From an uncultured Bryobacteraceae bacterium (GTDB lineage: Bacteria > Acidobacteriota > Terriglobia > Bryobacterales > Bryobacteraceae): 64,000 bases of DNA. The stretch's first letter is position 1, and each line of letters starts with the position of its first letter. The DNA lies in the NCBI GenBank assembly GCA_938003835.1, contig CALKXJ010000013.1, positions 1 to 64,000 on the forward strand, written 5' to 3'. The notes beneath the pieces are model-generated. The model did no database searches, had not been told where the DNA came from, and saw only the letters and a program-made list of their open reading frames with translations. A program made the translations under genes and the position numbers. Positions 1-64,000 of this stretch are shown here, one piece after another.

Positions 1-318
1 GGCGCCGCCGGCGTGCAGCCGCAGATTGGGGTCAAGGGGGCGGCCGGGTTTCCCGCAGGCGGCTGGCTGGGACATCAGAGATGCTCCGGCAGGGAGCGTA
101 GGCACGGGCTGGGCCGCAGGACCGGGTGGTGCTGCCGCAAATGGCTGGGGGCCGTGGTGAAAGATTGCGGCGAGGGGCGTCACGGGGACGGCCGGGGCCA
201 CGGAAGTATGGGGAGCCAATGACAGCCGCCTGGACGAGAGTTTGCTACCCGCTCCCAAGCCAATCCGCGCCGCAGCTGCGGGAGGAAGGAAGAGGGGGGC
301 AGAGTGCGGGGAATCCGA
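1..318. other. No supported gene; Pro/Ala-rich low-complexity stretch
   Basis: The first 318 bases hold no gene I can support. One minus-strand frame stays open to the window edge and would encode a Pro/Ala-rich peptide, but it has no clear start, ribosome binding site or recognisable domain. It could be the end of a gene lying mostly outside the window. Confidence 0.3.
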
Positions 319-396
319 TGGTCGGGCCGCCGGGATTTGAACCCGGGACCTCTTGCACCCCAAGCAAGCGCGCTAGCCAGGCTGCGCCACGGCCCG
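319..396 (-). tRNA. tRNA-Pro (anticodon GGG)
   Basis: The minus strand folds as a full cloverleaf. A 7-bp acceptor pairs CGGGCCG with CGGCCCG. The anticodon stem CTTGC/GCAAG encloses a loop with anticodon GGG, which reads CCC. The T-arm is CCGGG-TTCAAAT-CCCGG. The terminal CCA is encoded (319-321). The gene lies upstream of, and opposite to, the acyl-CoA dehydrogenase operon. Confidence 0.95.
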
Positions 397-471
397 AAAC
401 CTCCCTCATTCTAGCGCACCCCTGCCAACCCAGGGAAGTCAAACAAGTGGCGATCGGCGCCGCCGCTTGTC

Positions 472-477
472 GATAAT
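472..477 (+). promoter_or_regulatory. Candidate -10 box of the acyl-CoA dehydrogenase/ETF operon
   Basis: GATAAT lies 33 bases before the start codon at 511 and no clear -35 is visible. A Shine-Dalgarno-like GAGGA at 501-505 fixes the start at 511. Confidence 0.35.
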
Positions 478-510
478 GAGACTCTTGACGCCAATTTCCT
501 GAGGACTTCT

Positions 511-2742
511 ATGACGAGACCCGGTAGCCGCGCCGCCCGCCCCGCGCTCCGCACTCTTCCCGGCGACGACGTGCGCCAGATCATGTGGCGCTACGCTGAA
601 CGCTACGACCTCCAAATGCTCGTGCAGGCGGCCCGCTCGGTCGCCCGCGGCCTCGTCGCCCGCCTGGTGGCCGAGGGCGCCCGCCACACCCACGAGTGGA
701 CCGAAGCCAAGGCCCGGATGCTCGAGGCTTTCGACGAGGCCGGCCTCACCGCCGTCTACATCGACCCCGCTTACGGGGGCTATATCGAGGGGCCTAAGAA
801 CCTCGCCCTGGCGCTGGTAGCCTTCGAGCTGGCCTGGGTGGACGCCGGCGCCGCCACGGCCAGCCTCGCCACCGCCCTGGCGCTCGCTCCCATCCACGAG
901 CGCGGCACCGAGGAGCAAAAGCAGCGCTACATGAGCCTCGCCGTGCCCGCCCCGGGCCGCCCGCCCTGGCGCGGCGCGTTCTGCCTCACCGAGCCCATCC
1001 CTTACGTCGGCGTCGAGACCGGCCTGCTCAGCGGCAAGGCCCGCGTGGCGGAGTGGCCCGAGGACGGCGAGCCGATCCTCGAGGTCACCAAGCGCGGCCG
1101 GTTCATCACCAACATGGGCTTCGCCAACTTCGTCACCGCGGCCGTCGACTCGGGCGATGAGCGCATCCAGGGAAGCTGTATGGTCATTCTCGAGGAGTCC
1201 GACCCCGGCATCTTCGACCGCGGCACGCCCGCGCGCAAGCTCGTCCACCAGCTCTCCTCCACCGCCGATCCGGTCTTTGCGCTGCGCGTGCCGGCCAGCC
1301 GCATTGTCGGCGGCTACACCGTCCGCGATGGCGTTCTGGTACCCAACTACGACCACGCCGAGATCATCGAGGCCGTATTCCGCCGCACCCGCGTTACCGT
1401 GGGCCTGATGACCGCGGCGAAGCTTCTCTCGGCCGTCGAGCCCCTCATCCGCTATCACCGCGAGCGCTTTCGCGGCGGCGAGGCGGTCGCTCCGGGCACG
1501 CCGCGCTATGAGCTCGGGCTCCAGCAGCGGGAGGACGTGCTGCACCGCCTGGTCGACATCTGGGCCACCGGGGAGGCCGCGGCCTCCCTCGGCTTCGCCG
1601 CTGCCCGCCTCTTCGACGAGCTCGACCCGCTCGAACGGCAAAAGGACGCGATTCTGGCATCGCGGGGCGTTCGGGGCGGTCTGGCCGCCTTCAAGGCGCT
1701 GCGGAACTCGCAGAAGGACGCCCTCGAGCTGATCGCGCTCGAAGCGGCGCCGGAGGACCGGCGCAACCAGGCGCGCCTCGAGGAGCTGAGCAGCGATCCG
1801 CTCGTGCGGTTCCTCATGCTCGACGCCGTCGCCAACGTGCTGTGCCCGGCGGCCAAGCTCTGGAACACCGGCCACGGCGCCAACATGATGCGCGAGGCCG
1901 TGAGCCTCATGGGCGGCTACGGCATCACCGAGGATTGTCCCGGCTTCCTGGGCTACAAGTGGATGGACGCGCAACTGGAGGCCACCTACGAAGGGCCCGA
2001 AGCGGTCCAGCGCCGCCAGTTGAGCGTCACCATGACGAACGAGATCTTCCTGGCGCAGTTCCGCGCCTGGATCACGGAGATGCGGCGGATTGCCTCGCGG
2101 CGTCCGGGCACGGGCGCCTGCGCTTTGGCCTCCGCCATGAGCCTGTGGCTGTGGACGCTCGAGCACCTGGAGAAAGCCCGCGACGCCGACGGCGTCAAGC
2201 TCTTCCAGGGGTCGCGGCACGGGGTCGTCTTTCCGCTGGCCGACGCGCTGGCATGGCTGGTGGCCGTGCGGGCTCAGATTCTCGACCTGGTCGAGCTGGC
2301 TGAGAAAGGGCCGCAGAACCCCGCCGTGGCCGAAGGTCTCGAAGGCCTGCTCGCCTTCTTCACCGACCTCGCGCACGCCCATGTGGTGCGCGCCGCCTCC
2401 GAGGTGGGACGCATCTGCGCGACCCTGGTGTTCGGCTACAATCGCCACCCCGCCTGGGATGACCCGAGCGCTCCGGCCTGCTACCGCGAGGAAGAGCTGG
2501 CCTCCATCGAGGGACTCATTCCCGGCATCGCCGCCTACGCCACCGAAAGCGAGGCCCTGCGCGCTGACGGATCGCATCCGGCCAAGGCCGGTCCGTGCGT
2601 CCGTTTCGAAGGTCTGGAGGACTTCACGCGGCTGCGCGCGAAACTCGACGGCTGCCTCACCGGCGGCCAGCTCGCGAAAGATCGCGCCGCCCGCGCCCTG
2701 ACTCAGGTGATGATCCCCGCCGCCCTGGACTATCCGGCATGA
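511..2742 (+). CDS. Acyl-CoA dehydrogenase family protein, long form
   Basis: Flavin-dependent acyl-CoA dehydrogenase expected to make enoyl-CoA and pass electrons to an ETF. It has 743 residues, against about 380 for the core family and about 600 for forms with a C-terminal extension. The family order is visible: an N-terminal helical part, a middle beta domain with FCLTEP near residue 156, and a C-terminal helical domain with LMGGYGITED. The base is probably Glu494 in YEGPEA, the position that reads YEGT in relatives. GAGGA six bases upstream supports the ATG. The stop overlaps the next start (ATGA), so it is translationally coupled to the ETF-quinone oxidoreductase. Acyl specificity cannot be read from sequence. 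Confidence 0.85.
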   Translation: MTRPGSRAARPALRTLPGDDVRQIMWRYAERYDLQMLVQAARSVARGLVARLVAEGARHTHEWTEAKARMLEAFDEAGLTAVYIDPAYGGYIEGPKNLALALVAFELAWVDAGAATASLATALALAPIHERGTEEQKQRYMSLAVPAPGRPPWRGAFCLTEPIPYVGVETGLLSGKARVAEWPEDGEPILEVTKRGRFITNMGFANFVTAAVDSGDERIQGSCMVILEESDPGIFDRGTPARKLVHQLSSTADPVFALRVPASRIVGGYTVRDGVLVPNYDHAEIIEAVFRRTRVTVGLMTAAKLLSAVEPLIRYHRERFRGGEAVAPGTPRYELGLQQREDVLHRLVDIWATGEAAASLGFAAARLFDELDPLERQKDAILASRGVRGGLAAFKALRNSQKDALELIALEAAPEDRRNQARLEELSSDPLVRFLMLDAVANVLCPAAKLWNTGHGANMMREAVSLMGGYGITEDCPGFLGYKWMDAQLEATYEGPEAVQRRQLSVTMTNEIFLAQFRAWITEMRRIASRRPGTGACALASAMSLWLWTLEHLEKARDADGVKLFQGSRHGVVFPLADALAWLVAVRAQILDLVELAEKGPQNPAVAEGLEGLLAFFTDLAHAHVVRAASEVGRICATLVFGYNRHPAWDDPSAPACYREEELASIEGLIPGIAAYATESEALRADGSHPAKAGPCVRFEGLEDFTRLRAKLDGCLTGGQLAKDRAARALTQVMIPAALDYPA

Positions 2743-4559
2743 GCGAGCCCGAGCTGACCCGCCCGGTGATGGAGACCGACATCGTCTGCGCCGGCTTCGG
2801 ACCGGCCGCCGGAGGGTTTCTGACCACGCTGGCGCGCCGGCTGGCGGATCCTTCGAAGCCTCCGATCGAAAGCCGCGCCATGCCCGGCCTGCCGCTCCAG
2901 GTGGTTTGCTATGAGCGGGCTGACGACATCGGCTTTGGCGTCTCCGGCGCGGTGACGCGCGCCCGCGCGATCCGTGAAAGTTTCCCCGATCTGGACCCGG
3001 CGGCGATCCCGATGGCGGCCGCGGTGAGCCGCGAAAAGCTGGTCTACCTGCTCGATCCGATCGGCGCTAGCCGGCGCCCAGCCGCGCTGCGTCTCGCCGA
3101 CCGGCTGATCCGCGCCCTCGGCTCGGTTCTCGGGCTCGAGCACGAGGCCCTCGAGCTTGCCTGGCTGCCCGCGTTTCTCAAAAAAGAGGATGGGCTGGTG
3201 CTCTCGATCGCGCAGTTTAACCAGTGGGTGGGCCAGCAGCTCCTGATGACGGGTGCGGTGCAGATCTGGCCCGGCACGCCTGTGGCCGACATCGTCGTCG
3301 AAAACGGCACGGTGGCCGGCGTGCGGCTGATGGATCAGGGCGTGGACCGGCATGGAAAGCCGGCGGCCGGCTATCAGCCCGGCATGGAGGTGCGCGCCGC
3401 GCTCACCGTGGCTGCCGACGGCCCGGTAGGCGCCGTGGGGCGGAGGCTCGATGCGGCCTTCGGCACGCCGGAGGGCTTCGACAACCGCGAGTGGGCCATC
3501 GGCATGAAGTTCGTCATCGAGCTCGCCGGACAGGCGGAGCTCGAAACCGGCACGGTGATCCACACCATCGGTTATCCGGAGCCCGAGATCTTCGGGTTCC
3601 TTTATGTGCACCCGGAGCGGATCGCTTCGGTGGGCATCTTCGTGCCCTCGTGGTTCGATAACCCGGCCCGCACCGCCTACCGCTACCTCCAGCACTACAT
3701 CCGGCACCCGTATCTATGGCGGTACCTCGAAGGAGGCCGCCTGCGCTCCTGGGGCGCCAAATCGATCCGCGAATCGGGCCGGCGCGGCGAGCCGAAACTC
3801 GCCGGGAACGGCTATGCGCGCATCGGCGAAGGCTCGGCTTCGACCAACGTACTCACCAACTCCGGCGTCGACGAGGCCTGGGCGACCGGCGTGATGCTCG
3901 CTGAAGCGGTGATCGAGCTGCTCGAGCAGGGCAAACCTTTCACGCGCGAGAATCTGGAAGCGAGCTACGTCGCCCGCCGGCGAGCCAGTTGGGTCGAAAA
4001 GGAGGCGCGCATGGCCGAGCACGCGCGCGACGGCTTCCACCGCGGCTTCCTCAGCGGACTCGCGGGAGTGGCGCTGGCCGGCCTGACGCGCGGGCGGCTC
4101 CGCCTGCCGGGCCGGCCCCGGAAACCGGCGCCGTCCCTGGAAGAATATTTCCGCGGCCGGATCCCCCCGGAAGAGATTGCGCGGATCCGCGCCGAGTGCG
4201 CCCGCCAGAACCGCCCCCTGCACGACGCCCTGATGGAGCGCGCCGGCTGGCCGCCCATCCCCCTCGACGGCCGGCTGCTCGTCAGTCACCAGGACGCGCT
4301 GCTGGTGGGCGGCAAGGTGCAGGCGCCTCCGGGCGTGGCCGATCACGTCGTCTTTCTCTACCCGTACCTGTGCGAAGAGTGCGGCATGCGGATCTGTGTC
4401 GAGATCTGCTCGGGCGAGGCGATCCAGCCGCGGGCGGACGGCCCTCCCGTCTTCGAGCGCGAAAAATGCGTCCACTGCGGCGCCTGCGTCTGGAACTGTC
4501 CCAGGGAGAACGTGTTGCTCGAGGCGGGCGCCGGCGGGCTGCACTCGGCGGAGAATTGA
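2739..4559 (+). CDS. ETF-quinone oxidoreductase / FixC-FixX-like fusion
   Basis: Flavoprotein of 606 residues expected to take electrons from ETF to the quinone pool at the membrane. The N-terminus carries a dinucleotide-binding turn (AGFGPAAGG). The C-terminal 65 residues are a ferredoxin domain with eight cysteines: C545, C548, C553, C557 and C577, C580, C583, C587. Mitochondrial ETF-QO has one four-cysteine cluster, so the eight-cysteine tail looks more like FixX fused to FixC. The start ATG at 2739 overlaps the dehydrogenase stop. A longer in-frame reading from 2595 lies inside the upstream gene and was rejected. etfB and etfA follow directly. Confidence 0.85.
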   Translation: MSEPELTRPVMETDIVCAGFGPAAGGFLTTLARRLADPSKPPIESRAMPGLPLQVVCYERADDIGFGVSGAVTRARAIRESFPDLDPAAIPMAAAVSREKLVYLLDPIGASRRPAALRLADRLIRALGSVLGLEHEALELAWLPAFLKKEDGLVLSIAQFNQWVGQQLLMTGAVQIWPGTPVADIVVENGTVAGVRLMDQGVDRHGKPAAGYQPGMEVRAALTVAADGPVGAVGRRLDAAFGTPEGFDNREWAIGMKFVIELAGQAELETGTVIHTIGYPEPEIFGFLYVHPERIASVGIFVPSWFDNPARTAYRYLQHYIRHPYLWRYLEGGRLRSWGAKSIRESGRRGEPKLAGNGYARIGEGSASTNVLTNSGVDEAWATGVMLAEAVIELLEQGKPFTRENLEASYVARRRASWVEKEARMAEHARDGFHRGFLSGLAGVALAGLTRGRLRLPGRPRKPAPSLEEYFRGRIPPEEIARIRAECARQNRPLHDALMERAGWPPIPLDGRLLVSHQDALLVGGKVQAPPGVADHVVFLYPYLCEECGMRICVEICSGEAIQPRADGPPVFEREKCVHCGACVWNCPRENVLLEAGAGGLHSAEN

Positions 4560-4575
4560 TCAGGAGAGCGAGCTG

Positions 4576-5385
4576 ATGAACCTGAGCTTTCACATCGTCG
4601 TCTGCGCGGGCATCGTTCCGGACCCGCTCCAGACGCTCGAGCCCGTAATCGGAGATTCGGGCCCTGCACTGAAAAACGAGATGCTGCTGCCGGCGGTGCT
4701 CGACCCCTGGGCGGCGCACGCGCTCTATGAAGCCGCGCACCTGGCGCGCGGGCACGCAGGCAGCAAGGTCTGGCTGGTCAGCCTCAGCCCGCGCGCCAAG
4801 CTCCAGCAGGTGATGATGACCGTGGCGCAGAAGGCGCCGTTCGAGCTGGTGGCTCTGGACGGCCCGGCAGGCGGCTTCACCGACAGTGCGGAGGTGGCCG
4901 GCGCGCTCGCTGCCGCCATCGAAGCCATACCCGGCCTGGACCGCTCGCGACTGCTCCTATTCGGCGGCTGGGAGTCGGCCGCGCGCGGCGCCGGCACCAC
5001 GCTGGCGATGGTCGGCGAGCGCCTTGGCATCTTCGATCAGTTTCAGGGTGTCGATGAACTGCGCGTGGAGCCGGACGGCTCGCTGCGAATCCTCGAGCGG
5101 GTCGAAGGCGGCCGCCACCAGATTTCGCGCTGCGCCGGACCGCCGGCGGTGCTGGGCTGGGCGACGGGCTCGCTCGCCGAGCCGCCCAATCAGCCGCAGC
5201 TTGGCATGCAGAACATGCGCACCATCCTGCCCGCGCTCCAGCGGGCCCAATCGGTTGCGCTTCCCGCCGCGGAACTGCGCTTCGTGCGCGTGGCGTTGCC
5301 GAGCCAGCAGCGCCAGACGCGCATCGTCCGCGACGTCGCGGCCGAAGAGGTGGCGCGCGAGATCGTCGACTGGATCCGGGGGTAG
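4576..5385 (+). CDS. Electron transfer flavoprotein, beta subunit (divergent)
   Basis: Small ETF subunit, 269 residues. The start is an ATG preceded by CAGGAGAGCG. It opens with FHIVVCAGIVPDP, the position where relatives read KVPDT. The usual AMP-binding DGDTGQVGP-like segment is replaced by GWESAARGAGTTLAMVGERL (about residues 133-152), so cofactor binding may differ from classical EtfB. It sits 16 bases after the ETF-QO stop and 3 bases before etfA, as part of one operon. Assignment rests on residual similarity and gene order. Confidence 0.75.
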   Translation: MNLSFHIVVCAGIVPDPLQTLEPVIGDSGPALKNEMLLPAVLDPWAAHALYEAAHLARGHAGSKVWLVSLSPRAKLQQVMMTVAQKAPFELVALDGPAGGFTDSAEVAGALAAAIEAIPGLDRSRLLLFGGWESAARGAGTTLAMVGERLGIFDQFQGVDELRVEPDGSLRILERVEGGRHQISRCAGPPAVLGWATGSLAEPPNQPQLGMQNMRTILPALQRAQSVALPAAELRFVRVALPSQQRQTRIVRDVAAEEVAREIVDWIRG

Positions 5386-5388
5386 GCC

Positions 5389-6432
5389 ATGGAACAGGTT
5401 CTGCTGTTGTTGACGACGGGTGAGAACGGCTCGATCGGCAAGGCCGAGCGCGAGGCGGTAACGGCCACGCGCAACCTGGTGTGCGCGTTGGGCGGCTCGG
5501 TGTGGACGGTGGGCCTGATCGGCGGCACAATCTCCCCGGCCGCCGAGCAACTGGCGGGCTGCGGCGCGGCCGGCTTCGTGGGGGTCGAAGGGAAGGAGTT
5601 CGCCGTTTCCCGGTATGCCTCCGATGCCGCGGCGGCGGAGGCGCTCTGCCGTGCGATTGGGGCCGGCCTAGTGCTGGCGCCGGGCAGTTCACGGCTTATG
5701 CGTGCGCTCGGCGGCGTCGCCCAGCGCCTCGGCGCCCGCATCGACACGCACGTGGTGGGCCTGCGGGTTCAGGACGGGGCCATTCAGGCGGACCGCTGGT
5801 ACTACCGCCAGCGCATCGAGGCGACGCTCACGCGCGCGCACCGGCCGTGGATTCTCGCGCTCGACCCGGGATCTTTTCCCCCTTGGGATGGCGCACCGGG
5901 CACGGCTTCCGTCAAACGGGTGCCGCTCGAGCTTGGACCCGAGGCGCAGCGCACCGATGTCGTCGGACTTCAAGCCGTCGACACCGGCGAACAGACGATC
6001 CGGCCCGAGGCCGAGCTCCTCTTTGTCGCCGGAGCGGGTTGGACGAAGAAGCAGCCAGACGGCAAGACGCACGTCGAGGAGGCGGCGCATCTGATTCTGG
6101 AGTTTGTTCGCAAGACTAAGGCGTCGCTCGGCAGCTCGAAGTCCCTGGTGGATCTCGCCGGCGAGGGCCAGGCCGTACTGCCCTTCCTCACCCACTTACA
6201 CCAGGTGGGCCAGACTGGCGCGACGCCCCGGCATCCCAAAGGCCTTGCCACCTGCTGCCACGGCGAAGAGCCGCATGTGGTGGGCTGGCGTTTCATCGGC
6301 GAGCGGCGAGCGATCAATCTGGACGCCAACTGCGGCTGGGCGCGCGGCAAGGCCGATGTGCTCTACGTCGCCGACGCCTTCGAGGTCCTCCGGGCGGCCC
6401 TGCGGCTGCTCGAAGGGAACGAACATCGGTAG
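5389..6432 (+). CDS. Electron transfer flavoprotein, alpha subunit (divergent)
   Basis: Large ETF subunit, 347 residues, expected to bind FAD through its C-terminal domain. HQVGQTGATPRHPKG matches the VGQTGKTV motif of EtfA. The normally conserved GISGAIQH segment is replaced by GLATCCHGEEPHVVG, while the final segment (VADAFEVLRAAL) keeps the expected ending. It is last in the acyl-CoA dehydrogenase/ETF operon. The altered FAD-site residues mark this as a specialised ETF lineage, possibly dedicated to the neighbouring dehydrogenase. That pairing is inference. Confidence 0.75.
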   Translation: MEQVLLLLTTGENGSIGKAEREAVTATRNLVCALGGSVWTVGLIGGTISPAAEQLAGCGAAGFVGVEGKEFAVSRYASDAAAAEALCRAIGAGLVLAPGSSRLMRALGGVAQRLGARIDTHVVGLRVQDGAIQADRWYYRQRIEATLTRAHRPWILALDPGSFPPWDGAPGTASVKRVPLELGPEAQRTDVVGLQAVDTGEQTIRPEAELLFVAGAGWTKKQPDGKTHVEEAAHLILEFVRKTKASLGSSKSLVDLAGEGQAVLPFLTHLHQVGQTGATPRHPKGLATCCHGEEPHVVGWRFIGERRAINLDANCGWARGKADVLYVADAFEVLRAALRLLEGNEHR

Positions 6433-6620
6433 GCGGCCAATGTCTCGATCGTCGCCAGCGTGAGGGCTCTCAAGGCGCGTCGGCGGTCCCGGCCCCGATC
6501 ACCGGTACGAACAGAGGCGATTCGACCAGGCTTGGGCTCGCCGGAAACTCGACCTTACCGGGACGCCCCGCAACCGCTCGGGCGGATTGCCGACCGCCGA
6601 GCGCCCTCGCTCCGGCCGAC

Positions 6621-7538
6621 TCAGCCGGCGAGCAGCTCTCGGATGCGCGGCGCGAGCTCCTCGTAGCTCATCTCGCCGGGATGGTAAAGCCGGACGATGC
6701 CCTGGCGGTCGATCAGCACCAGCGTCGGCGTGGTGCTGGCGCCGTAAGTCTGGAACGTCTTCTCGCTCACCGGCACCGGCATGCCGTCGAGCGCGGCGTA
6801 GGTTTCGCGGCGGACCCTGTCGATGTAGGCCAGCTCCTCTTCGGGCGTGACCTCACGGCCGCGCTCGGCGTAGCCATAGCGCTGCGTCGGTCCGATGATG
6901 ACCAGGCCCTTGCCGCCGAACTCGTTCCTCAGCCGCGCCAGCACCGGCGCCTGCGTTTTGCAGTCCTTGCACCAATGCGCCCACAAGAACAGGAGGACTG
7001 TCTTGCCGCGCAGGCTCGCGAGCGCCGGCGGCCGATCGCCCAGATATTCGGTGAACTCGATCTCCGGCGCCGGCTTGCCTTCGAGCGACAGCAGGTTGAT
7101 GTTCTTCTGAATCCGCATGCGGATCGAAGTCTTGCCCCAGGCCTCGAGCTCCTGCTGAAGAAAGGCGATCGCCTCCGAGAGCGCACCCCGCCGGGCCAGC
7201 ACCTGCGCCTGCACCTCGATGGAAGCGCCGAGGGCGATCGGCAGGCGCTTTTCCTGATCGAGCGGGCGCCTCTTGAGCAGCTCGAGCGCAAGCTCGCGGA
7301 CCTCGGCCGCGTAGCGCTCGGCGGTGTCGAGATCGCCGGCGAGCAGGGCGCCCCGGCCGAGCCAGGAGAGGCCCTCGAGCATCTCCGGGTTGACCCCGTG
7401 GCGCGTCCGGTGCTCTTCGACCAGACGCGCGGCAGTGGCCAGATCCTTACGGTTGATGGCCGCGCGGACGTCGCGCACCAAATCGGCGGCCCAAGCGAGG
7501 CTCGCCAGTCCCAGAACAGCAAGCAGCTTCCCCTTCAT
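6621..7538 (-). CDS. Thioredoxin-like (TlpA family) exported protein
   Basis: Predicted periplasmic thiol-disulfide protein of 305 residues. A short signal peptide (MKGKLLAVLGLASLAWA) is followed by about 130 helical residues with TPR-like pairs, then a thioredoxin fold from about residue 155. The active site is WCKDC (Cys190, Cys193), and TTPTLVLID carries the cis-proline. The start ATG overlaps the stop of the upstream sugar isomerase by 4 bases, so the two form an operon. A redox or cytochrome-maturation role is possible but not shown. Confidence 0.8.
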   Translation of the reverse strand: MKGKLLAVLGLASLAWAADLVRDVRAAINRKDLATAARLVEEHRTRHGVNPEMLEGLSWLGRGALLAGDLDTAERYAAEVRELALELLKRRPLDQEKRLPIALGASIEVQAQVLARRGALSEAIAFLQQELEAWGKTSIRMRIQKNINLLSLEGKPAPEIEFTEYLGDRPPALASLRGKTVLLFLWAHWCKDCKTQAPVLARLRNEFGGKGLVIIGPTQRYGYAERGREVTPEEELAYIDRVRRETYAALDGMPVPVSEKTFQTYGASTTPTLVLIDRQGIVRLYHPGEMSYEELAPRIRELLAG

Positions 7539-8578
7539 GCGGTTTCTCCCAATATGTGGCGGACGTGGCGGATGCTGGCTTCGAGATCCTCCCGCTCGCG
7601 CGCGGCCCGCTCCTCCGGCGGCACGGGCGGCGGCCCCTCGAGCGGCGTGCCGCGCTCCACCAGCGCCAGGAACCGGCTGAACTCCCAGGCCGGCACGTTG
7701 CGGTAGCCGTCCCAGAACTCGCGCTTCAGATAGGGGAATTCGCGCGGGCCGGTGACAATGACCTCGAGGGTCAGCGCCTTTGCCGGGCAGAGCTCGAGGA
7801 ACTTGCGGATCCACTCGTCCATGCCGACGTTGCCCTCGCCGTTGCGGACCCAGCGCACGGCCGCGCCGTTCTCGGTTCGCCAGACCGCGCTGTCGCGAAC
7901 ATGGCTGGTGAGCGCGTAAGGCGCGAGCACCTCGAGCGTCAGGTGTGGGTCCTCGATCGTCCAGAGCGGGTTGCCCGAATCGATGCAGGCGCCGACGAAG
8001 TCCGTGCCGGCGGCCTCGATCAGGCTCTTGAGCTCGCGCGCCTGCATGTCGCCGGCGTGATTTTCGACCGCGATGCGCACGCCCGCGTCGAGGGCGAGCG
8101 AACGCACCTTGCGCAGCACCTTCACCGTGTTCTCGATGTGGCCCTCGATCGGGATCGGCCCTTTGCGATCCTCCATGCTGCCCAGGAAGGCCCTGACGAT
8201 GGGCGAGCCGGCGGCGCGCGCCGCCCGGATCACCCGTACAAGCTGTTCCTCGGCCGGGCCGTCCTCGGCGCGGAAGCGTTTCGAGGACGGGCAGATCGAG
8301 GTCATGCCGATCTCGAGCTCGATGCCCAGCCTCCGGGCGTGCTCGCCCACCCGGCGCACGTGCGCCTCCTCGAGACTTCCCAGAAAGCGCACCTCGGAGA
8401 AGTGCACCACGCGGGCTCCCTGGCGCGCGCAATAGTCCAGGAACTCGAACGGCGACCAGCCCGAGGAGCGGATGCTGAACAGATCGATGCCCAGCTTCAC
8501 CGGCGCCGGCTTCTGCGCGCGCCCTTCGAGCGCCGCCACGCTCGCCACGCCCGCGCCGAGAAAATCTCTCCGCCGCAT
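7535..8578 (-). CDS. Sugar phosphate isomerase/epimerase family protein (xylose isomerase-like TIM barrel)
   Basis: 347 residues. The N-terminus MRRRDFLGAGVASVAAL is a twin-arginine type export signal. The rest matches the xylose-isomerase-like TIM barrel (AP endonuclease 2 fold), with metal-ligand-type segments such as RIAVENHAGD and FVGACIDSGNPLW. Such proteins act on sugars or sugar acids, and the substrate here is unknown. A GATAAT box ends only 6 bases before the ATG with no ribosome binding site between them, so the mRNA may be leaderless. It is translationally coupled to the thioredoxin-like gene. Confidence 0.8.
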   Translation of the reverse strand: MRRRDFLGAGVASVAALEGRAQKPAPVKLGIDLFSIRSSGWSPFEFLDYCARQGARVVHFSEVRFLGSLEEAHVRRVGEHARRLGIELEIGMTSICPSSKRFRAEDGPAEEQLVRVIRAARAAGSPIVRAFLGSMEDRKGPIPIEGHIENTVKVLRKVRSLALDAGVRIAVENHAGDMQARELKSLIEAAGTDFVGACIDSGNPLWTIEDPHLTLEVLAPYALTSHVRDSAVWRTENGAAVRWVRNGEGNVGMDEWIRKFLELCPAKALTLEVIVTGPREFPYLKREFWDGYRNVPAWEFSRFLALVERGTPLEGPPPVPPEERAAREREDLEASIRHVRHILGETA

Positions 8579-8584
8579 GTTCGT

Positions 8585-8590
8585 ATTATC
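8585..8590 (-). promoter_or_regulatory. -10 box adjacent to start codon (possible leaderless mRNA)
   Basis: On the minus strand GATAAT is followed by six bases (ACGAAC) and then the ATG of the isomerase at 8578. The expected transcription start falls on the start codon. Confidence 0.45.
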
Positions 8591-8612
8591 GCGGAAGCGC
8601 CCCGGAGGCCCC

Positions 8613-9497
8613 TTACAGATCGAGCGATTTCAGGTACTGGCGAAACGGAGCGCCAAGATCCTCGCGCCGGAGCGCGTACTCGACCGTGGCCTGGAGGAAG
8701 CCCAGCTTGTCGCCCGCGTCGTAGCGGCGGCCCTCAAACCGGTAGCCGTAAATCGGCCGGCTGCGAAGCAGGTGGCGTAACGCATCGGTGAGCTGGATCT
8801 CGCCGATGGCTCCCGGCCCGATCGCCTCGATCGAGGCGAAGATCTCCGGTGTGAGCACGTATCGGCCGATGATCGCCAGCCGCGAAGGCGCCTGCTCGGG
8901 CTTCGGCTTCTCCACCAGATTCCGGATCCGGTAGACGCGGTCGTTGGTGCCGTTGTGCTCCACCGGTTCGGCGGCCACGATGCCGTAGGCGGGGATGCTC
9001 GCCTCGGGCACCTCCATGAGCGCCACCACCGAGGCGCCGAAGTATTCATAGACGTCGAGCAACTGGCGCAGGCAGGGCACTTCGGAGTCGATCACGTCGT
9101 CGGAAAGCACCACGGCGAACGGTTCGGGACCGACCAGCTCGCGCGCCCGCAGCACCGCATGTCCGAGACCGAGCGCCTCCTTCTGCCGCACATAGGCCAC
9201 GTCGATGAGATCCGAAATCTCCTGAACGATCCTGAGCAGGTCGGTCTTGTCTTTCTTCCGCAGCTCGTGTTCGAGCTCGTAGCTGACGTCGAAGTGGTCC
9301 TCGATGCTGCTCTTGTTCCGCCCGGTGACGATGATGATGTTCTGGATGCCGGACTGCTTGGCCTCCTCGACCGCGTACTGAATGAGCGGCTTGTCCACCA
9401 GCGGCAACATCTCTTTCGGCTGGGCCTTGGTGGCGGGAAGAAAGCGGGTGCCCAAACCCGCGGCGGGGAAGACGGCTTTGCGAACCTTCGGGATCAT
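8613..9497 (-). CDS. galU: UTP--glucose-1-phosphate uridylyltransferase
   Basis: Makes UDP-glucose from UTP and glucose-1-phosphate for glycan synthesis. At 294 residues it is full length for GalU. The nucleotidyltransferase motif AGLGTRFLPATK is at residues 14-25, followed by KEMLPLVDKP, LGHAVLRA and the metal-binding DDV segment. The VEKP and GQFGAI-like regions (here GPGAIGEIQLTD) are in place. It is probably monocistronic: a TAGAAT -10 box lies about 18 bases upstream and the next gene downstream is 34 bases away. Confidence 0.95.
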   Translation of the reverse strand: MIPKVRKAVFPAAGLGTRFLPATKAQPKEMLPLVDKPLIQYAVEEAKQSGIQNIIIVTGRNKSSIEDHFDVSYELEHELRKKDKTDLLRIVQEISDLIDVAYVRQKEALGLGHAVLRARELVGPEPFAVVLSDDVIDSEVPCLRQLLDVYEYFGASVVALMEVPEASIPAYGIVAAEPVEHNGTNDRVYRIRNLVEKPKPEQAPSRLAIIGRYVLTPEIFASIEAIGPGAIGEIQLTDALRHLLRSRPIYGYRFEGRRYDAGDKLGFLQATVEYALRREDLGAPFRQYLKSLDL

Positions 9498-10031
9498 CTC
9501 GGTCTCTCAATGTGATTCTACGAACCCGGCCGAGGGTGCGGGCGTCCGCTGGCCGGCCTCGAGAAGTTCGCGGCGGCTCCCGGCCGGCGTCGGATCTGCG
9601 CGACCGGCCACCCGGTCACTGTCTCGAGTCTAGACCCGGGAGTCACCACAGCACTCGGGGCGACTACTGAGATCGTACACGGCGATCAAGGCCAGGTTGG
9701 CTTGCGGAAGACCATGCGCGAGCGAGCGAAAAGGTGCCGCCACCGGGGCCAACGCAGATCCCGGCGCGTGAAACTCACGGTCGTTGCCCCCGTCTCGTTG
9801 ATCGACCGCAAATGTCTCGCTTCTGCGGCCTGCCCGCAACCTCACCGGCCAGGTCATTGATCCGCGCCTCTTGGCTCTGCATCTTCGAGCGCCGGAGCAG
9901 TACTTCGAAATCCTGCTCGTGAAGTAGTTGCACCGACAGGCGCCACTGGCCGATGACGCGCTCCGCCCGCGGGGCTGAGAAAGCACAGCAGAAAGCCAGA
10001 TCGAGCCAAGCCGCGTCACGCCGTCGGCCGA
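9498..10031. other. 534-base gap between galU and heparinase-like gene; possible gene remnant
   Basis: No intact gene is supported here. Two different minus-strand frames contain stretches that look protein-like, one reading LLHEQDFEVLLRRSK (about 9880-9930) and another reading LPQANLALIAVYDLSSRPE (about 9660-9720). Neither has a start with a ribosome binding site and I recognise neither. Together they could be the frameshifted remains of one minus-strand gene, or chance open frames in GC-rich DNA. Confidence 0.25.
9515..9520 (-). promoter_or_regulatory. Candidate -10 box of galU
   Basis: TAGAAT on the minus strand, 17 bases before the galU ATG. No convincing -35 is visible. Confidence 0.4.
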
Positions 10032-11960
10032 ATGGTAGCATCGGTAGCGATGTGCATGGCGATGGTGAGGCTATGTCCGGCTTTGTTGCTGCTCGCCGCG
10101 GGAGCGGCGTGGCCTGCCGGCTATCTCTTGCTCGATGACGAGGAGATCCGGGCGGCTCGAGCCAAGGCCGAGCGCTACGCCTGGGCCCGCGCCACGCTCG
10201 ACGGGCTTCTCCGAAGGGCGGGGGAGGCCTTGCGCCGCCCGGTTGAGCTGCCGGCCCGGGGCGGCCAATGGCCGCATTGGTACAGTTGTCCCCAGGACGG
10301 AGTCCGCCTGCAAACGATCTCGCCGACCGAACACCAATGCCCCGCCTGCAAGCGGATTTACCGGGGCGATCCCTACGACGCCGTCGTGCTGTACGGCGTC
10401 CACAGCCAGTACAGCCGGGCGGCGCGGGAGCTCGGCCTGGCCTACCGTTTCACAGGCCGGGCGGAGTTTGCCGCCAAAGCCAGGGAAATCCTGCTCGGCT
10501 ACGCTGACCGCTACCGGACGTATCCGCTGCACGACCGTTTCGGTGAACCGAAGATTGGCGGCGGCCGCGTGATGGCGCAGACCCTCGATGAAAGCGTCTG
10601 GCTGATTCCTGTTGTTTTCGCTTATAGCCTGATCCGCGACACGTTGGCGGATGCCGACAGAGGGCGCATCGAGGAGGAATTGCTCCGGCCCGCCGCCGGC
10701 GTAATCCGAGAGCACCGCATGGGTATCCACAACATCCAGTGCTGGAAAAACAGTGCGGTGGGATTGGTCGGATTCGCCATCGGCGACGAGGAGCTCGTTC
10801 GCGAGGCGATCGACGACGCCGAGCGCGGCTTCCGCGTCCAGATCGAGAAAGGTGTGACGGCTGAGGGCCTGTGGTGGGAGGGTTCCCTGGGGTATCACCA
10901 TTACACGATGAGTGCCCTCTGGCCGCTGGTCGAGGCGGCGCGGCGGGCCGGAGTCGAGCTCGATTCCCTCCGGTACCGTTCCCTCTACGATGCGCCGATC
11001 GCGCTCGCGCTCCCGAACGGGGATTCGCCGGGCTTCAACGACAGCGCGGGATCGAACCTCAGAGCCTACGCTCCGCTCTACGAGCTGGCCTATGCCCGCT
11101 GGCGCAAGCCCGAGCACGGACGAGTCGCTGCCCTGGGCAGCCGCGACTCGATCGAAGCACTGCTCTACGGAGTCGGCGAGGTTCCGCAAGGCCCCGCGAC
11201 TCCGAGCCGGAGCGTGCTGCTCGCCGATGCCGGCTTCGCCGTGCTCCGCTCGCCGCAAGTGACGGCTGCGGTCCGCTTTGGAAGGCACGGCGGCGGACAC
11301 GGCCACCCGGACAAACTGAATCTCGTCACGTTCGGCCTCGGCCGTGCCGGCGGAATCGATCCCGGCTCGATCAACTACGGCGTGCCGCTTCAACAGGAGT
11401 GGTACCGCACCACAATCGCCCACAATACGGTCTCCGTCGACGGCGAGCTTCAGAAAAACGTCGATGGCCGCCTGCTGGACTGGGCCGTGAAGGACGGCTC
11501 GACTCGCCTCGAGGCTCTAGCCGAGGGGGCCTACGACGGCGTCGTCTTGCGGCGCACGCTGACGCTGGACGACGCAGAACTCCGCGACCGGTTCGAGTGC
11601 GCCTCAGAAAACTCGCACACCTATGACTGGGCGTTTCACGTCCCGGGCAAGTTATCCACCAGCGTGCGGCTGGAGCCCAGGGCGGGGGCTCTCGGCGAAG
11701 TCAACGGTTACCAGCACATCCGCTCGCTGCTCCATGGGCAGGCCGACAAGGACTGGTGGGCGCATTTCGACCTCGACGGTGCCAGGCTCGTGCTGCGCGT
11801 CAAAGGCGAGCCCGGCACCGAGATCTTCACCGGCGACGCGCCGGGCCGCGACCCGGAAGAGCGCGTACCCGTCCTGATCATCCGGCGAAAAGCCGCCCGG
11901 ACCGTCTTCGAGGTCACGCACAGGTTTGAATCCCCAGCCGACGCAAAGACAGGTGAATAA
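10032..11960 (+). CDS. Heparinase II/III family protein (polysaccharide lyase-like)
   Basis: Secreted 642-residue protein. A signal peptide (LCPALLLLAAGAAWPA) is followed by an alpha/alpha-toroid domain and, from about residue 400, the heparinase II/III C-terminal beta-sheet domain with the RFGRHGGGHGHPDK signature and TTIAHNTVSVDG. The family cleaves uronic-acid polysaccharides such as heparin-like glycans or alginate. Substrate is not predictable here. Four cysteines (SCPQDG and CPACKR) near residues 83-106 look like a small zinc ribbon. Several in-frame ATGs (10032, 10050, 10056, 10062) precede the signal peptide, so the exact start is uncertain. The 3' end abuts a decayed gene on the other strand. 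Confidence 0.85.
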   Translation: MVASVAMCMAMVRLCPALLLLAAGAAWPAGYLLLDDEEIRAARAKAERYAWARATLDGLLRRAGEALRRPVELPARGGQWPHWYSCPQDGVRLQTISPTEHQCPACKRIYRGDPYDAVVLYGVHSQYSRAARELGLAYRFTGRAEFAAKAREILLGYADRYRTYPLHDRFGEPKIGGGRVMAQTLDESVWLIPVVFAYSLIRDTLADADRGRIEEELLRPAAGVIREHRMGIHNIQCWKNSAVGLVGFAIGDEELVREAIDDAERGFRVQIEKGVTAEGLWWEGSLGYHHYTMSALWPLVEAARRAGVELDSLRYRSLYDAPIALALPNGDSPGFNDSAGSNLRAYAPLYELAYARWRKPEHGRVAALGSRDSIEALLYGVGEVPQGPATPSRSVLLADAGFAVLRSPQVTAAVRFGRHGGGHGHPDKLNLVTFGLGRAGGIDPGSINYGVPLQQEWYRTTIAHNTVSVDGELQKNVDGRLLDWAVKDGSTRLEALAEGAYDGVVLRRTLTLDDAELRDRFECASENSHTYDWAFHVPGKLSTSVRLEPRAGALGEVNGYQHIRSLLHGQADKDWWAHFDLDGARLVLRVKGEPGTEIFTGDAPGRDPEERVPVLIIRRKAARTVFEVTHRFESPADAKTGE

Positions 11961-12764
11961 TCGCCGGCGGATGCTCGAGCCCCGCCCGGCGGGCTGGGCC
12001 GCGAGCGGGCGGGCAAAGCCGCGCATGCCCTCAAGGCGGGTGGCGAAGGTGAAATCGCGCAACGCGCCGTTCCGCAGCAGCGTGGTGCGAAGCCCGTCGG
12101 CGTGCTCGATGAAACAGGCGGCCGGGTTCTTTCCCCGTTTCCCCCGCTCGCCTGAACCGATCAGGTCCTGCATCCGGCCGTCGGCAACGGAGAGCTCCTG
12201 AGGCGTGTCGCTGCGCGAGAGCGCCGCCTCCAGCAGCCGCCGAGCGGCTTCGACCGTCCAGCACGCTTGTACGAACCTGTAGCAGCGGGGCTTGTCGTGA
12301 TAGGTCGCCGCGGCGCGGCCGCCGGCTTCGAGGACCTCGATGATTTCCTTCCAGAACTCGTAGGGGGATCGACTCGCCCGCCCGCTTCGTTTGGCGGGCC
12401 GCAACCGTATTCGCCGGTGAGCAGGATGCCGTCCACCACCAGCCGGGAACCGCCGAGTGTGACCACTTCGGCGATCCTGGGGTAGATCTTGAGGAAGGGG
12501 AAGCGCCCGGCGCCTTCGCGGCTCAAATCCCCTTCGCCGACCTGATCCACGAACAGGGACACCCGATCCAGCGGGGGACGATGGTGGGCGCCCTGCCAGC
12601 CGTGGCCTTTGCAGAGCGGGTCCTCGATGCGCTGGGCCTGGGAGTATTTCAATCGTCCCGATCGCTGCGGTCCTGAGGCGTCGGGCCGTCGGGGTGGCGA
12701 GCGGGGCGAAGGCCGCCAGCCCGAGGAGCTCTGGCCCGCGCCAGAGCCGCCGGGCTCGGCTCAT
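11961..12764 (-). pseudogene. Degenerate remnant of a conserved hypothetical protein
   Basis: Minus-strand coding potential jumps between frames. An N-terminal export-like stretch ending RRLRTAAIGTIE reads in one frame. From about 12652 the reading shifts to YSQAQRIEDPLCKGHGWQG...YPRIAEVVTLGGSRLVVDGILLTGEYG. Near 12362-12368, at a run of five G, it shifts back to PYEFWKEIIEVLEAGGRA...HDKP. After HDKP a middle section that I recall from intact relatives (the part around MAGSSLPVTWR and HALETLQCM) is missing, and the text resumes at LLEAALSRSDT and DFTFATRLEGM before ending at the neighbouring gene. Two frameshifts, an internal deletion and a lost C-terminus mean it cannot be functional. Family identity is from memory. 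Confidence 0.7.
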
Positions 12765-12850
12765 GGGCCGATTGCACTCCGCGCGGGGGCTGCGCCGGGC
12801 CGCGCGAGAAAAAGAGCAAACAATTCGCCCGCAGCCTCGTCTATAAAGCT

Positions 12851-13114
12851 GTGAAGCGAATGTGGCGGCTAAGGGCGGTTCAGACCGTGGTGCTGCTGGC
12901 TTTGGTGGCCGGCGGCGTCAAAGGGCTGGACTGCGGCCTCCGTCACGCGCCGCTTCCTGAAACCCCGGCGCGGTTCCTGCGATACTTCGAACGACTGGAC
13001 GGCGCGGCACAGCCGAGCTGGTGGGAACGCCTGGCGGTGAGCCTCCTGCTCAGCCGCCACAGTCAGCCCGCCACCGCGACTTTCCGCAGCTGGCGACCGA
13101 ACCGTCCTACTTAG
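12851..13114 (+). CDS. Small putative secreted protein
   Basis: 87 residues, not recognised. A cleavable signal peptide is clear (positively charged start, then TVVLLALVAGGVKG). The mature part is about 60 residues and includes ETPARFLRYFERLDG and SWWERLAVSLLLSR, which look amphipathic. The GTG at 12851 is used here. A TATAAA box at 12842-12847 is so close that the in-frame ATG at 12860 could be the real start. The 3' end overlaps the convergent TPR gene by 8 bases. Confidence 0.5.
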   Translation: MKRMWRLRAVQTVVLLALVAGGVKGLDCGLRHAPLPETPARFLRYFERLDGAAQPSWWERLAVSLLLSRHSQPATATFRSWRPNRPT

Positions 13115-14363
13115 CCGCCGGGCGGCGCGTGGGCGGCGGCGGCCAGCCCTGAATACTCTTCTGTTCGGCGTCGAAGGTCAGCATGAACGGCTGCCGGGAG
13201 AAACTCTTGGCGATTCCTTCGAAGCGGATCGTCGTGCCTCGCGGCGCGCTGTAGCGGAACGGCTCATCGAGCACCAGCGTCACCTCGCCGGGACCGGAAC
13301 GGTCCGATAGCGCCAGCACCAGCGTATTCGGCCGGTCCGGCGGCGTGGCGCTCACCAGATAGCCCCGCAGGCCGGTCACCTTGGTGTTCCGCATCGAGTT
13401 GGCGAAGTAATTCTCGCCGTCCGGACCGGTGAGCAATCGCTTGAGGTTGAGCCACAGCGCCAGCTCCGGATCCTTGCGCTTGAGCTCCTCCTCCTTTTCG
13501 AACGCGATCTCTTCCTTGGACTTGATTTTCAGGCCCGGCGGAGGAAACGCGCTTTTCTGGGCCATCGCAATCAAGTCAGCCAGGCCGCTCTCGTCGCCAT
13601 GGAAGCTGGTGTAGATCTTGTGGAGGTAGTCGGCCACCTGCTTGCGGCCCGCCGGCGGCATGGCGCCCTCGCCGCTGTAATGGCCGGCGCGAGCGAAGTG
13701 AAAGAAGGCCTCCGATTGCTTGTCCGGATCGCGCTGCGCCAGAATCACCGTTCCCAGCCAGAAGGAGACCTGGCCGTTGTTGGGGTTCATCTTCAGCACC
13801 CGGCGGAACTCTTCTTCGGCGGCGGCGTGGTTCTTGCGCTGCATGGCCACCCAGCCGAGTGTGGTGTGCGCCACCACGCGCAACGCATCGAGCTCCCGAT
13901 TCCAGGCGTCATCGGCCATGTTCTCGGGCTTCTTCAGCGTCCCGATCGCCGCCAGCAGCGCCTTGGCGTACTTTTCCCCGTTGGCCAGCTTGGCCGGCGC
14001 CGTGTCGGCCATCGAGGTGGTCAACGAGGTGATGAAGTACAGGCCCTGGATGTTGTTGGGGTTCTTCTCCACCAGGGCCAGCGCCGAGTCGTACATCTGT
14101 GCGGCATCGCCCAGTTGCTGGTAGGTCTGGGTGTACAGCAGCAGGCGCTCTTCTTCGAAGTCCGTGGCGGGATACTTCTGCTTCCAGGTGTTCAGCGTGT
14201 CGAGCTTCTTTTTCGGGTCGGCCTCCTTGCGGGCGGCTTCGAACAGGTCATACTCGGCCCGGTCCTTCCACTGTTTCTGCTGCGCCCGGCCGGAAGGCAT
14301 CACGCCCAACCATGATGCCAACAGGACTGCAACCGTAACCTTTGAAGCTAGCTTTAGCAACAC
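13107..14363 (-). CDS. Exported tetratricopeptide-repeat protein
   Basis: 418 residues with a signal peptide (LASKVTVAVLLASWLGVMPSGRA), then helical repeats to about residue 260 that include a TPR pair (LGWVAMQRKNHAAAEEEFRRVLKMNP). A C-terminal beta-rich region of about 100 residues starts near residue 310 (GYLVSATPPDRP onward). Function is unknown; such proteins are common in Acidobacteria envelopes. I chose the GTG at 14363 because AGGAGG sits six bases upstream of it. A GTG 21 bases further upstream would place that ribosome site inside the gene. The promoter is at 14468-14496. Confidence 0.75.
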   Translation of the reverse strand: MLLKLASKVTVAVLLASWLGVMPSGRAQQKQWKDRAEYDLFEAARKEADPKKKLDTLNTWKQKYPATDFEEERLLLYTQTYQQLGDAAQMYDSALALVEKNPNNIQGLYFITSLTTSMADTAPAKLANGEKYAKALLAAIGTLKKPENMADDAWNRELDALRVVAHTTLGWVAMQRKNHAAAEEEFRRVLKMNPNNGQVSFWLGTVILAQRDPDKQSEAFFHFARAGHYSGEGAMPPAGRKQVADYLHKIYTSFHGDESGLADLIAMAQKSAFPPPGLKIKSKEEIAFEKEEELKRKDPELALWLNLKRLLTGPDGENYFANSMRNTKVTGLRGYLVSATPPDRPNTLVLALSDRSGPGEVTLVLDEPFRYSAPRGTTIRFEGIAKSFSRQPFMLTFDAEQKSIQGWPPPPTRRPAAK

Positions 14364-14369
14364 TCGTGG

Positions 14370-14375
14370 CCTCCT
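14370..14375 (-). promoter_or_regulatory. Ribosome binding site that fixes the TPR gene start
   Basis: A perfect AGGAGG on the minus strand, six bases before the GTG at 14363, decides between the two candidate GTG starts. Confidence 0.6.
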
Positions 14376-14467
14376 CAAATTCACTCTCGCTCGCCGCCGC
14401 GCGGGGCCTCACCGCGACAGGGGCGAACACCGACTCTGCGGCGACATCAGCAAACTGGCAATTGCGG

Positions 14468-14496
14468 AGTATATCCGATCGGGCGGCGAGCCGCAA
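14468..14496 (-). promoter_or_regulatory. Promoter of the TPR gene
   Basis: The minus strand shows -35 TTGCGG (14496-14491), a 17-base spacer and -10 TATACT (14473-14468). This predicts a leader of about 100 bases before the GTG at 14363. It sits in the 376-base gap shared with the divergent transporter gene. Confidence 0.55.
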
Positions 14497-14720
14497 CTGC
14501 CGCGCCCGGTTTTACTCCGCGCCGCGGCCGCCGCCGGGTCCGGATCTCTGCCGCTCAGGCGAACCGGATCGGCTTCCTTGCTGGCAACCGGCTCTCGGCG
14601 TGGTGGCCCCGTCCCCGCAACGGCCCGGCTTCAGAGCCCGGAACCGCTCTTCCGACGCCTTCCCTCACCGTTAGACGCCCGGCGCAGGCAGCCTGTTTCT
14701 CCGATCGCCGGCCGGCGGTG

Positions 14721-14729
14721 TGTTAGAAT
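14721..14729 (+). promoter_or_regulatory. Extended -10 box of the sodium:solute symporter gene
   Basis: TG-T-TAGAAT, an extended -10. It ends ten bases before the ATG at 14740, leaving a leader of only a few bases and no Shine-Dalgarno sequence. Confidence 0.5.
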
Positions 14730-14739
14730 CCCGATTCCC

Positions 14740-16224
14740 ATGCGGCTTCTCGACCTGACCGTGGTCCTCGTCTATCTGGCGGGGATCACCTGGTTCGGCG
14801 CGCGGTTCCGCCACAGCCAGCGGAACTTGCACGACTATTTTCTCGGGGGGCGCCGGGCGCCGTGGTGGGCAATCGCTTTCTCGATCGTCTCGGCGGAAAC
14901 CTCCATGCTGACGGTCATCGGCACGCCGGCCCTGGCCTACGGCGGCAACCTGGGCTTTCTGCAAGTCGTGCTAGGTTACCTGCTCGCCCGCATCGTCATC
15001 AGCGCGCTGCTGCTGCCGCACTACTTCCGCGGCGAGATGTACACGGCTTACGAGCTGATGCGGAGGCGCTTCGGCGATCGGATCCGCAAGCTCACCGCGG
15101 GCCTGTTTCTGGTTCTGCGCGCCCTGGCCGAAGGGGTTCGCGTCTTCGCCATCTCCATCGTCGTCTCCGTGGTGCTCGGCACCGGCGAGGTGGCCTCGAT
15201 TCTGGTGATCGTCTGCCTGACGCTGTTTTACACCTTCGAGGGCGGTCTGACCGCGGTGATCTGGACCGACGTCGTGCAGATGATCCTTTATCTTGGCGGC
15301 GCCCTGTTGAGCTTTGCTGTCATCCTCGGCATGATCCCCGGCGGCTGGGGCGGGGTCGTGACCGCCGCTTCGGCCGCGGGCAAGTTTGAGATCTTCGACT
15401 TTCAGTTCTCTTTCTCGCCCCGCTTCTTCGAGCAGACCTACACCTTCTGGGCGGGCCTCATCGGCGGCTGCTTCCTCACCACGGCCAGTCACGGCACTGA
15501 GCAGATGATGGTGCAGCGGCTGCTGGCGGCGCGCAATCAGGCTGAAAGCCGCGCCGCGCTCTTCGCCAGCTGGGTGGTGATCTTCCTTCAGTTCACGCTC
15601 TTTCTCCTCATCGGCGTCATGCTGTTTGTCTACTATCGCGGCGCGGGGCTTGAGCCGCCGCGGCCGCTCGACCGGCTCTACCCGCAGTTCGTCTGGGAGC
15701 ACCTGCCGGTGGGCATGGCCGGACTGGTGATCGCCGCCATCGTGGCAGCCGCGATGGCGAACCTCAGCTCGGCGTTGAATTCGCTTGCCTCGACCACCAT
15801 CATGGACTTCTACCGCCCGCTCGCCGAACGCCTGGGACGGCGGCGCACTGACGCCGAGATGTTGCGGCTGGCGCGGGCGGCCACTCTCTTCTGGGGATTG
15901 GTGCTGGTCGGCATCGGGTTGCTGGCGCGGCACTGGGGACCGGTGCTCGAGGCTGGCCTCTCGGTCGCCTCCATGCTGTACGGGTCCTTGCTCGGGGTCT
16001 TTCTGCTTGGCGTGCTCACCCGGCGCGTGGGCGAACGAGCGGCCATGACGGCCATGGCGGCCGGCTTCGCCGTGATGATGTACGTTCGTTTCGGCACAGC
16101 GATCGCCTGGACGTGGTACGTGGCCATCGGCACCCTGGTGACGTTCGCCGTCGGGTCCCTGGCGGCGACATTCTTGAAGCTTGAAGGAGAAAACCCGTGG
16201 CGGCATCCGAGACCGTCTCCCTGA
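14740..16224 (+). CDS. Sodium:solute symporter family transporter (SSS)
   Basis: Integral membrane transporter of 494 residues, within the SSS family range and predicted to have about 13 transmembrane helices. Family features include an N-terminal DYFLGGRRAPWWAIAFSIVSAETS segment (GGR motif and the Ser-rich helix that binds sodium), a TFEGGLTAVIWTD segment near residue 160, and ATMANLSSALNSLAS-like helix 8 (AAAMANLSSALNSLAS). Substrate is unknown; sugar, amino acid and organic acid are all possible. The reading extends 28 bases into the next gene, an APC permease, and the two are probably co-transcribed. Confidence 0.9.
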   Translation: MRLLDLTVVLVYLAGITWFGARFRHSQRNLHDYFLGGRRAPWWAIAFSIVSAETSMLTVIGTPALAYGGNLGFLQVVLGYLLARIVISALLLPHYFRGEMYTAYELMRRRFGDRIRKLTAGLFLVLRALAEGVRVFAISIVVSVVLGTGEVASILVIVCLTLFYTFEGGLTAVIWTDVVQMILYLGGALLSFAVILGMIPGGWGGVVTAASAAGKFEIFDFQFSFSPRFFEQTYTFWAGLIGGCFLTTASHGTEQMMVQRLLAARNQAESRAALFASWVVIFLQFTLFLLIGVMLFVYYRGAGLEPPRPLDRLYPQFVWEHLPVGMAGLVIAAIVAAAMANLSSALNSLASTTIMDFYRPLAERLGRRRTDAEMLRLARAATLFWGLVLVGIGLLARHWGPVLEAGLSVASMLYGSLLGVFLLGVLTRRVGERAAMTAMAAGFAVMMYVRFGTAIAWTWYVAIGTLVTFAVGSLAATFLKLEGENPWRHPRPSP

Positions 16225-17573
16225 GGCGTGACCTGGGCGCCTGGAGCGCCACCTCCATCGTCGTCGGCACGATCATCGGCAGCGGCATCTTTCTCGTGCC
16301 CGCCTCCATGGTCCAGCGCGTCGGCACGCCGGAGATGGTTCTGCTGGTCTGGGTCTTCGGTGGTCTGCTGTCGCTTGCCGGCGCCTTGAGCTACGCCGAA
16401 CTGGCGGCGGCGCTGCCGGAGGCCGGCGGCGAGTACGTCTTCCTGCGGGAGGCTTACGGGCCGCTGTGGGGCTTTCTCTACAGCTGGATGATGATGTGGG
16501 TGGGGAAATCCGGCGCGATTGCGACGCTCGCCACCGGCTTCGTCTATTACCTGGCGCATTTCCTGCCCGCGCTGGACGGCGTCGTCTATTCCATCGGATG
16601 GCCCATCGGTCCTCACGGCGGCCCGCTTGAGATCAGCCGGGGCCAGTTCGTCGCCACGGGGCTGATCCTGCTGCTTGGATTGATCAATTACTGGGGCGTC
16701 AAGCTCGGCGGCCGGGTGCAGGTCGCCTTCACCGCGAGCAAGGTCGGTCTGATCTTGGCCCTGATTGCTGCCGGGCTGCTGGCCGGCGGGGGCTCGGCGG
16801 AGAACTTCCGCACCTCGGTCGCCGCCGCCGGGGGCCTGGCCGGCTTCTTTGCCGCTCTCGTGGGTGCGCTCTGGGCTTACGACGGTTGGAACAACGTGAG
16901 CATGGTCTCGGCCGAGATCCAGCAGCCGCAGCGGAACCTCCCACGGGCGCTCATCGGGGGCACCCTCATCGTGATCGCCGTCTACTTGCTCACCAACGTC
17001 GCCTATTTTTACGTCTTGCCCGCCTCTGAGGTCGCCGCGAGCGATCGCGTTGCCGCCACCATGATGCGAAAGGTGGTCGGCGAGTTCGGGGCGGGGGCGG
17101 TCAGCATCGCGGCGATGGTCTCCATGTTCGGCGCCCTGAACGGATCGATTCTGGCGGGCGCGCGCGTCCCCTACGCGGCTGCTCGCGACCGGCTGTTTTT
17201 CCGCCGCCTGGCTTACGTTCATCCCTGGCACCGGACGCCGTCGATCTCGATTCTCGCCATCTCCGGCTGGGCGGCGCTGCTGGTGTTCAGCGGAAGGTTC
17301 GAGCAGCTTTTCACCTATGTGATCTTCGCCGAATGGCTGCTTTACGGGCTGACGGCGGCCGGGGTGCTGGTGCTGCGCCGCAAGCGGCCCGATCTGGTGC
17401 GGCCCTACCGCACACCAGGATATCCAGCCGTACCAGTACTGTTTGTGGTCGTGGCCGCGTGCCTGCTGGTGGCCACCCTCGTGGGTTCTCCGCGGGAATC
17501 GCTGATGGGTTTGGCCGTCATTTCCGCCGGTTTACCTTGCTATTTCTACTGGAGGCGCCGGGCGACACTGTGA
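16197..17573 (+). CDS. APC family amino acid permease
   Basis: Membrane permease of 458 residues with about 12 transmembrane helices. The APC hallmark in helix 1 (VVGTIIGSGIFLVPAS) is followed by ELAAALPEAGGEYVFLREAYG, and the middle carries WAYDGWNNVSMVSAEIQ, typical of the LAT/basic amino acid branch. It starts at a GTG preceded by GAAGGAGA, inside the 3' end of the symporter gene, which implies coupled translation. Transport of an amino acid or polyamine is expected. The exact substrate cannot be read. Confidence 0.85.
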   Translation: MAASETVSLRRDLGAWSATSIVVGTIIGSGIFLVPASMVQRVGTPEMVLLVWVFGGLLSLAGALSYAELAAALPEAGGEYVFLREAYGPLWGFLYSWMMMWVGKSGAIATLATGFVYYLAHFLPALDGVVYSIGWPIGPHGGPLEISRGQFVATGLILLLGLINYWGVKLGGRVQVAFTASKVGLILALIAAGLLAGGGSAENFRTSVAAAGGLAGFFAALVGALWAYDGWNNVSMVSAEIQQPQRNLPRALIGGTLIVIAVYLLTNVAYFYVLPASEVAASDRVAATMMRKVVGEFGAGAVSIAAMVSMFGALNGSILAGARVPYAAARDRLFFRRLAYVHPWHRTPSISILAISGWAALLVFSGRFEQLFTYVIFAEWLLYGLTAAGVLVLRRKRPDLVRPYRTPGYPAVPVLFVVVAACLLVATLVGSPRESLMGLAVISAGLPCYFYWRRRATL

Positions 17574-17648
17574 TATCCTGAGGGCGGATGCCTCAAAGGT
17601 ACCAGCGGCCTCGCACCGGGTGGACAGCAGCGGGATAGTACGGCTTCG

Positions 17649-17664
17649 GTTCTGATTTCAGAAC
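17649..17664. promoter_or_regulatory. Palindrome upstream of the AT-hook gene promoter
   Basis: GTTCTGA-TT-TCAGAAC, a perfect 7-base inverted repeat with a 2-base centre, seven bases upstream of the -35 box. A related TTCTG/CAGAA pair recurs at 17730-17748. It is a probable regulator binding site. Confidence 0.5.
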
Positions 17665-17670
17665 AGGGTC

Positions 17671-17699
17671 TTGATTGAGCCCCTAAATTAGGGTATAAC
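17671..17699 (+). promoter_or_regulatory. Sigma-70-type promoter of the AT-hook gene, with an internal palindrome
   Basis: TTGATT (17671-17676), a 17-base spacer and TATAAC (17694-17699). The spacer contains CCCTAA-A-TTAGGG (17681-17693), a perfect 6-base inverted repeat in the classic position for a repressor or a spacer-distorting activator. Transcription should start near 17706, giving a leader of about 85 bases. Confidence 0.65.
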
Positions 17700-17729
17700 A
17701 ACACAGAGGGCCGCCGGGCCACAATGGAA

Positions 17730-17748
17730 TTCTGTTCCGCATTCAGAA
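17730..17748. promoter_or_regulatory. Second TTCTG/CAGAA inverted repeat, in the AT-hook leader
   Basis: TTCTG (17730-17734) and CAGAA (17744-17748) separated by nine bases, downstream of the predicted transcription start. The half-sites match those of the palindrome at 17649-17664, so one regulator could bind both sides of the promoter. Confidence 0.4.
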
Positions 17749-17789
17749 CGAGGCTCTGGCGGAGCCATACCCCCGCAGGGAGTCAGACG

Positions 17790-17990
17790 ATGGACGTTCA
17801 GAAAATGCTGGCCGAATTACGGCAGGAGCGCGAGCAAATTGAAGAGGCTATCATCACCCTAGAACGCCTGGCGCGCGGGCGCGGGAAGCGGCGTGGCCGG
17901 CCTCCCGCGTGGATGACGGCGGCCAAGAAGCGGATGAAGATGGAGGAGGCCAAGAAGGCCCCGGCCGCCTCCAAGACGGCGGCGAGCTGA
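17790..17990 (+). CDS. Small coiled-coil / AT-hook-like DNA-binding protein
   Basis: 66 residues. The first 28 form a charged helix with coiled-coil spacing (MLAELRQEREQIEEAIITLERL). A GRGKRRGRPPAW segment follows with the RGRP core of an AT-hook minor-groove binder, then a Lys/Ala-rich tail (KKRMKMEEAKKAPAASK). I recall similar short proteins in Solibacter-like genomes, but no function. The ATG at 17790 has AGGGAG upstream; a longer reading from 17724 would include the second palindrome and was rejected. A role as a nucleoid-associated or regulatory protein is inference. It is isolated, and convergent with the NamZ fusion gene. Confidence 0.7.
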   Translation: MDVQKMLAELRQEREQIEEAIITLERLARGRGKRRGRPPAWMTAAKKRMKMEEAKKAPAASKTAAS

Positions 17991-18011
17991 GCGGCGGGCG
18001 CGGGCTCGACC

Positions 18012-20348
18012 TCACCGGTAGAGCAGGTGCTTGTTCCGTGCCGCCTGGAAGGCTTCTAGGGCGCCGCGCCATTCCTCCTGGATCAAGCGGGGGTCGTCAC
18101 CACGCTCCAGGGCCGCGATCACGCCGCGGTTGCCGATCAACCGCTCGTTGTCCCGCAAGGCAATCCGGCCGGGGTGGAGTTTCTGAAGGGCGGCTGCCAC
18201 TTCCAGGCCGAGGCGGGTGCTGTCGAGGCGTTCGCGGTCGGTAATGACGAACCGCACCCCCTCGATCCACTGACCGGCGAAGCGCGACGAGGTGGGACGG
18301 AAGCGGGTCGGGTAGACCCGAACCCCAGCAATGCGCCGCTCGTTGAGATACCGCGCCAGCTCGCGCCCGTCGATCCAGTCCGCTCCGATCTGCTCAAAGG
18401 GGCTGTCCGTGCCCCGGCCGACGGAATAGTTCGCCGAGGCTTCGAGCATCGCCAGGCCCGGATAGAGCAGCGCCGCATTCAGGCTGCGCATATTGGGCGA
18501 CGGGTTCACCCAGATCAAGCCCGTGGCGTCAAACCAGTCGCCGCGCTCCCAGCCCCGCATCGGAATGACGTGCAGGTTGGCGCCCAGCCGCTGTTCGGCG
18601 TTGGCCATTTGGGCGATCTCGCCCAGGGTCATGCCGTGCCGCACCGGCAGAGGCAGGCAGCCGACGAAGCTTTCCAGTTCTCGATCGAGCATCGGCCCTT
18701 CCACGTACACGCCCGTAATGGGATTTGGGCGGTCCAGCACATAGAAGGGAATCTTGCGCTTTGCCGCCTCCTCCATGGCGTACAACATCGTGCACATGTA
18801 GGTGTAAAAGCGCGCGCCGATATCCTGGATATCGAACACCAGCGCGTCGACGCCGGCCAGCATGGCATCGGTGGGCCTGCGCCTTGAGCCGGCATACAGG
18901 CTCCAGATGGGGATCCCGGTGCTCGGATCTCGGCTGTCGGGGATTTCGGCGACGTCCGCCTCGCCCAGAAGGCCGTGCTCGGGCGAAAACAGCGCGACCA
19001 CCTGGATGCCGGCCCGCCGCATCGCATCGACGTTGCGCTCCCCATCCTGCGTGACGCCGGTGTGATTGGTAATCAGGCCGACTCGCTTGCCCCGTAGCAG
19101 GGCGAAGCCTTCCGCGGCGAGCACGTCCAGGCCGGTAAGCACGCGGCCGTTGCGCTCCGCCCGAAGCCGCAGTCGCGTGCCGGCGAGCGTCTCGTTGTAA
19201 CCGGTAAGGGCGGCGGTCGGAAGGTCGATGCCCAGCGCCGCCGCCACCACCGTGGCCACACGCGCCCGAAGCGACGAGATCGGGCGCTTCACCTTTGGGT
19301 GCACCGCGTTGGTGAGCAGAATCACGTAGGTGCGCGTCACCGGGTCGATCCACAGGCTGGTTCCGGTGAAGCCGGTGTGCCCGAAGGAGCCGAGCGGAAA
19401 GAGCTCCCCGCGCGGCGCCGAATAGGGCGAATCCAGATCGAAGCCCAGGCCGCGCAGCACCGGCTGGTTGAATGGCGATTGCGGCGTGATCATCTTGCGC
19501 ACCGAAAGCGGCTGGAGCACGCGGTGCCCGCGGAAGCTGCCGTGCCCCAGAAGCATTTCCGCAAAGTGGGTCAGATCCTCGGCGGTGGTGAACAGGCCGG
19601 CGTGACCGGCGACGCCCTCCATGGCGCGCGCGGTTGGGTCGTGCACCACGCCCCGCAGCGGTTCCGTCTCGCCCGCCGGCCGTTCGGTGGGCGCGATGCG
19701 GCGTCGCAACGCCGCCGGCGGCCGGAACAGGGTGTCGCGCATGCGAAGCGGCTCGAAGATGTGGCGCCGAACGTAGTCCTCGAGCGGCTCGCCGCTCAGT
19801 CGCCGGACGATCTCCCCAAGCAGAATGTAGTTGACGTCGCTATAGATGAACCGCTCGCCGGGCTCCGCCACCGGCCGTTCGGCCAGGGCCTTGGCGACGC
19901 CGGTCTCGTAGCCGCTCCAGGTCGGAGTGAGCCGGATGCCGGGCGGCAAGCCCGAGAAGTGGGTCAGCAGATGCCGTACCGTAATGGCGCTCTTGCCTCC
20001 CTGGAACTCCGCGAGATACTCCGTCACCGGGTCGTTGAGCCGGATGCGGCCCTGCTCGAGGAGTTGCATGATGGCGGGCGCGGTGGCGACGACCTTGGTG
20101 AGCGAAGCGGCATCGAAGATCGTATCCATTGTCATCGGCTCGCGCGCCGGTTCGAGCGCCCGCGCGCCGTAGGCTTTGCGGTGGAGCAGCCGCCCCTGGC
20201 GCCCCACCACGAGCACCGCACCCGGGATCTCCCCCTTGGCGACAGCTTCACCGACGATGGCGTCGAGCTGCCCGGAGCCTTCGAAGCCGGCGCCGACCGC
20301 CGGGGCCGACAGGATGACAGCGACAATCGCGGCAGCGGCGTGCCTCAT
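18012..20348 (-). CDS. Serine hydrolase (class C beta-lactamase fold) fused to NamZ-type exo-beta-N-acetylmuramidase (DUF1343)
   Basis: Exported 778-residue two-domain protein. After a signal peptide (AAAAIVAVILSAPAVGA) comes a class C beta-lactamase/PBP-like domain with SLTK at residues 82-85 (Ser82 nucleophile, Lys85), a YSDVN motif and an HTG triad. From about residue 395 a DUF1343 domain follows, with GLITNHTG, SPEHGLLG, VFDIQDIGARFYTY and VEGPMLD, the family of NamZ muramidases. Joint trimming of peptidoglycan fragments is the likely role. The N-terminal reading can be extended to 20975, but the extra 209 residues lack protein character, so the ATG at 20348 is used. It overlaps phhB by 4 bases. 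Confidence 0.85.
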   Translation of the reverse strand: MRHAAAAIVAVILSAPAVGAGFEGSGQLDAIVGEAVAKGEIPGAVLVVGRQGRLLHRKAYGARALEPAREPMTMDTIFDAASLTKVVATAPAIMQLLEQGRIRLNDPVTEYLAEFQGGKSAITVRHLLTHFSGLPPGIRLTPTWSGYETGVAKALAERPVAEPGERFIYSDVNYILLGEIVRRLSGEPLEDYVRRHIFEPLRMRDTLFRPPAALRRRIAPTERPAGETEPLRGVVHDPTARAMEGVAGHAGLFTTAEDLTHFAEMLLGHGSFRGHRVLQPLSVRKMITPQSPFNQPVLRGLGFDLDSPYSAPRGELFPLGSFGHTGFTGTSLWIDPVTRTYVILLTNAVHPKVKRPISSLRARVATVVAAALGIDLPTAALTGYNETLAGTRLRLRAERNGRVLTGLDVLAAEGFALLRGKRVGLITNHTGVTQDGERNVDAMRRAGIQVVALFSPEHGLLGEADVAEIPDSRDPSTGIPIWSLYAGSRRRPTDAMLAGVDALVFDIQDIGARFYTYMCTMLYAMEEAAKRKIPFYVLDRPNPITGVYVEGPMLDRELESFVGCLPLPVRHGMTLGEIAQMANAEQRLGANLHVIPMRGWERGDWFDATGLIWVNPSPNMRSLNAALLYPGLAMLEASANYSVGRGTDSPFEQIGADWIDGRELARYLNERRIAGVRVYPTRFRPTSSRFAGQWIEGVRFVITDRERLDSTRLGLEVAAALQKLHPGRIALRDNERLIGNRGVIAALERGDDPRLIQEEWRGALEAFQAARNKHLLYR

Positions 20349-20647
20349 GGGAGAAGCTTTGCGGCCAGCGCGTCGAGCCTGCCCGCCAGCTCGACGTCCA
20401 GGGCGGTGACGCCGCCTGCGTCGTGGGTCCACAGGTCGATCGAGACGCGGTTCCAGACGTTGCGCCAGTCCGGGTGGTGATTCATCGCCTCGATGGTCAC
20501 TGCCGCGGCGGCCATGAAGCCGAAGGCATGCACGAAGTCGGCGAACCGGTATTCGCGATGCAGCTTGCCCTCGATCAACTCCCAGCCGGGCAACTTCTGA
20601 AGGGCCGCCTGGAGTTCGCTCTCGCTCAACAGAGATCGCTTGCTCAT
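20345..20647 (-). CDS. 4a-hydroxytetrahydrobiopterin dehydratase (pterin carbinolamine dehydratase)
   Basis: Dehydrates 4a-hydroxytetrahydrobiopterin in the pterin recycling cycle of aromatic amino acid hydroxylases, or acts as an auxiliary in molybdopterin systems. The 100 residues carry the family signature around EAMNHHPDWRNVWNRVSIDL, with the catalytic His-His pair, and a final TALDVELA segment. The ATG at 20647 is chosen because AGGAGG lies ten bases upstream; an ATG 33 bases earlier has no such site. It overlaps the downstream hydrolase fusion by 4 bases. No phenylalanine hydroxylase is in the window. Confidence 0.9.
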   Translation of the reverse strand: MSKRSLLSESELQAALQKLPGWELIEGKLHREYRFADFVHAFGFMAAAAVTIEAMNHHPDWRNVWNRVSIDLWTHDAGGVTALDVELAGRLDALAAKLLP

Positions 20648-20694
20648 CGAATGGGTGCCTCCTTGTGACAGACCAGTCAAGTAAAAGGAGAAGG

Positions 20695-20716
20695 ACCGGC
20701 GCGCTAGCGCGCCGGT
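20695..20716 (-). terminator. Perfect palindrome at the end of the ars operon, likely terminator
   Basis: An uninterrupted 22-base palindrome with 11-base arms (ACCGGCGCGCT and its complement) covers the arsM stop codon. In the minus direction it is followed by CCTTCTCCTTTTAC. The hairpin is very strong and GC-rich, and the T-rich tail is imperfect, so it fits an intrinsic terminator or a 3' stabiliser. Confidence 0.5.
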
Positions 20717-21513
20717 TTGCGCGCGCTGATGAATGCCGCGAAGAAGCCCCCGCCAGCGACTTCCGGCACCGCCACCGGGTCGATGCCCGCGGCCGTTGCC
20801 ATCTGGCGCAGATCCTCCACCTGATAGATTCGCGTCGGTTCAAGACGGACGTCGACAAATCCCGCCTGCGCCAGCCGCGACCGGTAATCGGCCTCGTCCA
20901 GCGCCCCCGCCAGGCAGCCGATCCATAGCTCGACGCTGCGCCGAACAGTCTCCGGGATCGCTCCGCGCGTGACAATGTCGGAGATCGCCAGCCGGCCGCC
21001 GGGCTTCAGCACCCGGAAAGCCTCTCGCAACACCCGGTCCTTGTCGGCCGCCAGGTTGATCACGCAGTTGGAGAGGATGACGTCGACCGACCCGTCCGGC
21101 AGCGGAATGTTCTCCATGTCGCCCTTGAGAAATTCCGCGTTGCTCAGGCCGGAGGCGCACTTGTTTGCCTCCGCCAGCGCCAGCATCTCATCGGTTAGAT
21201 CCAGGCCGTAGGCCTTGCCCGCCGGGCCGACTCGCTGCGCCGCCAGCAGCACGTCGATACCGCCGCCGCAACCCAGGTCCAGCACCGTCTCGCCCTCCCG
21301 GAGCTCGGCCAGGGCGGTCGGGTTGCCGCAGCCGAGCGAGACCTCCAATGCCTGTTGGGGCAGAGCGGCCGCCTCCTCTGGCGCATAGAGATCCGCGGTA
21401 ATCACCTCACAGGTCCCAGTTCCGCAGCAGGAAGCGGAAGCGCCTCCGAGAACGGTCAGCGCAAGCTGGCCGTAGCGGTGTCGCACGGCGGACTTCAGTT
21501 CGTCTTCCCTCAT
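20704..21513 (-). CDS. arsM: Arsenite methyltransferase
   Basis: SAM-dependent methylation of As(III) in the cytoplasm, giving methylated and volatile arsenicals. The 269 residues contain the SAM motif [14 protein letters not shown] and the three conserved arsenic-binding cysteines, Cys62 (GCGNP), Cys150 (SNCVINL) and Cys200 (CLAGAL). An extra N-terminal CCGTGTC cluster has Cys29, Cys30 and Cys35. It overlaps arsC by 4 bases, so reduction and methylation of arsenate are translated together. No arsR or efflux pump gene is adjacent. Confidence 0.95.
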
Positions 21514-21935
21514 AAGCCTCTGCGGATCTCCTTTTCGTACAGCTCGCCAAACTGTTGGCGAATGGCGTCGCGCACCCGTTCGAAGACCTCGAGTCTCTCC
21601 TCGTCGGTTCCCGTCGCGGCCGCCGGATCCGGAAAGCCCAGATGCAGCCGCCGCCGTACCTCTCCCGTGAAGACCGGGCAGTTGCGTTCAGCCTCGCCAC
21701 AGACGGTGATGACGTAGTCAAACGGCCGCTCCAGAAACTCGCGGACATGCTTGGGCCGCGCGCCGGAGATATCGATGCCGATGCGGCGCATGGCTTCAAC
21801 CGCGAAGGGGTTGACCTGCGCGGCCGGCTCGGTGCCGGCCGAGTAGACCTCCAGGCGCGGGTCGAGCGCGCGAAGGATGCCCTCGGCCATCTGGCTACGG
21901 GCCGAGTTCCCTGTGCAAAGAATGAGAATTCTCAC
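21510..21935 (-). CDS. arsC: Arsenate reductase, thioredoxin-coupled (low-molecular-weight phosphatase fold)
   Basis: Reduces arsenate to arsenite. The 141 residues have the P-loop CTGNSAR, a CX5R motif with Cys7 and Arg13. Cys79 and Cys86 match the spacing of the redox relay cysteines in the thioredoxin-dependent S. aureus type. FPDPAAATGTDEE carries the conserved Asp-Pro of the phosphatase fold. It is the first gene of a two-gene operon with arsM. Confidence 0.93.
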   Translation of the reverse strand: MRILILCTGNSARSQMAEGILRALDPRLEVYSAGTEPAAQVNPFAVEAMRRIGIDISGARPKHVREFLERPFDYVITVCGEAERNCPVFTGEVRRRLHLGFPDPAAATGTDEERLEVFERVRDAIRQQFGELYEKEIRRGL

Positions 21936-21993
21936 TGGGCCTCCATGTTGATCTAAGCCGTCATTATCCCCAAAAGGCCCGGCGCCTGACAGC

Positions 21994-21999
21994 TACAAT
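21994..21999 (+). promoter_or_regulatory. -10 box overlapping a false ATG; decides the cyclase start
   Basis: TACAAT here overlaps the first in-frame ATG at 21998, so translation more likely begins at the ATG at 22007. The predicted transcription start is then at or next to that ATG. Confidence 0.45.
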
Positions 22000-22006
22000 G
22001 CTCCCC

Positions 22007-23011
22007 ATGAGGCGAGCAACTGTTGCGCTGAGTGTACTGGTGTCGCTGCCCCTCGCGGCGCAGGCGCCGAAAGGCTGGCAGAAAGGCAAGGGATGGGGCT
22101 GGATCTGGGGGCCGAACGACGAGGTCGGCGCGTTAAACGGCATTCTCGGTCCCGAGTACGTGATGCGCGCCCTGCGCGAGATCCAGGCCGGCAGGGTCTA
22201 CGACCTCGGGGTGCGCATCGACCATCGCTCATTCAAATGGCCCGGCCACGCGCCCCTGGTGATGATGACGTTCCGCTCTCCGGACGGCGTTTTGCGCCAG
22301 AAGGATCCGCCGGCCTTCGCCGCCAGCAAGCGGCGCATCGCCTTCCACAGTTGCGCGATGTTCAGCTCCGACAACCTGGGCACGCAGATCGACTCGCTCG
22401 GCCACATCGTCGCCGGCGACGATAACCACTGGTACAACGGCTTCAAGGAGGCCGACTACGGCGGCGACTTTGGGTTGCGAAAGGCCGACGCCGATTCGAT
22501 CCCGCCGATCATCGCCCGCGCCGTCCTGGTGGACGTGGCGGCCCTGAAGGGCGTGGACGCGTTGCCGGCCAACTACCCGATCTCGCCCAAAGACATCGAG
22601 GCGGCGCTGGCGCGCCAGAAGGTCCAGATCGAGCCGGGCGACGTCGTCCTGATCCGCACCGGCACCTGCCGGTACTGGGGTGAGACCGGCGCCGACCACG
22701 CCAAGCTCGCCGAGCATGATTCGGCGGGCATTACGCTCGAATCGGCACGGTGGCTGGTCGAGCAGAAGGGCGCGGTAATGATCGGCTCCGACACGAGCGG
22801 CCTCGAAGTGGGCCAGGATCCGGCGGTGCCGGGCGTGGCCATCCCGGTCCACGAGTATCTGCTGGTCGAGCAGGGAGTACACATCGGCGAGCTGCACAAT
22901 CTAGAGGAACTGGCGCGTGACCAGGTCTGGCGCTTCACCTATATCGCGGTGACGAACCGGTTCAAGGGCGCCACCGCCGGCTTCGCCCTGCGCCCGCTGG
23001 CGATCCGCTGA
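22007..23011 (+). CDS. Cyclase family protein (kynurenine formamidase-like fold), exported
   Basis: 334 residues. An N-terminal signal peptide (ATVALSVLVSLPLAAQA) precedes a cyclase/KynB-type domain. The family metal motif HxGTHxDxxxH appears here as NLGTQIDSLGH, so two His ligands are Asn and Gln while Asp and the last His remain. The C-terminal half has VLIRTGTCRYWG and IGSDTSGLEV, typical of the family. Hydrolase activity on an amide or lactone is possible, but the substituted ligands make a metal-dependent mechanism uncertain. It ends one base before the convergent PPK2 gene. Confidence 0.75.
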   Translation: MRRATVALSVLVSLPLAAQAPKGWQKGKGWGWIWGPNDEVGALNGILGPEYVMRALREIQAGRVYDLGVRIDHRSFKWPGHAPLVMMTFRSPDGVLRQKDPPAFAASKRRIAFHSCAMFSSDNLGTQIDSLGHIVAGDDNHWYNGFKEADYGGDFGLRKADADSIPPIIARAVLVDVAALKGVDALPANYPISPKDIEAALARQKVQIEPGDVVLIRTGTCRYWGETGADHAKLAEHDSAGITLESARWLVEQKGAVMIGSDTSGLEVGQDPAVPGVAIPVHEYLLVEQGVHIGELHNLEELARDQVWRFTYIAVTNRFKGATAGFALRPLAIR

Positions 23012-23012
23012 T

Positions 23013-23780
23013 TTATTTCTTGTGATTGCCGCCGGCCTTGCCGTTTCCCGCCGGCAAGGGATCGCGGGGCGTGTAGTCGAGCTCGCGCGCCAGCACCTCG
23101 ACCACCGTGCTCAGCGCCTTGACGCGCGCCCAATACTTGTCGTTGCCCTCGAGGAGGGTCCAGGGCGCGTGCAGCGTGCTTGTCTTGAGCAGCATGTCCC
23201 GCACCGCCTCCTCATAGAGCGGCCATTTTTCGCGATTGCGCCAGTCCTCGGCCGTGAGCTTCCAGCTCTTGTAGCCGCTCGCCTGGCGTTCCTCGAAGCG
23301 GCGCAGTTGTTCCTCGCGGCTGATGTGGATCCAGAACTTGATGAGAATCGTGCCAAAGTCGCACAGGTTCCGTTCGAAGGAGTTGATTTCGCGATAGGCA
23401 CGCCGCCACTGGCCCTCGGTGGCGAAGCCTTCCACCCGCTCCACCAGCACGCGCCCGTACCAGCTCCGGTCGAAGATGGCGATCTGGCCTCGCTCGGGCA
23501 CGCGCCGCCAGAAGCGCCACAGGTAGTGATGGGTCTTCTCCTCCCCGACGGGCGCGCTGATCGGATAGACGACGTAGCCCCTCGGATCGAGCTTCTCGGT
23601 CAGCCGCTTGATGCTGCCGCCCTTGCCGGCGGCATCCCAGCCTTCATAGACGATCACCACGGGCCGCTTCCGCACATAGACTTGATAGCCGAGCTCGCGG
23701 AGCTGGACCTGCCGGCGCGCGAGCTGCCGCACATAGGTCTCCCGATCGAGCGCCAGCGAGAGATCGATCGTCTCGAGCAT
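23013..23780 (-). CDS. Polyphosphate kinase 2 family protein (second of a tandem pair)
   Basis: PPK2 enzymes transfer phosphate between polyphosphate and nucleotides. The 255 residues contain Walker A GWDAAGKG (residues 47-54), a lid segment LDPRGYVVYPI, and an intact Walker B FDRSWYGR (Asp104, Arg105, Arg110). The start ATG shares one base with the stop of the preceding PPK2 gene (TGATG). A reading extended 67 codons upstream overlaps that gene in another frame and was rejected. By order and size it corresponds to the C-terminal, catalytic half of two-domain class II PPK2 enzymes. Confidence 0.9.
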   Translation of the reverse strand: MLETIDLSLALDRETYVRQLARRQVQLRELGYQVYVRKRPVVIVYEGWDAAGKGGSIKRLTEKLDPRGYVVYPISAPVGEEKTHHYLWRFWRRVPERGQIAIFDRSWYGRVLVERVEGFATEGQWRRAYREINSFERNLCDFGTILIKFWIHISREEQLRRFEERQASGYKSWKLTAEDWRNREKWPLYEEAVRDMLLKTSTLHAPWTLLEGNDKYWARVKALSTVVEVLARELDYTPRDPLPAGNGKAGGNHKK

Positions 23781-24589
23781 CAGGAGCCTCCCGCCACTGC
23801 CAGCTCGGCTTCCTCGACCGCCTGGCGCACCGCCTGGTCTTTCCGCTCGGCTTCGGGCGAGGTTTCTATGCCTGGAGCGAGCGGCCCGAGGCGTCTCGCC
23901 AGGGCTGCAATCAGCGTGTCGAAGATCTTCTTGCGGGCAAACCAGCGATCCGTCGCCTCCACGATCGTCCACGGCGCCCACTCCGACTCGGTCCGCGCCA
24001 GCATCTCCTCGGCGGCCACGAGGTACTTGTCATACTTTCGGTGGCGTTCCCAGTCCTCCGGCGTCACCCGCCAGCTTTCGAGCGGGTCTTTTTCAAGCGC
24101 CTTGAACCGCTTTTTTTGCTCGCGCTTGGTGATGTGGAACCAGAACTTGACGATCACCGTGCCGTCATCGGCCAGCATGCGCTCGAAGTCGAGAATGTCT
24201 TGGTAGGCCTGCCGCCACTCGCGCTTCTTGATGAGGCCCTCGACTCTTTCGCCGAGCACGCGTCCGTACCAACTGCCGTCGAAGATGGCCATCTCGCCGT
24301 AGGCCGGAATCTTCAGCCAGAAACGCCACAGCCAGGGCCGCTGCTTCTCGTAAGTGCGCGCCGGGCGGATGGGGTGCAGCTTGAAGCCGCGCGGGTCGAG
24401 CCGCTCGGTCAGAGTGGCGATGGCGGAGCCTTTCCCCGCCGCATCCCAGCCTTCGAAGACGACGATCGAGGGAATGCGCTGGTCCCAGCAGGCTTTCTCC
24501 AGCTCGTAAAGCCGCCGCTGGAGGACGGGCAGCGCGCGCTTGTAATCGGCGTGCGCCAGCTTCTTGTCCAGATTCACTTTCTCGAGCAT
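23780..24589 (-). CDS. Polyphosphate kinase 2 family protein (first of a tandem pair, altered Walker B)
   Basis: 269-residue paralogue aligned without gaps to its neighbour over the first 110 residues. Walker A GWDAAGKG is at the same positions, but Walker B reads FDGSWYGR, with Gly105 in place of the conserved Arg. LHPIRPARTYEKQRPWLWRFW and SWRVTPEDWERH are family segments. A Glu/Ala-rich tail of about 30 residues follows the domain. It may be the regulatory N-terminal half of a split class II PPK2; independent activity is possible. It is divergent from the DUF721 gene, with the promoter at 24627-24635 facing away. Confidence 0.88.
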   Translation of the reverse strand: MLEKVNLDKKLAHADYKRALPVLQRRLYELEKACWDQRIPSIVVFEGWDAAGKGSAIATLTERLDPRGFKLHPIRPARTYEKQRPWLWRFWLKIPAYGEMAIFDGSWYGRVLGERVEGLIKKREWRQAYQDILDFERMLADDGTVIVKFWFHITKREQKKRFKALEKDPLESWRVTPEDWERHRKYDKYLVAAEEMLARTESEWAPWTIVEATDRWFARKKIFDTLIAALARRLGPLAPGIETSPEAERKDQAVRQAVEEAELAVAGGS

Positions 24590-24626
24590 GCGGCCGCTCG
24601 ACCATCTTATCGGACCGCGGGCGAGA

Positions 24627-24635
24627 TGTTACAAT
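24627..24635 (+). promoter_or_regulatory. Extended -10 box of the DUF721-gatC-gatA operon
   Basis: TG-T-TACAAT. Its last two bases overlap an upstream in-frame ATG at 24634, so the gene start is taken as the ATG at 24655, about 13 bases after the predicted transcription start. Confidence 0.5.
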
Positions 24636-24654
24636 GGCGGTTCATTCGACCGCC

Positions 24655-25068
24655 ATGGAGCGCGCGGGGCGGATTCTGGCTCGATGGAAACGGGCGCCGG
24701 AGTGCATCGATCTGGCCTTGCTGGCTCGCGCCGCCTGGCGGGCCGCGGCCGGCGAGAAGGTCGCCATCCACACCGTCGACGTCCGCCTGGTGCGGCGGCA
24801 CCTGATCGTCGAGGTCCGCGACGAAATCTGGCGGCGGCAACTGCTCGCGCTGCGGCCTTTCCTTCTGGCGAACCTCAAGCGCGAGCTGGGCGAGGAGGCC
24901 GTCGAGGACATCGAACTGCGGCTGGCATGCCCGAGGAAGAGCCCCGGGCGGGTGCTGGAGGCGCCGGCGGCGCCCCGCAAACCTGCCGTCCGGGACGAAG
25001 CCGATTTGATCGCCGATCCGGTTTTGGGCGCCCTGTATCGCGCGCGGCGAAAGAGGTCGACGGCGTGA
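24655..25068 (+). CDS. DUF721 (DciA-like) protein
   Basis: 137 residues. The first 85 match the DUF721/DciA family: a conserved WRAAAGEKVAIHT segment and a basic RRHLIVEVRDEIWRRQL strand-helix, followed by a helix ending LGEEAVEDIELRL. DciA proteins are thought to help load the replicative helicase DnaB, but short DUF721 proteins outside that role exist. The C-terminal 50 residues are Pro/Ala/Arg-rich and probably disordered. The stop overlaps the gatC GTG start by 4 bases. The choice of 24655 over 24634 rests on the -10 box position. Confidence 0.7.
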   Translation: MERAGRILARWKRAPECIDLALLARAAWRAAAGEKVAIHTVDVRLVRRHLIVEVRDEIWRRQLLALRPFLLANLKRELGEEAVEDIELRLACPRKSPGRVLEAPAAPRKPAVRDEADLIADPVLGALYRARRKRSTA

Positions 25069-25364
25069 AGATCACCGAGAGCGAAGTGCGCTACGTAGCC
25101 GATCTGGCCCACCTGAAGCTGACCGAAGAGGAGATCCGGCGCTTCACCGGGGAGCTCGGCGAGGTCCTGGCCTACATGGACAAACTCAACGAGCTCGACA
25201 CGGAAGGCGTCGAGCCCATGGCGCAGGTGCTGTTCGAAGCCGAAGAGACGGCGACGCTCCGCGACGACGTCGAGCGGGAGTCTCTGGGCGCCGAGGCCGC
25301 TCTTGCCAACGCGCCGCTGGCCGGGGCGGGCTATTTCAAGGTGCCGCGAGTGATCGAACGCTGA
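25065..25364 (+). CDS. gatC: Asp-tRNA(Asn)/Glu-tRNA(Gln) amidotransferase subunit C
   Basis: Small scaffold subunit of the GatCAB complex, which amidates misacylated Glu-tRNA(Gln) and Asp-tRNA(Asn). The 99 residues match GatC throughout: an N-terminal EVRYVADLAHLKLTEEE, a middle LGEVLAYMDKLNELDTEGVEP, and the typical C-terminal APLAGAGYFKVPRVIE tail. It starts at a GTG that overlaps the DUF721 stop. gatA follows after 10 bases. gatB is not in the window. Confidence 0.95.
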   Translation: MKITESEVRYVADLAHLKLTEEEIRRFTGELGEVLAYMDKLNELDTEGVEPMAQVLFEAEETATLRDDVERESLGAEAALANAPLAGAGYFKVPRVIER

Positions 25365-25374
25365 GCTCACTGCC

Positions 25375-26820
25375 ATGGACGTCGCCCGGCTCACCATCGA
25401 CCAGATCCGCGAGGATCTCGCGCGGCGGCGTTACAGCGCCGTGGAGCTGGTGGAGGAGGCGCTGCGGTTCGCCGAGGCGGAGAACCCCAGGACCAACGCC
25501 TACCTGCACCTGTGTCCGGAGAGAGCCCTGGCAGCGGCTGCCCGCGTCGATGAGCGCTTGGAGCGCGGCGAGGATCCCGGACCGCTGGCCGGCGTGCCGG
25601 TCGCGGTCAAGGACGTCATCCTCACCAAGGGCGTGCGCACCACCTGCGGGTCTCGCCTGTTGGCCCAGTACATCCCTCCCTATGACGCGACCGCTGTGGC
25701 GCGCCTGGAGGCCGCCGGCGCCGCCATCCTGGGCAAGACCAACTGCGACGAGTTCGCCATGGGCTCCTCCAACGAGAACTCGGCCTTTGGGCCGGTGCGC
25801 AATCCGGTGGATCCGGAGCGCGTGCCGGGCGGCTCGAGCGGCGGCTCGGCGGCGGCGGTGGCGCAGGGCACGGCAGTCGCGGCGCTCGGCTCCGACACCG
25901 GCGGCTCGATTCGCCAGCCGGCCTCCTTCTGCGGCGTGGTGGGTGTGACGCCCACCTACGGCCGAGTCTCCCGCTACGGGCTCACCGCCTTCGCCAGCTC
26001 GCTTGACCACATCGGGCCGCTGGCCCGCAATGTCCGGGACGCGGCGCGGCTGCTACAGGCGATCGCGGGGCGTGACCCGATGGACGCCACCTCGGCCTTC
26101 GCGCCCGTGCCGGACTATCTGGCGGCGATGGACGGCAACGTCCGGGGCATCCGCATCGGTCTTCCGCGCGAGTACTACCGGGATCTGGCGAGCGAGACCG
26201 GCACTCTGGTGGAGCGCGGCGTTCGCCTGCTCGAGCGGCTGGGCTGCCGGCTGGAGGAGATCAGCCTTCCCACCACCGATTACGCTATCGCCTGCTACTA
26301 CATCATCTGCACGGCCGAGGCCAGCTCGAACCTCGCCCGCTACGACGGCGTGCGCTACACCTGGCGCGCTCCGCAGGCCGAGACGCTCGCCGAGATGTAC
26401 CGGGAAACCCGGGGCCAGGGCTTCGGCGCCGAGTGCAAGCGGCGTATCATGCTGGGCACCTATGTCCTGAGCGCCGGCTATTACGACGCGTATTACCTGA
26501 AGGCGCAGAAGGTCCGCAGGCTGATCGCCCGCGATTTTGAAGAGGCCTTCCGCCGCGTCGACGCCATCGTCACTCCCGTGTCCCCCTTTCCGGCCTTTAA
26601 ACTGGGAGAGAAGATCGACGATCCGCTTGAGATGTACCTCTCGGACATCTTCACCATCACCGGCGACCTGGCGGGCATCCCCTGCATGAGCGTTCCCTGC
26701 GGGCGCACCGCGCAGGGCCTGCCCGTCGGTATGCAGATCCTCGCCCGGCACTTTGACGAGCCGTGCATGTTCCGCATCGCCGAGGCCTTCGAGCGCGCCG
26801 GGGGATTTGGCGGCAACTGA
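25375..26820 (+). CDS. gatA: Asp-tRNA(Asn)/Glu-tRNA(Gln) amidotransferase subunit A
   Basis: Amidase subunit that releases ammonia from glutamine for the GatB reaction. At 481 residues it is full length. The amidase triad is Lys79 (VAVKD), Ser154 (PGGSSGGS) and Ser178 (DTGGSIRQP), the same numbering as in characterised GatA enzymes. GRVSRYGLTAFASSLDHIGP and YYDAYYLKAQKVR are further family blocks. It lies in an operon with DUF721 and gatC. sodA starts 40 bases downstream with its own strong ribosome site. Confidence 0.96.
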   Translation: MDVARLTIDQIREDLARRRYSAVELVEEALRFAEAENPRTNAYLHLCPERALAAAARVDERLERGEDPGPLAGVPVAVKDVILTKGVRTTCGSRLLAQYIPPYDATAVARLEAAGAAILGKTNCDEFAMGSSNENSAFGPVRNPVDPERVPGGSSGGSAAAVAQGTAVAALGSDTGGSIRQPASFCGVVGVTPTYGRVSRYGLTAFASSLDHIGPLARNVRDAARLLQAIAGRDPMDATSAFAPVPDYLAAMDGNVRGIRIGLPREYYRDLASETGTLVERGVRLLERLGCRLEEISLPTTDYAIACYYIICTAEASSNLARYDGVRYTWRAPQAETLAEMYRETRGQGFGAECKRRIMLGTYVLSAGYYDAYYLKAQKVRRLIARDFEEAFRRVDAIVTPVSPFPAFKLGEKIDDPLEMYLSDIFTITGDLAGIPCMSVPCGRTAQGLPVGMQILARHFDEPCMFRIAEAFERAGGFGGN

Positions 26821-26860
26821 GCGGGCCGCTCGATCATCCAATTCAGCTTAGGAGGGAAGA

Positions 26861-27472
26861 ATGCCTTTCACATTGCCGAACTTGCCGTACCCCTACGATG
26901 CTCTCGAGCCCCACATCGACAAGATGACGATGGAGATCCATCACACCAAGCACCACGGGGCTTACGTCACGAACGTCAATAAGGCGCTCGAGTCGGCGCC
27001 GGAGCTGGCCAACGCCCCCATCGAGGAGCTGCTGGCCAACGAGTGCGCCAAGGTGCCGGAGGCGATCCGCACGGCGGTCCGCAACAACGGTGGCGGCCAC
27101 GCCAACCACTCGCTGTTCTGGCAGATCATGAGCCCGAAGGGCGGCGGGCAGCCGTCGGGCGCGCTGGCCGAAGCCATCAATGCCGCTTTCAACAGCTTCG
27201 ACAACTTCAAGGAAAAGTTCACCAACGCCGGCATGACCCGGTTCGGCTCCGGCTGGGCCTGGCTGGTGCTCGCCGGCGGCAAGCTCGATCTGTACTCCAC
27301 CGCCAATCAGGACTCACCGCTGATGCAGGGTCACATCCCCATCCTCGGCCTCGACGTCTGGGAGCACGCCTACTACCTCAAGTATCAGAACCGCCGGGCC
27401 GAATACATCGCCGCCTGGTGGAACGTCGTCAACTGGCCGGAAGTCGAGAAGCGTTTCCTCGAAAAACGCTAG
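26861..27472 (+). CDS. sodA: Superoxide dismutase, Mn/Fe family
   Basis: Dismutates superoxide. The 203 residues have all metal ligands: His27 (MEIHHTKHH), the His of [11 protein letters not shown], and Asp and His in [17 protein letters not shown] after the second block and the NQDSPL segment favour manganese over iron, though specificity cannot be certain. No signal peptide is present, so it is cytoplasmic. Its ATG is preceded by TTAGGAGGGAAGA, a strong ribosome site. An in-frame-like reading in another frame that runs through it to 28896 belongs only to the next gene. Confidence 0.95.
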
Positions 27473-27507
27473 TTCGCAACCCGCCCGGAGTGCGCGACAA
27501 TGGCCGT

Positions 27508-28896
27508 GTGCGTACCGCCACGGTCGTTGTCGCCTTCGGGCTGACCCTTCTCTCCTGCGGTCCGAAATCGGACCCTCGCCTCAAGGGCGCCTATCGCCTC
27601 GCGCCCCAGAACGGCTGGACCTTCGTGCATCTTGAAGGCGCCCCCGCCGAGATCGGCTTCCAGCACGGCTATCTGCTGGCGCCGGAGATCGAGGAGGGCT
27701 ACCGGGTGATCATTTTCGAGACCACCCGCGACACCAAGAAGGACTGGCAGTTTTTCCGTGAGGCGGCCGAAAAACTCCACTGGCCGCGCATTGAGGAGGA
27801 CTACCGGCAGGAACTTTCGGGCATTGCCGAGGGTCTCAAGGCGCGGGGCGTCAAATTCGACCTCTGGGATGTGGTGGCGGCGAATGCGTGGCTCGAATGG
27901 GGCGGTTATTCCAAGTACTACGACGAACAGCAGGGCCGGACCGCACCGTCGACTGCGGGCCAGAAGGAATCGTGCAGCGCCTTCATCGCCACCGGCAGCT
28001 ACACCGCCGACGGCGGTATTGTCATGGGCCACAACGCCTGGACCTCTTACATGGACGGCGCGCGCTGGACGGTCATCTTCGACATCGTACCCGCGCGCGG
28101 CCACCGCATCCTCATGGACGGCTACCCGGGACTGATCCACTCGGCCGACGACTTCGGCATCAACGCCGCCGGAATCCTGATTACTGAAACGACAATCTCG
28201 AACTTCTCGGGCTACGATCCCGCCGGTATCCCGGAATTCGTGCGAGCCCGCAAGGCCATGCAGTACTCCGCCTCGATCGAGGATTTCGCCCGCATCATGC
28301 GCGAGGGCAACAACGGCGGCTACGCGAACAACTGGCTGGTTGGCGATCGCAAGACCGGCGAGATCGCCGACCTCGAGCTGGGGCTGAAGAACGTCACCTT
28401 GCTGCGCAGCCGGGACGGCTACTTCGTGGGCTCCAACTTCCCGGTGAGCGAGAAGCTGGCGCGCGAGGAGACCGATTTCGATCTCAAGGATGCAGGCCAC
28501 AGCGCCAACGCGCGGCATGCGCGCTGGAAGCAGCTGATGGAGGAGTTCAAGGGAAAGATCGACGTCAGGGCGGCGCAGCGCTTCCTCGCCGATCACTACG
28601 ATGCGTTTGCCGGAGAGGAGGCGCCGAGCGAGCGGACCATCTGCGGGCACATCGAACTGTCGCCGCGGGGGCTTGCGCCCTGGCAGCCCCCCTTCGCCCC
28701 GGCCGGCGCGGTCCAGAACAAGGTCACCGATTCGAGCCTAGCCGCCCGCATGGCGCTGTGGGCCGCCGCGGGCCATGCCTGCGGGCGCGATTTCCGGGCC
28801 GCCGAGCATCTGGCGCAGCATCCGGAATTCGACTGGCAGAAAGATTACCTGCGCGACATGCCGGCTCTCGGCTGGACCGAGTTTCGCGCGCGGTAA
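27508..28896 (+). CDS. C45-type Ntn-hydrolase / acyltransferase family lipoprotein
   Basis: 462 residues. The GTG start gives a lipoprotein signal ending LTLLSC, which would anchor the protein in the envelope. The body resembles the C45 family (penicillin acyltransferase, phospholipase B-like), whose members cut themselves and then use an N-terminal Cys. Cys156 in KESCSAF is the probable nucleophile, followed by GHNAW and a NNWLVGDRKTGEIADLELG block as in the family. Substrate is unknown; amides or lipids are possible. The gene starts 35 bases after sodA, and whether they share a transcript is unclear. Confidence 0.75.
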   Translation: MRTATVVVAFGLTLLSCGPKSDPRLKGAYRLAPQNGWTFVHLEGAPAEIGFQHGYLLAPEIEEGYRVIIFETTRDTKKDWQFFREAAEKLHWPRIEEDYRQELSGIAEGLKARGVKFDLWDVVAANAWLEWGGYSKYYDEQQGRTAPSTAGQKESCSAFIATGSYTADGGIVMGHNAWTSYMDGARWTVIFDIVPARGHRILMDGYPGLIHSADDFGINAAGILITETTISNFSGYDPAGIPEFVRARKAMQYSASIEDFARIMREGNNGGYANNWLVGDRKTGEIADLELGLKNVTLLRSRDGYFVGSNFPVSEKLAREETDFDLKDAGHSANARHARWKQLMEEFKGKIDVRAAQRFLADHYDAFAGEEAPSERTICGHIELSPRGLAPWQPPFAPAGAVQNKVTDSSLAARMALWAAAGHACGRDFRAAEHLAQHPEFDWQKDYLRDMPALGWTEFRAR

Positions 28897-28944
28897 GCCC
28901 GGCGCCGCCTCCACGCCCAACGGCCGGCGCGCGTCATTGCTGAT

Positions 28945-30600
28945 GTGGGAGTGCTCGCCAGGCTGGGTGTGGCCGCACTGGCGCTTGCGGCTGCCGGCGC
29001 CGGGCAATATCCGCCGGACCCTGCGGCGCGAGGCAGCATTGCCGGTACGGTGGTGGATCAGCAGACGCGCCGCCCGCTGCGCCGCGTCCTGGTGATCCTT
29101 CAGCCCGCTGAGCCCCAGCAACCCGCGCTCAGCTCGACCACCGACGACTACGGCAACTTCGAGTTCCGCAATCTGCCGGCGGGCCGCTACTCGCTGGCGG
29201 CCCGGAGGGCGGGCTACCTCCCGGCCTGGTCCGCCGAAACCCCGCACACGCGCTTGCCGGCGATCTTTCCGCTCCTGCCGGGGGAGAACCTGCGCGGGCT
29301 GTTGATCGCGATGCGGTCGGCCGGCGTGCTGGCGGGAACCGTGCGCTTCGTCGACGGCGAGCCCGCCGTCGGCGTGCGCGTCGAACTTTATCGCGAATAC
29401 TTCTATCGCGGGCGGCACGGCTTCGAACGTGCCGCGACGGCCTCGACCGACGATCGCGGCGCCTGGCGCGTCTACGGCCTCGCGCCGGGCAACTACTACG
29501 TCGCGGCGGCCTACACGCCGCCCGAGGCGGGCGCCAATGTGCGCGAGCAGCTCCAACTGGATGAAAACGGGCTTCCGGTTCCGGAGGAGAGCTTCGTCAC
29601 GACCTACTACCCGTCGACGCCCCGCCTGCTCGAGGCGGTTCCGCTGCGCCTCCAGCCCGGTTCTGAGCTTGCAAACATCGATATCTTCCTGGCCAAGGTT
29701 CGCACCGTGCGCGTGCGCGGAGAGCTTGCCAGCGGCCTGAGCGGGCGCCCGCTGGGGGCGGCGGAGTTGCGCCTCCGCCAGAGAGGTCCCGCCGGCGAGG
29801 CGATGATGGACGTGCCCGCTCCGGCTCGCATCTTTCCGGGCGGGCGTTTCGAGATTCGCGGGCTGGCGCCCGGCTCCTACCTGCTGGCGGTGGAAGCCGC
29901 TGAAGCCGGCGAGCGCCTCACCGGGCGCGTACCCCTCACCGTCGCCGGGCAGTCTATCGACAACGTTGTGCTGCTGCTCCGACCTTTGCCCAGGCTGGCG
30001 GGCCGGCTCCGGCTCGAAGAGGATCCGCAGGCCGATCTGAGCGCCGCGCGCGTCGTGCTGGAGCCGCACACCGACACCGCGGGAGCGAGCTCCGCGGCGG
30101 TGGGTCCAGGGGGCCTGTTCGAAATTGCCTTCGTTCCCGGAGAGACGTATGACGTTCTCGTCACCGATGCCCCGGAAGGCGCCTACTTGAAGAGTGCTCG
30201 CATCGGCGGCTTCGATGTGCTGGCGACGGGCTTCAATTTTGAAGGCGGCGCTCTGCCCCCGCTGGAGCTCGTGCTCGCCCGGCGTGGCGCCACCATTTCC
30301 GGTGAAGTCGCCGACGGCGCTACCCGGGTGGCGTTAGGGGCGACGGTCGCCCTGATCCCGGAGCCGGCTCGCGGCCGCATGCACCACTACCAGACGACCA
30401 CGACCAACGAGCACGGCCTGTTCGCCTTCCGCGGCGTGGCGCCGGGCCGCTACACCCTCATGAGCTGGTGGGACGAGCCGCCGTGCGAGATCTACGCTGT
30501 GGAGTCGCTCGAAAGCTGCCGCCGCTTCGGCAGCTCGATCGAGGTGCGGGAAGGCGAGGAGCGGTTCCTCGGGCTGCGCCTCAGCGGGCCTGGCCCGTAG
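28945..30600 (+). CDS. Exported multi-repeat carboxypeptidase-regulatory-like domain protein
   Basis: 551 residues starting at GTG, with a signal peptide (LGVAALALAAAGAGQ). The mature protein is a chain of about five beta-sandwich units. Each begins with GTV or SGEV and ends with a phrase such as NFEFRNLPAGRYSLAARRAG, AWRVYGLAPGNYYVAAAY, FEIRGLAPGSYLLAVEA or LFAFRGVAPGRYTLMSWW. These CarboxypepD_reg-type repeats are structural and are frequent in Acidobacteria surface proteins, and no catalytic residues are seen. The end is 11 bases from the convergent response regulator gene. Confidence 0.8.
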   Translation: MGVLARLGVAALALAAAGAGQYPPDPAARGSIAGTVVDQQTRRPLRRVLVILQPAEPQQPALSSTTDDYGNFEFRNLPAGRYSLAARRAGYLPAWSAETPHTRLPAIFPLLPGENLRGLLIAMRSAGVLAGTVRFVDGEPAVGVRVELYREYFYRGRHGFERAATASTDDRGAWRVYGLAPGNYYVAAAYTPPEAGANVREQLQLDENGLPVPEESFVTTYYPSTPRLLEAVPLRLQPGSELANIDIFLAKVRTVRVRGELASGLSGRPLGAAELRLRQRGPAGEAMMDVPAPARIFPGGRFEIRGLAPGSYLLAVEAAEAGERLTGRVPLTVAGQSIDNVVLLLRPLPRLAGRLRLEEDPQADLSAARVVLEPHTDTAGASSAAVGPGGLFEIAFVPGETYDVLVTDAPEGAYLKSARIGGFDVLATGFNFEGGALPPLELVLARRGATISGEVADGATRVALGATVALIPEPARGRMHHYQTTTTNEHGLFAFRGVAPGRYTLMSWWDEPPCEIYAVESLESCRRFGSSIEVREGEERFLGLRLSGPGP

Positions 30601-30611
30601 CCCGGAGATTC

Positions 30612-32081
30612 TTAATTTGTCAGTGGTTCGACGGCGGACGGCAGGTAGATCTCGAAGGAGACCAGCCGGCTCGGCTCGCTCACCCGCCGCAAGCGGCCGC
30701 CGGCGAGAGCGATCAACTCGACGAGATCGTTGATCTCGGGCTGCGGATCCCCGCAGGACGTGGTTTCGCCCGTTGCGCTCAGCACAAGGGCGCCGTAAGC
30801 GCCCGGCGCGAGCCCCTCGACCATAGTGTTCGCTTCCGGGGAGACCTCGATGCGCCGCGTCTCGATGGTAAGCTGTCCCCCGGCGGTCAGGGCGTGGCGG
30901 GCTTCCGCCGCCAGGTTCAGCACCACGTGCTCGAGGTGCCCGCGGTCGGCGAGGACGCTTCCCACCGAAGGGTCGAGGGAAAACAGAACCTGGACCTTCT
31001 CGCCCGCAGCGGCTTCGATCAGGCTGTCGAGGCCGGCCACCGCCTCGTTGAGATCGAAGACTTCAGGGCGCGGTAACCGGCGCCGGCTGTACCGCGCCAG
31101 TTGCCCGGCCAGCCGGCTGCCTCGCGCTGCGGCCCCCAGGACGGTCTCGACCTCGGCGCGCGCCTCCTGGTTACCGCCGAGCCGCCGGAGCAGCGCCGCG
31201 CCCGCCCGCTCGATCGTCTCGAGCTCGCGCGTGAAGCCGGCGGCCACTTCGCCGGCCAGCCGCCCGGCGGTCTCCAGGCGCCGGTCCTCCAGCGTCCGGG
31301 GCGAGCTGCCCGGCTCCGCCGGAGAGAGGTCTGCCGGGTGAAAGACCAGCGCCGCGCCGATGGTCTTGCCGTCGGAGTCGCGCAGGGGCACGGCGCTGCC
31401 GCGAATCCAGGTTTCGTTGCCGTTGCGCGCTACGAGCACCCGGTGGTCGCCCAGGCCGATGCCGACTCCCTCGCGCAGCACGCGACCCACCGGGTCGCTG
31501 AGCAGCGAACCCCGCGCCGCATGGACGCTGACGAAGACGTCGCCCGCGCGCCGGCCCGCCGCCTCGGCCTGCTTCCATCCGGTGAGCGCCTCGGCCGGCC
31601 GGTTCATCAGCGTCACCGCCCCGCGCGCATCGGTGAGAATCACCGCTTCGTGGATACTGCGCAAGGCCATCACCAGGCGCCGTTCGCTCGCGATCAACCG
31701 CTGCTCGAGCGGGTGCTTGTGCAGGGCGATCTCGATGGCCGAGCGCAGCGAGCGCTCGTCGAACGGTTTCAGGATATAGCCGGACGGGCAGGTCCGCTTG
31801 GCGCGCTCCAGGATTTCGGCGTCGGCATAGGCGGTGAGAAAGACGACCGGAATGCCCAACCGGTGATGGAGCTCGTCGGCGGCGTCGACGCCGTCCACCG
31901 GCCCCTTGAGCCGGATATCCATCAGCACCAGGTCCGGCTCCTTTTCCACCGCCTTGCGGATGGCGGAGGCGGCCGTCGCGGCCGAGGCGACGACCGAGTA
32001 GCCCAACTTCTTCAGGCACTCTTCGATATCGGCGGCGACGACGCCCTCGTCTTCGACCACCAAGATTCTTGCTGGTTTCAT
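30612..32081 (-). CDS. Response regulator with PAS domain and inactive histidine-kinase module
   Basis: 489 residues. A receiver domain (residues 1-120) keeps the acidic pair near residues 10-12, the phospho-acceptor Asp55, Thr83 and Lys105, and so looks active. A PAS domain (about 130-250) follows. The rest resembles a histidine kinase core but lacks catalytic residues: the H-box position reads LAGEVAAGF with Ala281 for His, the N-box reads LNLAAEARHAL with Glu393 for Asn, and the DxGxG box is absent (LSATGETTS). It probably acts as a phosphorylation-dependent binding or scaffold protein. It overlaps by 4 bases with the upstream kinase gene, its likely partner. Confidence 0.85.
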   Translation of the reverse strand: MKPARILVVEDEGVVAADIEECLKKLGYSVVASAATAASAIRKAVEKEPDLVLMDIRLKGPVDGVDAADELHHRLGIPVVFLTAYADAEILERAKRTCPSGYILKPFDERSLRSAIEIALHKHPLEQRLIASERRLVMALRSIHEAVILTDARGAVTLMNRPAEALTGWKQAEAAGRRAGDVFVSVHAARGSLLSDPVGRVLREGVGIGLGDHRVLVARNGNETWIRGSAVPLRDSDGKTIGAALVFHPADLSPAEPGSSPRTLEDRRLETAGRLAGEVAAGFTRELETIERAGAALLRRLGGNQEARAEVETVLGAAARGSRLAGQLARYSRRRLPRPEVFDLNEAVAGLDSLIEAAAGEKVQVLFSLDPSVGSVLADRGHLEHVVLNLAAEARHALTAGGQLTIETRRIEVSPEANTMVEGLAPGAYGALVLSATGETTSCGDPQPEINDLVELIALAGGRLRRVSEPSRLVSFEIYLPSAVEPLTN

Positions 32082-33373
32082 GGGAGTGCAGGCTCCTCCT
32101 CGCTCGCGGCTTCCGGCAGCACAATCTCAAACCGCGTCCCCCCGTGCACCAGGCAGCGCACGGCCGCATCGATCTGAGCGGCGAGAATCCGCACCAGGCG
32201 CAAGCCGAGCGAATGCACCGTGTCCAGATCCACATCTCGCGGCAGGCCGACGCCGTCGTCGGCCACCGTGAGCACCCTGCCGCGGCCCGGCGCCTGAGAG
32301 AGTCCAATGAAGATCTTCCCGCGGCGGCCCTCCGGAAACGCATGCTTAAGAGAGTTCGACACCAGTTCGTGGATGATCAGGCCGCACGGGATCGCCGTGT
32401 CGATGGGCAGCGATACGTCCTCGACCTCGACACGCAGAGCGATCCGCGCCGAGTCGATGCCGTAGGAGGAAAACAGGCTGGCGCACAGGTTCTTGACATA
32501 TTCCCGGAAGCCGATTCGAGACAGGTCGCGCGAACGGTGAAGCTGGTCGTGCACCAGGGCCATCGAGCGCACCCGGTTCTGGCTCTCTTTGAGCATCTCG
32601 CGCGCGGCGGCATCCTCGAGCGATGCGGCCTGAAGGCTCAACAAGCTCGAGATCACCTGCAAGTTGTTCTTCACCCGGTGGTGAATCTCCCGCAGCAGGA
32701 CCTCTTTTTCCCGCAGCGTGGCGTAGAGCCGCTGCTGGGAGCGCTTGTGCTGCAACGCCATGGCGTAGAACTTCGCCAGATAGTTCACCAGGCGAAGGTC
32801 CCGCTCCACGTAATCTCGTACCGGGTTGGCCAGGGCGAGCTGCCCGACCACTTTGCCGTCGAGCTTCACCGGCACTGCCAAAAAACGCCGGATCGAGCCC
32901 GCGCCGGAGGCTCCCTCTGCGGCTCCGCCTGGAAGCGTGTTGTCGAAGAAGGCCTGTCCGCTTTCGAGCGCCCTGCGGAAGAGGTCGCCGCGCACGGCCG
33001 GCAGCCATTCGGAGATTGCGACGCCACCCTCCCGGCCGCCGGTGTCGGCCACGATGATCTGCTGCGCGGCGCCGTTGGCCATGACGTTCTCGGCCAGGGA
33101 GACGAAGCCTGTAGCGCTGCCGGTCAGTTGCCGGGCCTTCTCCAGAACGATGCAGGCCGTCTCGCGACTCGAGGAATCGGCCGCCACCAGCGGCCGGTAG
33201 AGATCTTGCAAGACCGCGCTGACGCCCTGTTCCCAGCACAGCTCCTCCTCGGCGCGCCGTAGAGCCTGGCGCGTCTCCTCGAGCATCCGGTGCAAACCGC
33301 CGACCTCCGGACAGTTTCGGCGACAGCGGCTCAGCCAGCGGCGCGAGACAAAATCGATGAATGACTGGATCAC
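32078..33373 (-). CDS. GAF domain sensor histidine kinase (HisKA_2 type)
   Basis: 431 residues, cytoplasmic. A short coiled-coil N-terminus leads into a GAF-like domain (about 65-205). A HisKA_2 dimerisation/phosphoacceptor helix follows with LLREIHHRVKNNLQVISSLL (His231/232), then an ATPase domain with HELVSNSLKHAF (N-box) and DDGVGLP (G1 box), all intact. Such kinases often pair with receivers in the general stress response or light/redox sensing. The next gene in the operon encodes a receiver protein, its likely target. No transmembrane segment is evident. Confidence 0.88.
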   Translation of the reverse strand: MIQSFIDFVSRRWLSRCRRNCPEVGGLHRMLEETRQALRRAEEELCWEQGVSAVLQDLYRPLVAADSSSRETACIVLEKARQLTGSATGFVSLAENVMANGAAQQIIVADTGGREGGVAISEWLPAVRGDLFRRALESGQAFFDNTLPGGAAEGASGAGSIRRFLAVPVKLDGKVVGQLALANPVRDYVERDLRLVNYLAKFYAMALQHKRSQQRLYATLREKEVLLREIHHRVKNNLQVISSLLSLQAASLEDAAAREMLKESQNRVRSMALVHDQLHRSRDLSRIGFREYVKNLCASLFSSYGIDSARIALRVEVEDVSLPIDTAIPCGLIIHELVSNSLKHAFPEGRRGKIFIGLSQAPGRGRVLTVADDGVGLPRDVDLDTVHSLGLRLVRILAAQIDAAVRCLVHGGTRFEIVLPEAASEEEPALP

Positions 33374-33514
33374 GAACGGTGTTCGAAGCCCGGGGCTTCG
33401 GCTCGACTAGGATTCTAGACGGCAACCCTTGCCCGCAGGCCGCTGCAAGAAACTAACTCTCTGAGAGCGCAAGAAATAAAAATCGCTTTTCGCCGTGACC
33501 GGCCTCGAGGGCTG

Positions 33515-33523
33515 TGATACACT
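33515..33523 (+). promoter_or_regulatory. Extended -10 box of the mannonate dehydratase-like gene
   Basis: TG-A-TACACT, 36 bases before the ATG at 33560, in the divergent gap shared with the sensor kinase gene. Confidence 0.4.
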
Positions 33524-33559
33524 CCACTGCTAAAGGAAAAGGAACCAGAGGCACACCCG

Positions 33560-34654
33560 ATGCGACGCAGAGAGTTCGTTTCCGTGACCGCGGCGGCTGC
33601 GGCTGCCGGCACCGTGCGCCCGCCGATCGCCCAGGGCGCCCCGAAGCCAAAGCCGGTGAAGTTCGTGCTGGGCTGCCAGAGCGGCCCGACCACGCCGCAG
33701 CGGCTTCAGTTCTTCAAGCGGCATTCGGTCGAGCACATCTGCGGCTATCCTGAGGGCTCGCGCGAACAGCGGCGGTATACGGTCGAGGAGCTCCTGCGGC
33801 TGCGCGAGCTGTGCGAGAAACACGGCGTCAGCCTCGACATGGTTCCGGCGCCGTTTCTCACCTCGAGCCATATCGACCGTGAGAAGCGCGGCGCCATCCT
33901 GCTGGCGCAGGATCCCGAGCGTGACCGCGACATCGAGGATATTCAGGAGTCGATCCGCGCCTGCGCCAGGGCTGGCATCCCTTCGATGAAGTACAACATG
34001 AGCATTCTCGGGGTGCTGCGCACCGGCCGGACGCCGGGGCGGGGCGGCGCCACGTACAGCACCTGGCGGCTGCGCGAGGCCAGGCCGGAAAAACCGCTGA
34101 CGCGCGCCGGCGTGGTGAACGCCGACCAGTTCTGGGAACGGATCACCTACTTCCTGGATCGCGTCATTCCCGTCGCCAACGAGTACAAGATCCGCATGGC
34201 CTGCCACCCGCACGACCCCGGTGTGCCGCCCGAGGGCTACCAGGGCGTCCAGCGCGTGCTCGGCACCGTCGATGGGCTCAAGAAGCTCATCTCCATCCGC
34301 GAGAGCCCTTACCACGGCCTCAACTTCTGCCAGGGCACGGTCGCGGAGATGCTCCAGAATCCGGGCCAGGAGATCTTCGACGTGATTCGCTACTTCGGCG
34401 AACGCGGCAAGATCTTCAATGTGCACTTCCGCAACATCCGCGGCCGGCGCGACGACTTCCAGGAGGTCTACCCGGACGAGGGCGACGTCGACATGGTGCG
34501 CGCGGCCATGGTCTATCGCGACGTCGGCTACCCGTACATGCTCATGCCCGACCACGTGCCGCACCACCCGGACGATCCGGGCGGTTTGCAGGCCTTCGCC
34601 TTCGCCTACGGCCACATCCGGGGCATCATCCAGGCGCTCCAATACATCCCGTGA
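33560..34654 (+). CDS. Mannonate dehydratase-like (UxuA family) protein with Tat-type signal
   Basis: 364 residues. The UxuA/TIM-barrel family dehydrates D-mannonate to 2-keto-3-deoxygluconate in hexuronate catabolism. Family blocks include SMKYNMSILGVLRTG, ACHPHDPGVP, GLNFCQGTVAEM, FNVHFRNIRG and YPYMLMPDHVPHH, which supply the His, Cys, His and Asp metal ligands. The N-terminus MRRREFVSVTAAAAAAGT resembles a twin-arginine signal, so the protein may be exported; that is unusual for UxuA, and other sugar acids could be the substrate. The creatininase-like gene starts 7 bases downstream, so the two are co-transcribed. KduD at 37288-38058 may feed the same pathway. Confidence 0.82.
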   Translation: MRRREFVSVTAAAAAAGTVRPPIAQGAPKPKPVKFVLGCQSGPTTPQRLQFFKRHSVEHICGYPEGSREQRRYTVEELLRLRELCEKHGVSLDMVPAPFLTSSHIDREKRGAILLAQDPERDRDIEDIQESIRACARAGIPSMKYNMSILGVLRTGRTPGRGGATYSTWRLREARPEKPLTRAGVVNADQFWERITYFLDRVIPVANEYKIRMACHPHDPGVPPEGYQGVQRVLGTVDGLKKLISIRESPYHGLNFCQGTVAEMLQNPGQEIFDVIRYFGERGKIFNVHFRNIRGRRDDFQEVYPDEGDVDMVRAAMVYRDVGYPYMLMPDHVPHHPDDPGGLQAFAFAYGHIRGIIQALQYIP

Positions 34655-34661
34655 GCTTGAA

Positions 34662-35468
34662 ATGGACGGCCCGCGCCTGAAGTACCGCTACGATCATTAC
34701 ACCTGGCCCGAGATCAGGGAGCTTGTGGCGCGCCAGCCGGTCTGCCTGCTGCCTGTGGGCTCGGTGGAAGACCACGGGCATCACCTGCCCCTGGACACCG
34801 ACAACTATCTGATCAACCGCATCTGCGACGAGGCGGCGCGACGCATCCCCGACGAGGTGCTGCTGCTGCCGCCCATTCCCTACGGCTTCGAGGATCACCA
34901 CATGAGCTTCCCCGGCACGATCACCGTCAAGCCGGAGCATCTGGAAGCCTTCGTCCTCGACATCACCCTCAGCCTGGCCCACCACGGCTTCCGCAAGGTC
35001 CTGCTCGCCGACGGCCACGGCAGCAATGTTCCGATTCTCGATCTGGCCGCGCGCAAGACGATCATCCAGTCCGAGGCACTGTGCGCCTGCTTCATCTGGC
35101 CGTCGCTCATCTCGGATCTCATCAGGAAAACGCGCGAGAGCGTCTTTCCCGGCGGCATGTCCCACGCCTGCGAGCTCGAGACCTCCGTCTACCTGTATCT
35201 GAACCCGGAGGCCGTGGACATGACCAAGGCCGTCCGCGAGATCGGTTTCGAGCGCTCGAAATACTACTGGCATGATCTCGGCGCCGGGCCCAAGGTCCGC
35301 ATGGTGGAGTGGTGGACGCGGATCTCGCGTTCGGGCGTCGTCGGCGATCCCACGCTGGCCACGGCAGAAAAAGGCAAGCTGTGGTTCGAAGCCGCCGTCG
35401 ACGCTCTCGTCGAGTTCATTCAGGAGTTCCGCCGCTTCGAGCTGCGGCCCAAGCTCGACCTGCACTGA
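34662..35468 (+). CDS. Creatininase family amidohydrolase
   Basis: 268 residues. The creatininase/FAPy-deformylase family opens cyclic amides using two metal ions. Ligand motifs are present: GSVEDHGHHLPLDTD (Glu, His, Asp), ADGHGSN (His) and HACELETS (Glu). The family includes creatininase, mycofactocin MftE and riboflavin-pathway enzymes, so substrate is open. It begins 7 bases after the mannonate dehydratase-like gene and ends 88 bases before the TIR-like gene. No other mycofactocin gene is present, which argues against MftE. Confidence 0.85.
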   Translation: MDGPRLKYRYDHYTWPEIRELVARQPVCLLPVGSVEDHGHHLPLDTDNYLINRICDEAARRIPDEVLLLPPIPYGFEDHHMSFPGTITVKPEHLEAFVLDITLSLAHHGFRKVLLADGHGSNVPILDLAARKTIIQSEALCACFIWPSLISDLIRKTRESVFPGGMSHACELETSVYLYLNPEAVDMTKAVREIGFERSKYYWHDLGAGPKVRMVEWWTRISRSGVVGDPTLATAEKGKLWFEAAVDALVEFIQEFRRFELRPKLDLH

Positions 35469-35503
35469 GCTGCCGCCACCGACGTGACCGCGCCCCAGGC
35501 CCC

Positions 35504-35538
35504 GCTTGCCGGCGCAAGCGCGCTCTGTCATCCTGAGT
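35504..35538. repeat. Short hairpin followed by a widespread intergenic word
   Basis: A 6-bp stem (GCTTGC/GCAAGC, loop CGGC) at 35504-35519 is followed by TGTCATCCTGAGTGAAG. I recall similar words recurring between genes in Acidobacteria and other genomes. It may be an element remnant or a weak terminator after the creatininase gene. There is only one copy in this window. Confidence 0.3.
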
Positions 35539-35545
35539 GAAGCCC

Positions 35546-35553
35546 AGGAGGAG
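35546..35553 (+). promoter_or_regulatory. Ribosome binding site fixing the TIR-like gene start
   Basis: AGGAGGAG five bases before the ATG at 35557. A longer reading from 35506 would bury this site inside the gene. Confidence 0.6.
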
Positions 35554-35556
35554 ATC

Positions 35557-37269
35557 ATGCCGGAAGACACCCCCAGCCCTGTCGAGCCACCTGAAAAGGA
35601 ATTCGCCGGGATCATCAGCGCCGTCCTGGCCTGCTTCGGCGAGGAGCCGGCCGATGCGCTGGCCACCGTGGAGCAGGCCGGTCGCTACCTGGAAAGCTTT
35701 CGCCACCGACCCGACTTCGAAAACATGCGGGCCTTCCTTACGGCCTCGCGGCAAGTTTTTCTCGCGCTGGCTCGCGTGCAATCGGAGGCCGATTTCGCCG
35801 CCGCCGCGGGACTGCTCGCCTCATCCAGGGCCGTGTTTCAGGCTCTCGATTTAAATGAACTGGCCGACACCGCCGAAGGACTGCGCCTGTACTTCGAGGG
35901 ACTCACGGAAGTTCGCCGCCAAAACCTCACCCGAGCCATGGAGCTGCTTCGCCAGGCGCCCGAGGTCCTTAACCGGGCGGGTGATTTCGGCGGCCGTTTC
36001 CAGCCGCTCGTCGATCACATGGCGCCGGATCAGTTGTTCACCGCCGGGGTGATCGCGCTCACGCGCGGCGACCTGGCGCTGGCCCGTGCCTTGCTCGAAG
36101 ATGCCGCGCAGAAGGCGGAGTACCTGGCGGCCACCTACTACGAAGAGGCCGACGACGACTGGTCCTTCTGCCACGGGCTGGCGAGACTCTACCGCGCCTA
36201 CTATGCCCTGTTCCAGCTCTGGTCGGACTTCTCTCGGCTCGATCTCGAGCGGATCGCGGCGCCGGACCGCATGGCTCGCGAGGCGCGCGAGTGGATCGGC
36301 CGGACGGGCCTTGATCAGCCGATCCGCCGCAACTGCTATCGACTGGCCGGCGTTGTCGGAGCCATCAGCGACGTGCTCGTGCCCGCCGCGAGGCTGCTCC
36401 GCGCGCTGCTCGAGGGTCAGCCGACGCCCGATCTGGACTTTGCCGCACTCGAGCAGTGCATCCAGGAAGCCGAAAACGAGAGTGCCGCGCTCGGCGAGCA
36501 GGGCGCCGGCCTGATTCGCGTCTGCGCCCAGCTCCGCGCCATGCTGGCCAATCTCCGCCGCTACGACCAGGCGCGGCCCAAAGCCAAACCGACTTCCCGG
36601 GGGTCGCGGCCGACCCAACTGTTCGTGATGATGCCCTACTCGGAAGAGGCTCGCGTCCTCGAGGAGGCCCTGCGGCGCCTCTTCGAGAACGAGCCCTACT
36701 GCTTCAAGCTGATTCTGGCCCGCGACCGCACGCTCAAGCCCGGCCTGTTCGACAATGTCAAGGCCCACATGGCGCTCGTGGACGGTTTTCTGGCCGATAT
36801 CAGCACGCTGAATCCAAACGTCATGCTCGAGCTGGGCATGACCGAGAACGACCCGCGCAACCGCCCGGTCTTCGTGCTTCGCCGCAAGGACGGGCTCGAG
36901 GCGCCGAGCGACCTCAAGGGCCGGCTCTACGTGGAGTACGCGCTGCCCGAAGCCGGCGCAGGCGACCCTTCAGAGGCGCTGGTCGCCCAGTTACGCGCCG
37001 CTTTTGAGGCCATCGAGGACACGCGCGAGCTTCTTGCCCGCCGCGAAGCGCGCTTCCTTTCCGAACGCCTCATCCGCGACCGGATCCGGCGCGCGCGGCT
37101 GGCGATGGACGACGCCGAGGTGAAGAAGCTCCGGGAGTGTTTTGAAGCCGTCGAAGAGCTCGAGCAGGCCGAGCCCGCCCTGATCGCGCGGAAGACCGGT
37201 TTCGACCAGGATCTGGCGGGCGCCCTGGCCCGAATCTTCAAACCCCTGGCCCGGGACGCGGCGCCATAG
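35557..37269 (+). CDS. Large helical protein with TIR / nucleoside-deoxyribosyltransferase-like domain (putative effector)
   Basis: 570 residues, no signal peptide or transmembrane helix. Residues 1-345 are almost all helical and unrecognised. Residues 352-465 form a Rossmann-like domain starting LFVMMPYS (residues 355-362), then DRTLKPGLFDNVKAHMALVD, LADIS near 414, and NPNVMLELG (419-427) with a possible catalytic Glu425. This layout is shared by TIR-like and nucleoside 2-deoxyribosyltransferase-like domains found in bacterial immunity proteins, several of which degrade NAD. A helical tail of about 100 residues ends the protein. The family assignment is from motif memory, and no cyclase or other defence gene is adjacent. 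NADase or nucleotide-binding activity is inference. Confidence 0.65.
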   Translation: MPEDTPSPVEPPEKEFAGIISAVLACFGEEPADALATVEQAGRYLESFRHRPDFENMRAFLTASRQVFLALARVQSEADFAAAAGLLASSRAVFQALDLNELADTAEGLRLYFEGLTEVRRQNLTRAMELLRQAPEVLNRAGDFGGRFQPLVDHMAPDQLFTAGVIALTRGDLALARALLEDAAQKAEYLAATYYEEADDDWSFCHGLARLYRAYYALFQLWSDFSRLDLERIAAPDRMAREAREWIGRTGLDQPIRRNCYRLAGVVGAISDVLVPAARLLRALLEGQPTPDLDFAALEQCIQEAENESAALGEQGAGLIRVCAQLRAMLANLRRYDQARPKAKPTSRGSRPTQLFVMMPYSEEARVLEEALRRLFENEPYCFKLILARDRTLKPGLFDNVKAHMALVDGFLADISTLNPNVMLELGMTENDPRNRPVFVLRRKDGLEAPSDLKGRLYVEYALPEAGAGDPSEALVAQLRAAFEAIEDTRELLARREARFLSERLIRDRIRRARLAMDDAEVKKLRECFEAVEELEQAEPALIARKTGFDQDLAGALARIFKPLARDAAP

Positions 37270-37287
37270 AGCACCGGCAAGCGCCCA

Positions 37288-38058
37288 CTAGCGCGCCAGC
37301 CAGCCTCCGTCGACGGCCAGGATCGCCCCATTGACGTAATCCGAGGCGGCCGAGGCCAGAAAGACCGCCGCCCCGCGCAGATCCCCGGGCGTGCCCCATC
37401 GTCCGGCGGGAATGCGCGCCAGGATGGCCGGATTGCGCTCCGGATCGGCCCGCAGCGCCTCGGTATTGTCGGTGGCAATGTAGCCGGGCGCGATGGCGTT
37501 CACCTGCACGTTGAAGGCGGCCCACTCATTGGCGAGCGCTTTGGTAAGCTGCGCCACACCGCCCTTGGCCGCCGCATAGCCCGGCACCGTGATGCCGCCC
37601 TGAAAACTCAACATGGAGGCGATGAAGATGATCTTGCCCGCGCGCCGGCGTACCATCTCCTTGCCGATCTCCCGGCTGAGGATGAACTGGGCGTTGAGGT
37701 TCACCTCGATCACCCGGTCCCAGTACTCGTCCGGGTGCTCGATGGCGGGCTTGCGAAAGATCGTCCCGGCGTTGTTGACCAGGATGTCGATCACTGGGAA
37801 ATCCCGCTTGACCCTCTCGATGAAGCCATAAAGCGCTGGGCGGTCGCCGAAGTCGCAGGCGTAGGCGGCAAACCGGCGACCGCGGGCGAACACTTCACGC
37901 TCGACCTCGCTGCCCGCCGCCTCCAGGCTTCGGCTCACCCCCGCAATGTCAGCGCCCGCCTCGGCCAGCGCCAGCGCGATCGCTTGGCCGATACCGCGCC
38001 GGCAGCCGGTAACCAGCGCCACCTTTCCGTCCAGGCGAAACAGATCCAAGACGTTCAC
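37288..38058 (-). CDS. kduD: SDR oxidoreductase, 2-deoxy-D-gluconate 3-dehydrogenase-like
   Basis: 256-residue NAD(P)-dependent short-chain dehydrogenase. The cofactor motif TGCRRGIGQ, the NNAG block, a catalytic Ser (FIASMLSFQGG) and the YAAAK pair are intact. The start region NVLDLFRLDGKVALVTGC matches KduD, which interconverts 3-deoxy-D-glycero-2,5-hexodiulosonate and 2-keto-3-deoxygluconate in pectin/uronate breakdown; a related SDR role cannot be excluded. The GTG at 38058 is chosen because GAGG sits five bases upstream; an in-frame reading to 38166 runs back into the GNAT gene. The likely pathway partner is the mannonate dehydratase-like gene. Confidence 0.8.
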   Translation of the reverse strand: MNVLDLFRLDGKVALVTGCRRGIGQAIALALAEAGADIAGVSRSLEAAGSEVEREVFARGRRFAAYACDFGDRPALYGFIERVKRDFPVIDILVNNAGTIFRKPAIEHPDEYWDRVIEVNLNAQFILSREIGKEMVRRRAGKIIFIASMLSFQGGITVPGYAAAKGGVAQLTKALANEWAAFNVQVNAIAPGYIATDNTEALRADPERNPAILARIPAGRWGTPGDLRGAAVFLASAASDYVNGAILAVDGGWLAR

Positions 38059-38083
38059 GTCCACCTCGCTCCGGGATCCTCGC

Positions 38084-39052
38084 TCAACCGCGCGTCCAGA
38101 CGTAGGCGGCGAAACTTCGCAGGATTTCGAAGCCGGCGCGTTGATAGAGCTGCACCGCCCTCCCATTCGCTGCCGTCACCGTCAGACTCACCTTCGTGCA
38201 GCCGGCCCGCGCCAGCTCTCCCATCGAGCGGCGCAGCAGCTCGTAGCCTACGCCGCGGCCGCGCGCCTCCGGCGCGGTGCAGATCTGTGTGATGTGACCG
38301 GCGCGCGCGCTCACCAGGCTCGCCAGCACCAGCCCCACCAGCTCGCGGCTGGCCGGATCGATGGCGACAAGTGAGGCCGGCGCGTAGAAGGCGCCGCAAC
38401 CCGGGTACTGGACGATGTTTGCCAAGAAGCGCCGGGCGCCGCTTACCGAGCGGTACTGATCATTGATCTGGCTGTCGATGTGACCCTTGTAGGCGGCGGC
38501 AATCAGACGCGCGGCCGCCTCCTCCATGCCGTCGCGGAAGCCTTCAACGCGAATCTGATCGGCTGATGCCGCGCGCGGGAGGCGGCCGATCCCGGCCAGC
38601 TCCGCTGCCATGAAGTAGCGCCGGTAGCCGCGCCACAGCTCCCGGTACGGGATCGGCCGCTCGAAGGGCGACTCCAGCAGCATCAGTTGCGCCTCGACGC
38701 GGCGCACCTGGGCGCCGGCGAACAGCGAGGTGAGCACCGCCTCGAGCAGCCGGCTCTCCAGCTCGCCCGAGCGGAACGGCGAACGCACATACAGGTCGCC
38801 GATGAGTCCCTTGGCGTCCTCCACCACGAAGTAGGAATAGCCGATCACATGCCCGGCCGCCGCCAGCGCCCACCCGCTTAGCGCGCGCATGCGGACGAAG
38901 CGGCGCACCAGATCAGCGGAAGGGCGAAAATCCCAATCGAAGACTTGCCGCCAGAGCTCGGTCTCCTCCTCGAGCACTGCCTCGAGCTCTTCCGCTCGCA
39001 GCCGGTCCAGCTCGACGAGCTGGAACGAACCGGCCTCGGGCAAGGCGGCCAT
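38084..39052 (-). CDS. GNAT family N-acetyltransferase (two-domain)
   Basis: 322 residues. The C-terminal 130 residues are a clear GNAT domain with the acetyl-CoA loop APEARGRGVGYELL and a final NGRAVQLYQRAGFE. The N-terminal 180 residues look like a second, degenerate acyltransferase half (GYSYFVVEDAKGLIGDLYV). The acceptor is unknown. I use the ATG at 39052 because a perfect TATAAT ends just 6 bases before it. An ATG 27 bases upstream lies at or before that box. Confidence 0.75.
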   Translation of the reverse strand: MAALPEAGSFQLVELDRLRAEELEAVLEEETELWRQVFDWDFRPSADLVRRFVRMRALSGWALAAAGHVIGYSYFVVEDAKGLIGDLYVRSPFRSGELESRLLEAVLTSLFAGAQVRRVEAQLMLLESPFERPIPYRELWRGYRRYFMAAELAGIGRLPRAASADQIRVEGFRDGMEEAAARLIAAAYKGHIDSQINDQYRSVSGARRFLANIVQYPGCGAFYAPASLVAIDPASRELVGLVLASLVSARAGHITQICTAPEARGRGVGYELLRRSMGELARAGCTKVSLTVTAANGRAVQLYQRAGFEILRSFAAYVWTRG

Positions 39053-39058
39053 AGCCCG

Positions 39059-39064
39059 ATTATA
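39059..39064 (-). promoter_or_regulatory. Consensus -10 box next to the GNAT start codon
   Basis: TATAAT on the minus strand, then six bases (CGGGCT), then ATG. The predicted transcription start coincides with the start codon, suggesting a leaderless message. Confidence 0.5.
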
Positions 39065-39089
39065 GGGAAGTCGGCGCAAACCGGCCGGC

Positions 39090-39653
39090 TCAGATGAGCG
39101 GCGTCAGGCTGGAGCGTACGGCGGCGCGCACCCGTAAGCGCTCCCGCGGCTCGCCCACGCGCTCGAGCGCGAACGTCCCGCGACCCCACAGCTCGGCGAA
39201 AAACTGCTCCATCCCGGATCGCAACCGCTCGAAGGTCTCCAGCGTGTTCGGCGCCAGCAGCCGGTCGTTGAAGATCACCTCGCAGGAGTTCGGGTCAAAG
39301 TGCAGCTTGCGGTGAAATTCCGGCTCCTGCTCGAGCCGGCGGCAGGCGGCCGAGGCCGCTTCGTAGGCCTGCCGGAGCTTGTCCTCGAGCGAGCCCGCCA
39401 CGGGTTTCTTGCGGTTGTAGAGCAGGCCTAGGCGATTCTCCGTTAGGTCGAGGCTGTAGTTGGCCTCCAAGCCGACCAGAATGACGCCCGGCCCGGCCGG
39501 CACGTGCCGGTAGTCCGCCACGTCGATCAACAGCTCCGGCGCTGCGTTCTGCTGAATCCAGCGATGGAACACCGGGATGGCGCCGGCAAGATCCTCGGGG
39601 GTCGGCTCCAGCGCGAAGATCTTGACGTTGATGTGATCCGGTTGTTTCGCCAC
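39090..39653 (-). CDS. Conserved hypothetical protein downstream of the sulfite/nitrite reductase
   Basis: 187 residues, not recognised. It is mixed alpha/beta, with segments such as INVKIFALEP, GVILVGLEANYSLDL and FNDRLLAPNTLETF, and no signal peptide or membrane helix. It starts at a GTG preceded by AAGGAGA, 12 bases after the reductase stop, so it is the second gene of the same transcript. A role linked to sulfite/nitrite reduction is inferred from position only. Confidence 0.6.
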   Translation of the reverse strand: MAKQPDHINVKIFALEPTPEDLAGAIPVFHRWIQQNAAPELLIDVADYRHVPAGPGVILVGLEANYSLDLTENRLGLLYNRKKPVAGSLEDKLRQAYEAASAACRRLEQEPEFHRKLHFDPNSCEVIFNDRLLAPNTLETFERLRSGMEQFFAELWGRGTFALERVGEPRERLRVRAAVRSSLTPLI

Positions 39654-39665
39654 GGCCGTTCTCCT

Positions 39666-41930
39666 TCAACCTCCCGCGGGCGCGGCCAGCATCCGCGCGT
39701 AGCAGCTATGCGCGGCCTCGAGAAACAACTGTGCTTCTTCGATCTGCCGCCGGGCCGACTCCGGATCGTGCGGCGCGCCGTTGCGCGCGTGGGCGGCAAA
39801 GTAATAGTGCGCGAACTTGCCCTGCGCAAACGGATCGAAGAACAGTTGCGTGTCGTAGAAGTGGGTCCGGAACTGCTGGTAGACCGCTTCAGGGTCCTCC
39901 GGAAAGGCGCCCAGCTTGAACCGCAGCAGCGCCTGCGCGCCGTGCATCATCGCCTTGTAAGCGGTCTGCGCAGCCCGCTCGATCTGGCCGGCCTCAAGCA
40001 GGAGCTGGGCCTCGAAGGCCTCGCGCTCGCAGGCGGCAAGCTGGAAATCGACCGGGGAGACCAGCTCGCCGGCGCACTCGCCCACGCCCAGGTCGCCGAT
40101 GGTGAACTCGCGCGCGTCCGACCAATCGACGTAGAAAGAAGGATCCTCCTCGTGCGGCGGCACCGGCATGAGGTCCTCCACCATCCGCTTGCACTCGGCC
40201 TTGCCGATGCGCTGGATGAAGCTCTGAAAGGACTCTCCGAAGGCGCGCTCGCTCCGGTAGCGACGAATGAACCGCTCGAGCGCTTCGGGTACCCGTTTGG
40301 CCGGAATGGCGCCGATGGCCAGCCCGTAGGAGCCCGCGTTCTCCTCCCACTGGCCCCCGACCAGCAACTGGAAGTGCGGCACCGTGTAGCCGTTCTTGTT
40401 GCGGCTGACGCCGTAAAAGCCGATGTCGGCCACATGGTGCTGACCGCAGGAGTTGAAGCAGCCGCTGATCTTGATGTGGAGATTACTCACGGCCGCATCC
40501 TGATCGGCGCCTTGAGCGAGCAGGCGCTGGCGCAGCTCTGCCGCCAGGCCCCGCGAAGAGGCGATGCCCAGCTTGCAGGTGTCGGTCCCCGGACAGGCCA
40601 CAATGTCGGCTATCGAGCCCGCCACCGGCTCGGCCAGTTGCGCCGCCTTCAGCTCGGCGTAAAGCGCCGGCAGATCCGCCTCGCTCACCCAGCGCAGCAC
40701 GAGATTCTGCTCCACCGTCGTGCGCACCGTCTCGCGCGTGTACTTGCGCGCCAGATCCGCGACCCGCCGCAACTGCGCCGCCGTGATGTCGCCGAGGGGC
40801 AGCGCAATGGTCACCGTCGCATAGCCGGGCTGGCGCTGCCGGTACACGTTGCGCGCGTACCAGCGCTCGAAGCCTTCAAGGCGCGGTGCGGTGATCTGAA
40901 GCAGGCCCGGGTCTTTGAGTGGCCTCTCCTGATAGGTCGGAATCTCGCGCAGCATCTGCTCCCATCGAGGATCCGGCCTCAGGCCGGCGCGCTCCTGCTC
41001 GACCCGTTGCTTGAACTCTTCGAGGCCCAGCTTGTGAACCAGGAACTTGATCCGCGCGGTGTTGCGGTTCTTCTTTTCGCCGTATTTCGTGTAGACGCGC
41101 GCCACCGCCACCGCCAGCGGCAACAGCTCCTCCACAGGCAAGAACTCGGCGAAAAGTTTCGCCTGATACGGCACGGTGCCCAGGCCGCCCCCGACATAGA
41201 CTTCAAAACCGCGCCGGAGCGCGCCGTCGACCTCCCGCACCGCGGCGATGAAGCCCATGTCGTGCATCCGCACCAGGGCGCACGGGTTCTCCTTGCAGCC
41301 GGAGAAGGCGATCTTGAACTTCCGGCCGAAATCCTGGCATTCGGGATGGCCGAGCAGATAGTACGCCATCATCTTCGCGTAGGGCGTTACGTCGAAGACC
41401 TGGTCGCGACAGACGCCGGCCAGCGGGCAGGCTGTGACGTTGCGAATCGAGTTGCCGCAAGCTTCCCGCGTGGTGATCCCAACGGCGGCCAGGCGCCGCA
41501 TGATCGTGGGCGTGTCGTCGATGTGCACGAAGTGGAGCTGGAAGTCCTGCCGCGTAGTGACGTGGGCGACGCCGTCGGCGTACTCCTCAGCGAGCTCGGC
41601 GATCACTTCGAGCTGCCGCGCGTTGAGCCCGCCGAAGGGGATCTTGATGCGCTGCATTCCCGGCGCATCCCAGACCGTGTTCGGGCCCTTGGTCGGTTTG
41701 CCTTCGGGGTAGGCGAGCGTACGCGTGCGGATGCCGTCGTGCCGCTGGCCGCTGTCGTAGCGCTGGCCATAGACGCCGCGGCGCAGGCGTGTCTCCGCAA
41801 ACACACGCTCGTCGATCTTGCCCTGGCGGCGGAGCGCCAGCTCGTGCTCGAAGACGTCGATCTCGGCCGCCAGTTGAGGCGGCATCTGGTCCTCGAGCTG
41901 ATCCTTCCAGAACGGATTCGAGGCTTTCAT
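39666..41930 (-). CDS. Ferredoxin-type sulfite/nitrite reductase with C-terminal helical extension
   Basis: Siroheme/[4Fe-4S] enzyme for six-electron reduction of sulfite to sulfide or nitrite to ammonia. The 754 residues hold two ferrodoxin-like half-domains and two siroheme reductase domains. The cluster motifs are ACPGTDTCKLG (C-x5-C) and SGCFNSCGQ (C-x3-C), the latter providing the siroheme ligand. From about residue 630 there is an extra helical domain of about 120 residues (from FQLAACEREAFEAQL onward) that ordinary Sir/NirA proteins lack and that resembles HEPN-type helical domains. Sulfite versus nitrite cannot be settled by eye. The promoter is at 41967-41995. Confidence 0.88.
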   Translation of the reverse strand: MKASNPFWKDQLEDQMPPQLAAEIDVFEHELALRRQGKIDERVFAETRLRRGVYGQRYDSGQRHDGIRTRTLAYPEGKPTKGPNTVWDAPGMQRIKIPFGGLNARQLEVIAELAEEYADGVAHVTTRQDFQLHFVHIDDTPTIMRRLAAVGITTREACGNSIRNVTACPLAGVCRDQVFDVTPYAKMMAYYLLGHPECQDFGRKFKIAFSGCKENPCALVRMHDMGFIAAVREVDGALRRGFEVYVGGGLGTVPYQAKLFAEFLPVEELLPLAVAVARVYTKYGEKKNRNTARIKFLVHKLGLEEFKQRVEQERAGLRPDPRWEQMLREIPTYQERPLKDPGLLQITAPRLEGFERWYARNVYRQRQPGYATVTIALPLGDITAAQLRRVADLARKYTRETVRTTVEQNLVLRWVSEADLPALYAELKAAQLAEPVAGSIADIVACPGTDTCKLGIASSRGLAAELRQRLLAQGADQDAAVSNLHIKISGCFNSCGQHHVADIGFYGVSRNKNGYTVPHFQLLVGGQWEENAGSYGLAIGAIPAKRVPEALERFIRRYRSERAFGESFQSFIQRIGKAECKRMVEDLMPVPPHEEDPSFYVDWSDAREFTIGDLGVGECAGELVSPVDFQLAACEREAFEAQLLLEAGQIERAAQTAYKAMMHGAQALLRFKLGAFPEDPEAVYQQFRTHFYDTQLFFDPFAQGKFAHYYFAAHARNGAPHDPESARRQIEEAQLFLEAAHSCYARMLAAPAGG

Positions 41931-41966
41931 GGTGATCGTTACCGCGCGGAGCGGCCTATACCCTAA

Positions 41967-41995
41967 ACTATATCGGATTTATAGGATTTGGGCAA
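41967..41995 (-). promoter_or_regulatory. Promoter of the sulfite/nitrite reductase operon
   Basis: Minus-strand -35 TTGCCC (41995-41990), 17-base spacer, -10 TATAGT (41972-41967). Directly downstream is TTTAGGGTATAGG, which shares TTAGGGTATA with the AT-hook promoter region. Confidence 0.55.
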
Positions 41996-42065
41996 GTCCT
42001 CGCATCTGCCAGCGCTCTTGACAGTGTTCGGCGACTCTGGGTACCCTGGGAATGACACCGCTTGT

Positions 42066-42142
42066 GCGCCCGTAGCTCAGCTGGATAGAGCGTCTGGCTA
42101 CGAACCAGAAGGTCGCGTGTTCGAATCGCGCCGGGCGCACCA
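42066..42142 (+). tRNA. tRNA-Arg (anticodon ACG)
   Basis: Full cloverleaf. Acceptor GCGCCCG pairs with CGGGCGC, the D-arm reads GCTCAGCTGGATAGAGC, and the anticodon stem TCTGG/CCAGA encloses CTACGAA with anticodon ACG. The T-arm contains GTTCGAATC and the CCA end is encoded (42140-42142). ACG is normally edited to ICG and reads CGU, CGC and CGA. Confidence 0.97.
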
Positions 42143-42175
42143 CGTCGCGACAAAGCTACCCGAAAACCCAGCCTC

Positions 42176-43579
42176 TCAAGCCAGGATATCTCTCACCACC
42201 CGACCGCCGACATCGGTGAGCCGGAAGTCTCGCCCCTGGAAGCGGTAGGTCAATTTGGTGTGGTCGATGCCCAGCAGGTGGAGCATCGTCGCATGCAGGT
42301 CATGGACGTGGACCGGGTCCTCGACGGCGTTGTAGCCGAATTCGTCGGTGGCCCCGTAGGTGAAGCCCTTCTTGACGCCGCCGCCGGCCAGCCACATGGA
42401 AAAACCTTTGATGTGGTGATCCCGGCCCGTGCCCTGGGCCATCGGCGTCCGGCCGAACTCGCCGCCCCAGATGATCAGCGTGTCTTCCAACAGGCCGCGC
42501 TGCGCCAGGTCCTTGACCAGCGCGGCGGTCGGCCGGTCGACCAGCCGGGTCACCGTCACCAGGCCCTGTTTGATCTCACCGTGATGGTCCCAGCCGCGAT
42601 GGTAAAGATGGATGAATCGCACCCCTCTTTCGGCCAGCCGCCGCGCCAGTAGGCAGTTGGCCGCGTAGCTGCCGTCCACGCTCTCCACGCCGTACATCTC
42701 GAGGATGTGTTTCGGCTCGTTGCGCAGGTCGACCAGATCGGGCACGCTCATTTGCATGCGGAAAGCCAGCTCGTACTGCGCAATGCGCGTGGCGATCTCC
42801 GGATCTTCCATCATTTCAGCCTGCGCCCGGTTGAGGTCGGCGACCGCCTGGATCAGCTCCCTTTGCGCTTCCCGGTCCACTCCCTTCGGATTGCGGACGT
42901 AGGAGACCGGCTCGGCGCCGGAGTTGAAGCGCACCCCCTGGTACTTGCTGGGAAGGAATCCGCAGTGCCACTGCCGTGCCGAGATGGGCTGGTCCTGGCC
43001 GCCCCCCTGCGAGGTCAGCACCACGAAGCCGGGCAGATCCTCGGCCTCACTCCCTAACCCGTAGGTGATCCAGGCGCCCATGCTCGGCCGTCCCGCGATG
43101 GCCGTGCCGGTGTTCATGAACGTATGAGCGGTGTCGTGGTTGATCTGCTCGGTCTGCATCGAGCGGATCAGGCAGAACTCGTCAGCGATGGAGCCGATAT
43201 GAGGGAGCAGCTCGGAGGCCTCCAGGCCGCATTTGCCGTAGCGGCGGAAGCCGTGCTGCGGCCCGAGGATCCTAAGCTCCTGGCCCTGAAGCTGCGCGAT
43301 CTGCTGGCCGCGAGTCACCGACTCCGGCATCGGCTGGCCGTGCCGTTTGGCGAGCTCCGGCTTGGGGTCGAACAGCTCCAGGTGCGAAGGCCCCCCTGCC
43401 ATACACAGAAAGATCACGCGCTTCGCTCTGGGAGCGAAGTTGGGGAAACCGCTCACCCCAGGCGGCAGAGCCAGCAGCTTCGGTTCGACCAAAGAAGCCA
43501 GGGCGAGGCTGCCCAGGCCCATCGAGGCACGCCCCAGGAAGGCGCGCCGGGTCAGTAGGTACGGCGATTCGATCTTCAT
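42176..43579 (-). CDS. DUF1501 domain-containing exported protein
   Basis: 467 residues with a twin-arginine signal (RRAFLGRASMGLGSLALAS). DUF1501 proteins are alkaline-phosphatase/sulfatase-fold relatives of unknown activity. The block DTLIIWGGEFGRTP with GRDHH, and LCMAGGPSHLELFDPKPEL near the start, are signature segments. It follows 11 bases after the PSD1 cytochrome gene in the same operon, a pairing repeated many times in Planctomycetes and Acidobacteria genomes. Joint action on an unknown, possibly sulfated or polymeric substrate outside the cytoplasm is inferred. Confidence 0.9.
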   Translation of the reverse strand: MKIESPYLLTRRAFLGRASMGLGSLALASLVEPKLLALPPGVSGFPNFAPRAKRVIFLCMAGGPSHLELFDPKPELAKRHGQPMPESVTRGQQIAQLQGQELRILGPQHGFRRYGKCGLEASELLPHIGSIADEFCLIRSMQTEQINHDTAHTFMNTGTAIAGRPSMGAWITYGLGSEAEDLPGFVVLTSQGGGQDQPISARQWHCGFLPSKYQGVRFNSGAEPVSYVRNPKGVDREAQRELIQAVADLNRAQAEMMEDPEIATRIAQYELAFRMQMSVPDLVDLRNEPKHILEMYGVESVDGSYAANCLLARRLAERGVRFIHLYHRGWDHHGEIKQGLVTVTRLVDRPTAALVKDLAQRGLLEDTLIIWGGEFGRTPMAQGTGRDHHIKGFSMWLAGGGVKKGFTYGATDEFGYNAVEDPVHVHDLHATMLHLLGIDHTKLTYRFQGRDFRLTDVGGRVVRDILA

Positions 43580-43590
43580 AGCTCCCCTCC

Positions 43591-46542
43591 TCAGTACCGC
43601 GTGATGAATTCGTGTTTATTGAACAGCGCCCGGCTGACGCCGGTCCAGGCAGCCAGCTCTCGCTGGTCAAGGTCGCCCCCCACACGCGCCATGCCGACCG
43701 TGAGCAACTGGCCTGCCGCGCCGCGGTTTCGCCGGAAGTGAGCCCGCTGGCTCGCGTATAGCCGTTGCAGGATGGCGCGTTCCTGCGCGGTTGGCAATCG
43801 GGAGAAAGCCTCTCGGAAAGCGAAATCGATCCGCTCGTCCACGGTCGCGCCGCCGTTGCGCAGTATCCGTTCGGCGAAAACGCGGGCGGCCTCGACGAAG
43901 CTCGGGTCGTTGAGCAGTACCAGGGCCTGAAGCGGCGTGTTGGAGACCGGCCGCTCCGCCGTGCACTCCTCGCGCGGCGTGGCGTCGAAGGCGATGAGCG
44001 CCGGGTGCGGGAAGGTGCGTTGCCGGTGCGTGTAGAGCCCGCGGCGGTACTGGTTCTCGTTCCAGTCGGGCACGTACTCGCGCTTCGGGAAGTTCAGCTC
44101 CCGGTAGTAACCCTCCGGTTGGTAGGGTTTCGCACTGGGGCCGCCGATCTTCGTGTTCAGCAGGCCGCTGACAGCGAGTGCGGTGTCGCGGACGAACTCG
44201 GCCTCCAGGCGCGTCACGGCCTGGCGTGCATGGTAGCGATTGTAGGGGTCGGCTTCCTTAAGTTTCGGCGTGGGCTGGCTGGAGCGCCGGTAGGTGGCCG
44301 ACAGCACCATCGTGCGCACCATGTGCTTGATGTCCCAGCCGCTGTCCATGAACTCGACGGCCAGCCAGTCGAGCAGCTCCGGATTGACCGGCGGCTCGCC
44401 TTGGGAGCCAAGGTCATCCAGAGTTTTCGAGATCCCGGTTCCGAAGAACATCTTCCACAAGCGGTTGACCACCACCCGTGCGGTCAACGGGTTGTCGCGG
44501 TCCACCAGCCAATTGGCCAGATCCAGGCGCGTCGGCCGCCCGGAGGCGCTCAACGGCTTGAGAAAGTGCGGAACCTGCGGCTCGACGATCTCCCCGGAGT
44601 CGTCCATCCAGTTGCCGCGCGGCAGAATGCGGGTCAGGCGCGGTGGGGCGGCCCGAGTGACGAGACATTCGCTGCCCGAGTCGAGCAGCTGCTGCCGCCT
44701 GCGCTCGAGCGCGCGGAGGGCCTGCCAGTGCGCGTTGCCCTGCGTGTAAGCGCGAAAGTAGGTTCGGAGGCGCACCGGATGCTCGAAATCCGCAGCCGGG
44801 GGAACCAGCTCCGGGAAGTCGGCGCCGCTCACCGAAACGCGAAAGTGGCCGAGCACCTGCCGGCTAGCCCAGCCCTCGTATTTGAGCCGCAGGCGGAGCC
44901 GGTCGCCGGGCCGGGTCTCGAGGGGCTTTCCGAGAACGAACATCGCCTGCTCGACATTGCGCCGCAGCCCCCCGTTGGCGCCCCAGCCCGTATGGTCGTT
45001 TCCATCCAGAGCGTAGCGGGCCGGATGCGCCGGATCGACGCCGTCGGAGATGCCGAGAGCAAACTCCAGCGGGATGAGCTTGTTGCCGCGGACGAGCTCT
45101 CCTTCGACTTTGGTGACGAGAAAACTGCAATCCCCGCCCGTGAGCTCCTCGGGAGCCAGCGCCTCGATGCGGACCGCGGTGAGGCGTCCCCGGCCGAGCT
45201 CGAGCTCCACCGTGTGCAGATCGCGCGAAGGCATGCGCCCCGATGCCAGGAAAGCCCCCTCCTCCGTGCGCCGAAATTGCAGCCCGCTGGCCGCCGTGAC
45301 CTTGCCGCGGCGGAGCCTCCGCCACTCCGTATTGCGGGCGCGCAGCCAATCGGCAAACTGGGCGAGTGCGGCCTCCGTTTCAGCGAGCTTGCCTTCGCCT
45401 TGACGCCGGAGCGCGGCCAGCTCGCTTTCGATGCGCTCCAGCTCGCTTTCTCGTCCGACCGGCGGCGTCTGGATGCGCGGGCCGAAATCGCCATGGCCGT
45501 TGTAGACGCCCCGCTCTTCGATATCGGCAAAGAAGGCCTTGAGCTGATAGAAGTCGCGGGCGGTGAACGGGTCGAATTTGTGGTCGTGGCACTCGGCGCA
45601 GCCGACGGTCGAGCCCAACCAGACGCTGCCGGTGGTCCGGACTCTGTCGGCGGCATAAATGGCCAGATACTCCTTCGCCTGCGCACCGCCTTCGTTGGTC
45701 ATTCGGTTGAGGCGGTTATAAGCGCTCGCCACGAGCTGCTCGCGGCCGGCGCCGGGCAACAGGTCGCCGCCCAGTTGCTCCCGGGTGAAGACATCAAACG
45801 GTTTATTGGAGTTAAAGGCCCGAATCACATAATCGCGGTACGGATGGACGCTGACCGGCACATCGCTGTGGAAGCCCACCGTGTCCGCGTAGCGAACCAG
45901 ATCAAGCCACCAGACCGCCATGCGCTCCCCGTAGGCGGGTGAAGCCAGATAGCGCTCCACCAGCTTCTCGTAGGCCTTCGGGTCCGGATCCTCCACAAAG
46001 GCGCGGACCTCCTCCCAGGAGGGCGGCAGGCCGCGCAGGTCGAAGCTCAATCGCCGGATGAGCGTCCGGCGGTCGGCCTCTCCGACGGGTTTTAGCCCCC
46101 TCTCCTCGAGCTTCTTGTTCACCAGGTAGTCGACGCCTTCGGGTCCCGGAGGCGCTGGCGGCCGCTCGGGCCGGATATAGGCCCAGTGCGGCTCGTAGGG
46201 CGCCCCCTGAGCGATCCATTGCTCGAGCAGCTCCTTCTGGCGTTCAGTGAGAGCCTTGTGGGAGGAGATGGGCGGCATGCGCAGCGCCGGTTTCGGCGAG
46301 CGGATGCGCTGGAGCAGTTTGCTCGCCAGCGGGTCGCCCGGGCGGATGGCGCCTTTGGCGATGGCCTCTTCGCGCACGTCGAGCCGCAAGCCCGCCATGC
46401 GCGTGTTCTTGTCCGGGCCGTGGCATGCGAAGCAGTTCTCAGAGAGAATCGGCCGGATGTCGCGGTTGAACCGTAGCTCGGCGTGCGCGGTCCAGACCCC
46501 GGCCAATCCCAACGATATCAACACAGACGCACGGCTCCGCAT
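43591..46542 (-). CDS. PSD1 and planctomycete cytochrome c domain protein (DUF1549/DUF1553)
   Basis: Exported 983-residue protein. A signal peptide (SVLISLGLAGVWTAHA) is followed by a planctomycete-type cytochrome c domain with CFACH as the heme site, then DUF1549 (from about residue 130), a second CAECHDHKFDP motif, a coiled-coil and beta-rich middle, and DUF1553 (last 270 residues, with TARVVVNRLWKMFFGTGI). An oxidative role on polymers has been suggested for the family; activity is unproven. The ATG at 46542 has GGAGGGACC upstream; an earlier ATG 36 bases away lacks it. First gene of the operon with DUF1501. Confidence 0.9.
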   Translation of the reverse strand: MRSRASVLISLGLAGVWTAHAELRFNRDIRPILSENCFACHGPDKNTRMAGLRLDVREEAIAKGAIRPGDPLASKLLQRIRSPKPALRMPPISSHKALTERQKELLEQWIAQGAPYEPHWAYIRPERPPAPPGPEGVDYLVNKKLEERGLKPVGEADRRTLIRRLSFDLRGLPPSWEEVRAFVEDPDPKAYEKLVERYLASPAYGERMAVWWLDLVRYADTVGFHSDVPVSVHPYRDYVIRAFNSNKPFDVFTREQLGGDLLPGAGREQLVASAYNRLNRMTNEGGAQAKEYLAIYAADRVRTTGSVWLGSTVGCAECHDHKFDPFTARDFYQLKAFFADIEERGVYNGHGDFGPRIQTPPVGRESELERIESELAALRRQGEGKLAETEAALAQFADWLRARNTEWRRLRRGKVTAASGLQFRRTEEGAFLASGRMPSRDLHTVELELGRGRLTAVRIEALAPEELTGGDCSFLVTKVEGELVRGNKLIPLEFALGISDGVDPAHPARYALDGNDHTGWGANGGLRRNVEQAMFVLGKPLETRPGDRLRLRLKYEGWASRQVLGHFRVSVSGADFPELVPPAADFEHPVRLRTYFRAYTQGNAHWQALRALERRRQQLLDSGSECLVTRAAPPRLTRILPRGNWMDDSGEIVEPQVPHFLKPLSASGRPTRLDLANWLVDRDNPLTARVVVNRLWKMFFGTGISKTLDDLGSQGEPPVNPELLDWLAVEFMDSGWDIKHMVRTMVLSATYRRSSQPTPKLKEADPYNRYHARQAVTRLEAEFVRDTALAVSGLLNTKIGGPSAKPYQPEGYYRELNFPKREYVPDWNENQYRRGLYTHRQRTFPHPALIAFDATPREECTAERPVSNTPLQALVLLNDPSFVEAARVFAERILRNGGATVDERIDFAFREAFSRLPTAQERAILQRLYASQRAHFRRNRGAAGQLLTVGMARVGGDLDQRELAAWTGVSRALFNKHEFITRY

Positions 46543-46580
46543 CGAGGTCCCTCCGGGGAATTGCCCAGATTTTTCCACAT

Positions 46581-46589
46581 TTTATATCA
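46581..46589 (-). promoter_or_regulatory. Extended -10 box of the PSD1-DUF1501 operon
   Basis: TG-A-TATAAA on the minus strand, giving a leader of about 32 bases with GGAGGG before the ATG at 46542. Confidence 0.5.
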
Positions 46590-46625
46590 CCTGAAGGCCG
46601 GCACGCGGTCGAGAGGGCGGCCGGT

Positions 46626-46634
46626 TGTTAGAAT
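46626..46634 (+). promoter_or_regulatory. Candidate -10 box of the prpBCD operon
   Basis: TTGT-TAGAAT (TAGAAT at 46629-46634), an extended -10, with CGGAGGG a few bases before the TTG start of prpB. The intergenic region is shared with the divergent PSD1 operon. Confidence 0.45.
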
Positions 46635-46655
46635 TATTGGATTCGGAGGGAAAGT

Positions 46656-47555
46656 TTGCCCAGCTCACAGAAGAGCATCAGCGCCGGCGCGCGCCTGCGG
46701 GCGGCTCTCGCCGCCGAACGCCCCTTGCAGATCCCGGGGGCGGTGAACGCCTACTGCGCACGGCTCGCCGAGCGCGCCGGTTTCCGGGCGCTATATCTGT
46801 CCGGCGCCGGCGTGGCCAACGCCTCACTCGGGCTGCCGGACCTGGCGCTGACGACCTTGAGCGAGGTCGTTGAGGACCTGCGGCGGATCACCGGAGCGAC
46901 AAATCTGCCAGTTTTGGTCGATGCCGACACCGGCTGGGGATCCCCCTTGATGGTGGCGCGGGCGGTGCGGGAACTCGAGCGCGCGGGCGCTGCCGGCTGC
47001 CACCTTGAGGATCAGATCCCGGCCAAGCGCTGCGGGCATCGTCCGGGCAAGGTCCTCGCGCCGGTCCGGGAGATGGTAAGCCGTCTCGAGGCGGCCGCTC
47101 AGGCCCGGCAGGATGAAGATTTCCTGATCGTGGCGCGCACCGACGCGCTGGCGGTGGAGGGTCTGGAGGCCGCGCTCGAGCGCGCGCGGCGTTACATCGA
47201 GGCCGGCGCCGAGATGATCTTTCTCGAGGCTGCCGCCTCGCTCGACGAGTTCCGGCGGGCAGCCGAACTCGGCGTGCCGATCCTGGCCAACCTGACCGAA
47301 TTCGGGCGCACGCCGCTGTTTACGCTCCCGGAGTTGCGGTCGGCCGGGGTGGCCGCCCTCATCTATCCGCTTTCGGCGTTTCGCGCGATGAGCCGCGCCG
47401 CCGAGCGCGTCTTTGAGGCGATTCGCTCTGATGGCACCCAGCTCGGCGTGCTCGACATGATGCAGACGCGCCAGGAGCTGTACGCGGTGCTCGGCTATCG
47501 CGAATGGGAAGAACAGCTCGATCGATTTCTTCAACAGGCAGAGACGGAGGGGTAA
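46656..47555 (+). CDS. prpB: 2-methylisocitrate lyase
   Basis: Splits 2-methylisocitrate into pyruvate and succinate, the last step of the 2-methylcitrate cycle for propionyl-CoA. The 299 residues carry the isocitrate-lyase-superfamily active site AKRCGHRPGK with Cys126, the metal motif VDADTGWG and HLEDQ. The start is a TTG placed six bases after a GGAGGG; no ATG fits. It is followed without gap by prpC. Confidence 0.92.
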   Translation: MPSSQKSISAGARLRAALAAERPLQIPGAVNAYCARLAERAGFRALYLSGAGVANASLGLPDLALTTLSEVVEDLRRITGATNLPVLVDADTGWGSPLMVARAVRELERAGAAGCHLEDQIPAKRCGHRPGKVLAPVREMVSRLEAAAQARQDEDFLIVARTDALAVEGLEAALERARRYIEAGAEMIFLEAAASLDEFRRAAELGVPILANLTEFGRTPLFTLPELRSAGVAALIYPLSAFRAMSRAAERVFEAIRSDGTQLGVLDMMQTRQELYAVLGYREWEEQLDRFLQQAETEG

Positions 47556-48710
47556 ATGGGTACCGGTGAGGCGACGGTGAAGACAGTGGGCGGCAAGTCC
47601 TCCGGCGGGGGCTTGCGCGGCCAGACGGTGGGCCAGACGGCCATCGCCACTGTGGGCAAGGCGGGGCGCGGGCTCACCTATCGCGGCTACGACATCGAGA
47701 CGCTGGCCGAGAAGGCGCGCTTCGAGGAGGTGGCCTATCTGCTGCTTTACGGGAAGCTGCCGGCGGCCGGCGAGCTGGCCTGGTATCAGGAGCGGCTGCG
47801 CGGCCTGCGCGGCTTGCCCGCGGCTTTGCGTGAGGTGCTCGAGCGCATCCCGGCGTCGGCCCATCCCATGGACGTGATGCGCACAGGCTGCTCCATGCTC
47901 GGGGTGCTTGAGCCCGAGGGCGACTTTGCGCGCCAGCGCGATGTCGCAGACCGCCTGCTGGCCGTCTTTCCTTCGATCCTGTGCTACTGGTGGCGCTTCG
48001 CCACAGCCGGCGAGCGCATCGAGGTGGAGACCGCGGACGCATCGATCGCAGGTCATTTGCTCCGCATGTTGCACGGGCGCGAGCCGAAGCCGCTGCACGT
48101 CGAGGCGATGAACGCCTCTCTGATTCTCTATGCCGAGCACGAATTCAACGCCTCCACCTTCGCTTGCCGGGTATGCGCCTCGACGCTTTCCGACTTCTAT
48201 TCGGCCGTCTGCGCCGGCATCGGCACCCTGCGCGGCCCGCTCCACGGCGGCGCCAACGAAGCCGCCATGGCGCTCATCGAGCGGTTCGCCACGCCGGAAG
48301 AGGCTCGCGAAGGCGTGCGCCAGATGCTGGCCCGCAAAGAGCGAATCATGGGCTTCGGCCATGCCGTCTACCGCGAGCGCGACCCGCGCAACGCCGTCAT
48401 CAAGAGTTGGGCGCGGCGGCTCTCGGAAGCGGCCGGCGACACCAGACTCTTCGACATCTCCGAGGCGATCGAGACGCTCATGTGGGAGGAGAAACGCCTG
48501 TTCGCCAACCTGGACTTCTTCAGCGCCACGGCCTACCACATGATGGGCGTGCCCACGCCGCTGTTCACGCCGCTGTTTGTCGTCTCGCGCATCACCGGCT
48601 GGTCGGCGCACATTGTCGAACAGCGGGCCAACAACGTTCTCATCCGGCCGAGCGCCGACTATGTTGGGCCGGACCGCCGCGAGTGGGTGCCGATCGAAGC
48701 GCGTTCCTAG
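47556..48710 (+). CDS. prpC: 2-methylcitrate synthase
   Basis: Condenses propionyl-CoA with oxaloacetate. The 384 residues form a short-type citrate synthase with GLTYRGYDI near residue 38, catalytic His regions [34 protein letters not shown], and [15 protein letters not shown]. Context with prpB and prpD and the short type favour methylcitrate over citrate synthase. The ATG follows the prpB stop directly. Confidence 0.92.
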
Positions 48711-48720
48711 GGAGCTCGCC

Positions 48721-50169
48721 GTGGCTGTCGCCCAACTGAAGGATGCGCGCCGGCCGGAGCCGGACCGGCTGCTGGTGGAGATCGCCGAATACGTGACGGG
48801 CTTCGATGCCACCGCGAGCGAGACGGCGATGGCGACGGCGCGGTGGACCCTGCTCGACTCGCTCGGCTGCGCCATGCTGGCCCTCGGATTTCCGGCCTGC
48901 ACGAAGCTGCTCGGCCCGGTGGTGCCGGGGGCGGTGATGCCGGGCGGCGCGCGAGTGCCGGGAACCGCTTGGGAGCTCGATCCGGTCCGCGCCGCCTTCA
49001 ATCTCGGCGTGATGATCCGCTGGCTCGACTATAACGACACCTGGCTGGCAGCCGAGTGGGGCCACCCGTCGGATAACTTTGGCGGTCTGCTCACGCTGGC
49101 CGATTACCTCAGCCGCGGTGCCGCACGTCGCCGGCCGCCGCTCACCGTCCGCGACCTGCTGGCCTGGGCGATCAAGGCTTACGAAATCCAGGGCGTGCTG
49201 GCGCTCGAAAACAGCTTCAACCGCGTCGGGCTCGACCACGTCCTGCTGGTCCGCGTGGCGACGGCGGCCACGGCCACGGCGATGCTCGGAGGTACGCGCG
49301 AGGACGTCATCAATGCAATCTCCAACGCCTGGCTCGACGGCGGCGCGCTGCGCACCTACCGGCATGCGCCGAACACCGGCTCGCGCAAAAGCTGGGCCGC
49401 CGGCGACGCCACCAGCCGCGGCGTCTGGCTGGCCCTGAACAGCCTGCGCGGCGAGATGGGTTACCCGTCGGCGCTCTCGGCTCCCCGCTGGGGCTTCCAG
49501 GACGCGCTCTATCGCGGCGGTGAGATCCGCCTCGGGCGCCCGCTCGCCGCCTACGTCATGGAGAACGTGCTTTTCAAGATCGCCTACCCGGCCGAATTCC
49601 ACGCCCAGACCGCGGTCGAGGCGGCCCTCCGGCTTCACGGGCAGGTAGCTGGGCGCCTGGGCGAGATCGAGCGGATCGTCATCGAAACGCAGGAGGCGGC
49701 CCTGCGCATCATCGACAAGACCGGGCCGCTCGCCAACCCCGCCGACCGTGACCACTGCCTCCAGTACATGACGGCGGTGGCTTTGCTGCGCGGCCGGCTC
49801 GAGGCGCAGGACTACGAAGACGAGTCCGCCGCCGATCCGCGGATCGACGCGCTTCGCGCGCTCATGGAGGTGCGCGAGAACCCGCGCTTCAGTCGAGACT
49901 ATCTCGATCCGGAAAAGCGCTCCATCGCCAATGCCGTTCAGGTATTTTTCCGCGACGGCGCCGCGACCGAGCGCATCGAGATCGAATACCCGCTGGGCCA
50001 CCGGCGCCGGCGCCGAGAAGCGCTGCCGTTGCTCCGGGACAAGTTCGCCCGCGCCGTGCGCGCGCGCCTTGCGCCGCGGCGGGCCGAGGCGATTCTCGAG
50101 CTGGCGGACGAGTCGGCGCGCCTGGAGACGATGCCGGTGGATGAGTTCGTCGAGCTGTGGGTGATTTAA
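48721..50169 (+). CDS. prpD: 2-methylcitrate dehydratase
   Basis: Dehydrates 2-methylcitrate to 2-methyl-cis-aconitate without a cluster. At 482 residues it has PrpD length and blocks: [42 protein letters not shown] and [12 protein letters not shown]. It starts at a GTG with GGGAG upstream, 10 bases after prpC, and completes a contiguous prpBCD operon. No acnD/prpF is present, which fits the PrpD route. Confidence 0.92.
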
Positions 50170-50182
50170 GCGGGCTCCGGGC

Positions 50183-50431
50183 TCACTCGTAGGGCGGCCG
50201 CACGAGGACGAACTCGAAGCGCTCCGGATCGAGCCCCCGGCCGCGAAGGTCGGCGACGCATTCGGCGACGCTCGCCCCCACGGCCTCGATCCGCCGCAGG
50301 GGCAACCGCAGCGGATCGTAAATCTCCAGGGCGATCCACTGGCCGACGATCGCGTTATGCTCGTCCAGCGTCAGGCGCTCGGGCTCGCGTCCGATGAGAG
50401 TTTTCGGGTCAAAGGCGGTCGATCGGGGCAT
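50183..50431 (-). CDS. Small conserved hypothetical protein
   Basis: 82 residues, not recognised. LTLDEHNAIVGQWIALEIYD followed by GASVAECVADLRGRG and FEFVLVRPP suggests one small alpha/beta fold, perhaps related to short DUF5678-like proteins. No signal peptide. It is convergent with prpD (13-base gap) and lies 21 bases after the next minus-strand gene, so it may belong to the sigma-factor operon. Confidence 0.55.
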   Translation of the reverse strand: MPRSTAFDPKTLIGREPERLTLDEHNAIVGQWIALEIYDPLRLPLRRIEAVGASVAECVADLRGRGLDPERFEFVLVRPPYE

Positions 50432-50452
50432 CTTCGAACCACCGATTCTAGC

Positions 50453-51547
50453 CTAAAACCGGTTGAGCTCGTCGATGAGGGCTTCCAGTCCCCGCTTGCG
50501 GTAGAGATTGGCCAGGCGTTGTTCCTCGGGGGAAGGGCCGACTAGGCGGTCCAGGCGCTCCTCGGCCAGATGGTGGCGGCTCGGAACCCAGAGCTCGCCG
50601 TCGTCGAACTCGACGCGGCTGACAAAACCCTTCATCGCCTCGACCGCCACGGGACGGGAGAAACGGAGCGTCGTGTCGGTGCTCACCTGCGCCGTCTCGC
50701 CGGGTCGCAACTTGAGCTCCGCGGGCACCGATCCGGCCAGGTATTCCCTCCCCAGACGGTCCTCAAGAATCCAGCCGATCTCGAAGTAGCGCACGGCGCG
50801 GCCGGAGCGGTTCCGGACCTCGAGCGCGGCATCGCGCGCCTCCTGCGGTCCGATTAGCGCAGCGCCGGCGAGCGGTTCGATGGGCGCGTCCGGCCATCGC
50901 AGGAAGGCGAATTCGACCCGGCGGCCTGAGGCGAGCGCGGTGGCGCGGCCCCGGCGGCTCACCTGCACGTCGAGCGACGGCCGGTCGGCCTCGCGCGCCA
51001 GCGACGCCAGGATCTCCTCCCGCAAGCCCTCCGGACCGCGCGCCGCCAGCACGCTCTTGAAGTAGCGGCGGTCACGCCGGGCCTCGATCTCCCAGGCGGT
51101 CATCGTGCGCCGCGAGTTGAGCCGGTCGGGCCCGTAGAAGGTCAGGTCGTCAAACAGCACGCCGTCCAGCTCCACGCGCACCAGCGGCCCGGGGCCGGTC
51201 TGGAGGGGGCGGAGCAGGCGCAAATCGATGCGCACGGGAAAGGTCTCGCCGGGAGCGACGTTAAGGCTTGGCACGCTCACGCTGGCCTTGCCCCCGGGAG
51301 TCACCTCCTGCGCCAGCACGACCAGGGTGATGCCGCGGATCGGCGCCGCGCCCGAGTTGCGCAACCGCAGCGTCGTGCGCAGGTCGACGACGAGCGCCCC
51401 GCCGCGCGGGCTTGCCTCGGAAGCTCCCCAGTCGGCCGACACCACCGTCACGGGGGACTCGGCGGGGAAATCCACGCGGAGGGTCTGCGGTGCGGCTGCC
51501 GCCGCCAGAAAGAGCGCCGCCGAAATGAGCCTACTCCACATAGACAT
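50453..51547 (-). CDS. Exported hypothetical protein in the ECF sigma operon
   Basis: 364 residues with a signal peptide (ISAALFLAAAAAPQ). Two stretches look like immunoglobulin-like beta domains: one near residues 35-130 (TLRLRNSGAAPIRGITLVVL) and another near 225-300 (LEVRNRSGRAVRYFEIGWIL). The C-terminus is helical. Function is unknown. Its start overlaps the anti-sigma gene by 17 bases, so it is the third gene of the operon and is probably under the control of that sigma factor, or monitored by it. Confidence 0.65.
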   Translation of the reverse strand: MSMWSRLISAALFLAAAAAPQTLRVDFPAESPVTVVSADWGASEASPRGGALVVDLRTTLRLRNSGAAPIRGITLVVLAQEVTPGGKASVSVPSLNVAPGETFPVRIDLRLLRPLQTGPGPLVRVELDGVLFDDLTFYGPDRLNSRRTMTAWEIEARRDRRYFKSVLAARGPEGLREEILASLAREADRPSLDVQVSRRGRATALASGRRVEFAFLRWPDAPIEPLAGAALIGPQEARDAALEVRNRSGRAVRYFEIGWILEDRLGREYLAGSVPAELKLRPGETAQVSTDTTLRFSRPVAVEAMKGFVSRVEFDDGELWVPSRHHLAEERLDRLVGPSPEEQRLANLYRKRGLEALIDELNRF

Positions 51548-52088
51548 GGTTCACCGTAACCAGGCCCGTCTCCTCGTCGACGAAACGGGCGGTCATGGCG
51601 CCTTCGGCGCTGGCCGAGACCATCACCGGCGCCGCGGCCGGATTGAGCAGCGTCAGCGAGCCCTCCAGCTCACGAATCTGGATCCCCTCAGAAGTGGATT
51701 CCACCAGGGGCGCCTCCACTCGCGGGACCCTCGGGTGAGGCAGGTGCAGCCACCAACCTCCCACGATGACGATCGCGATCGATGCCACGGCGGCCGCCAC
51801 GCGCCACCGGATGCGGTTCGCGGCCCGCTCGGGCTTCGAGACGCACTCGCCCGCCTCCAGCCCGAGCTGGATGTTGGCCCGCATCTCGGCCGCCGCGCGC
51901 TCCCAATCGAAACCGGCGGGCAGTTCCGCGGCAGCCTCGCGAAACGTGGCCGCGGCGCGGCGGTAGGCTTCTACCTCCCGCCGGCATCTCTCGCACGAGC
52001 CGAGATGCCATCCGAGCCGCCAGCTCCTCCACCAGGCGAGATCCCCGCCGGCAAACAAGGCCAGGACGGCTGCCCTAGGATGCCTCAT
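51531..52088 (-). CDS. Anti-sigma factor, zinc-finger (zf-HC2) type
   Basis: 185-residue membrane protein. The N-terminal zinc motif is HLGSCERC (His-x3-Cys-x2-Cys), the ZAS fold that binds sigma. A single transmembrane helix (VAAAVASIAIVIVGGWWL) follows and a periplasmic domain of about 70 residues ends the protein. It is expected to hold the sigma factor encoded just upstream inactive until a signal arrives. The ATG at 52088 overlaps the sigma stop by 4 bases; a reading extended to 52745 only shadows the sigma gene. Confidence 0.8.
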   Translation of the reverse strand: MRHPRAAVLALFAGGDLAWWRSWRLGWHLGSCERCRREVEAYRRAAATFREAAAELPAGFDWERAAAEMRANIQLGLEAGECVSKPERAANRIRWRVAAAVASIAIVIVGGWWLHLPHPRVPRVEAPLVESTSEGIQIRELEGSLTLLNPAAAPVMVSASAEGAMTARFVDEETGLVTVNHVYVE

Positions 52089-52624
52089 CGGTTCCTCCGC
52101 TCCAGCCACTGCCGGAACTTGATCCGGGCATTGGCGATGTGCGAGCGCACCGTCGCCTGGGAGCAGTTCAACCGGCGCGCCACCTCGGCCGCCGGCAAGC
52201 CCTCGAGATCGCGCAACACCAGCGCCAGCCGCTCGCGTTCGGTGAGCACCTGCAATCCCTCTTCGAGAAACAGCCGGCGTTCGGAGCGGAGCAGAACCTG
52301 CTCCGGGCTTTCTTCGGGCGGCGAGGCCAACGGCTCGACGAGGGCTTCCACGTCCAGGAATTCGGCGCGGCTGGTGCGCCGGAGAAAGTCGATCGCGGTG
52401 TTGGTGGCGATCCGGGACAGCCAGTGCGCCGCCTTCTTCGGGTCCTTCAGTTGCTCCTCGCGCTGGAGCGCCTTGATGAAGGTCTCCTGCGTGAGGTCCT
52501 GCGCATCGTCCACATTGCCCACGATGCGGTAGATCTGGACGAAGATCCGGCGCAGGTTCTCGGCAATGAACCGGCTGCGGCGCTCGGCCGCCTCCGCCAG
52601 CACCGGGGGCAGGGTATCGCTCAT
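52085..52624 (-). CDS. RNA polymerase sigma factor, ECF family
   Basis: 179 residues. Region 2 spans FIAENLRRIFVQIYRIVGNVDDAQDLTQETF, with the DDAQDLTQETF sequence typical of ECF sigma factors, and WLSRIATNTAIDFLRR. Region 4 ends in LPAAEVARRLNCSQATVRSHIANAR, a helix-turn-helix. The ATG at 52624 has GAAGAAGG directly upstream; 14 extra residues would be added from an earlier ATG lacking such a site. Followed by its anti-sigma factor and an exported protein, a usual module for envelope signalling. Confidence 0.88.
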   Translation of the reverse strand: MSDTLPPVLAEAAERRSRFIAENLRRIFVQIYRIVGNVDDAQDLTQETFIKALQREEQLKDPKKAAHWLSRIATNTAIDFLRRTSRAEFLDVEALVEPLASPPEESPEQVLLRSERRLFLEEGLQVLTERERLALVLRDLEGLPAAEVARRLNCSQATVRSHIANARIKFRQWLERRNR

Positions 52625-52780
52625 CCTTCTTCGAGCACGTCCCCGGACTGCGGCTGCCGCGATCATGTCCTACTAGGAATGACGCTGGCGCGCCCGAAGC
52701 GTGGAACCGATCGCGGTCGCAGGCCTCCGGGGGCCGCACGGGCACCCCTCCCCATGATAACGAAGCCGTCCGGCGGCCTC

Positions 52781-52835
52781 AAAAAAGGCGAAGGCCGCGC
52801 GCCCCCGAATTGCCCTGGAGCGGGAACGCGCGGCC
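52781..52835 (-). terminator. Candidate intrinsic terminator after the small exported peptide gene
   Basis: Minus-strand arms GGCCGCGCG (52835-52827) and CGCGCGGCC (52801-52793) enclose a 25-base loop, followed by TTCGCC and six T (52786-52781). The loop is long and the T run starts six bases after the stem, so the call is moderate. Confidence 0.45.
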
Positions 52836-52852
52836 GGTTGACCCTTTACCGC

Positions 52853-53089
52853 TTACCGCCGCCCGGCGCGCCGGCCCTGGTTCGGCGGGGTGTGGATCGG
52901 GCCCGAGCCGTCCTGCGGGCCGGTCCGGTGGCCGCGCTTGGCGCCCGGTCCCGTGCCGTCGCGCTTGGGAACGCCGCCCGTCGGGCAGTTGGGGCAGGTG
53001 CCCGGGGCAGGAGCGTTCTGAGCCATCACCGCGCCGGAAGCCGGCATCATCAGCCCGGCGGTCATCAGTGTGAGGAATCGCCTTCGCAT
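52853..53089 (-). CDS. Small exported Gly/Pro/Thr-rich peptide
   Basis: 78 residues. A signal peptide (RRRFLTLMTAGLMMPASGAVMA) resembles a twin-arginine/Sec signal. The mature part of about 55 residues contains one CPNC pair and repeated RDGTGPGAK, GHRTGP and DGSGPIHTP phrases, reminiscent of short DUF5320-like peptides. The Cys pair may bind metal. The ATG at 53089 is chosen because only this start gives a signal peptide. Function unknown. Confidence 0.6.
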   Translation of the reverse strand: MRRRFLTLMTAGLMMPASGAVMAQNAPAPGTCPNCPTGGVPKRDGTGPGAKRGHRTGPQDGSGPIHTPPNQGRRAGRR

Positions 53090-53268
53090 GACGTTTGTTT
53101 CAACCTCCGATTCGGAGAAAGGCAGGCTCGGCGCCAATGTCGTCACCCTTCCCAAGTCATTAAAAACAATAGCCAAGAACGCTAGGCGTCCATTTCCGCC
53201 GCGCAGTCTCTGCACAGCAGAGACCCTGCGGCCCGCAACCATTGCGCTGCGGTTAGGTTTCGGCGCCT

Positions 53269-54996
53269 TCAGTGCGCCGCCGAGGCCGCCTCGAGCAGCC
53301 CCCGGTGGATCTCGCGAAAGCGCGCCGGCTCCCGCACGTACTCAGTGAAGCTCTGGACCGCCTCGGCGGCAATTCGCCGCGCGGCCGCGGCATCGCGGCC
53401 GGCGAGCGCCCGCAGCAGCCCGTAATCGTCGATGCCCTCGCGCATCTGCTCGAGCCGGATCGAGCTCGAAAAGGTGCGCCGCAGCCGGTTCGGGTAGACG
53501 ATATAGGCGTCGCCGGGCGGAAGATACGTGCGGCCTTCATTGATCACCGGCTGCGTATCCTTGAACGGCTCCGGGCCCCAGTAGTTGCCGCCCCAGTGCA
53601 GAAATCCTTTGAAGTCGTGCTTGAAGTTGATCCAGTGCAGCAAGCGGGTCTTGAGCAGCGAATAGTCGATGAAGCGGTTCATGTAGCGGCCCCGAGGACT
53701 GAGCGCGGTGTAGAACCAGACCTCGCCGCCGCGCTTCCCATGCGCCTCGAGTACATCCAGCCTGTCATCGAAGGTGCCAAGCTGCGGCACCCAGATATCC
53801 ACCGTCTTCTCCATGAAGCCGAGATCCTGCCGGGCGCCCACCGGCTCGATCGTGCGCACGCCCGGCATCAGGCGCCGCACCAGCTCCGCGGTTTCCACAA
53901 AGCCCTCGCGCTCCCACTCGTGCGGCTCATCCAGGATGCCCTGGAGATAGAGCTTCGTCCAGCCGCGCCGCTCGAGCAGGCGGTGGAGCTCCGGCAGGAA
54001 TGCCCGCAGGAACGCCTGCGCTCTGGGATCGGTGCGCTCCAGATCGCGCTGAACCGCCCGGCCGCCCTCGACCACCCAGGCGCGGACCATCAGCGGGGCG
54101 TTGCGGACCCTCTGCCGATGCATAAGGTTGCCGCCTTCGATCGGCCCGGGCACGCCCGCTGCCTGAAACGTCTCCACGAACCGCTCGAAGTTGCTGAAAT
54201 CGTAGCGAAGCGTGCCTCCCACCACCTCCGGCTCCACCAGGCGCACCGGGTTGGCGCCGATCGAGGTCTGATAGTAACGGCCCATGAAGCCCGCGATGTT
54301 CCGCATCAGTTCCCACCAGGCGTCGCTATACTGCGCACAGCCGTAAAACTGCTGGAGGTGCGAGTCGCTCAGGTTGAAGTAATTCGTGATGTACAGCGGC
54401 ACCGGCGAGGGAACCGTGGCCGCGTGAACCCGCAGCCGGTAAGGGATCTGGGCGAGTGGCTCGGCGCCTTGCCGGAGGCGCAGCACTCCCCGGTAAAGAC
54501 CCGGCTCCTGATTGGCGGCGACGGTGACGGTGATCCAGACGGCACGGGTCTGGTTCTTCTTCACCGTGAGGGGGAACTCATCGAGCAGGGCGTCCGGAAA
54601 CAGCGCCGGGGCTTTCCGCACCAGCTCCTCCTCCGGCGTGTTCGGCGTGTTGGAGGTGACGACGACGTACTCCACCGAGCGCACGCTCACCGACTCGATG
54701 GGCATACCCGGGCCGGTGAGTGGCAGCGCGTCCACCGACAGATCGCCCACCGCCTCCCGGGCGCGCAACGCGAGCTGGATGCTCACGTGCGAGTTGCGCG
54801 CCGCGTCGAACTCCGCCCGCTCGAGCCGGCGGGCGCCGGCCGCATCTTCGGGGAAGACCTTCTCGAGCGCGTCGACGAACCAGTAGTCGAGCTTGGAGCG
54901 CCGGGCGCACGCACTCGAACCGGCAGCCAGCAGGAGGGCCGCAACCAGCGCGACACAGCGCCACCGGGGATGACCGCAGCAGGATCTCTCGTTCAC
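53269..54996 (-). CDS. DUF4091 family lipoprotein (glycoside hydrolase-like), second of a pair
   Basis: 575 residues with a lipoprotein-type signal (ALVAALLLAAGSSAC). The N-terminal half is beta-rich (about 35-190). A TIM-barrel-like DUF4091 domain follows with LYLQGILDEPHEW, FLHWGGNYWGPEPF and RLEQMREGIDDYGLLR. DUF4091 proteins are thought to be glycoside hydrolases acting on poly- or oligosaccharides; DEP in LDEP is a candidate catalytic acid. It overlaps its paralogue upstream by 4 bases, so both come from a tandem duplication in one operon. Confidence 0.8.
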   Translation of the reverse strand: MNERSCCGHPRWRCVALVAALLLAAGSSACARRSKLDYWFVDALEKVFPEDAAGARRLERAEFDAARNSHVSIQLALRAREAVGDLSVDALPLTGPGMPIESVSVRSVEYVVVTSNTPNTPEEELVRKAPALFPDALLDEFPLTVKKNQTRAVWITVTVAANQEPGLYRGVLRLRQGAEPLAQIPYRLRVHAATVPSPVPLYITNYFNLSDSHLQQFYGCAQYSDAWWELMRNIAGFMGRYYQTSIGANPVRLVEPEVVGGTLRYDFSNFERFVETFQAAGVPGPIEGGNLMHRQRVRNAPLMVRAWVVEGGRAVQRDLERTDPRAQAFLRAFLPELHRLLERRGWTKLYLQGILDEPHEWEREGFVETAELVRRLMPGVRTIEPVGARQDLGFMEKTVDIWVPQLGTFDDRLDVLEAHGKRGGEVWFYTALSPRGRYMNRFIDYSLLKTRLLHWINFKHDFKGFLHWGGNYWGPEPFKDTQPVINEGRTYLPPGDAYIVYPNRLRRTFSSSIRLEQMREGIDDYGLLRALAGRDAAAARRIAAEAVQSFTEYVREPARFREIHRGLLEAASAAH

Positions 54997-56672
54997 CGTA
55001 ATGCCTCCAGCAGCCGGCGCTGGAGCCGGCGGAATGTCTTCACGTCACGAACGTAGTCGTTGATGTGCGGAATGGCCTCGGCCGCCAGGCGGCGCGCCTC
55101 GACCGGATCGGCCCGCTCGAGCTCGCGCAGCAGTTCGTAGTCTTCGATGCCCTCCCGCATCGCCTCCAGCCGGATCGAACTCAGCACGGAGTTCCGCGCC
55201 GGATCGGGATAGACGATGGCATTGTCGCCGGCGGGCAGCAGCGTCCGGTTCTGGTTGATGACGAGCTGCACGTTGTCGAACGGCCGCGGGCCCCAGTAGT
55301 TGCCGCCCCAGTGCAGGAAGCCGGTAAAGTCGTGCCGGAAGTTGAACCAGTGCAGCAGGCGCACCTTGAGAAGCGCGAGGTCGATGAAGCGGTTCAGGTA
55401 CCGGCCCTGGGGCGCAATGCAGGTGTAAAACCAGGCCCGCCCGCCTTTGTCCACGTGTGCCCGGATCAGCTCGAAGCGGCGGTCAAAGCTGCCGAGCACG
55501 GGCACCCAGATATCGCACACGTCGGCGAAGAACCGTATGTCCTGGTCCAGGCCCACCGCGTCGATTGTCGGGATGCCGGGCAGGCTTTCGCGAATGATCC
55601 GGGCGTAACGCTGGTAGACAGGGGCTTCACGGTCATGCGGCTCGTCGTGGACGTGCTGGATGTAACGCTTCTCCCAGCCCTTCTCCTTGAGGTGGGCGTA
55701 TAGTGCGCCGAGAAAGCTCCGCAGGTACTGCTCGCCGCGGGCGTCCGAGGGCTCGAGCTCGCGCCGCACTGCCCGTCCGTTCTCCACCACCACGGCCGGC
55801 ACGGTCATCGGGGCATAGTAGCCCCCGCTGCGGCTGAGCAAGTGCCCGCCCTCGATGGTGCCGATGAGGCCCGCCCGCTCGAAGGTGGCCACCCAGCGGT
55901 CCAGCCGGGAAAAGTCCCAGCGGATGGCGCCGCCCGCCACCGTCGGCTGGGCCAGGCTCGTCACCGGCGTCAGGATCACGTTCTGGCGGCGCGCGGCCAT
56001 CACGCGCCCGATGTTTTCGAGCAGTCCCCAGTAGGCCTCCGAGTACTCCTCCTCGATTTTGTAGAAGCGGCGCAGATTCGACAGGCTGAAGTTGAACCAG
56101 TTGGTGACCTGAAGCTTCTGCTCGGCGGGCACCGCAGCAGCGTAGACGCGCACGGCAAAGGAGGCGGCCGCCGCTTCCGCGTCGGCGTCGAGGAAGCGGA
56201 TTCTGCCCCGGTAAAGGCCGGGACGGCTCTCGGGCGGCACACGCACCGTCAGCCAGACGGCGTAGGTGCGCCCGGCGGGCAGCTCGAAGGGGAACTCCTC
56301 GCGCAAGGGATCGGGAAATAGCGCGGGCGCGGCGCGGATCACTTCATCGAAGGGGGTGCCGGGCGGGTTCGAGCCGACCGGGACGTAGTCGACCCAGCGC
56401 GCCTGAACCTCGAGCTGCGCCTGCTCCCGTTGCGGTGGCTCCACCTCGACGCGCAACTTCGGCACGCCGCCGGCCGAGCGCACGGCGAACTGGAGGCTCA
56501 CATGCCCGTTGCGCGGCGCAGGCCACTCCCGTTCGCCCGTCTTGTTGGTTCCCGGGCGGTCGTCCGGAAAGACCTTCTCGAGCGCGTCGACCGGCCAGAC
56601 CTCCAGCCGCCCCCGGGGGCGGCAACCGGCGGCGAGCGCCAGCAGGCACAGCGCCGGCGCCCACCGCCGCAT
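54993..56672 (-). CDS. DUF4091 family lipoprotein (glycoside hydrolase-like), first of a pair
   Basis: 559 residues, clear paralogue of the downstream gene: DALEKVFP near the start, HVHDEPHDREAP, FLHWGGNYWGP and RLEAMREGIEDYELLR. The lipoprotein signal is RRWAPALCLLALAAGC. The ATG at 56672 gives this compact signal; an ATG at 56705 adds 11 residues and is also possible. A much longer frame from 57008 overlaps the divergent CoA-transferase promoter and was rejected. The intergenic region to the CoA-transferase gene holds a perfect palindrome (56717-56730). Confidence 0.78.
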   Translation of the reverse strand: MRRWAPALCLLALAAGCRPRGRLEVWPVDALEKVFPDDRPGTNKTGEREWPAPRNGHVSLQFAVRSAGGVPKLRVEVEPPQREQAQLEVQARWVDYVPVGSNPPGTPFDEVIRAAPALFPDPLREEFPFELPAGRTYAVWLTVRVPPESRPGLYRGRIRFLDADAEAAAASFAVRVYAAAVPAEQKLQVTNWFNFSLSNLRRFYKIEEEYSEAYWGLLENIGRVMAARRQNVILTPVTSLAQPTVAGGAIRWDFSRLDRWVATFERAGLIGTIEGGHLLSRSGGYYAPMTVPAVVVENGRAVRRELEPSDARGEQYLRSFLGALYAHLKEKGWEKRYIQHVHDEPHDREAPVYQRYARIIRESLPGIPTIDAVGLDQDIRFFADVCDIWVPVLGSFDRRFELIRAHVDKGGRAWFYTCIAPQGRYLNRFIDLALLKVRLLHWFNFRHDFTGFLHWGGNYWGPRPFDNVQLVINQNRTLLPAGDNAIVYPDPARNSVLSSIRLEAMREGIEDYELLRELERADPVEARRLAAEAIPHINDYVRDVKTFRRLQRRLLEALR

Positions 56673-56716
56673 GAATCTCAACCAGGTTGGCCTATGGTGC
56701 GGCATCACTGTTATTA

Positions 56717-56730
56717 GAGACGATCGTCTC
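56717..56730. promoter_or_regulatory. Perfect 14-base palindrome between divergent genes
   Basis: GAGACGATCGTCTC lies between the DUF4091 operon and the CoA-transferase operon, near a TAATAA box (minus strand, 56716-56711). It is a likely operator affecting one or both directions. No regulator gene is adjacent. Confidence 0.5.
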
Positions 56731-56771
56731 CGATATGGCAAGTCCGGCCGCTCGCGCGCCGCGAATCCGGC

Positions 56772-56780
56772 TGATATACT
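56772..56780 (+). promoter_or_regulatory. Extended -10 box of the CoA-transferase operon
   Basis: TG-A-TATACT, 41 bases before the GTG at 56821. GGCGGAGAGG gives a ribosome site. Confidence 0.5.
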
Positions 56781-56820
56781 GGGCGGGTTCCGGGGGGAGG
56801 TCCAGGCGGAGAGGGTGGCG

Positions 56821-58377
56821 GTGGAGAAGCCGATCGTAAGCGCCGGCGACGCCGCGCGTCTCATCGAGGACGGCCGCACTGTGGCCATCGGCGGCTCCGG
56901 CGCCGGCCACGCCATCCCGGACCTGCTGCTCCGCGCGCTGGGGCGCCGCTTCGCCGAAACGGGCCGGCCGCGCGCTCTCACGCTCCTGCACGCCTTCGGC
57001 GTCGGCAATCAGAAGGATCGCGGCCTCGAGCACATGGCCTTTGCCGGGATGTACCGCCGGGTGATCGGCGGCCACTGGTCCATGGCGCCGTCGATGGCGA
57101 AGCTCGCCGCTCAAAACGCCTTCGAGGCTTATTGCCTTCCCGCGGGGGTCATGGTGCAACTGTTTCACGCGGCGGCGGCCGGCAGTCCGGGGTGGCTCAC
57201 GCGCGTCGGGCTGCACACCTTCATCGACCCGCGCCTGGAGGGCGGCAAACTGAACGCCAAAGCGAAAGAGGACCTGGTGGAGTTGGTCCGCCGCGATGGC
57301 CAGGAGTACCTCTTCTATCGCACGGTGCCGATCGAGGTGGCGCTCCTGCACGCTTCGGAAGCCGACCCGGAAGGCAACCTGGGTATGAATCGCGAACCGG
57401 GCTTTTGGCACAACGGTGCGCTCGCCCAGGCGGCCAAGGCCTCGGGCGGCATCACCATCGCGGCGGTGCAGCGCCTGGTGCCGCGGCGGGGTATTCACCC
57501 CCGCGACGTGCGTGTGCCCGGCTGCTTCGTCGATTACCTGGTGCTCGACCCCGAGCAGGGCCAGACCTTCCAGACCCACTGGGAGCCCTCCTGGACCGGC
57601 GACGCGCTCAAACCCGAGGAAGAGTTCGGCGACTACCCCTTGAGCGTCCGCAAGGTGATCGCGCGCCGGGCGGCGCTCGAGCTCGCTCCCGGCGCCGTCC
57701 TCAACGTCGGCTTCGGCATTCCCGACGGCGTCGTGAAAGTGGCGCGCGAGCAGGGCTTGGCCGCCACCGTCGTGCCCACCATCGAGCACGGCCAGTTCGG
57801 CGGCATCCCGGCGGAAGGGCTGGATTTCGGCGCCATGTATAACCCGACGGCGATCGTCGAAACCGGCCACATGTTCGACTTCTATCATGGCCGCGGCGTC
57901 GACCAGTGCTATCTGGGCTTCCTCGAGATCGACCGCGAGGGCAACGTCAACGTCAGCAAGCTCGACGGCACCATCATCGGCACCGGCGGCTTCATCGACA
58001 TCTCGCAGGGCGCGCGCAAGTGCGTCTTCTGCGGAACGCTCTCGGTGCGGGCGCGCCTCGAGCTCGCTGGCGGCCGCATCCGGTATCTCGAACCGGGCCG
58101 GCCCAAGATCGTTCCCGCCGTCGCCCAGATCACCTTCAGCGGCCGCTATGCCCGCGAGCTCGGCCAGCAGGTGCTCTACGTCACCGAATCGGCCGTCTTC
58201 CGGCTCACCCCGGAGGGACTGCGCCTCGAGGAGATCGCGCCGGGGCTGGACGTCGAGCGCGACATCCTGCCGCAGATGGGTTTCCGGCCGCTCGTGGCCG
58301 AGCCTCTGCGGGAGATGCCCGAGGCCCTGTTCCGCGAGGAGCTCCTGCCGCGCGAGCTGTTCGCGAATTACCGATAA
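56821..58377 (+). CDS. Acyl-CoA:carboxylate CoA-transferase, fused alpha-beta type (YdiF-like)
   Basis: 518 residues. Family I CoA-transferase with both subunits in one chain, as in YdiF and propionate CoA-transferase. The N-terminal half has GGSGAGHAIPD in the CoA-binding region. The C-terminal half has GFGIPDGVV and the catalytic Glu322 in TIEHGQFGG, the position equivalent to ESGxxGG in relatives. LDGTIIGTGGFIDISQGAR is conserved near the end. It activates short organic acids (acetate, propionate, acetoacetate) by swapping CoA. The GTG at 56821 is favoured over 56815 by ribosome-site spacing. The crotonase gene follows 3 bases later. Confidence 0.88.
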   Translation: MEKPIVSAGDAARLIEDGRTVAIGGSGAGHAIPDLLLRALGRRFAETGRPRALTLLHAFGVGNQKDRGLEHMAFAGMYRRVIGGHWSMAPSMAKLAAQNAFEAYCLPAGVMVQLFHAAAAGSPGWLTRVGLHTFIDPRLEGGKLNAKAKEDLVELVRRDGQEYLFYRTVPIEVALLHASEADPEGNLGMNREPGFWHNGALAQAAKASGGITIAAVQRLVPRRGIHPRDVRVPGCFVDYLVLDPEQGQTFQTHWEPSWTGDALKPEEEFGDYPLSVRKVIARRAALELAPGAVLNVGFGIPDGVVKVAREQGLAATVVPTIEHGQFGGIPAEGLDFGAMYNPTAIVETGHMFDFYHGRGVDQCYLGFLEIDREGNVNVSKLDGTIIGTGGFIDISQGARKCVFCGTLSVRARLELAGGRIRYLEPGRPKIVPAVAQITFSGRYARELGQQVLYVTESAVFRLTPEGLRLEEIAPGLDVERDILPQMGFRPLVAEPLREMPEALFREELLPRELFANYR

Positions 58378-58380
58378 GTC

Positions 58381-59163
58381 ATGACCTACACGAACCTGCT
58401 CGTCGAAGTGAGCGAGCGCGTGGCGCTCGTCACGGTGAATCGTCCGGAGAAGCGGAACGCGCTCGACCGCGCCACATTCCTCGCTCTGGACGATTGCTTC
58501 ACACGCTTGGCCGAAGATCGCGAGGTGGGCGCGGTGATCCTCACCGGCGCGGGCGAGAAAGCCTTCGTCGCTGGGGCGGACATCACGAACCTTGCGGGTC
58601 TCGATGCCTTCGGCGCGCGCGAGTGGGCGGTGCTCGGCCAGCGCGTCTTCTCCCGGATCGAGCAGATGACGAAACCCGTCATCGCCGCCATCAACGGCTA
58701 CGCGCTTGGCGGCGGCCTCGAGCTGGCGCTGGCGTGCCATCTTCGCATCGCCGCCGAAGGCGCCCGCCTGGGCCTGCCGGAGCTCAAGCTCGGCATCATC
58801 CCGGGTAACGGTGGGACGCAGCGGCTGCCGCGCCTGGTGGGCAAGGGCCGCGCGCTCGAGATGATGCTGACGGGCGAACCGGTTTCGGCCGAGGAGGCCT
58901 GGCGAATCGGGCTGGTCAACCAGGTGGTGCCGCGGGGGCACCTGATCGAGGCGGCGCGCGCGATGGCGCGCAAGATCCTCACCAACGGGCCGCTCGCCGT
59001 CGGCATCTGCTTGCAGGCGGTGCACTACGGTCTCGAGATGCCCTTCGAGGCGGCGCTCGCCTGGGAGGCCTCCCAATCCGGCCTCGTCACGGGCACCGAG
59101 GACGCTCAGGAAGGCTTTCGCGCCTTTGTCGAGAAACGCCCGCCCGTCTTCCGCGGCCGGTAA
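58381..59163 (+). CDS. Enoyl-CoA hydratase/isomerase family (crotonase) protein
   Basis: 260 residues. The oxyanion-hole segments AGADITNLAG and ALGGGLELALACH are present, as are both catalytic Glu positions of enoyl-CoA hydratase (GLELA and LPELKLGIIPGNGG), so hydration of 2-enoyl-CoA is likely. Its substrate may be the product of an acyl-CoA dehydrogenase such as the one at 511-2742, but the two genes are far apart. It lies in the operon with the CoA-transferase. Confidence 0.88.
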   Translation: MTYTNLLVEVSERVALVTVNRPEKRNALDRATFLALDDCFTRLAEDREVGAVILTGAGEKAFVAGADITNLAGLDAFGAREWAVLGQRVFSRIEQMTKPVIAAINGYALGGGLELALACHLRIAAEGARLGLPELKLGIIPGNGGTQRLPRLVGKGRALEMMLTGEPVSAEEAWRIGLVNQVVPRGHLIEAARAMARKILTNGPLAVGICLQAVHYGLEMPFEAALAWEASQSGLVTGTEDAQEGFRAFVEKRPPVFRGR

Positions 59164-59195
59164 GCCTGCACCCGTACGAGCGTTGTGGTAAATCG

Positions 59196-60440
59196 ATGGA
59201 CATGCCAACCAATCGCCGCAGATTCCTCGCAGGCGCCGCGGCGGCGGCGCTTCCCGCCGCCTGTCGCCGCCAGCCGGCTTCACAGGGCCCCGACCCGAGC
59301 GAGGTCGACCGCGCCGCCCAGCAGCCCGTCTTGCGTCTGAACGGGCTCAACTCGCCTGTCATCATCGACTCGCTCCGCCTGCTCAGGAAGGATCGGGAGT
59401 ACTTCGTCCACGTGCGCTCGAAAGACGGCGCCGAAGGCATTTCCGTCACCAACCCGCCACGCGCCGACTACCTGCATCCGATCCTCAACCAGCTCGTGAT
59501 CCCGTTCTTCCTGGGGAAGGACGCGCGGGATCTCGAGAACCTGCTTTGGGAGCTCTACCGCTGGCACGACAACTACAAGCTTTACGGCCTGGCGCTATGG
59601 AGCCCGCAGGCCTGGGTGGAGTTCGCCATCCTGGACATGCTCGGCCGGATCCTGAACCGGCCGATGGGCGCGCTCCTCGGCGAGGTGCGGCGCAAGGAGG
59701 TGGCCATCTATGTGGCGAGCGGCCGGCGCGACACCACGCCCGAGCAGGAGATCGAGCACCTGCGCGCGCTGCTGGAAAAGTCTGGTGCGCGGGCTCTGAA
59801 GTTCCGTATCGGCGGCCGCATGAGTCGCAACGCCGATGCCATGCCCGGACGCACCGAGCGGCTGATCCCGCTGGTGCGGCAGAGCTTCGGAGATACCATC
59901 GACATCCACGCCGACTCGAACAGCTCCTACGACGCGCCGAACGCGATCCGCGTCGGGCGCCTGCTCGAGGAGGTCAAGGCGGTTTACTTCGAGGAGCCTT
60001 GTGAATTCGACCACCTGGAAGAGACCAAGCAGGTGGCCGACGCACTCGCCATCCCCGTGGCGGGCGGCGAACAGGAGTACAGCCACTGGCGCTTCCGGTG
60101 GATGATTCTCAACCGGGGCGTCGACATCGTCCAGCCGGATCTCCACTACTACGGCGGCATGATCCGCTCGATGCGCGTGGCCCGAATGGCCGACGTCGCG
60201 GGCATGCCCACCACGGTGCACATCTCCGGCGGCTTCGGCTTTGTCTACATGCTGCACTTCGCCTCGGCGGTGCGCGACCCTGGCGCCTATCAGGAGTACA
60301 AGCTCGGCACCGAGCGTTATAACGCCTGGTTCGAGCCGCCCATCACGGTTCGGGAGGGCCGAATGAGCGTGCCGGAGGGGCCGGGCGTGGGAATACGCGA
60401 TCTCAAAGGGCTGCTCGAAGGCGCCACCGTGGTGGCTTGA
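59196..60440 (+). CDS. Mandelate racemase/muconate lactonizing enzyme family protein (enolase superfamily), Tat-exported
   Basis: 414 residues. The N-terminus NRRRFLAGAAAAALPAAC carries a twin-arginine motif and a possible lipid-attachment Cys. The barrel keeps a KFRIGG base region, metal ligands Asp (DIHADSNS), Glu (FEEPCEF) and Glu (VAGGEQE), and a later VQPDLHYYGG and HISGG. Reactions in the family include racemisation and dehydration of sugar acids. Substrate is unknown. It starts 32 bases after the crotonase gene. Confidence 0.82.
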   Translation: MDMPTNRRRFLAGAAAAALPAACRRQPASQGPDPSEVDRAAQQPVLRLNGLNSPVIIDSLRLLRKDREYFVHVRSKDGAEGISVTNPPRADYLHPILNQLVIPFFLGKDARDLENLLWELYRWHDNYKLYGLALWSPQAWVEFAILDMLGRILNRPMGALLGEVRRKEVAIYVASGRRDTTPEQEIEHLRALLEKSGARALKFRIGGRMSRNADAMPGRTERLIPLVRQSFGDTIDIHADSNSSYDAPNAIRVGRLLEEVKAVYFEEPCEFDHLEETKQVADALAIPVAGGEQEYSHWRFRWMILNRGVDIVQPDLHYYGGMIRSMRVARMADVAGMPTTVHISGGFGFVYMLHFASAVRDPGAYQEYKLGTERYNAWFEPPITVREGRMSVPEGPGVGIRDLKGLLEGATVVA

Positions 60441-60449
60441 GCGATCGAC

Positions 60450-60455
60450 TATACT
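60450..60455 (+). promoter_or_regulatory. Candidate -10 box of the tandem-cupin gene
   Basis: TATACT, about 67 bases before the ATG at 60523, which has a perfect AGGAGG. No clear -35 is visible. Confidence 0.35.
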
Positions 60456-60522
60456 AAAGCGGGACAGGATTGGTGACAAAGAGATCCTGTCCGGCCGGCC
60501 GGCCCGGCGGAAAGGAGGTTTC

Positions 60523-61212
60523 ATGAGACAGAGGAAGGTCTTTGCGGCAATCATCCCCGTGCTGCTCCTGCTGGCTTGCGGTCCGAGCGAAGAGCCGGAG
60601 GCCATCGTCGAGGACATCGTCAAGGCGGCGCCGCAGAACGTCGAGCTGCTGCTCGATAAACCCTCGATCAGCGTCATTCGCGTGACGCTGCCTCCGCAAG
60701 CGCGGCTACCGATGCACCGCGGCGGCGACCGCGTGGTCTACTCGCTTTCCGATTACAAGCTCCGCTATCTGACTCCCGGCACGGAGGGCAAGATCCAGGA
60801 CTTCCGCGCGGGTGACATCCACTGGCATTCCTCGGGCACGCACGCCGTGCAGAACATCGGCCCGATCGAGGCCCGGTACCTGGTGGTGACCCGCAAAGGC
60901 GTCAATCCGACGCCGGGCGTCACGTCGAACATCGCCGAGCTGGCGCCGGACAAAGCGCGTGTGATCTTCGAGAACCGCGACTCGAAGGTGATCGAGATCA
61001 CGCTCCAGCCCAAAGATAAGCTGCCGGTGCACAACGCGGCCGGACGCGCCGTCTACACGCTGACGGCGGCCAAGCTGCGCTTCACCGCCGGCGGCCAGAC
61101 CACCGAGGAGGAATGGCCGGAGGGCGCGGCGCACTGGCACGACGGCGGCGAGCATGCGGTGGAGAATCTCTCGGCCGCCCCGGTAAAGTTCCTCATCTTC
61201 GAGATGATGTAA
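60523..61212 (+). CDS. Tandem-cupin lipoprotein
   Basis: 229 residues. The lipoprotein signal ends LLLLACGPS. The rest consists of two related halves of about 90 residues, each with a cupin-like pattern: ITLQP/VTLPP, a basic His segment (LPMHRGG and LPVHNAAG), a Tyr-Thr/Ser-Leu strand, and GDIHWHSSGTHAVQNIG or GAAHWHDGGEHAVENLS. The conserved His suggests metal binding. I do not recognise a named family. It ends at a strong hairpin (61213-61244). Confidence 0.65.
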   Translation: MRQRKVFAAIIPVLLLLACGPSEEPEAIVEDIVKAAPQNVELLLDKPSISVIRVTLPPQARLPMHRGGDRVVYSLSDYKLRYLTPGTEGKIQDFRAGDIHWHSSGTHAVQNIGPIEARYLVVTRKGVNPTPGVTSNIAELAPDKARVIFENRDSKVIEITLQPKDKLPVHNAAGRAVYTLTAAKLRFTAGGQTTEEEWPEGAAHWHDGGEHAVENLSAAPVKFLIFEMM

Positions 61213-61244
61213 AAATCGGGGACAGTACACTCAATCCCCAATTT
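61213..61244. terminator. Symmetric hairpin between convergent genes, likely bidirectional terminator
   Basis: Arms AAATCGGGGA (61213-61222) and TCCCCAATTT (61235-61244) pair with one mismatch around a 12-base loop. With A-rich and T-rich flanks the structure can terminate transcription from both sides. GGGGACAGTACACT resembles a REP-type word I recall from other genomes. Confidence 0.55.
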
Positions 61245-61262
61245 CGGCCCTCCAGGGCGTCT

Positions 61263-62918
61263 CTAGCGCGAAGCTGAGGAAGAGAACTTGTCGTTCAACT
61301 GCGCCAGCACCCGGCGTGCCTCGCTGATTTGCCGCTCGAGCTCCGCCTTGTGCCGCCAGGCCACCTCGTCGAGACGCTGGCCGCTGGCGGCGAGGACCTG
61401 CTCGATCTCGCGGAGATAGCGCTCCGAGAGCTTCAGCCGTTCGGGCACGGTCTCGGGATTGTGGAATCCGGCGCCGTTGACCGTGACGTAAACGGGCGTG
61501 GTGTGCGCCATTTGAGCTTTGGCCGCCTGACAGCGCGCGGCGATCCAGAGGCCCCGCTCGGCGGGGAGCTCCACCTCGGCCACCAGCCGCTCCGCCTGCG
61601 CGCCTTCCTGCCGCGCCAGCACCTTGCCGTGGCCGACGATCTCGACCGCGGCGAGCGGCACCTGCTGGCGATGGCCGAGCGCCTCGGCGCGCACACGGAG
61701 CCTCGTGCCCGGGGCGACATCGAGCGTTTCGCCGGGAAGCTTCCCATTGACTTCGAGCAGCAGCACCGGCCCAGTGGTGGCGAAAGTGTGGCCGCGCTTG
61801 ACGGCGTCGAGCCAGTTCTCGAAGTTGAACTCCTTGCCCACATAGGTATAGAACCGGGCGTCGCCGATCTGCGAGCCTCGTTCCTCGAGGCCGTATCGCT
61901 CGCCGCGCCCGCACCAGGGAAAGTCCGATCCGGCCAGCGCCGTCAGCCGGTAGCCGAGATCGAGGAAATGATAGTAGTGATCGAGAGCCAGCGGACCTTC
62001 GAGGACACAAAACTGTGCGAGCTCGAGAAAATCGACCTTGCCCCGCAGGATGTTGAGCGTCATTCCGCGGTAGCCGTGGAAGCTCATCCCCTGGTGAGCG
62101 AAGCCAGAAACGCCGCCAAGCTCGTGCACGCGGTCGAAGACGCGGTCATAGGAGTAATAATCGCGAGGATTCCTTACCAGCTCGCGCGCGCCCAGCGAGA
62201 TGGTGTGGCCGATTTCGGGCGTGCGCGGCTCCTCCTGGCCCGGCGAAAGGATGTGGCTGCCCTCGCGGTAGCGCCCGCGGGGGCCGAAGGCGTACTGCGT
62301 GTAGTAAGTCGCCCAGAAATCGCCCATTTCGAGAAGGTTGCCGACGTGGACGTCTTCGGCCGCCATCCAGCGCACGATTGCCGCGTCGTCGCGCGGGGAG
62401 CGCTGGAGGTGGACGTGGTCGTCGGCCGAATACCAGCCCCGCGCGGGCATGTCGATCCAGCGCTCCAGGCGCCAGACCGGCTGCGATACCTCGCCCGGCT
62501 TCAGCACGAGGGTGTGCGTCTGCGCCAGATACTCGTAGCCTTTCGAGACGCGGATGGTGTATCGGCCCGCCGGCAGTTGCACCTCGAAAGCGCCGTCGGC
62601 ATAGAAGGAGCCGTCGGGCAGCACAGCCCAGCCCTCGGCCCGGTCATTGCGGCCCCACATCACTCCCACCGCCTGTTTCGGCACCGGGATGGCTGTCTCG
62701 GAAACGGCCACCGCGCCGGCGGCGCGCGGCCGCACGCCCCCTTCGCCCTCGACGAGAACGCGCACCGGTGTCGGCTTGCCCGTCGCCGCCTCCAGGATGC
62801 GCACCCGCAGGGTCGCCTCGCGGCTCGCCTGCGCGGAATGAATTACGGCGTAGAGAAATGCTCCGGCAAGGGCCGCGCGAACAGGCAGCGGCCAGCGGAT
62901 TCTGTCAAGACGGGCCAT
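61263..62918 (-). CDS. CehA/McbA family metallohydrolase, exported
   Basis: 551 residues. A signal peptide (ALAGAFLYAVIHSAQA) is followed by a beta domain (about 25-150) and a PHP-type metallohydrolase domain. Metal motifs include YSADDHVHLQRS (His-x-His), GVSGFAHQG and ALAGSDFPWCG. The C-terminal 60 residues are helical (AEL, EARRVLAQLNDK). Activity is likely phosphoesterase or amidase, substrate unknown. The ATG at 62918 has GGAGGGACC upstream; an ATG 57 bases earlier lacks it. Follows the VWA protein gene by 17 bases, same transcript. Confidence 0.8.
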   Translation of the reverse strand: MARLDRIRWPLPVRAALAGAFLYAVIHSAQASREATLRVRILEAATGKPTPVRVLVEGEGGVRPRAAGAVAVSETAIPVPKQAVGVMWGRNDRAEGWAVLPDGSFYADGAFEVQLPAGRYTIRVSKGYEYLAQTHTLVLKPGEVSQPVWRLERWIDMPARGWYSADDHVHLQRSPRDDAAIVRWMAAEDVHVGNLLEMGDFWATYYTQYAFGPRGRYREGSHILSPGQEEPRTPEIGHTISLGARELVRNPRDYYSYDRVFDRVHELGGVSGFAHQGMSFHGYRGMTLNILRGKVDFLELAQFCVLEGPLALDHYYHFLDLGYRLTALAGSDFPWCGRGERYGLEERGSQIGDARFYTYVGKEFNFENWLDAVKRGHTFATTGPVLLLEVNGKLPGETLDVAPGTRLRVRAEALGHRQQVPLAAVEIVGHGKVLARQEGAQAERLVAEVELPAERGLWIAARCQAAKAQMAHTTPVYVTVNGAGFHNPETVPERLKLSERYLREIEQVLAASGQRLDEVAWRHKAELERQISEARRVLAQLNDKFSSSASR

Positions 62919-62935
62919 ACGGGGTCCCTCCAGTC

Positions 62936-64000
62936 TTAGTTCCGCCGTCGAACGAGCTCGACGAGCCCACGCCACTTGCGGTGGATGAGCTCGGCAAGGT
63001 TAAGCAACACGGCAAGGCCGAGCAGCCCCGGCCAGAGGCGCAGTGTGGCGGCCACCGCGCGCCCGCCCGAATCGAAGACCTGGCGCGCCGGAGGCTCGAG
63101 CCGCCCGCCGGTGAATTCCGCCACCTGGCGGAGCAGCGTTTCGTTGGAGCCGTAATCGTTGAGCTCCTGCTCCTGCCGGTAGAAACCCAGCTCCGGAAAA
63201 ACGGGCGAGACCTCGAGCGGCCGTATGCGGAACAGGCCCTGTTCTTCGCTGATCGGCGCCCGGCCGCGCCAGGCGCCCGCGGCGACCTTGGAGAGGCTCA
63301 GGGGCCGGCGGAAGCCGTTCGGCCCGAGGATGAAGATGTCGGGCACCTCGGCCGGTTCGGCGATGTGCCGCGCCAGACGGTAGTCGGCGACGATCTCCTG
63401 GTTGGCGCTGTCGAAGCCGACATACGCCTCCGCCGCCTGAGCGCGGGGCAGCAGGTCTCGCATCAGATTGATCCAGAACTTGTCGAAGCCCTGCCAGCCC
63501 ACCCAGTCCGCCGCCCAGCGGCTCTTGGCGTCGGAGGTGAACACGGCGGCCCGGCCGAGCCCATACTGCCAGCGCGCCAGCAGGGGATCCTCCCGGTCGG
63601 CACGCATCAGCATCTCGGCCGTCGGCTTCATCTCGAAACGGACGTAGCCTTTGAGCGCCGGCGCCGAGTCCATGCCCACGCCTTCGAAGATCTCGCTTCG
63701 CTTCAGCACGACAGGCCGGATGGGCTTCTCGACGGCGGTCGAGCCGGTGTGTTCCAGGACGTCGCGCAGCAGCACCTGCTCGAGCCCGGCCGGATCGGAA
63801 ACCAGGTAGGCCTTGCCGTTGGCCAGCGTGGCCACGCGCTCCAGGTACTGTTTGTTGACGTCCTGACCCAGACCGACCGTCGAGATCGTCACCCGCTGGC
63901 GGGCCGCGTCCTGAGCCAGCGCAAGGCTGTCGCCCTCTTCCGAGATCCCGTCGGTGAGCAGCACGATGTGCTTGAAGGTCGCCTTCACCGGTAGGATCCG
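62936..64000 (-). CDS. VWA domain protein, C-terminal part (truncated by window end)
   Basis: The last 354 residues of a gene whose 5' end lies beyond 64000. HIVLLTDGISEEGDS is the second half of a von Willebrand A domain; the first metal-ion site motif would lie outside. About 200 residues of beta-rich sequence follow (with YGLGRAAVFTSDAKSRWAADWVGW, familiar from large Bat-like/aerotolerance VWA proteins), and a C-terminal transmembrane helix (LLGLAVLLNLAELI) with a basic tail. A role as membrane protein presenting a beta domain outside is inferred. The reading is open to the window edge, so the start is not determined. Confidence 0.75.
   Translation of the reverse strand, partial: RILPVKATFKHIVLLTDGISEEGDSLALAQDAARQRVTISTVGLGQDVNKQYLERVATLANGKAYLVSDPAGLEQVLLRDVLEHTGSTAVEKPIRPVVLKRSEIFEGVGMDSAPALKGYVRFEMKPTAEMLMRADREDPLLARWQYGLGRAAVFTSDAKSRWAADWVGWQGFDKFWINLMRDLLPRAQAAEAYVGFDSANQEIVADYRLARHIAEPAEVPDIFILGPNGFRRPLSLSKVAAGAWRGRAPISEEQGLFRIRPLEVSPVFPELGFYRQEQELNDYGSNETLLRQVAEFTGGRLEPPARQVFDSGGRAVAATLRLWPGLLGLAVLLNLAELIHRKWRGLVELVRRRN

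Follow-up and report, generated by a model that had tools for sequence, protein, structure and literature searches.

A palindromic operator pair around the promoter of a small H-NS-like protein gene in Bryobacterales, and its probable XRE-type regulator

The system described here is of a known kind, that of an autoregulated helix-turn-helix regulator with paired operators. Like repressors of the XRE/HTH_3 type, its regulator has a palindromic operator at its own gene and probably an N-terminal helix-turn-helix. The best PDB profile match of this protein was DdrOC, with an E value of 0.053 that is not significant, and in the XRE protein the recognition helix is preceded by about 12 residues that DdrO lacks. 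The DdrO operator differs from the operator found here, TGTTCYGNNNNCRGAACA.

The arrangement of the operators recalls the two-operator loop at gal, formed by GalR, a protein not known to be related to the XRE regulator. In both cases two copies of one operator bracket a promoter, here at a near-constant spacing of about eight helical turns. Two sites of the same motif at near-fixed spacing around a promoter, the arrangement expected of a promoter-spanning loop, were found; looping at this locus would be the counterpart of that at gal. The product of the putative target gene shares a helical N-terminus and the RGRPPxW motif with the H-NS family, and differs from it in being 66 aa long and scoring below the Pfam cut-off. 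A literature search covering titles and abstract openings returned no description of this regulator, this operator or the pairing.

The operator pair and the 66-residue protein gene

The window, the whole stretch of 64,000 nucleotides that was analysed, is located on contig C13 of the 5.0-Mb genome of an uncultured Bryobacteraceae bacterium and has a GC content of approximately 67%. An earlier note on this DNA had described a near-consensus promoter split and surrounded by three palindromes in front of a 66-residue gene. The promoter is present as claimed: the -35 box TTGATT (17671..17676, + strand) and the -10 box TATAAC (17694..17699, + strand) are separated by a 17-bp spacer. The perfect palindrome upstream of it was confirmed as GTTCTGATTTCAGAAC at 17649..17664 (operator 1; this and the other palindromic elements are given without strand); it ends 6 bp before the -35 box, a position conserved in homologues. 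The TTCTG/CAGAA pair noted downstream belongs to a real palindrome, but had been read in the wrong register: the true one, GTTCCGCATTCAGAAC at 17734..17749 (operator 2), is a second copy of the first, lies in the predicted 5' leader and starts 85 bp from the start of operator 1. Two of the three palindromes claimed are copies of one operator, TGTTCYGNNNNCRGAACA, and bracket the promoter; the third is best attributed to chance (see below).

The 16-base pattern GTTCYGNNNNCRGAAC matches both operators exactly. When GTTCTGATTTCAGAAC was searched with up to three mismatches, just these two places were found in the window, each on both strands, and these four matches were reached in none of 100 shuffles. 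In the whole genome the 16-base pattern has 5 forward-strand occurrences, compared with 3 of the reversed-pattern control. By itself the pattern is not rare in this genome; what exceeds chance is the paired arrangement and its conservation.

The target gene (17790..17990, + strand) is real, since its product was matched at E <=0.001 in 52 of 61 genomes, the own genome included, where it is the only clear copy (next match, E 0.13). The relatives carrying it are mostly metagenome assemblies titled Acidobacteria, Bryobacterales or Bryobacteraceae. An in-frame ATG at 17724 would give a longer protein, but it is not where conservation begins: the homologues align from MD(V/I) on. The protein consists of an N-terminal helix, followed by RGRPPAW and a basic tail, an H-NS-like layout; an alignment of 27 chosen homologues has 17 invariant columns, among them RGRPP and the W two positions further along. 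A monomer model (mean pLDDT 78.8, pTM 0.48) places helices at residues 3-29 and 40-63 around an RGRPP turn. The Pfam H-NS C-terminal model was touched by 13 of the 27 members at E <=1 (best E 0.014) and AT_hook by one; the window protein itself reached 12.7 bits against the H-NS model, below the cut-off of 25.6. A PDB profile search with the small protein yielded no relative (best E 0.99, to another protein), the best NCBIfam match, a type III secretion chaperone model, was sub-threshold (18.4 bits, cut-off 70), and Pfam DUF7341 was also matched below threshold. The small protein resembles a minimal H-NS-like protein, a likeness short of established membership.

The upstream regions of 97 small-gene loci were reduced to 86 non-redundant ones, of which 85 were long enough for comparison (duplicates and the short L087 were dropped). 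A pair was called when two GTTCYGNNNNCRGAAC-like sites had a joint score of at least 20 of 24. The pair, which recurs in front of many Bryobacterales homologues, is present in 54 of the 85 regions, against 0.01% of shuffled upstream sequences; one region has a single site and 30 have none, two of which (L065 and L070) hold GTTCGG-type pairs slightly below the threshold. The site-to-site spacing is 82-87 bp in 52 of the 54 pairs, the set omitting L048, with a weaker partner at 87 bp, and L079, with one good site. For these 52 the standard deviation of the spacing is 1.45 bp, compared with 16.8 bp for the distance from site 2 to the ATG (range 38-126 bp). Comparison of intersite sequences equal in length (16 sequences) gave an average identity of approximately 36%, and yet the spacing stays within 82-87 bp, so that the spacing has been kept and the sequence has not. 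The same range was found in the 42 pairs left after dropping those with intersite DNA at least 60% alike. A later set gave 26 pairs at 30 loci of 28 genomes, 25 of them at 83-87 bp; it was searched with a looser pattern, GTTCNGNNNNCNGAAC, and came from 30 genomes that were not a random draw, all except G337 having an XRE match.

Conservation extends to positions that were not used for picking the sites. The four central bases of site 1 are A or T in 48-52 of the 52 pairs, a T precedes it in 48 and an A follows it in 50. Site 2 is looser: its four central positions are A or T in 38-50 pairs, with T before in 38 and A after in 21. An unrestricted scan of the whole intersite DNA placed the start of the -35 box 6-9 bp after site 1 in 51 of the 52 promoters. 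The lengths of the segments on either side of the -10 box compensate each other (r=-0.45, permutation p 0.0007) in 51 promoters, L072, which has no clear promoter, being left out and the -35 search being confined to 4-11 bp after site 1. Such compensation is what a constraint on the site-to-site distance predicts; it is suggestive only, as misplacement of the -10 box could yield the same.

The palindrome inside the spacer, CCCTAAATTAGGG at 17681..17693, does exist in the window, but as a control element it does not rise above chance. No copy was found in the homologous promoters, the best match outside the window agreeing at 10 of 13 positions, and only 2 of 52 promoter segments, those of the window and of L075, contain a perfect 6-bp arm, against 4.9% of shuffles. 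With a frequency at chance level and no kept counterpart in homologues, it was rejected as a third operator and is considered to lie outside the system; the idea of a promoter split by a functional palindrome falls with it. The comparison of homologous upstream regions that the earlier note had proposed found wide recurrence of the two operators but not of CCCTAAATTAGGG, and the specific control suggested for the small gene is strongly supported for two sites but not for the third.

Some further features of these upstream regions were observed. Of the 52 homologues, 26 have a GTAC word in the 60 bp preceding operator 1, compared with 19% of shuffles; in the window it is TAGTAC at 17636..17641, just upstream of operator 1, a weak candidate for an extra element. 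GTAC words also occur near extra GTTC palindromes in G014 (L187-L190). Homologues of the LDVDKML type have no GTTC pair in any of the 14 listed upstream regions. These homologues (L076, L077, L083, L088, L097 and others) carry GTACTACTAGGAC exactly in 5 cases and as a variant in most others, at a distance of about 120-175 bp from the start; this element may be bound by a replacement regulator. The small protein has nine matches in G034, and of six loci examined (L022, L173-L175, L180, L202) one has the full pair, one a single site and four none; most of the paralogues in this genome thus seem to be outside the regulator's control.

The XRE-type gene and its own operator

The five exact occurrences of GTTCYGNNNNCRGAAC in the own genome comprise the two at the small gene, one at C4:9940 and two in unrelated places (C7:86543 and C8:208500), in or near unrelated reading frames. 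The C4:9940 site is located between a gene which, from its sequence, we take to be ubiX-like and a divergently transcribed gene for an XRE-type helix-turn-helix protein of 260 aa (C4:10075-10854, outside the window). Matches to this protein were found in 35 of 61 genomes at E <=1e-30, in 125 of 150 genomes of the same family at E <=1e-60 and in 8 of 199 genomes across the phylum at E <=1e-20, the own genome being included each time. Judged by sequence, the operator TGTTCYGNNNNCRGAACA precedes the XRE gene in 33 of 36 cases, and in 90 of 98 in a larger set. The exact 18-base TGTTCYGNNNNCRGAACA occurs at 61 places in the 61 genomes, compared with 4 for the reversed pattern; an XRE gene follows within 450 bp at 21 of these places and a small gene at another 21, the other 19 being located elsewhere.

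The XRE genes mostly have a single site. Of the 65 XRE promoters that are clear, 55 have a gap of 17-19 bp between this site and the -35 box, 3 a gap of 7-8 bp and 7 a gap of 20-23 bp; for 25 of the 90 XRE genes with a site no clear promoter was seen. Compared with the gap of about 7 bp at the small gene, that of 17-19 bp at the XRE gene differs by approximately one helical turn.

The query XRE protein had no Pfam match above the cut-off and no NCBIfam match; its match to HTH_19, at E 0.0017, is below the cut-off. Among 29 members of the family HTH_31, HTH_19 and HTH_3 were matched by 28, 24 and 24 at E <=1, with best E values of 7.6e-6 for HTH_19 and 2.1e-5 for HTH_31. In the C-terminal half C206, W208 and C209 are nearly invariant and H221 is invariant in the 29 sequences, while Pfam, NCBIfam and profile comparisons gave no assignable family for this half; the near-invariant C-x-W-C at residues 206-209 is a possible redox or metal sensor. 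Peptidase_S24 was touched by 4 of the 29 members (best E 0.039), and a profile comparison with the LexA of the same genome gave a probability of 0.5%; an S24/LexA-like C-terminal domain is not supported by these comparisons.

A search of the own genome for a large regulon, allowing two mismatches, gave 69 forward places compared with 39 for the reversed control, and among the first matches listed any further targets were indistinguishable from background. The gene convergent with the XRE gene (L102:2375-2833, minus strand, in the own genome) belongs to a family of 152-aa proteins without a Pfam match. In 23 of 56 loci, though not in the own genome, genes of this family have a similar palindrome 35-120 bp upstream, often TTTCNGNNNNCNGAAC; two of the 19 exact operator sites located elsewhere (in G025 and G029) precede this convergent gene, which is a possible third target.

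Co-occurrence, covariation and the identity of the binding protein

The distribution of the sites was compared with that of the XRE protein in the 41 genomes with an examined small gene, 11 of the 52 matched genomes, those with weak matches, being left out. Both were present in 27 genomes and both absent in 6; the XRE protein occurred without the sites in 6 (G001, G007, G008, G020, G025 and G030, of 33 with XRE) and the sites without the XRE protein in 2 (Fisher p 0.004, kinship ignored). The last two, G017 and G035, have no XRE match at E <=1e-30 and are split into about 1030 and 780 contigs, yet are rated 96-98% complete.

Seven XRE proteins have the recognition helix VLINR; most others have IALSR or similar. 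In these seven genomes 12 of 14 half-sites at the XRE gene have G at operator position 5, as do 23 of 28 at the small genes. Position 5 is otherwise T or C: for the 91 other XRE genes G was found in 1 of 166 half-sites at the XRE gene and in 4 of 178 at the small gene. Counted by gene, the XRE gene's own site has G at position 5 in 7 of 7 VLINR cases compared with 1 of 83 others, the exception being G025, with a G half-site and no VLINR. G-type sites are present at the small gene in six of the seven VLINR genomes; G267 has none at the one examined. In the VLINR genomes, as in the own genome, the XRE gene and the small gene are on different contigs.

In a tree of 90 XRE proteins, in which bootstrapping had not fully settled, the seven VLINR proteins fall in a clade of eight with support of 100/99. 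The eighth member, G341, has IFINR and is nested within this clade as sister of G360 (99/88); T is found in 5 of its 6 half-sites, namely in both of those at the XRE gene and in three of the four at the small gene, and one still has G. The change may be read as one gain plus one loss, with helix and operator altered together each time, or as two gains, and so amounts to about two events in one clade. This covariation, in step at separate loci, suggests that the recognition helix sets the operator sequence, and is the strongest evidence for the XRE protein reading these sites. The XRE protein is the likely binder because the operator is shared with its own gene and because helix and operator covary; most probably, it is the protein that recognises the palindromes.

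The earlier note had proposed control by the gene's own product or by a second factor. A second factor fits far better, given the operator at 90 of 98 XRE genes, the helix covariation, and the presence of sites in 27 of 33 genomes with XRE and their absence from 6 of 8 without. If the small AT-hook/H-NS-like protein itself recognised the palindromes and controlled its own gene, this would accord with its DNA-binding-like sequence and with the frequent autoregulation of proteins of this type. RGRPP-type motifs bind the AT-rich minor groove, however, and not a 16-bp GTTC palindrome; six of the eight genomes that have an examined small gene and no XRE match also have no sites, as do four of the six paralogues examined in G034; and the sites occur at the XRE gene as well, where they covary with the XRE helix. 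Autoregulation by the small protein is judged unlikely, at a very low probability.

Even less probable are two other readings. GTTC/GAAC inverted repeats recall some LexA (SOS) boxes, and the genome has a LexA-like gene on contig C31, but none of the five GTTCYGNNNNCRGAAC places is on that contig and the covariation is with the XRE helix; LexA as the binder is judged very unlikely. The location of site 2 in the predicted leader would suit palindromes acting in the RNA as hairpins, whereas site 1 and the site of the XRE gene have the same motif upstream of promoters, and position 5 changes with a DNA-binding helix; we give this reading a similarly slight chance.

A proposed switch and the sign of regulation

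We propose, as a rather probable reading of these sequence data, that an XRE dimer binds TGTTCYGNNNNCRGAACA at its own gene and at the two promoter-flanking sites of the 66-aa gene, where a loop would repress until a signal arrives. The 260-aa XRE protein would occupy TGTTCYGNNNNCRGAACA as a dimer, one per palindrome. At its own gene the one site would serve autoregulation, and the usually single, in-phase site suggests a contact with RNA polymerase. The pair of dimers at the 66-aa gene, centred roughly 85 bp or some eight helical turns from each other, would probably touch; a loop would then be closed over the site of RNA polymerase and the gene held down. A signal acting on the C-terminal half of the regulator might release it, so that the level of the small H-NS-like protein would be set by the XRE switch. 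Some observations run counter to this model. The spacing varies over 6 bp, more than strict helical phasing would lead one to expect, and conservation is poorer at site 2 than at site 1. The 6 of 33 XRE-bearing genomes that lack the operator, the two genomes with sites but no XRE match, the 8 of 98 XRE genes without a site and the 19 of 61 exact sites located elsewhere go unexplained.

The sign of the regulation could be the opposite, since an upstream site in phase could equally mean activation. The XRE protein would then be an activator at both genes, contacting RNA polymerase from the site upstream of the -35 box, while site 2 would trim or limit expression. The gaps between site and -35 box, mostly about 7 bp or 17-19 bp and so one helical turn apart, speak for this, as does the mostly single site at the XRE genes; the site centres estimated from these gaps are about -50.5 at the small gene and -61.5 at the XRE gene. 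An activator, however, does not need a second site inside the predicted leader whose distance is nearly fixed; activation is the main rival of the repression reading and, in our view, the less likely of the two.

Returning to the repression loop, we tentatively suggest, at slightly less than even likelihood, that it forms a nearly dedicated switch of the Bryobacterales: the main shared duty of the undescribed XRE protein would be to maintain a promoter-spanning loop, by which the amount of a minimal H-NS-like chromatin protein is fixed, and recognition helix and operators would be co-evolving in a natural swap of specificity. The regulator, the operator, the two main targets and the natural change in DNA specificity can all be read from the sequence, which makes the mechanism directly testable. 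Members of the Acidobacteriota abound in soil. Should the small protein prove to be a nucleoid protein, the switch would control a chromatin component, and the titles and abstract openings searched contain no description of such control for this phylum.

Operators at other genes were also seen as lineage-specific features (L192-L195). They form pairs approximately 83 bp apart in G021, 86 bp apart in G003 and 73 bp apart in G035, where the genes near them encode FHA, PP2C and sigma-54 activator proteins.
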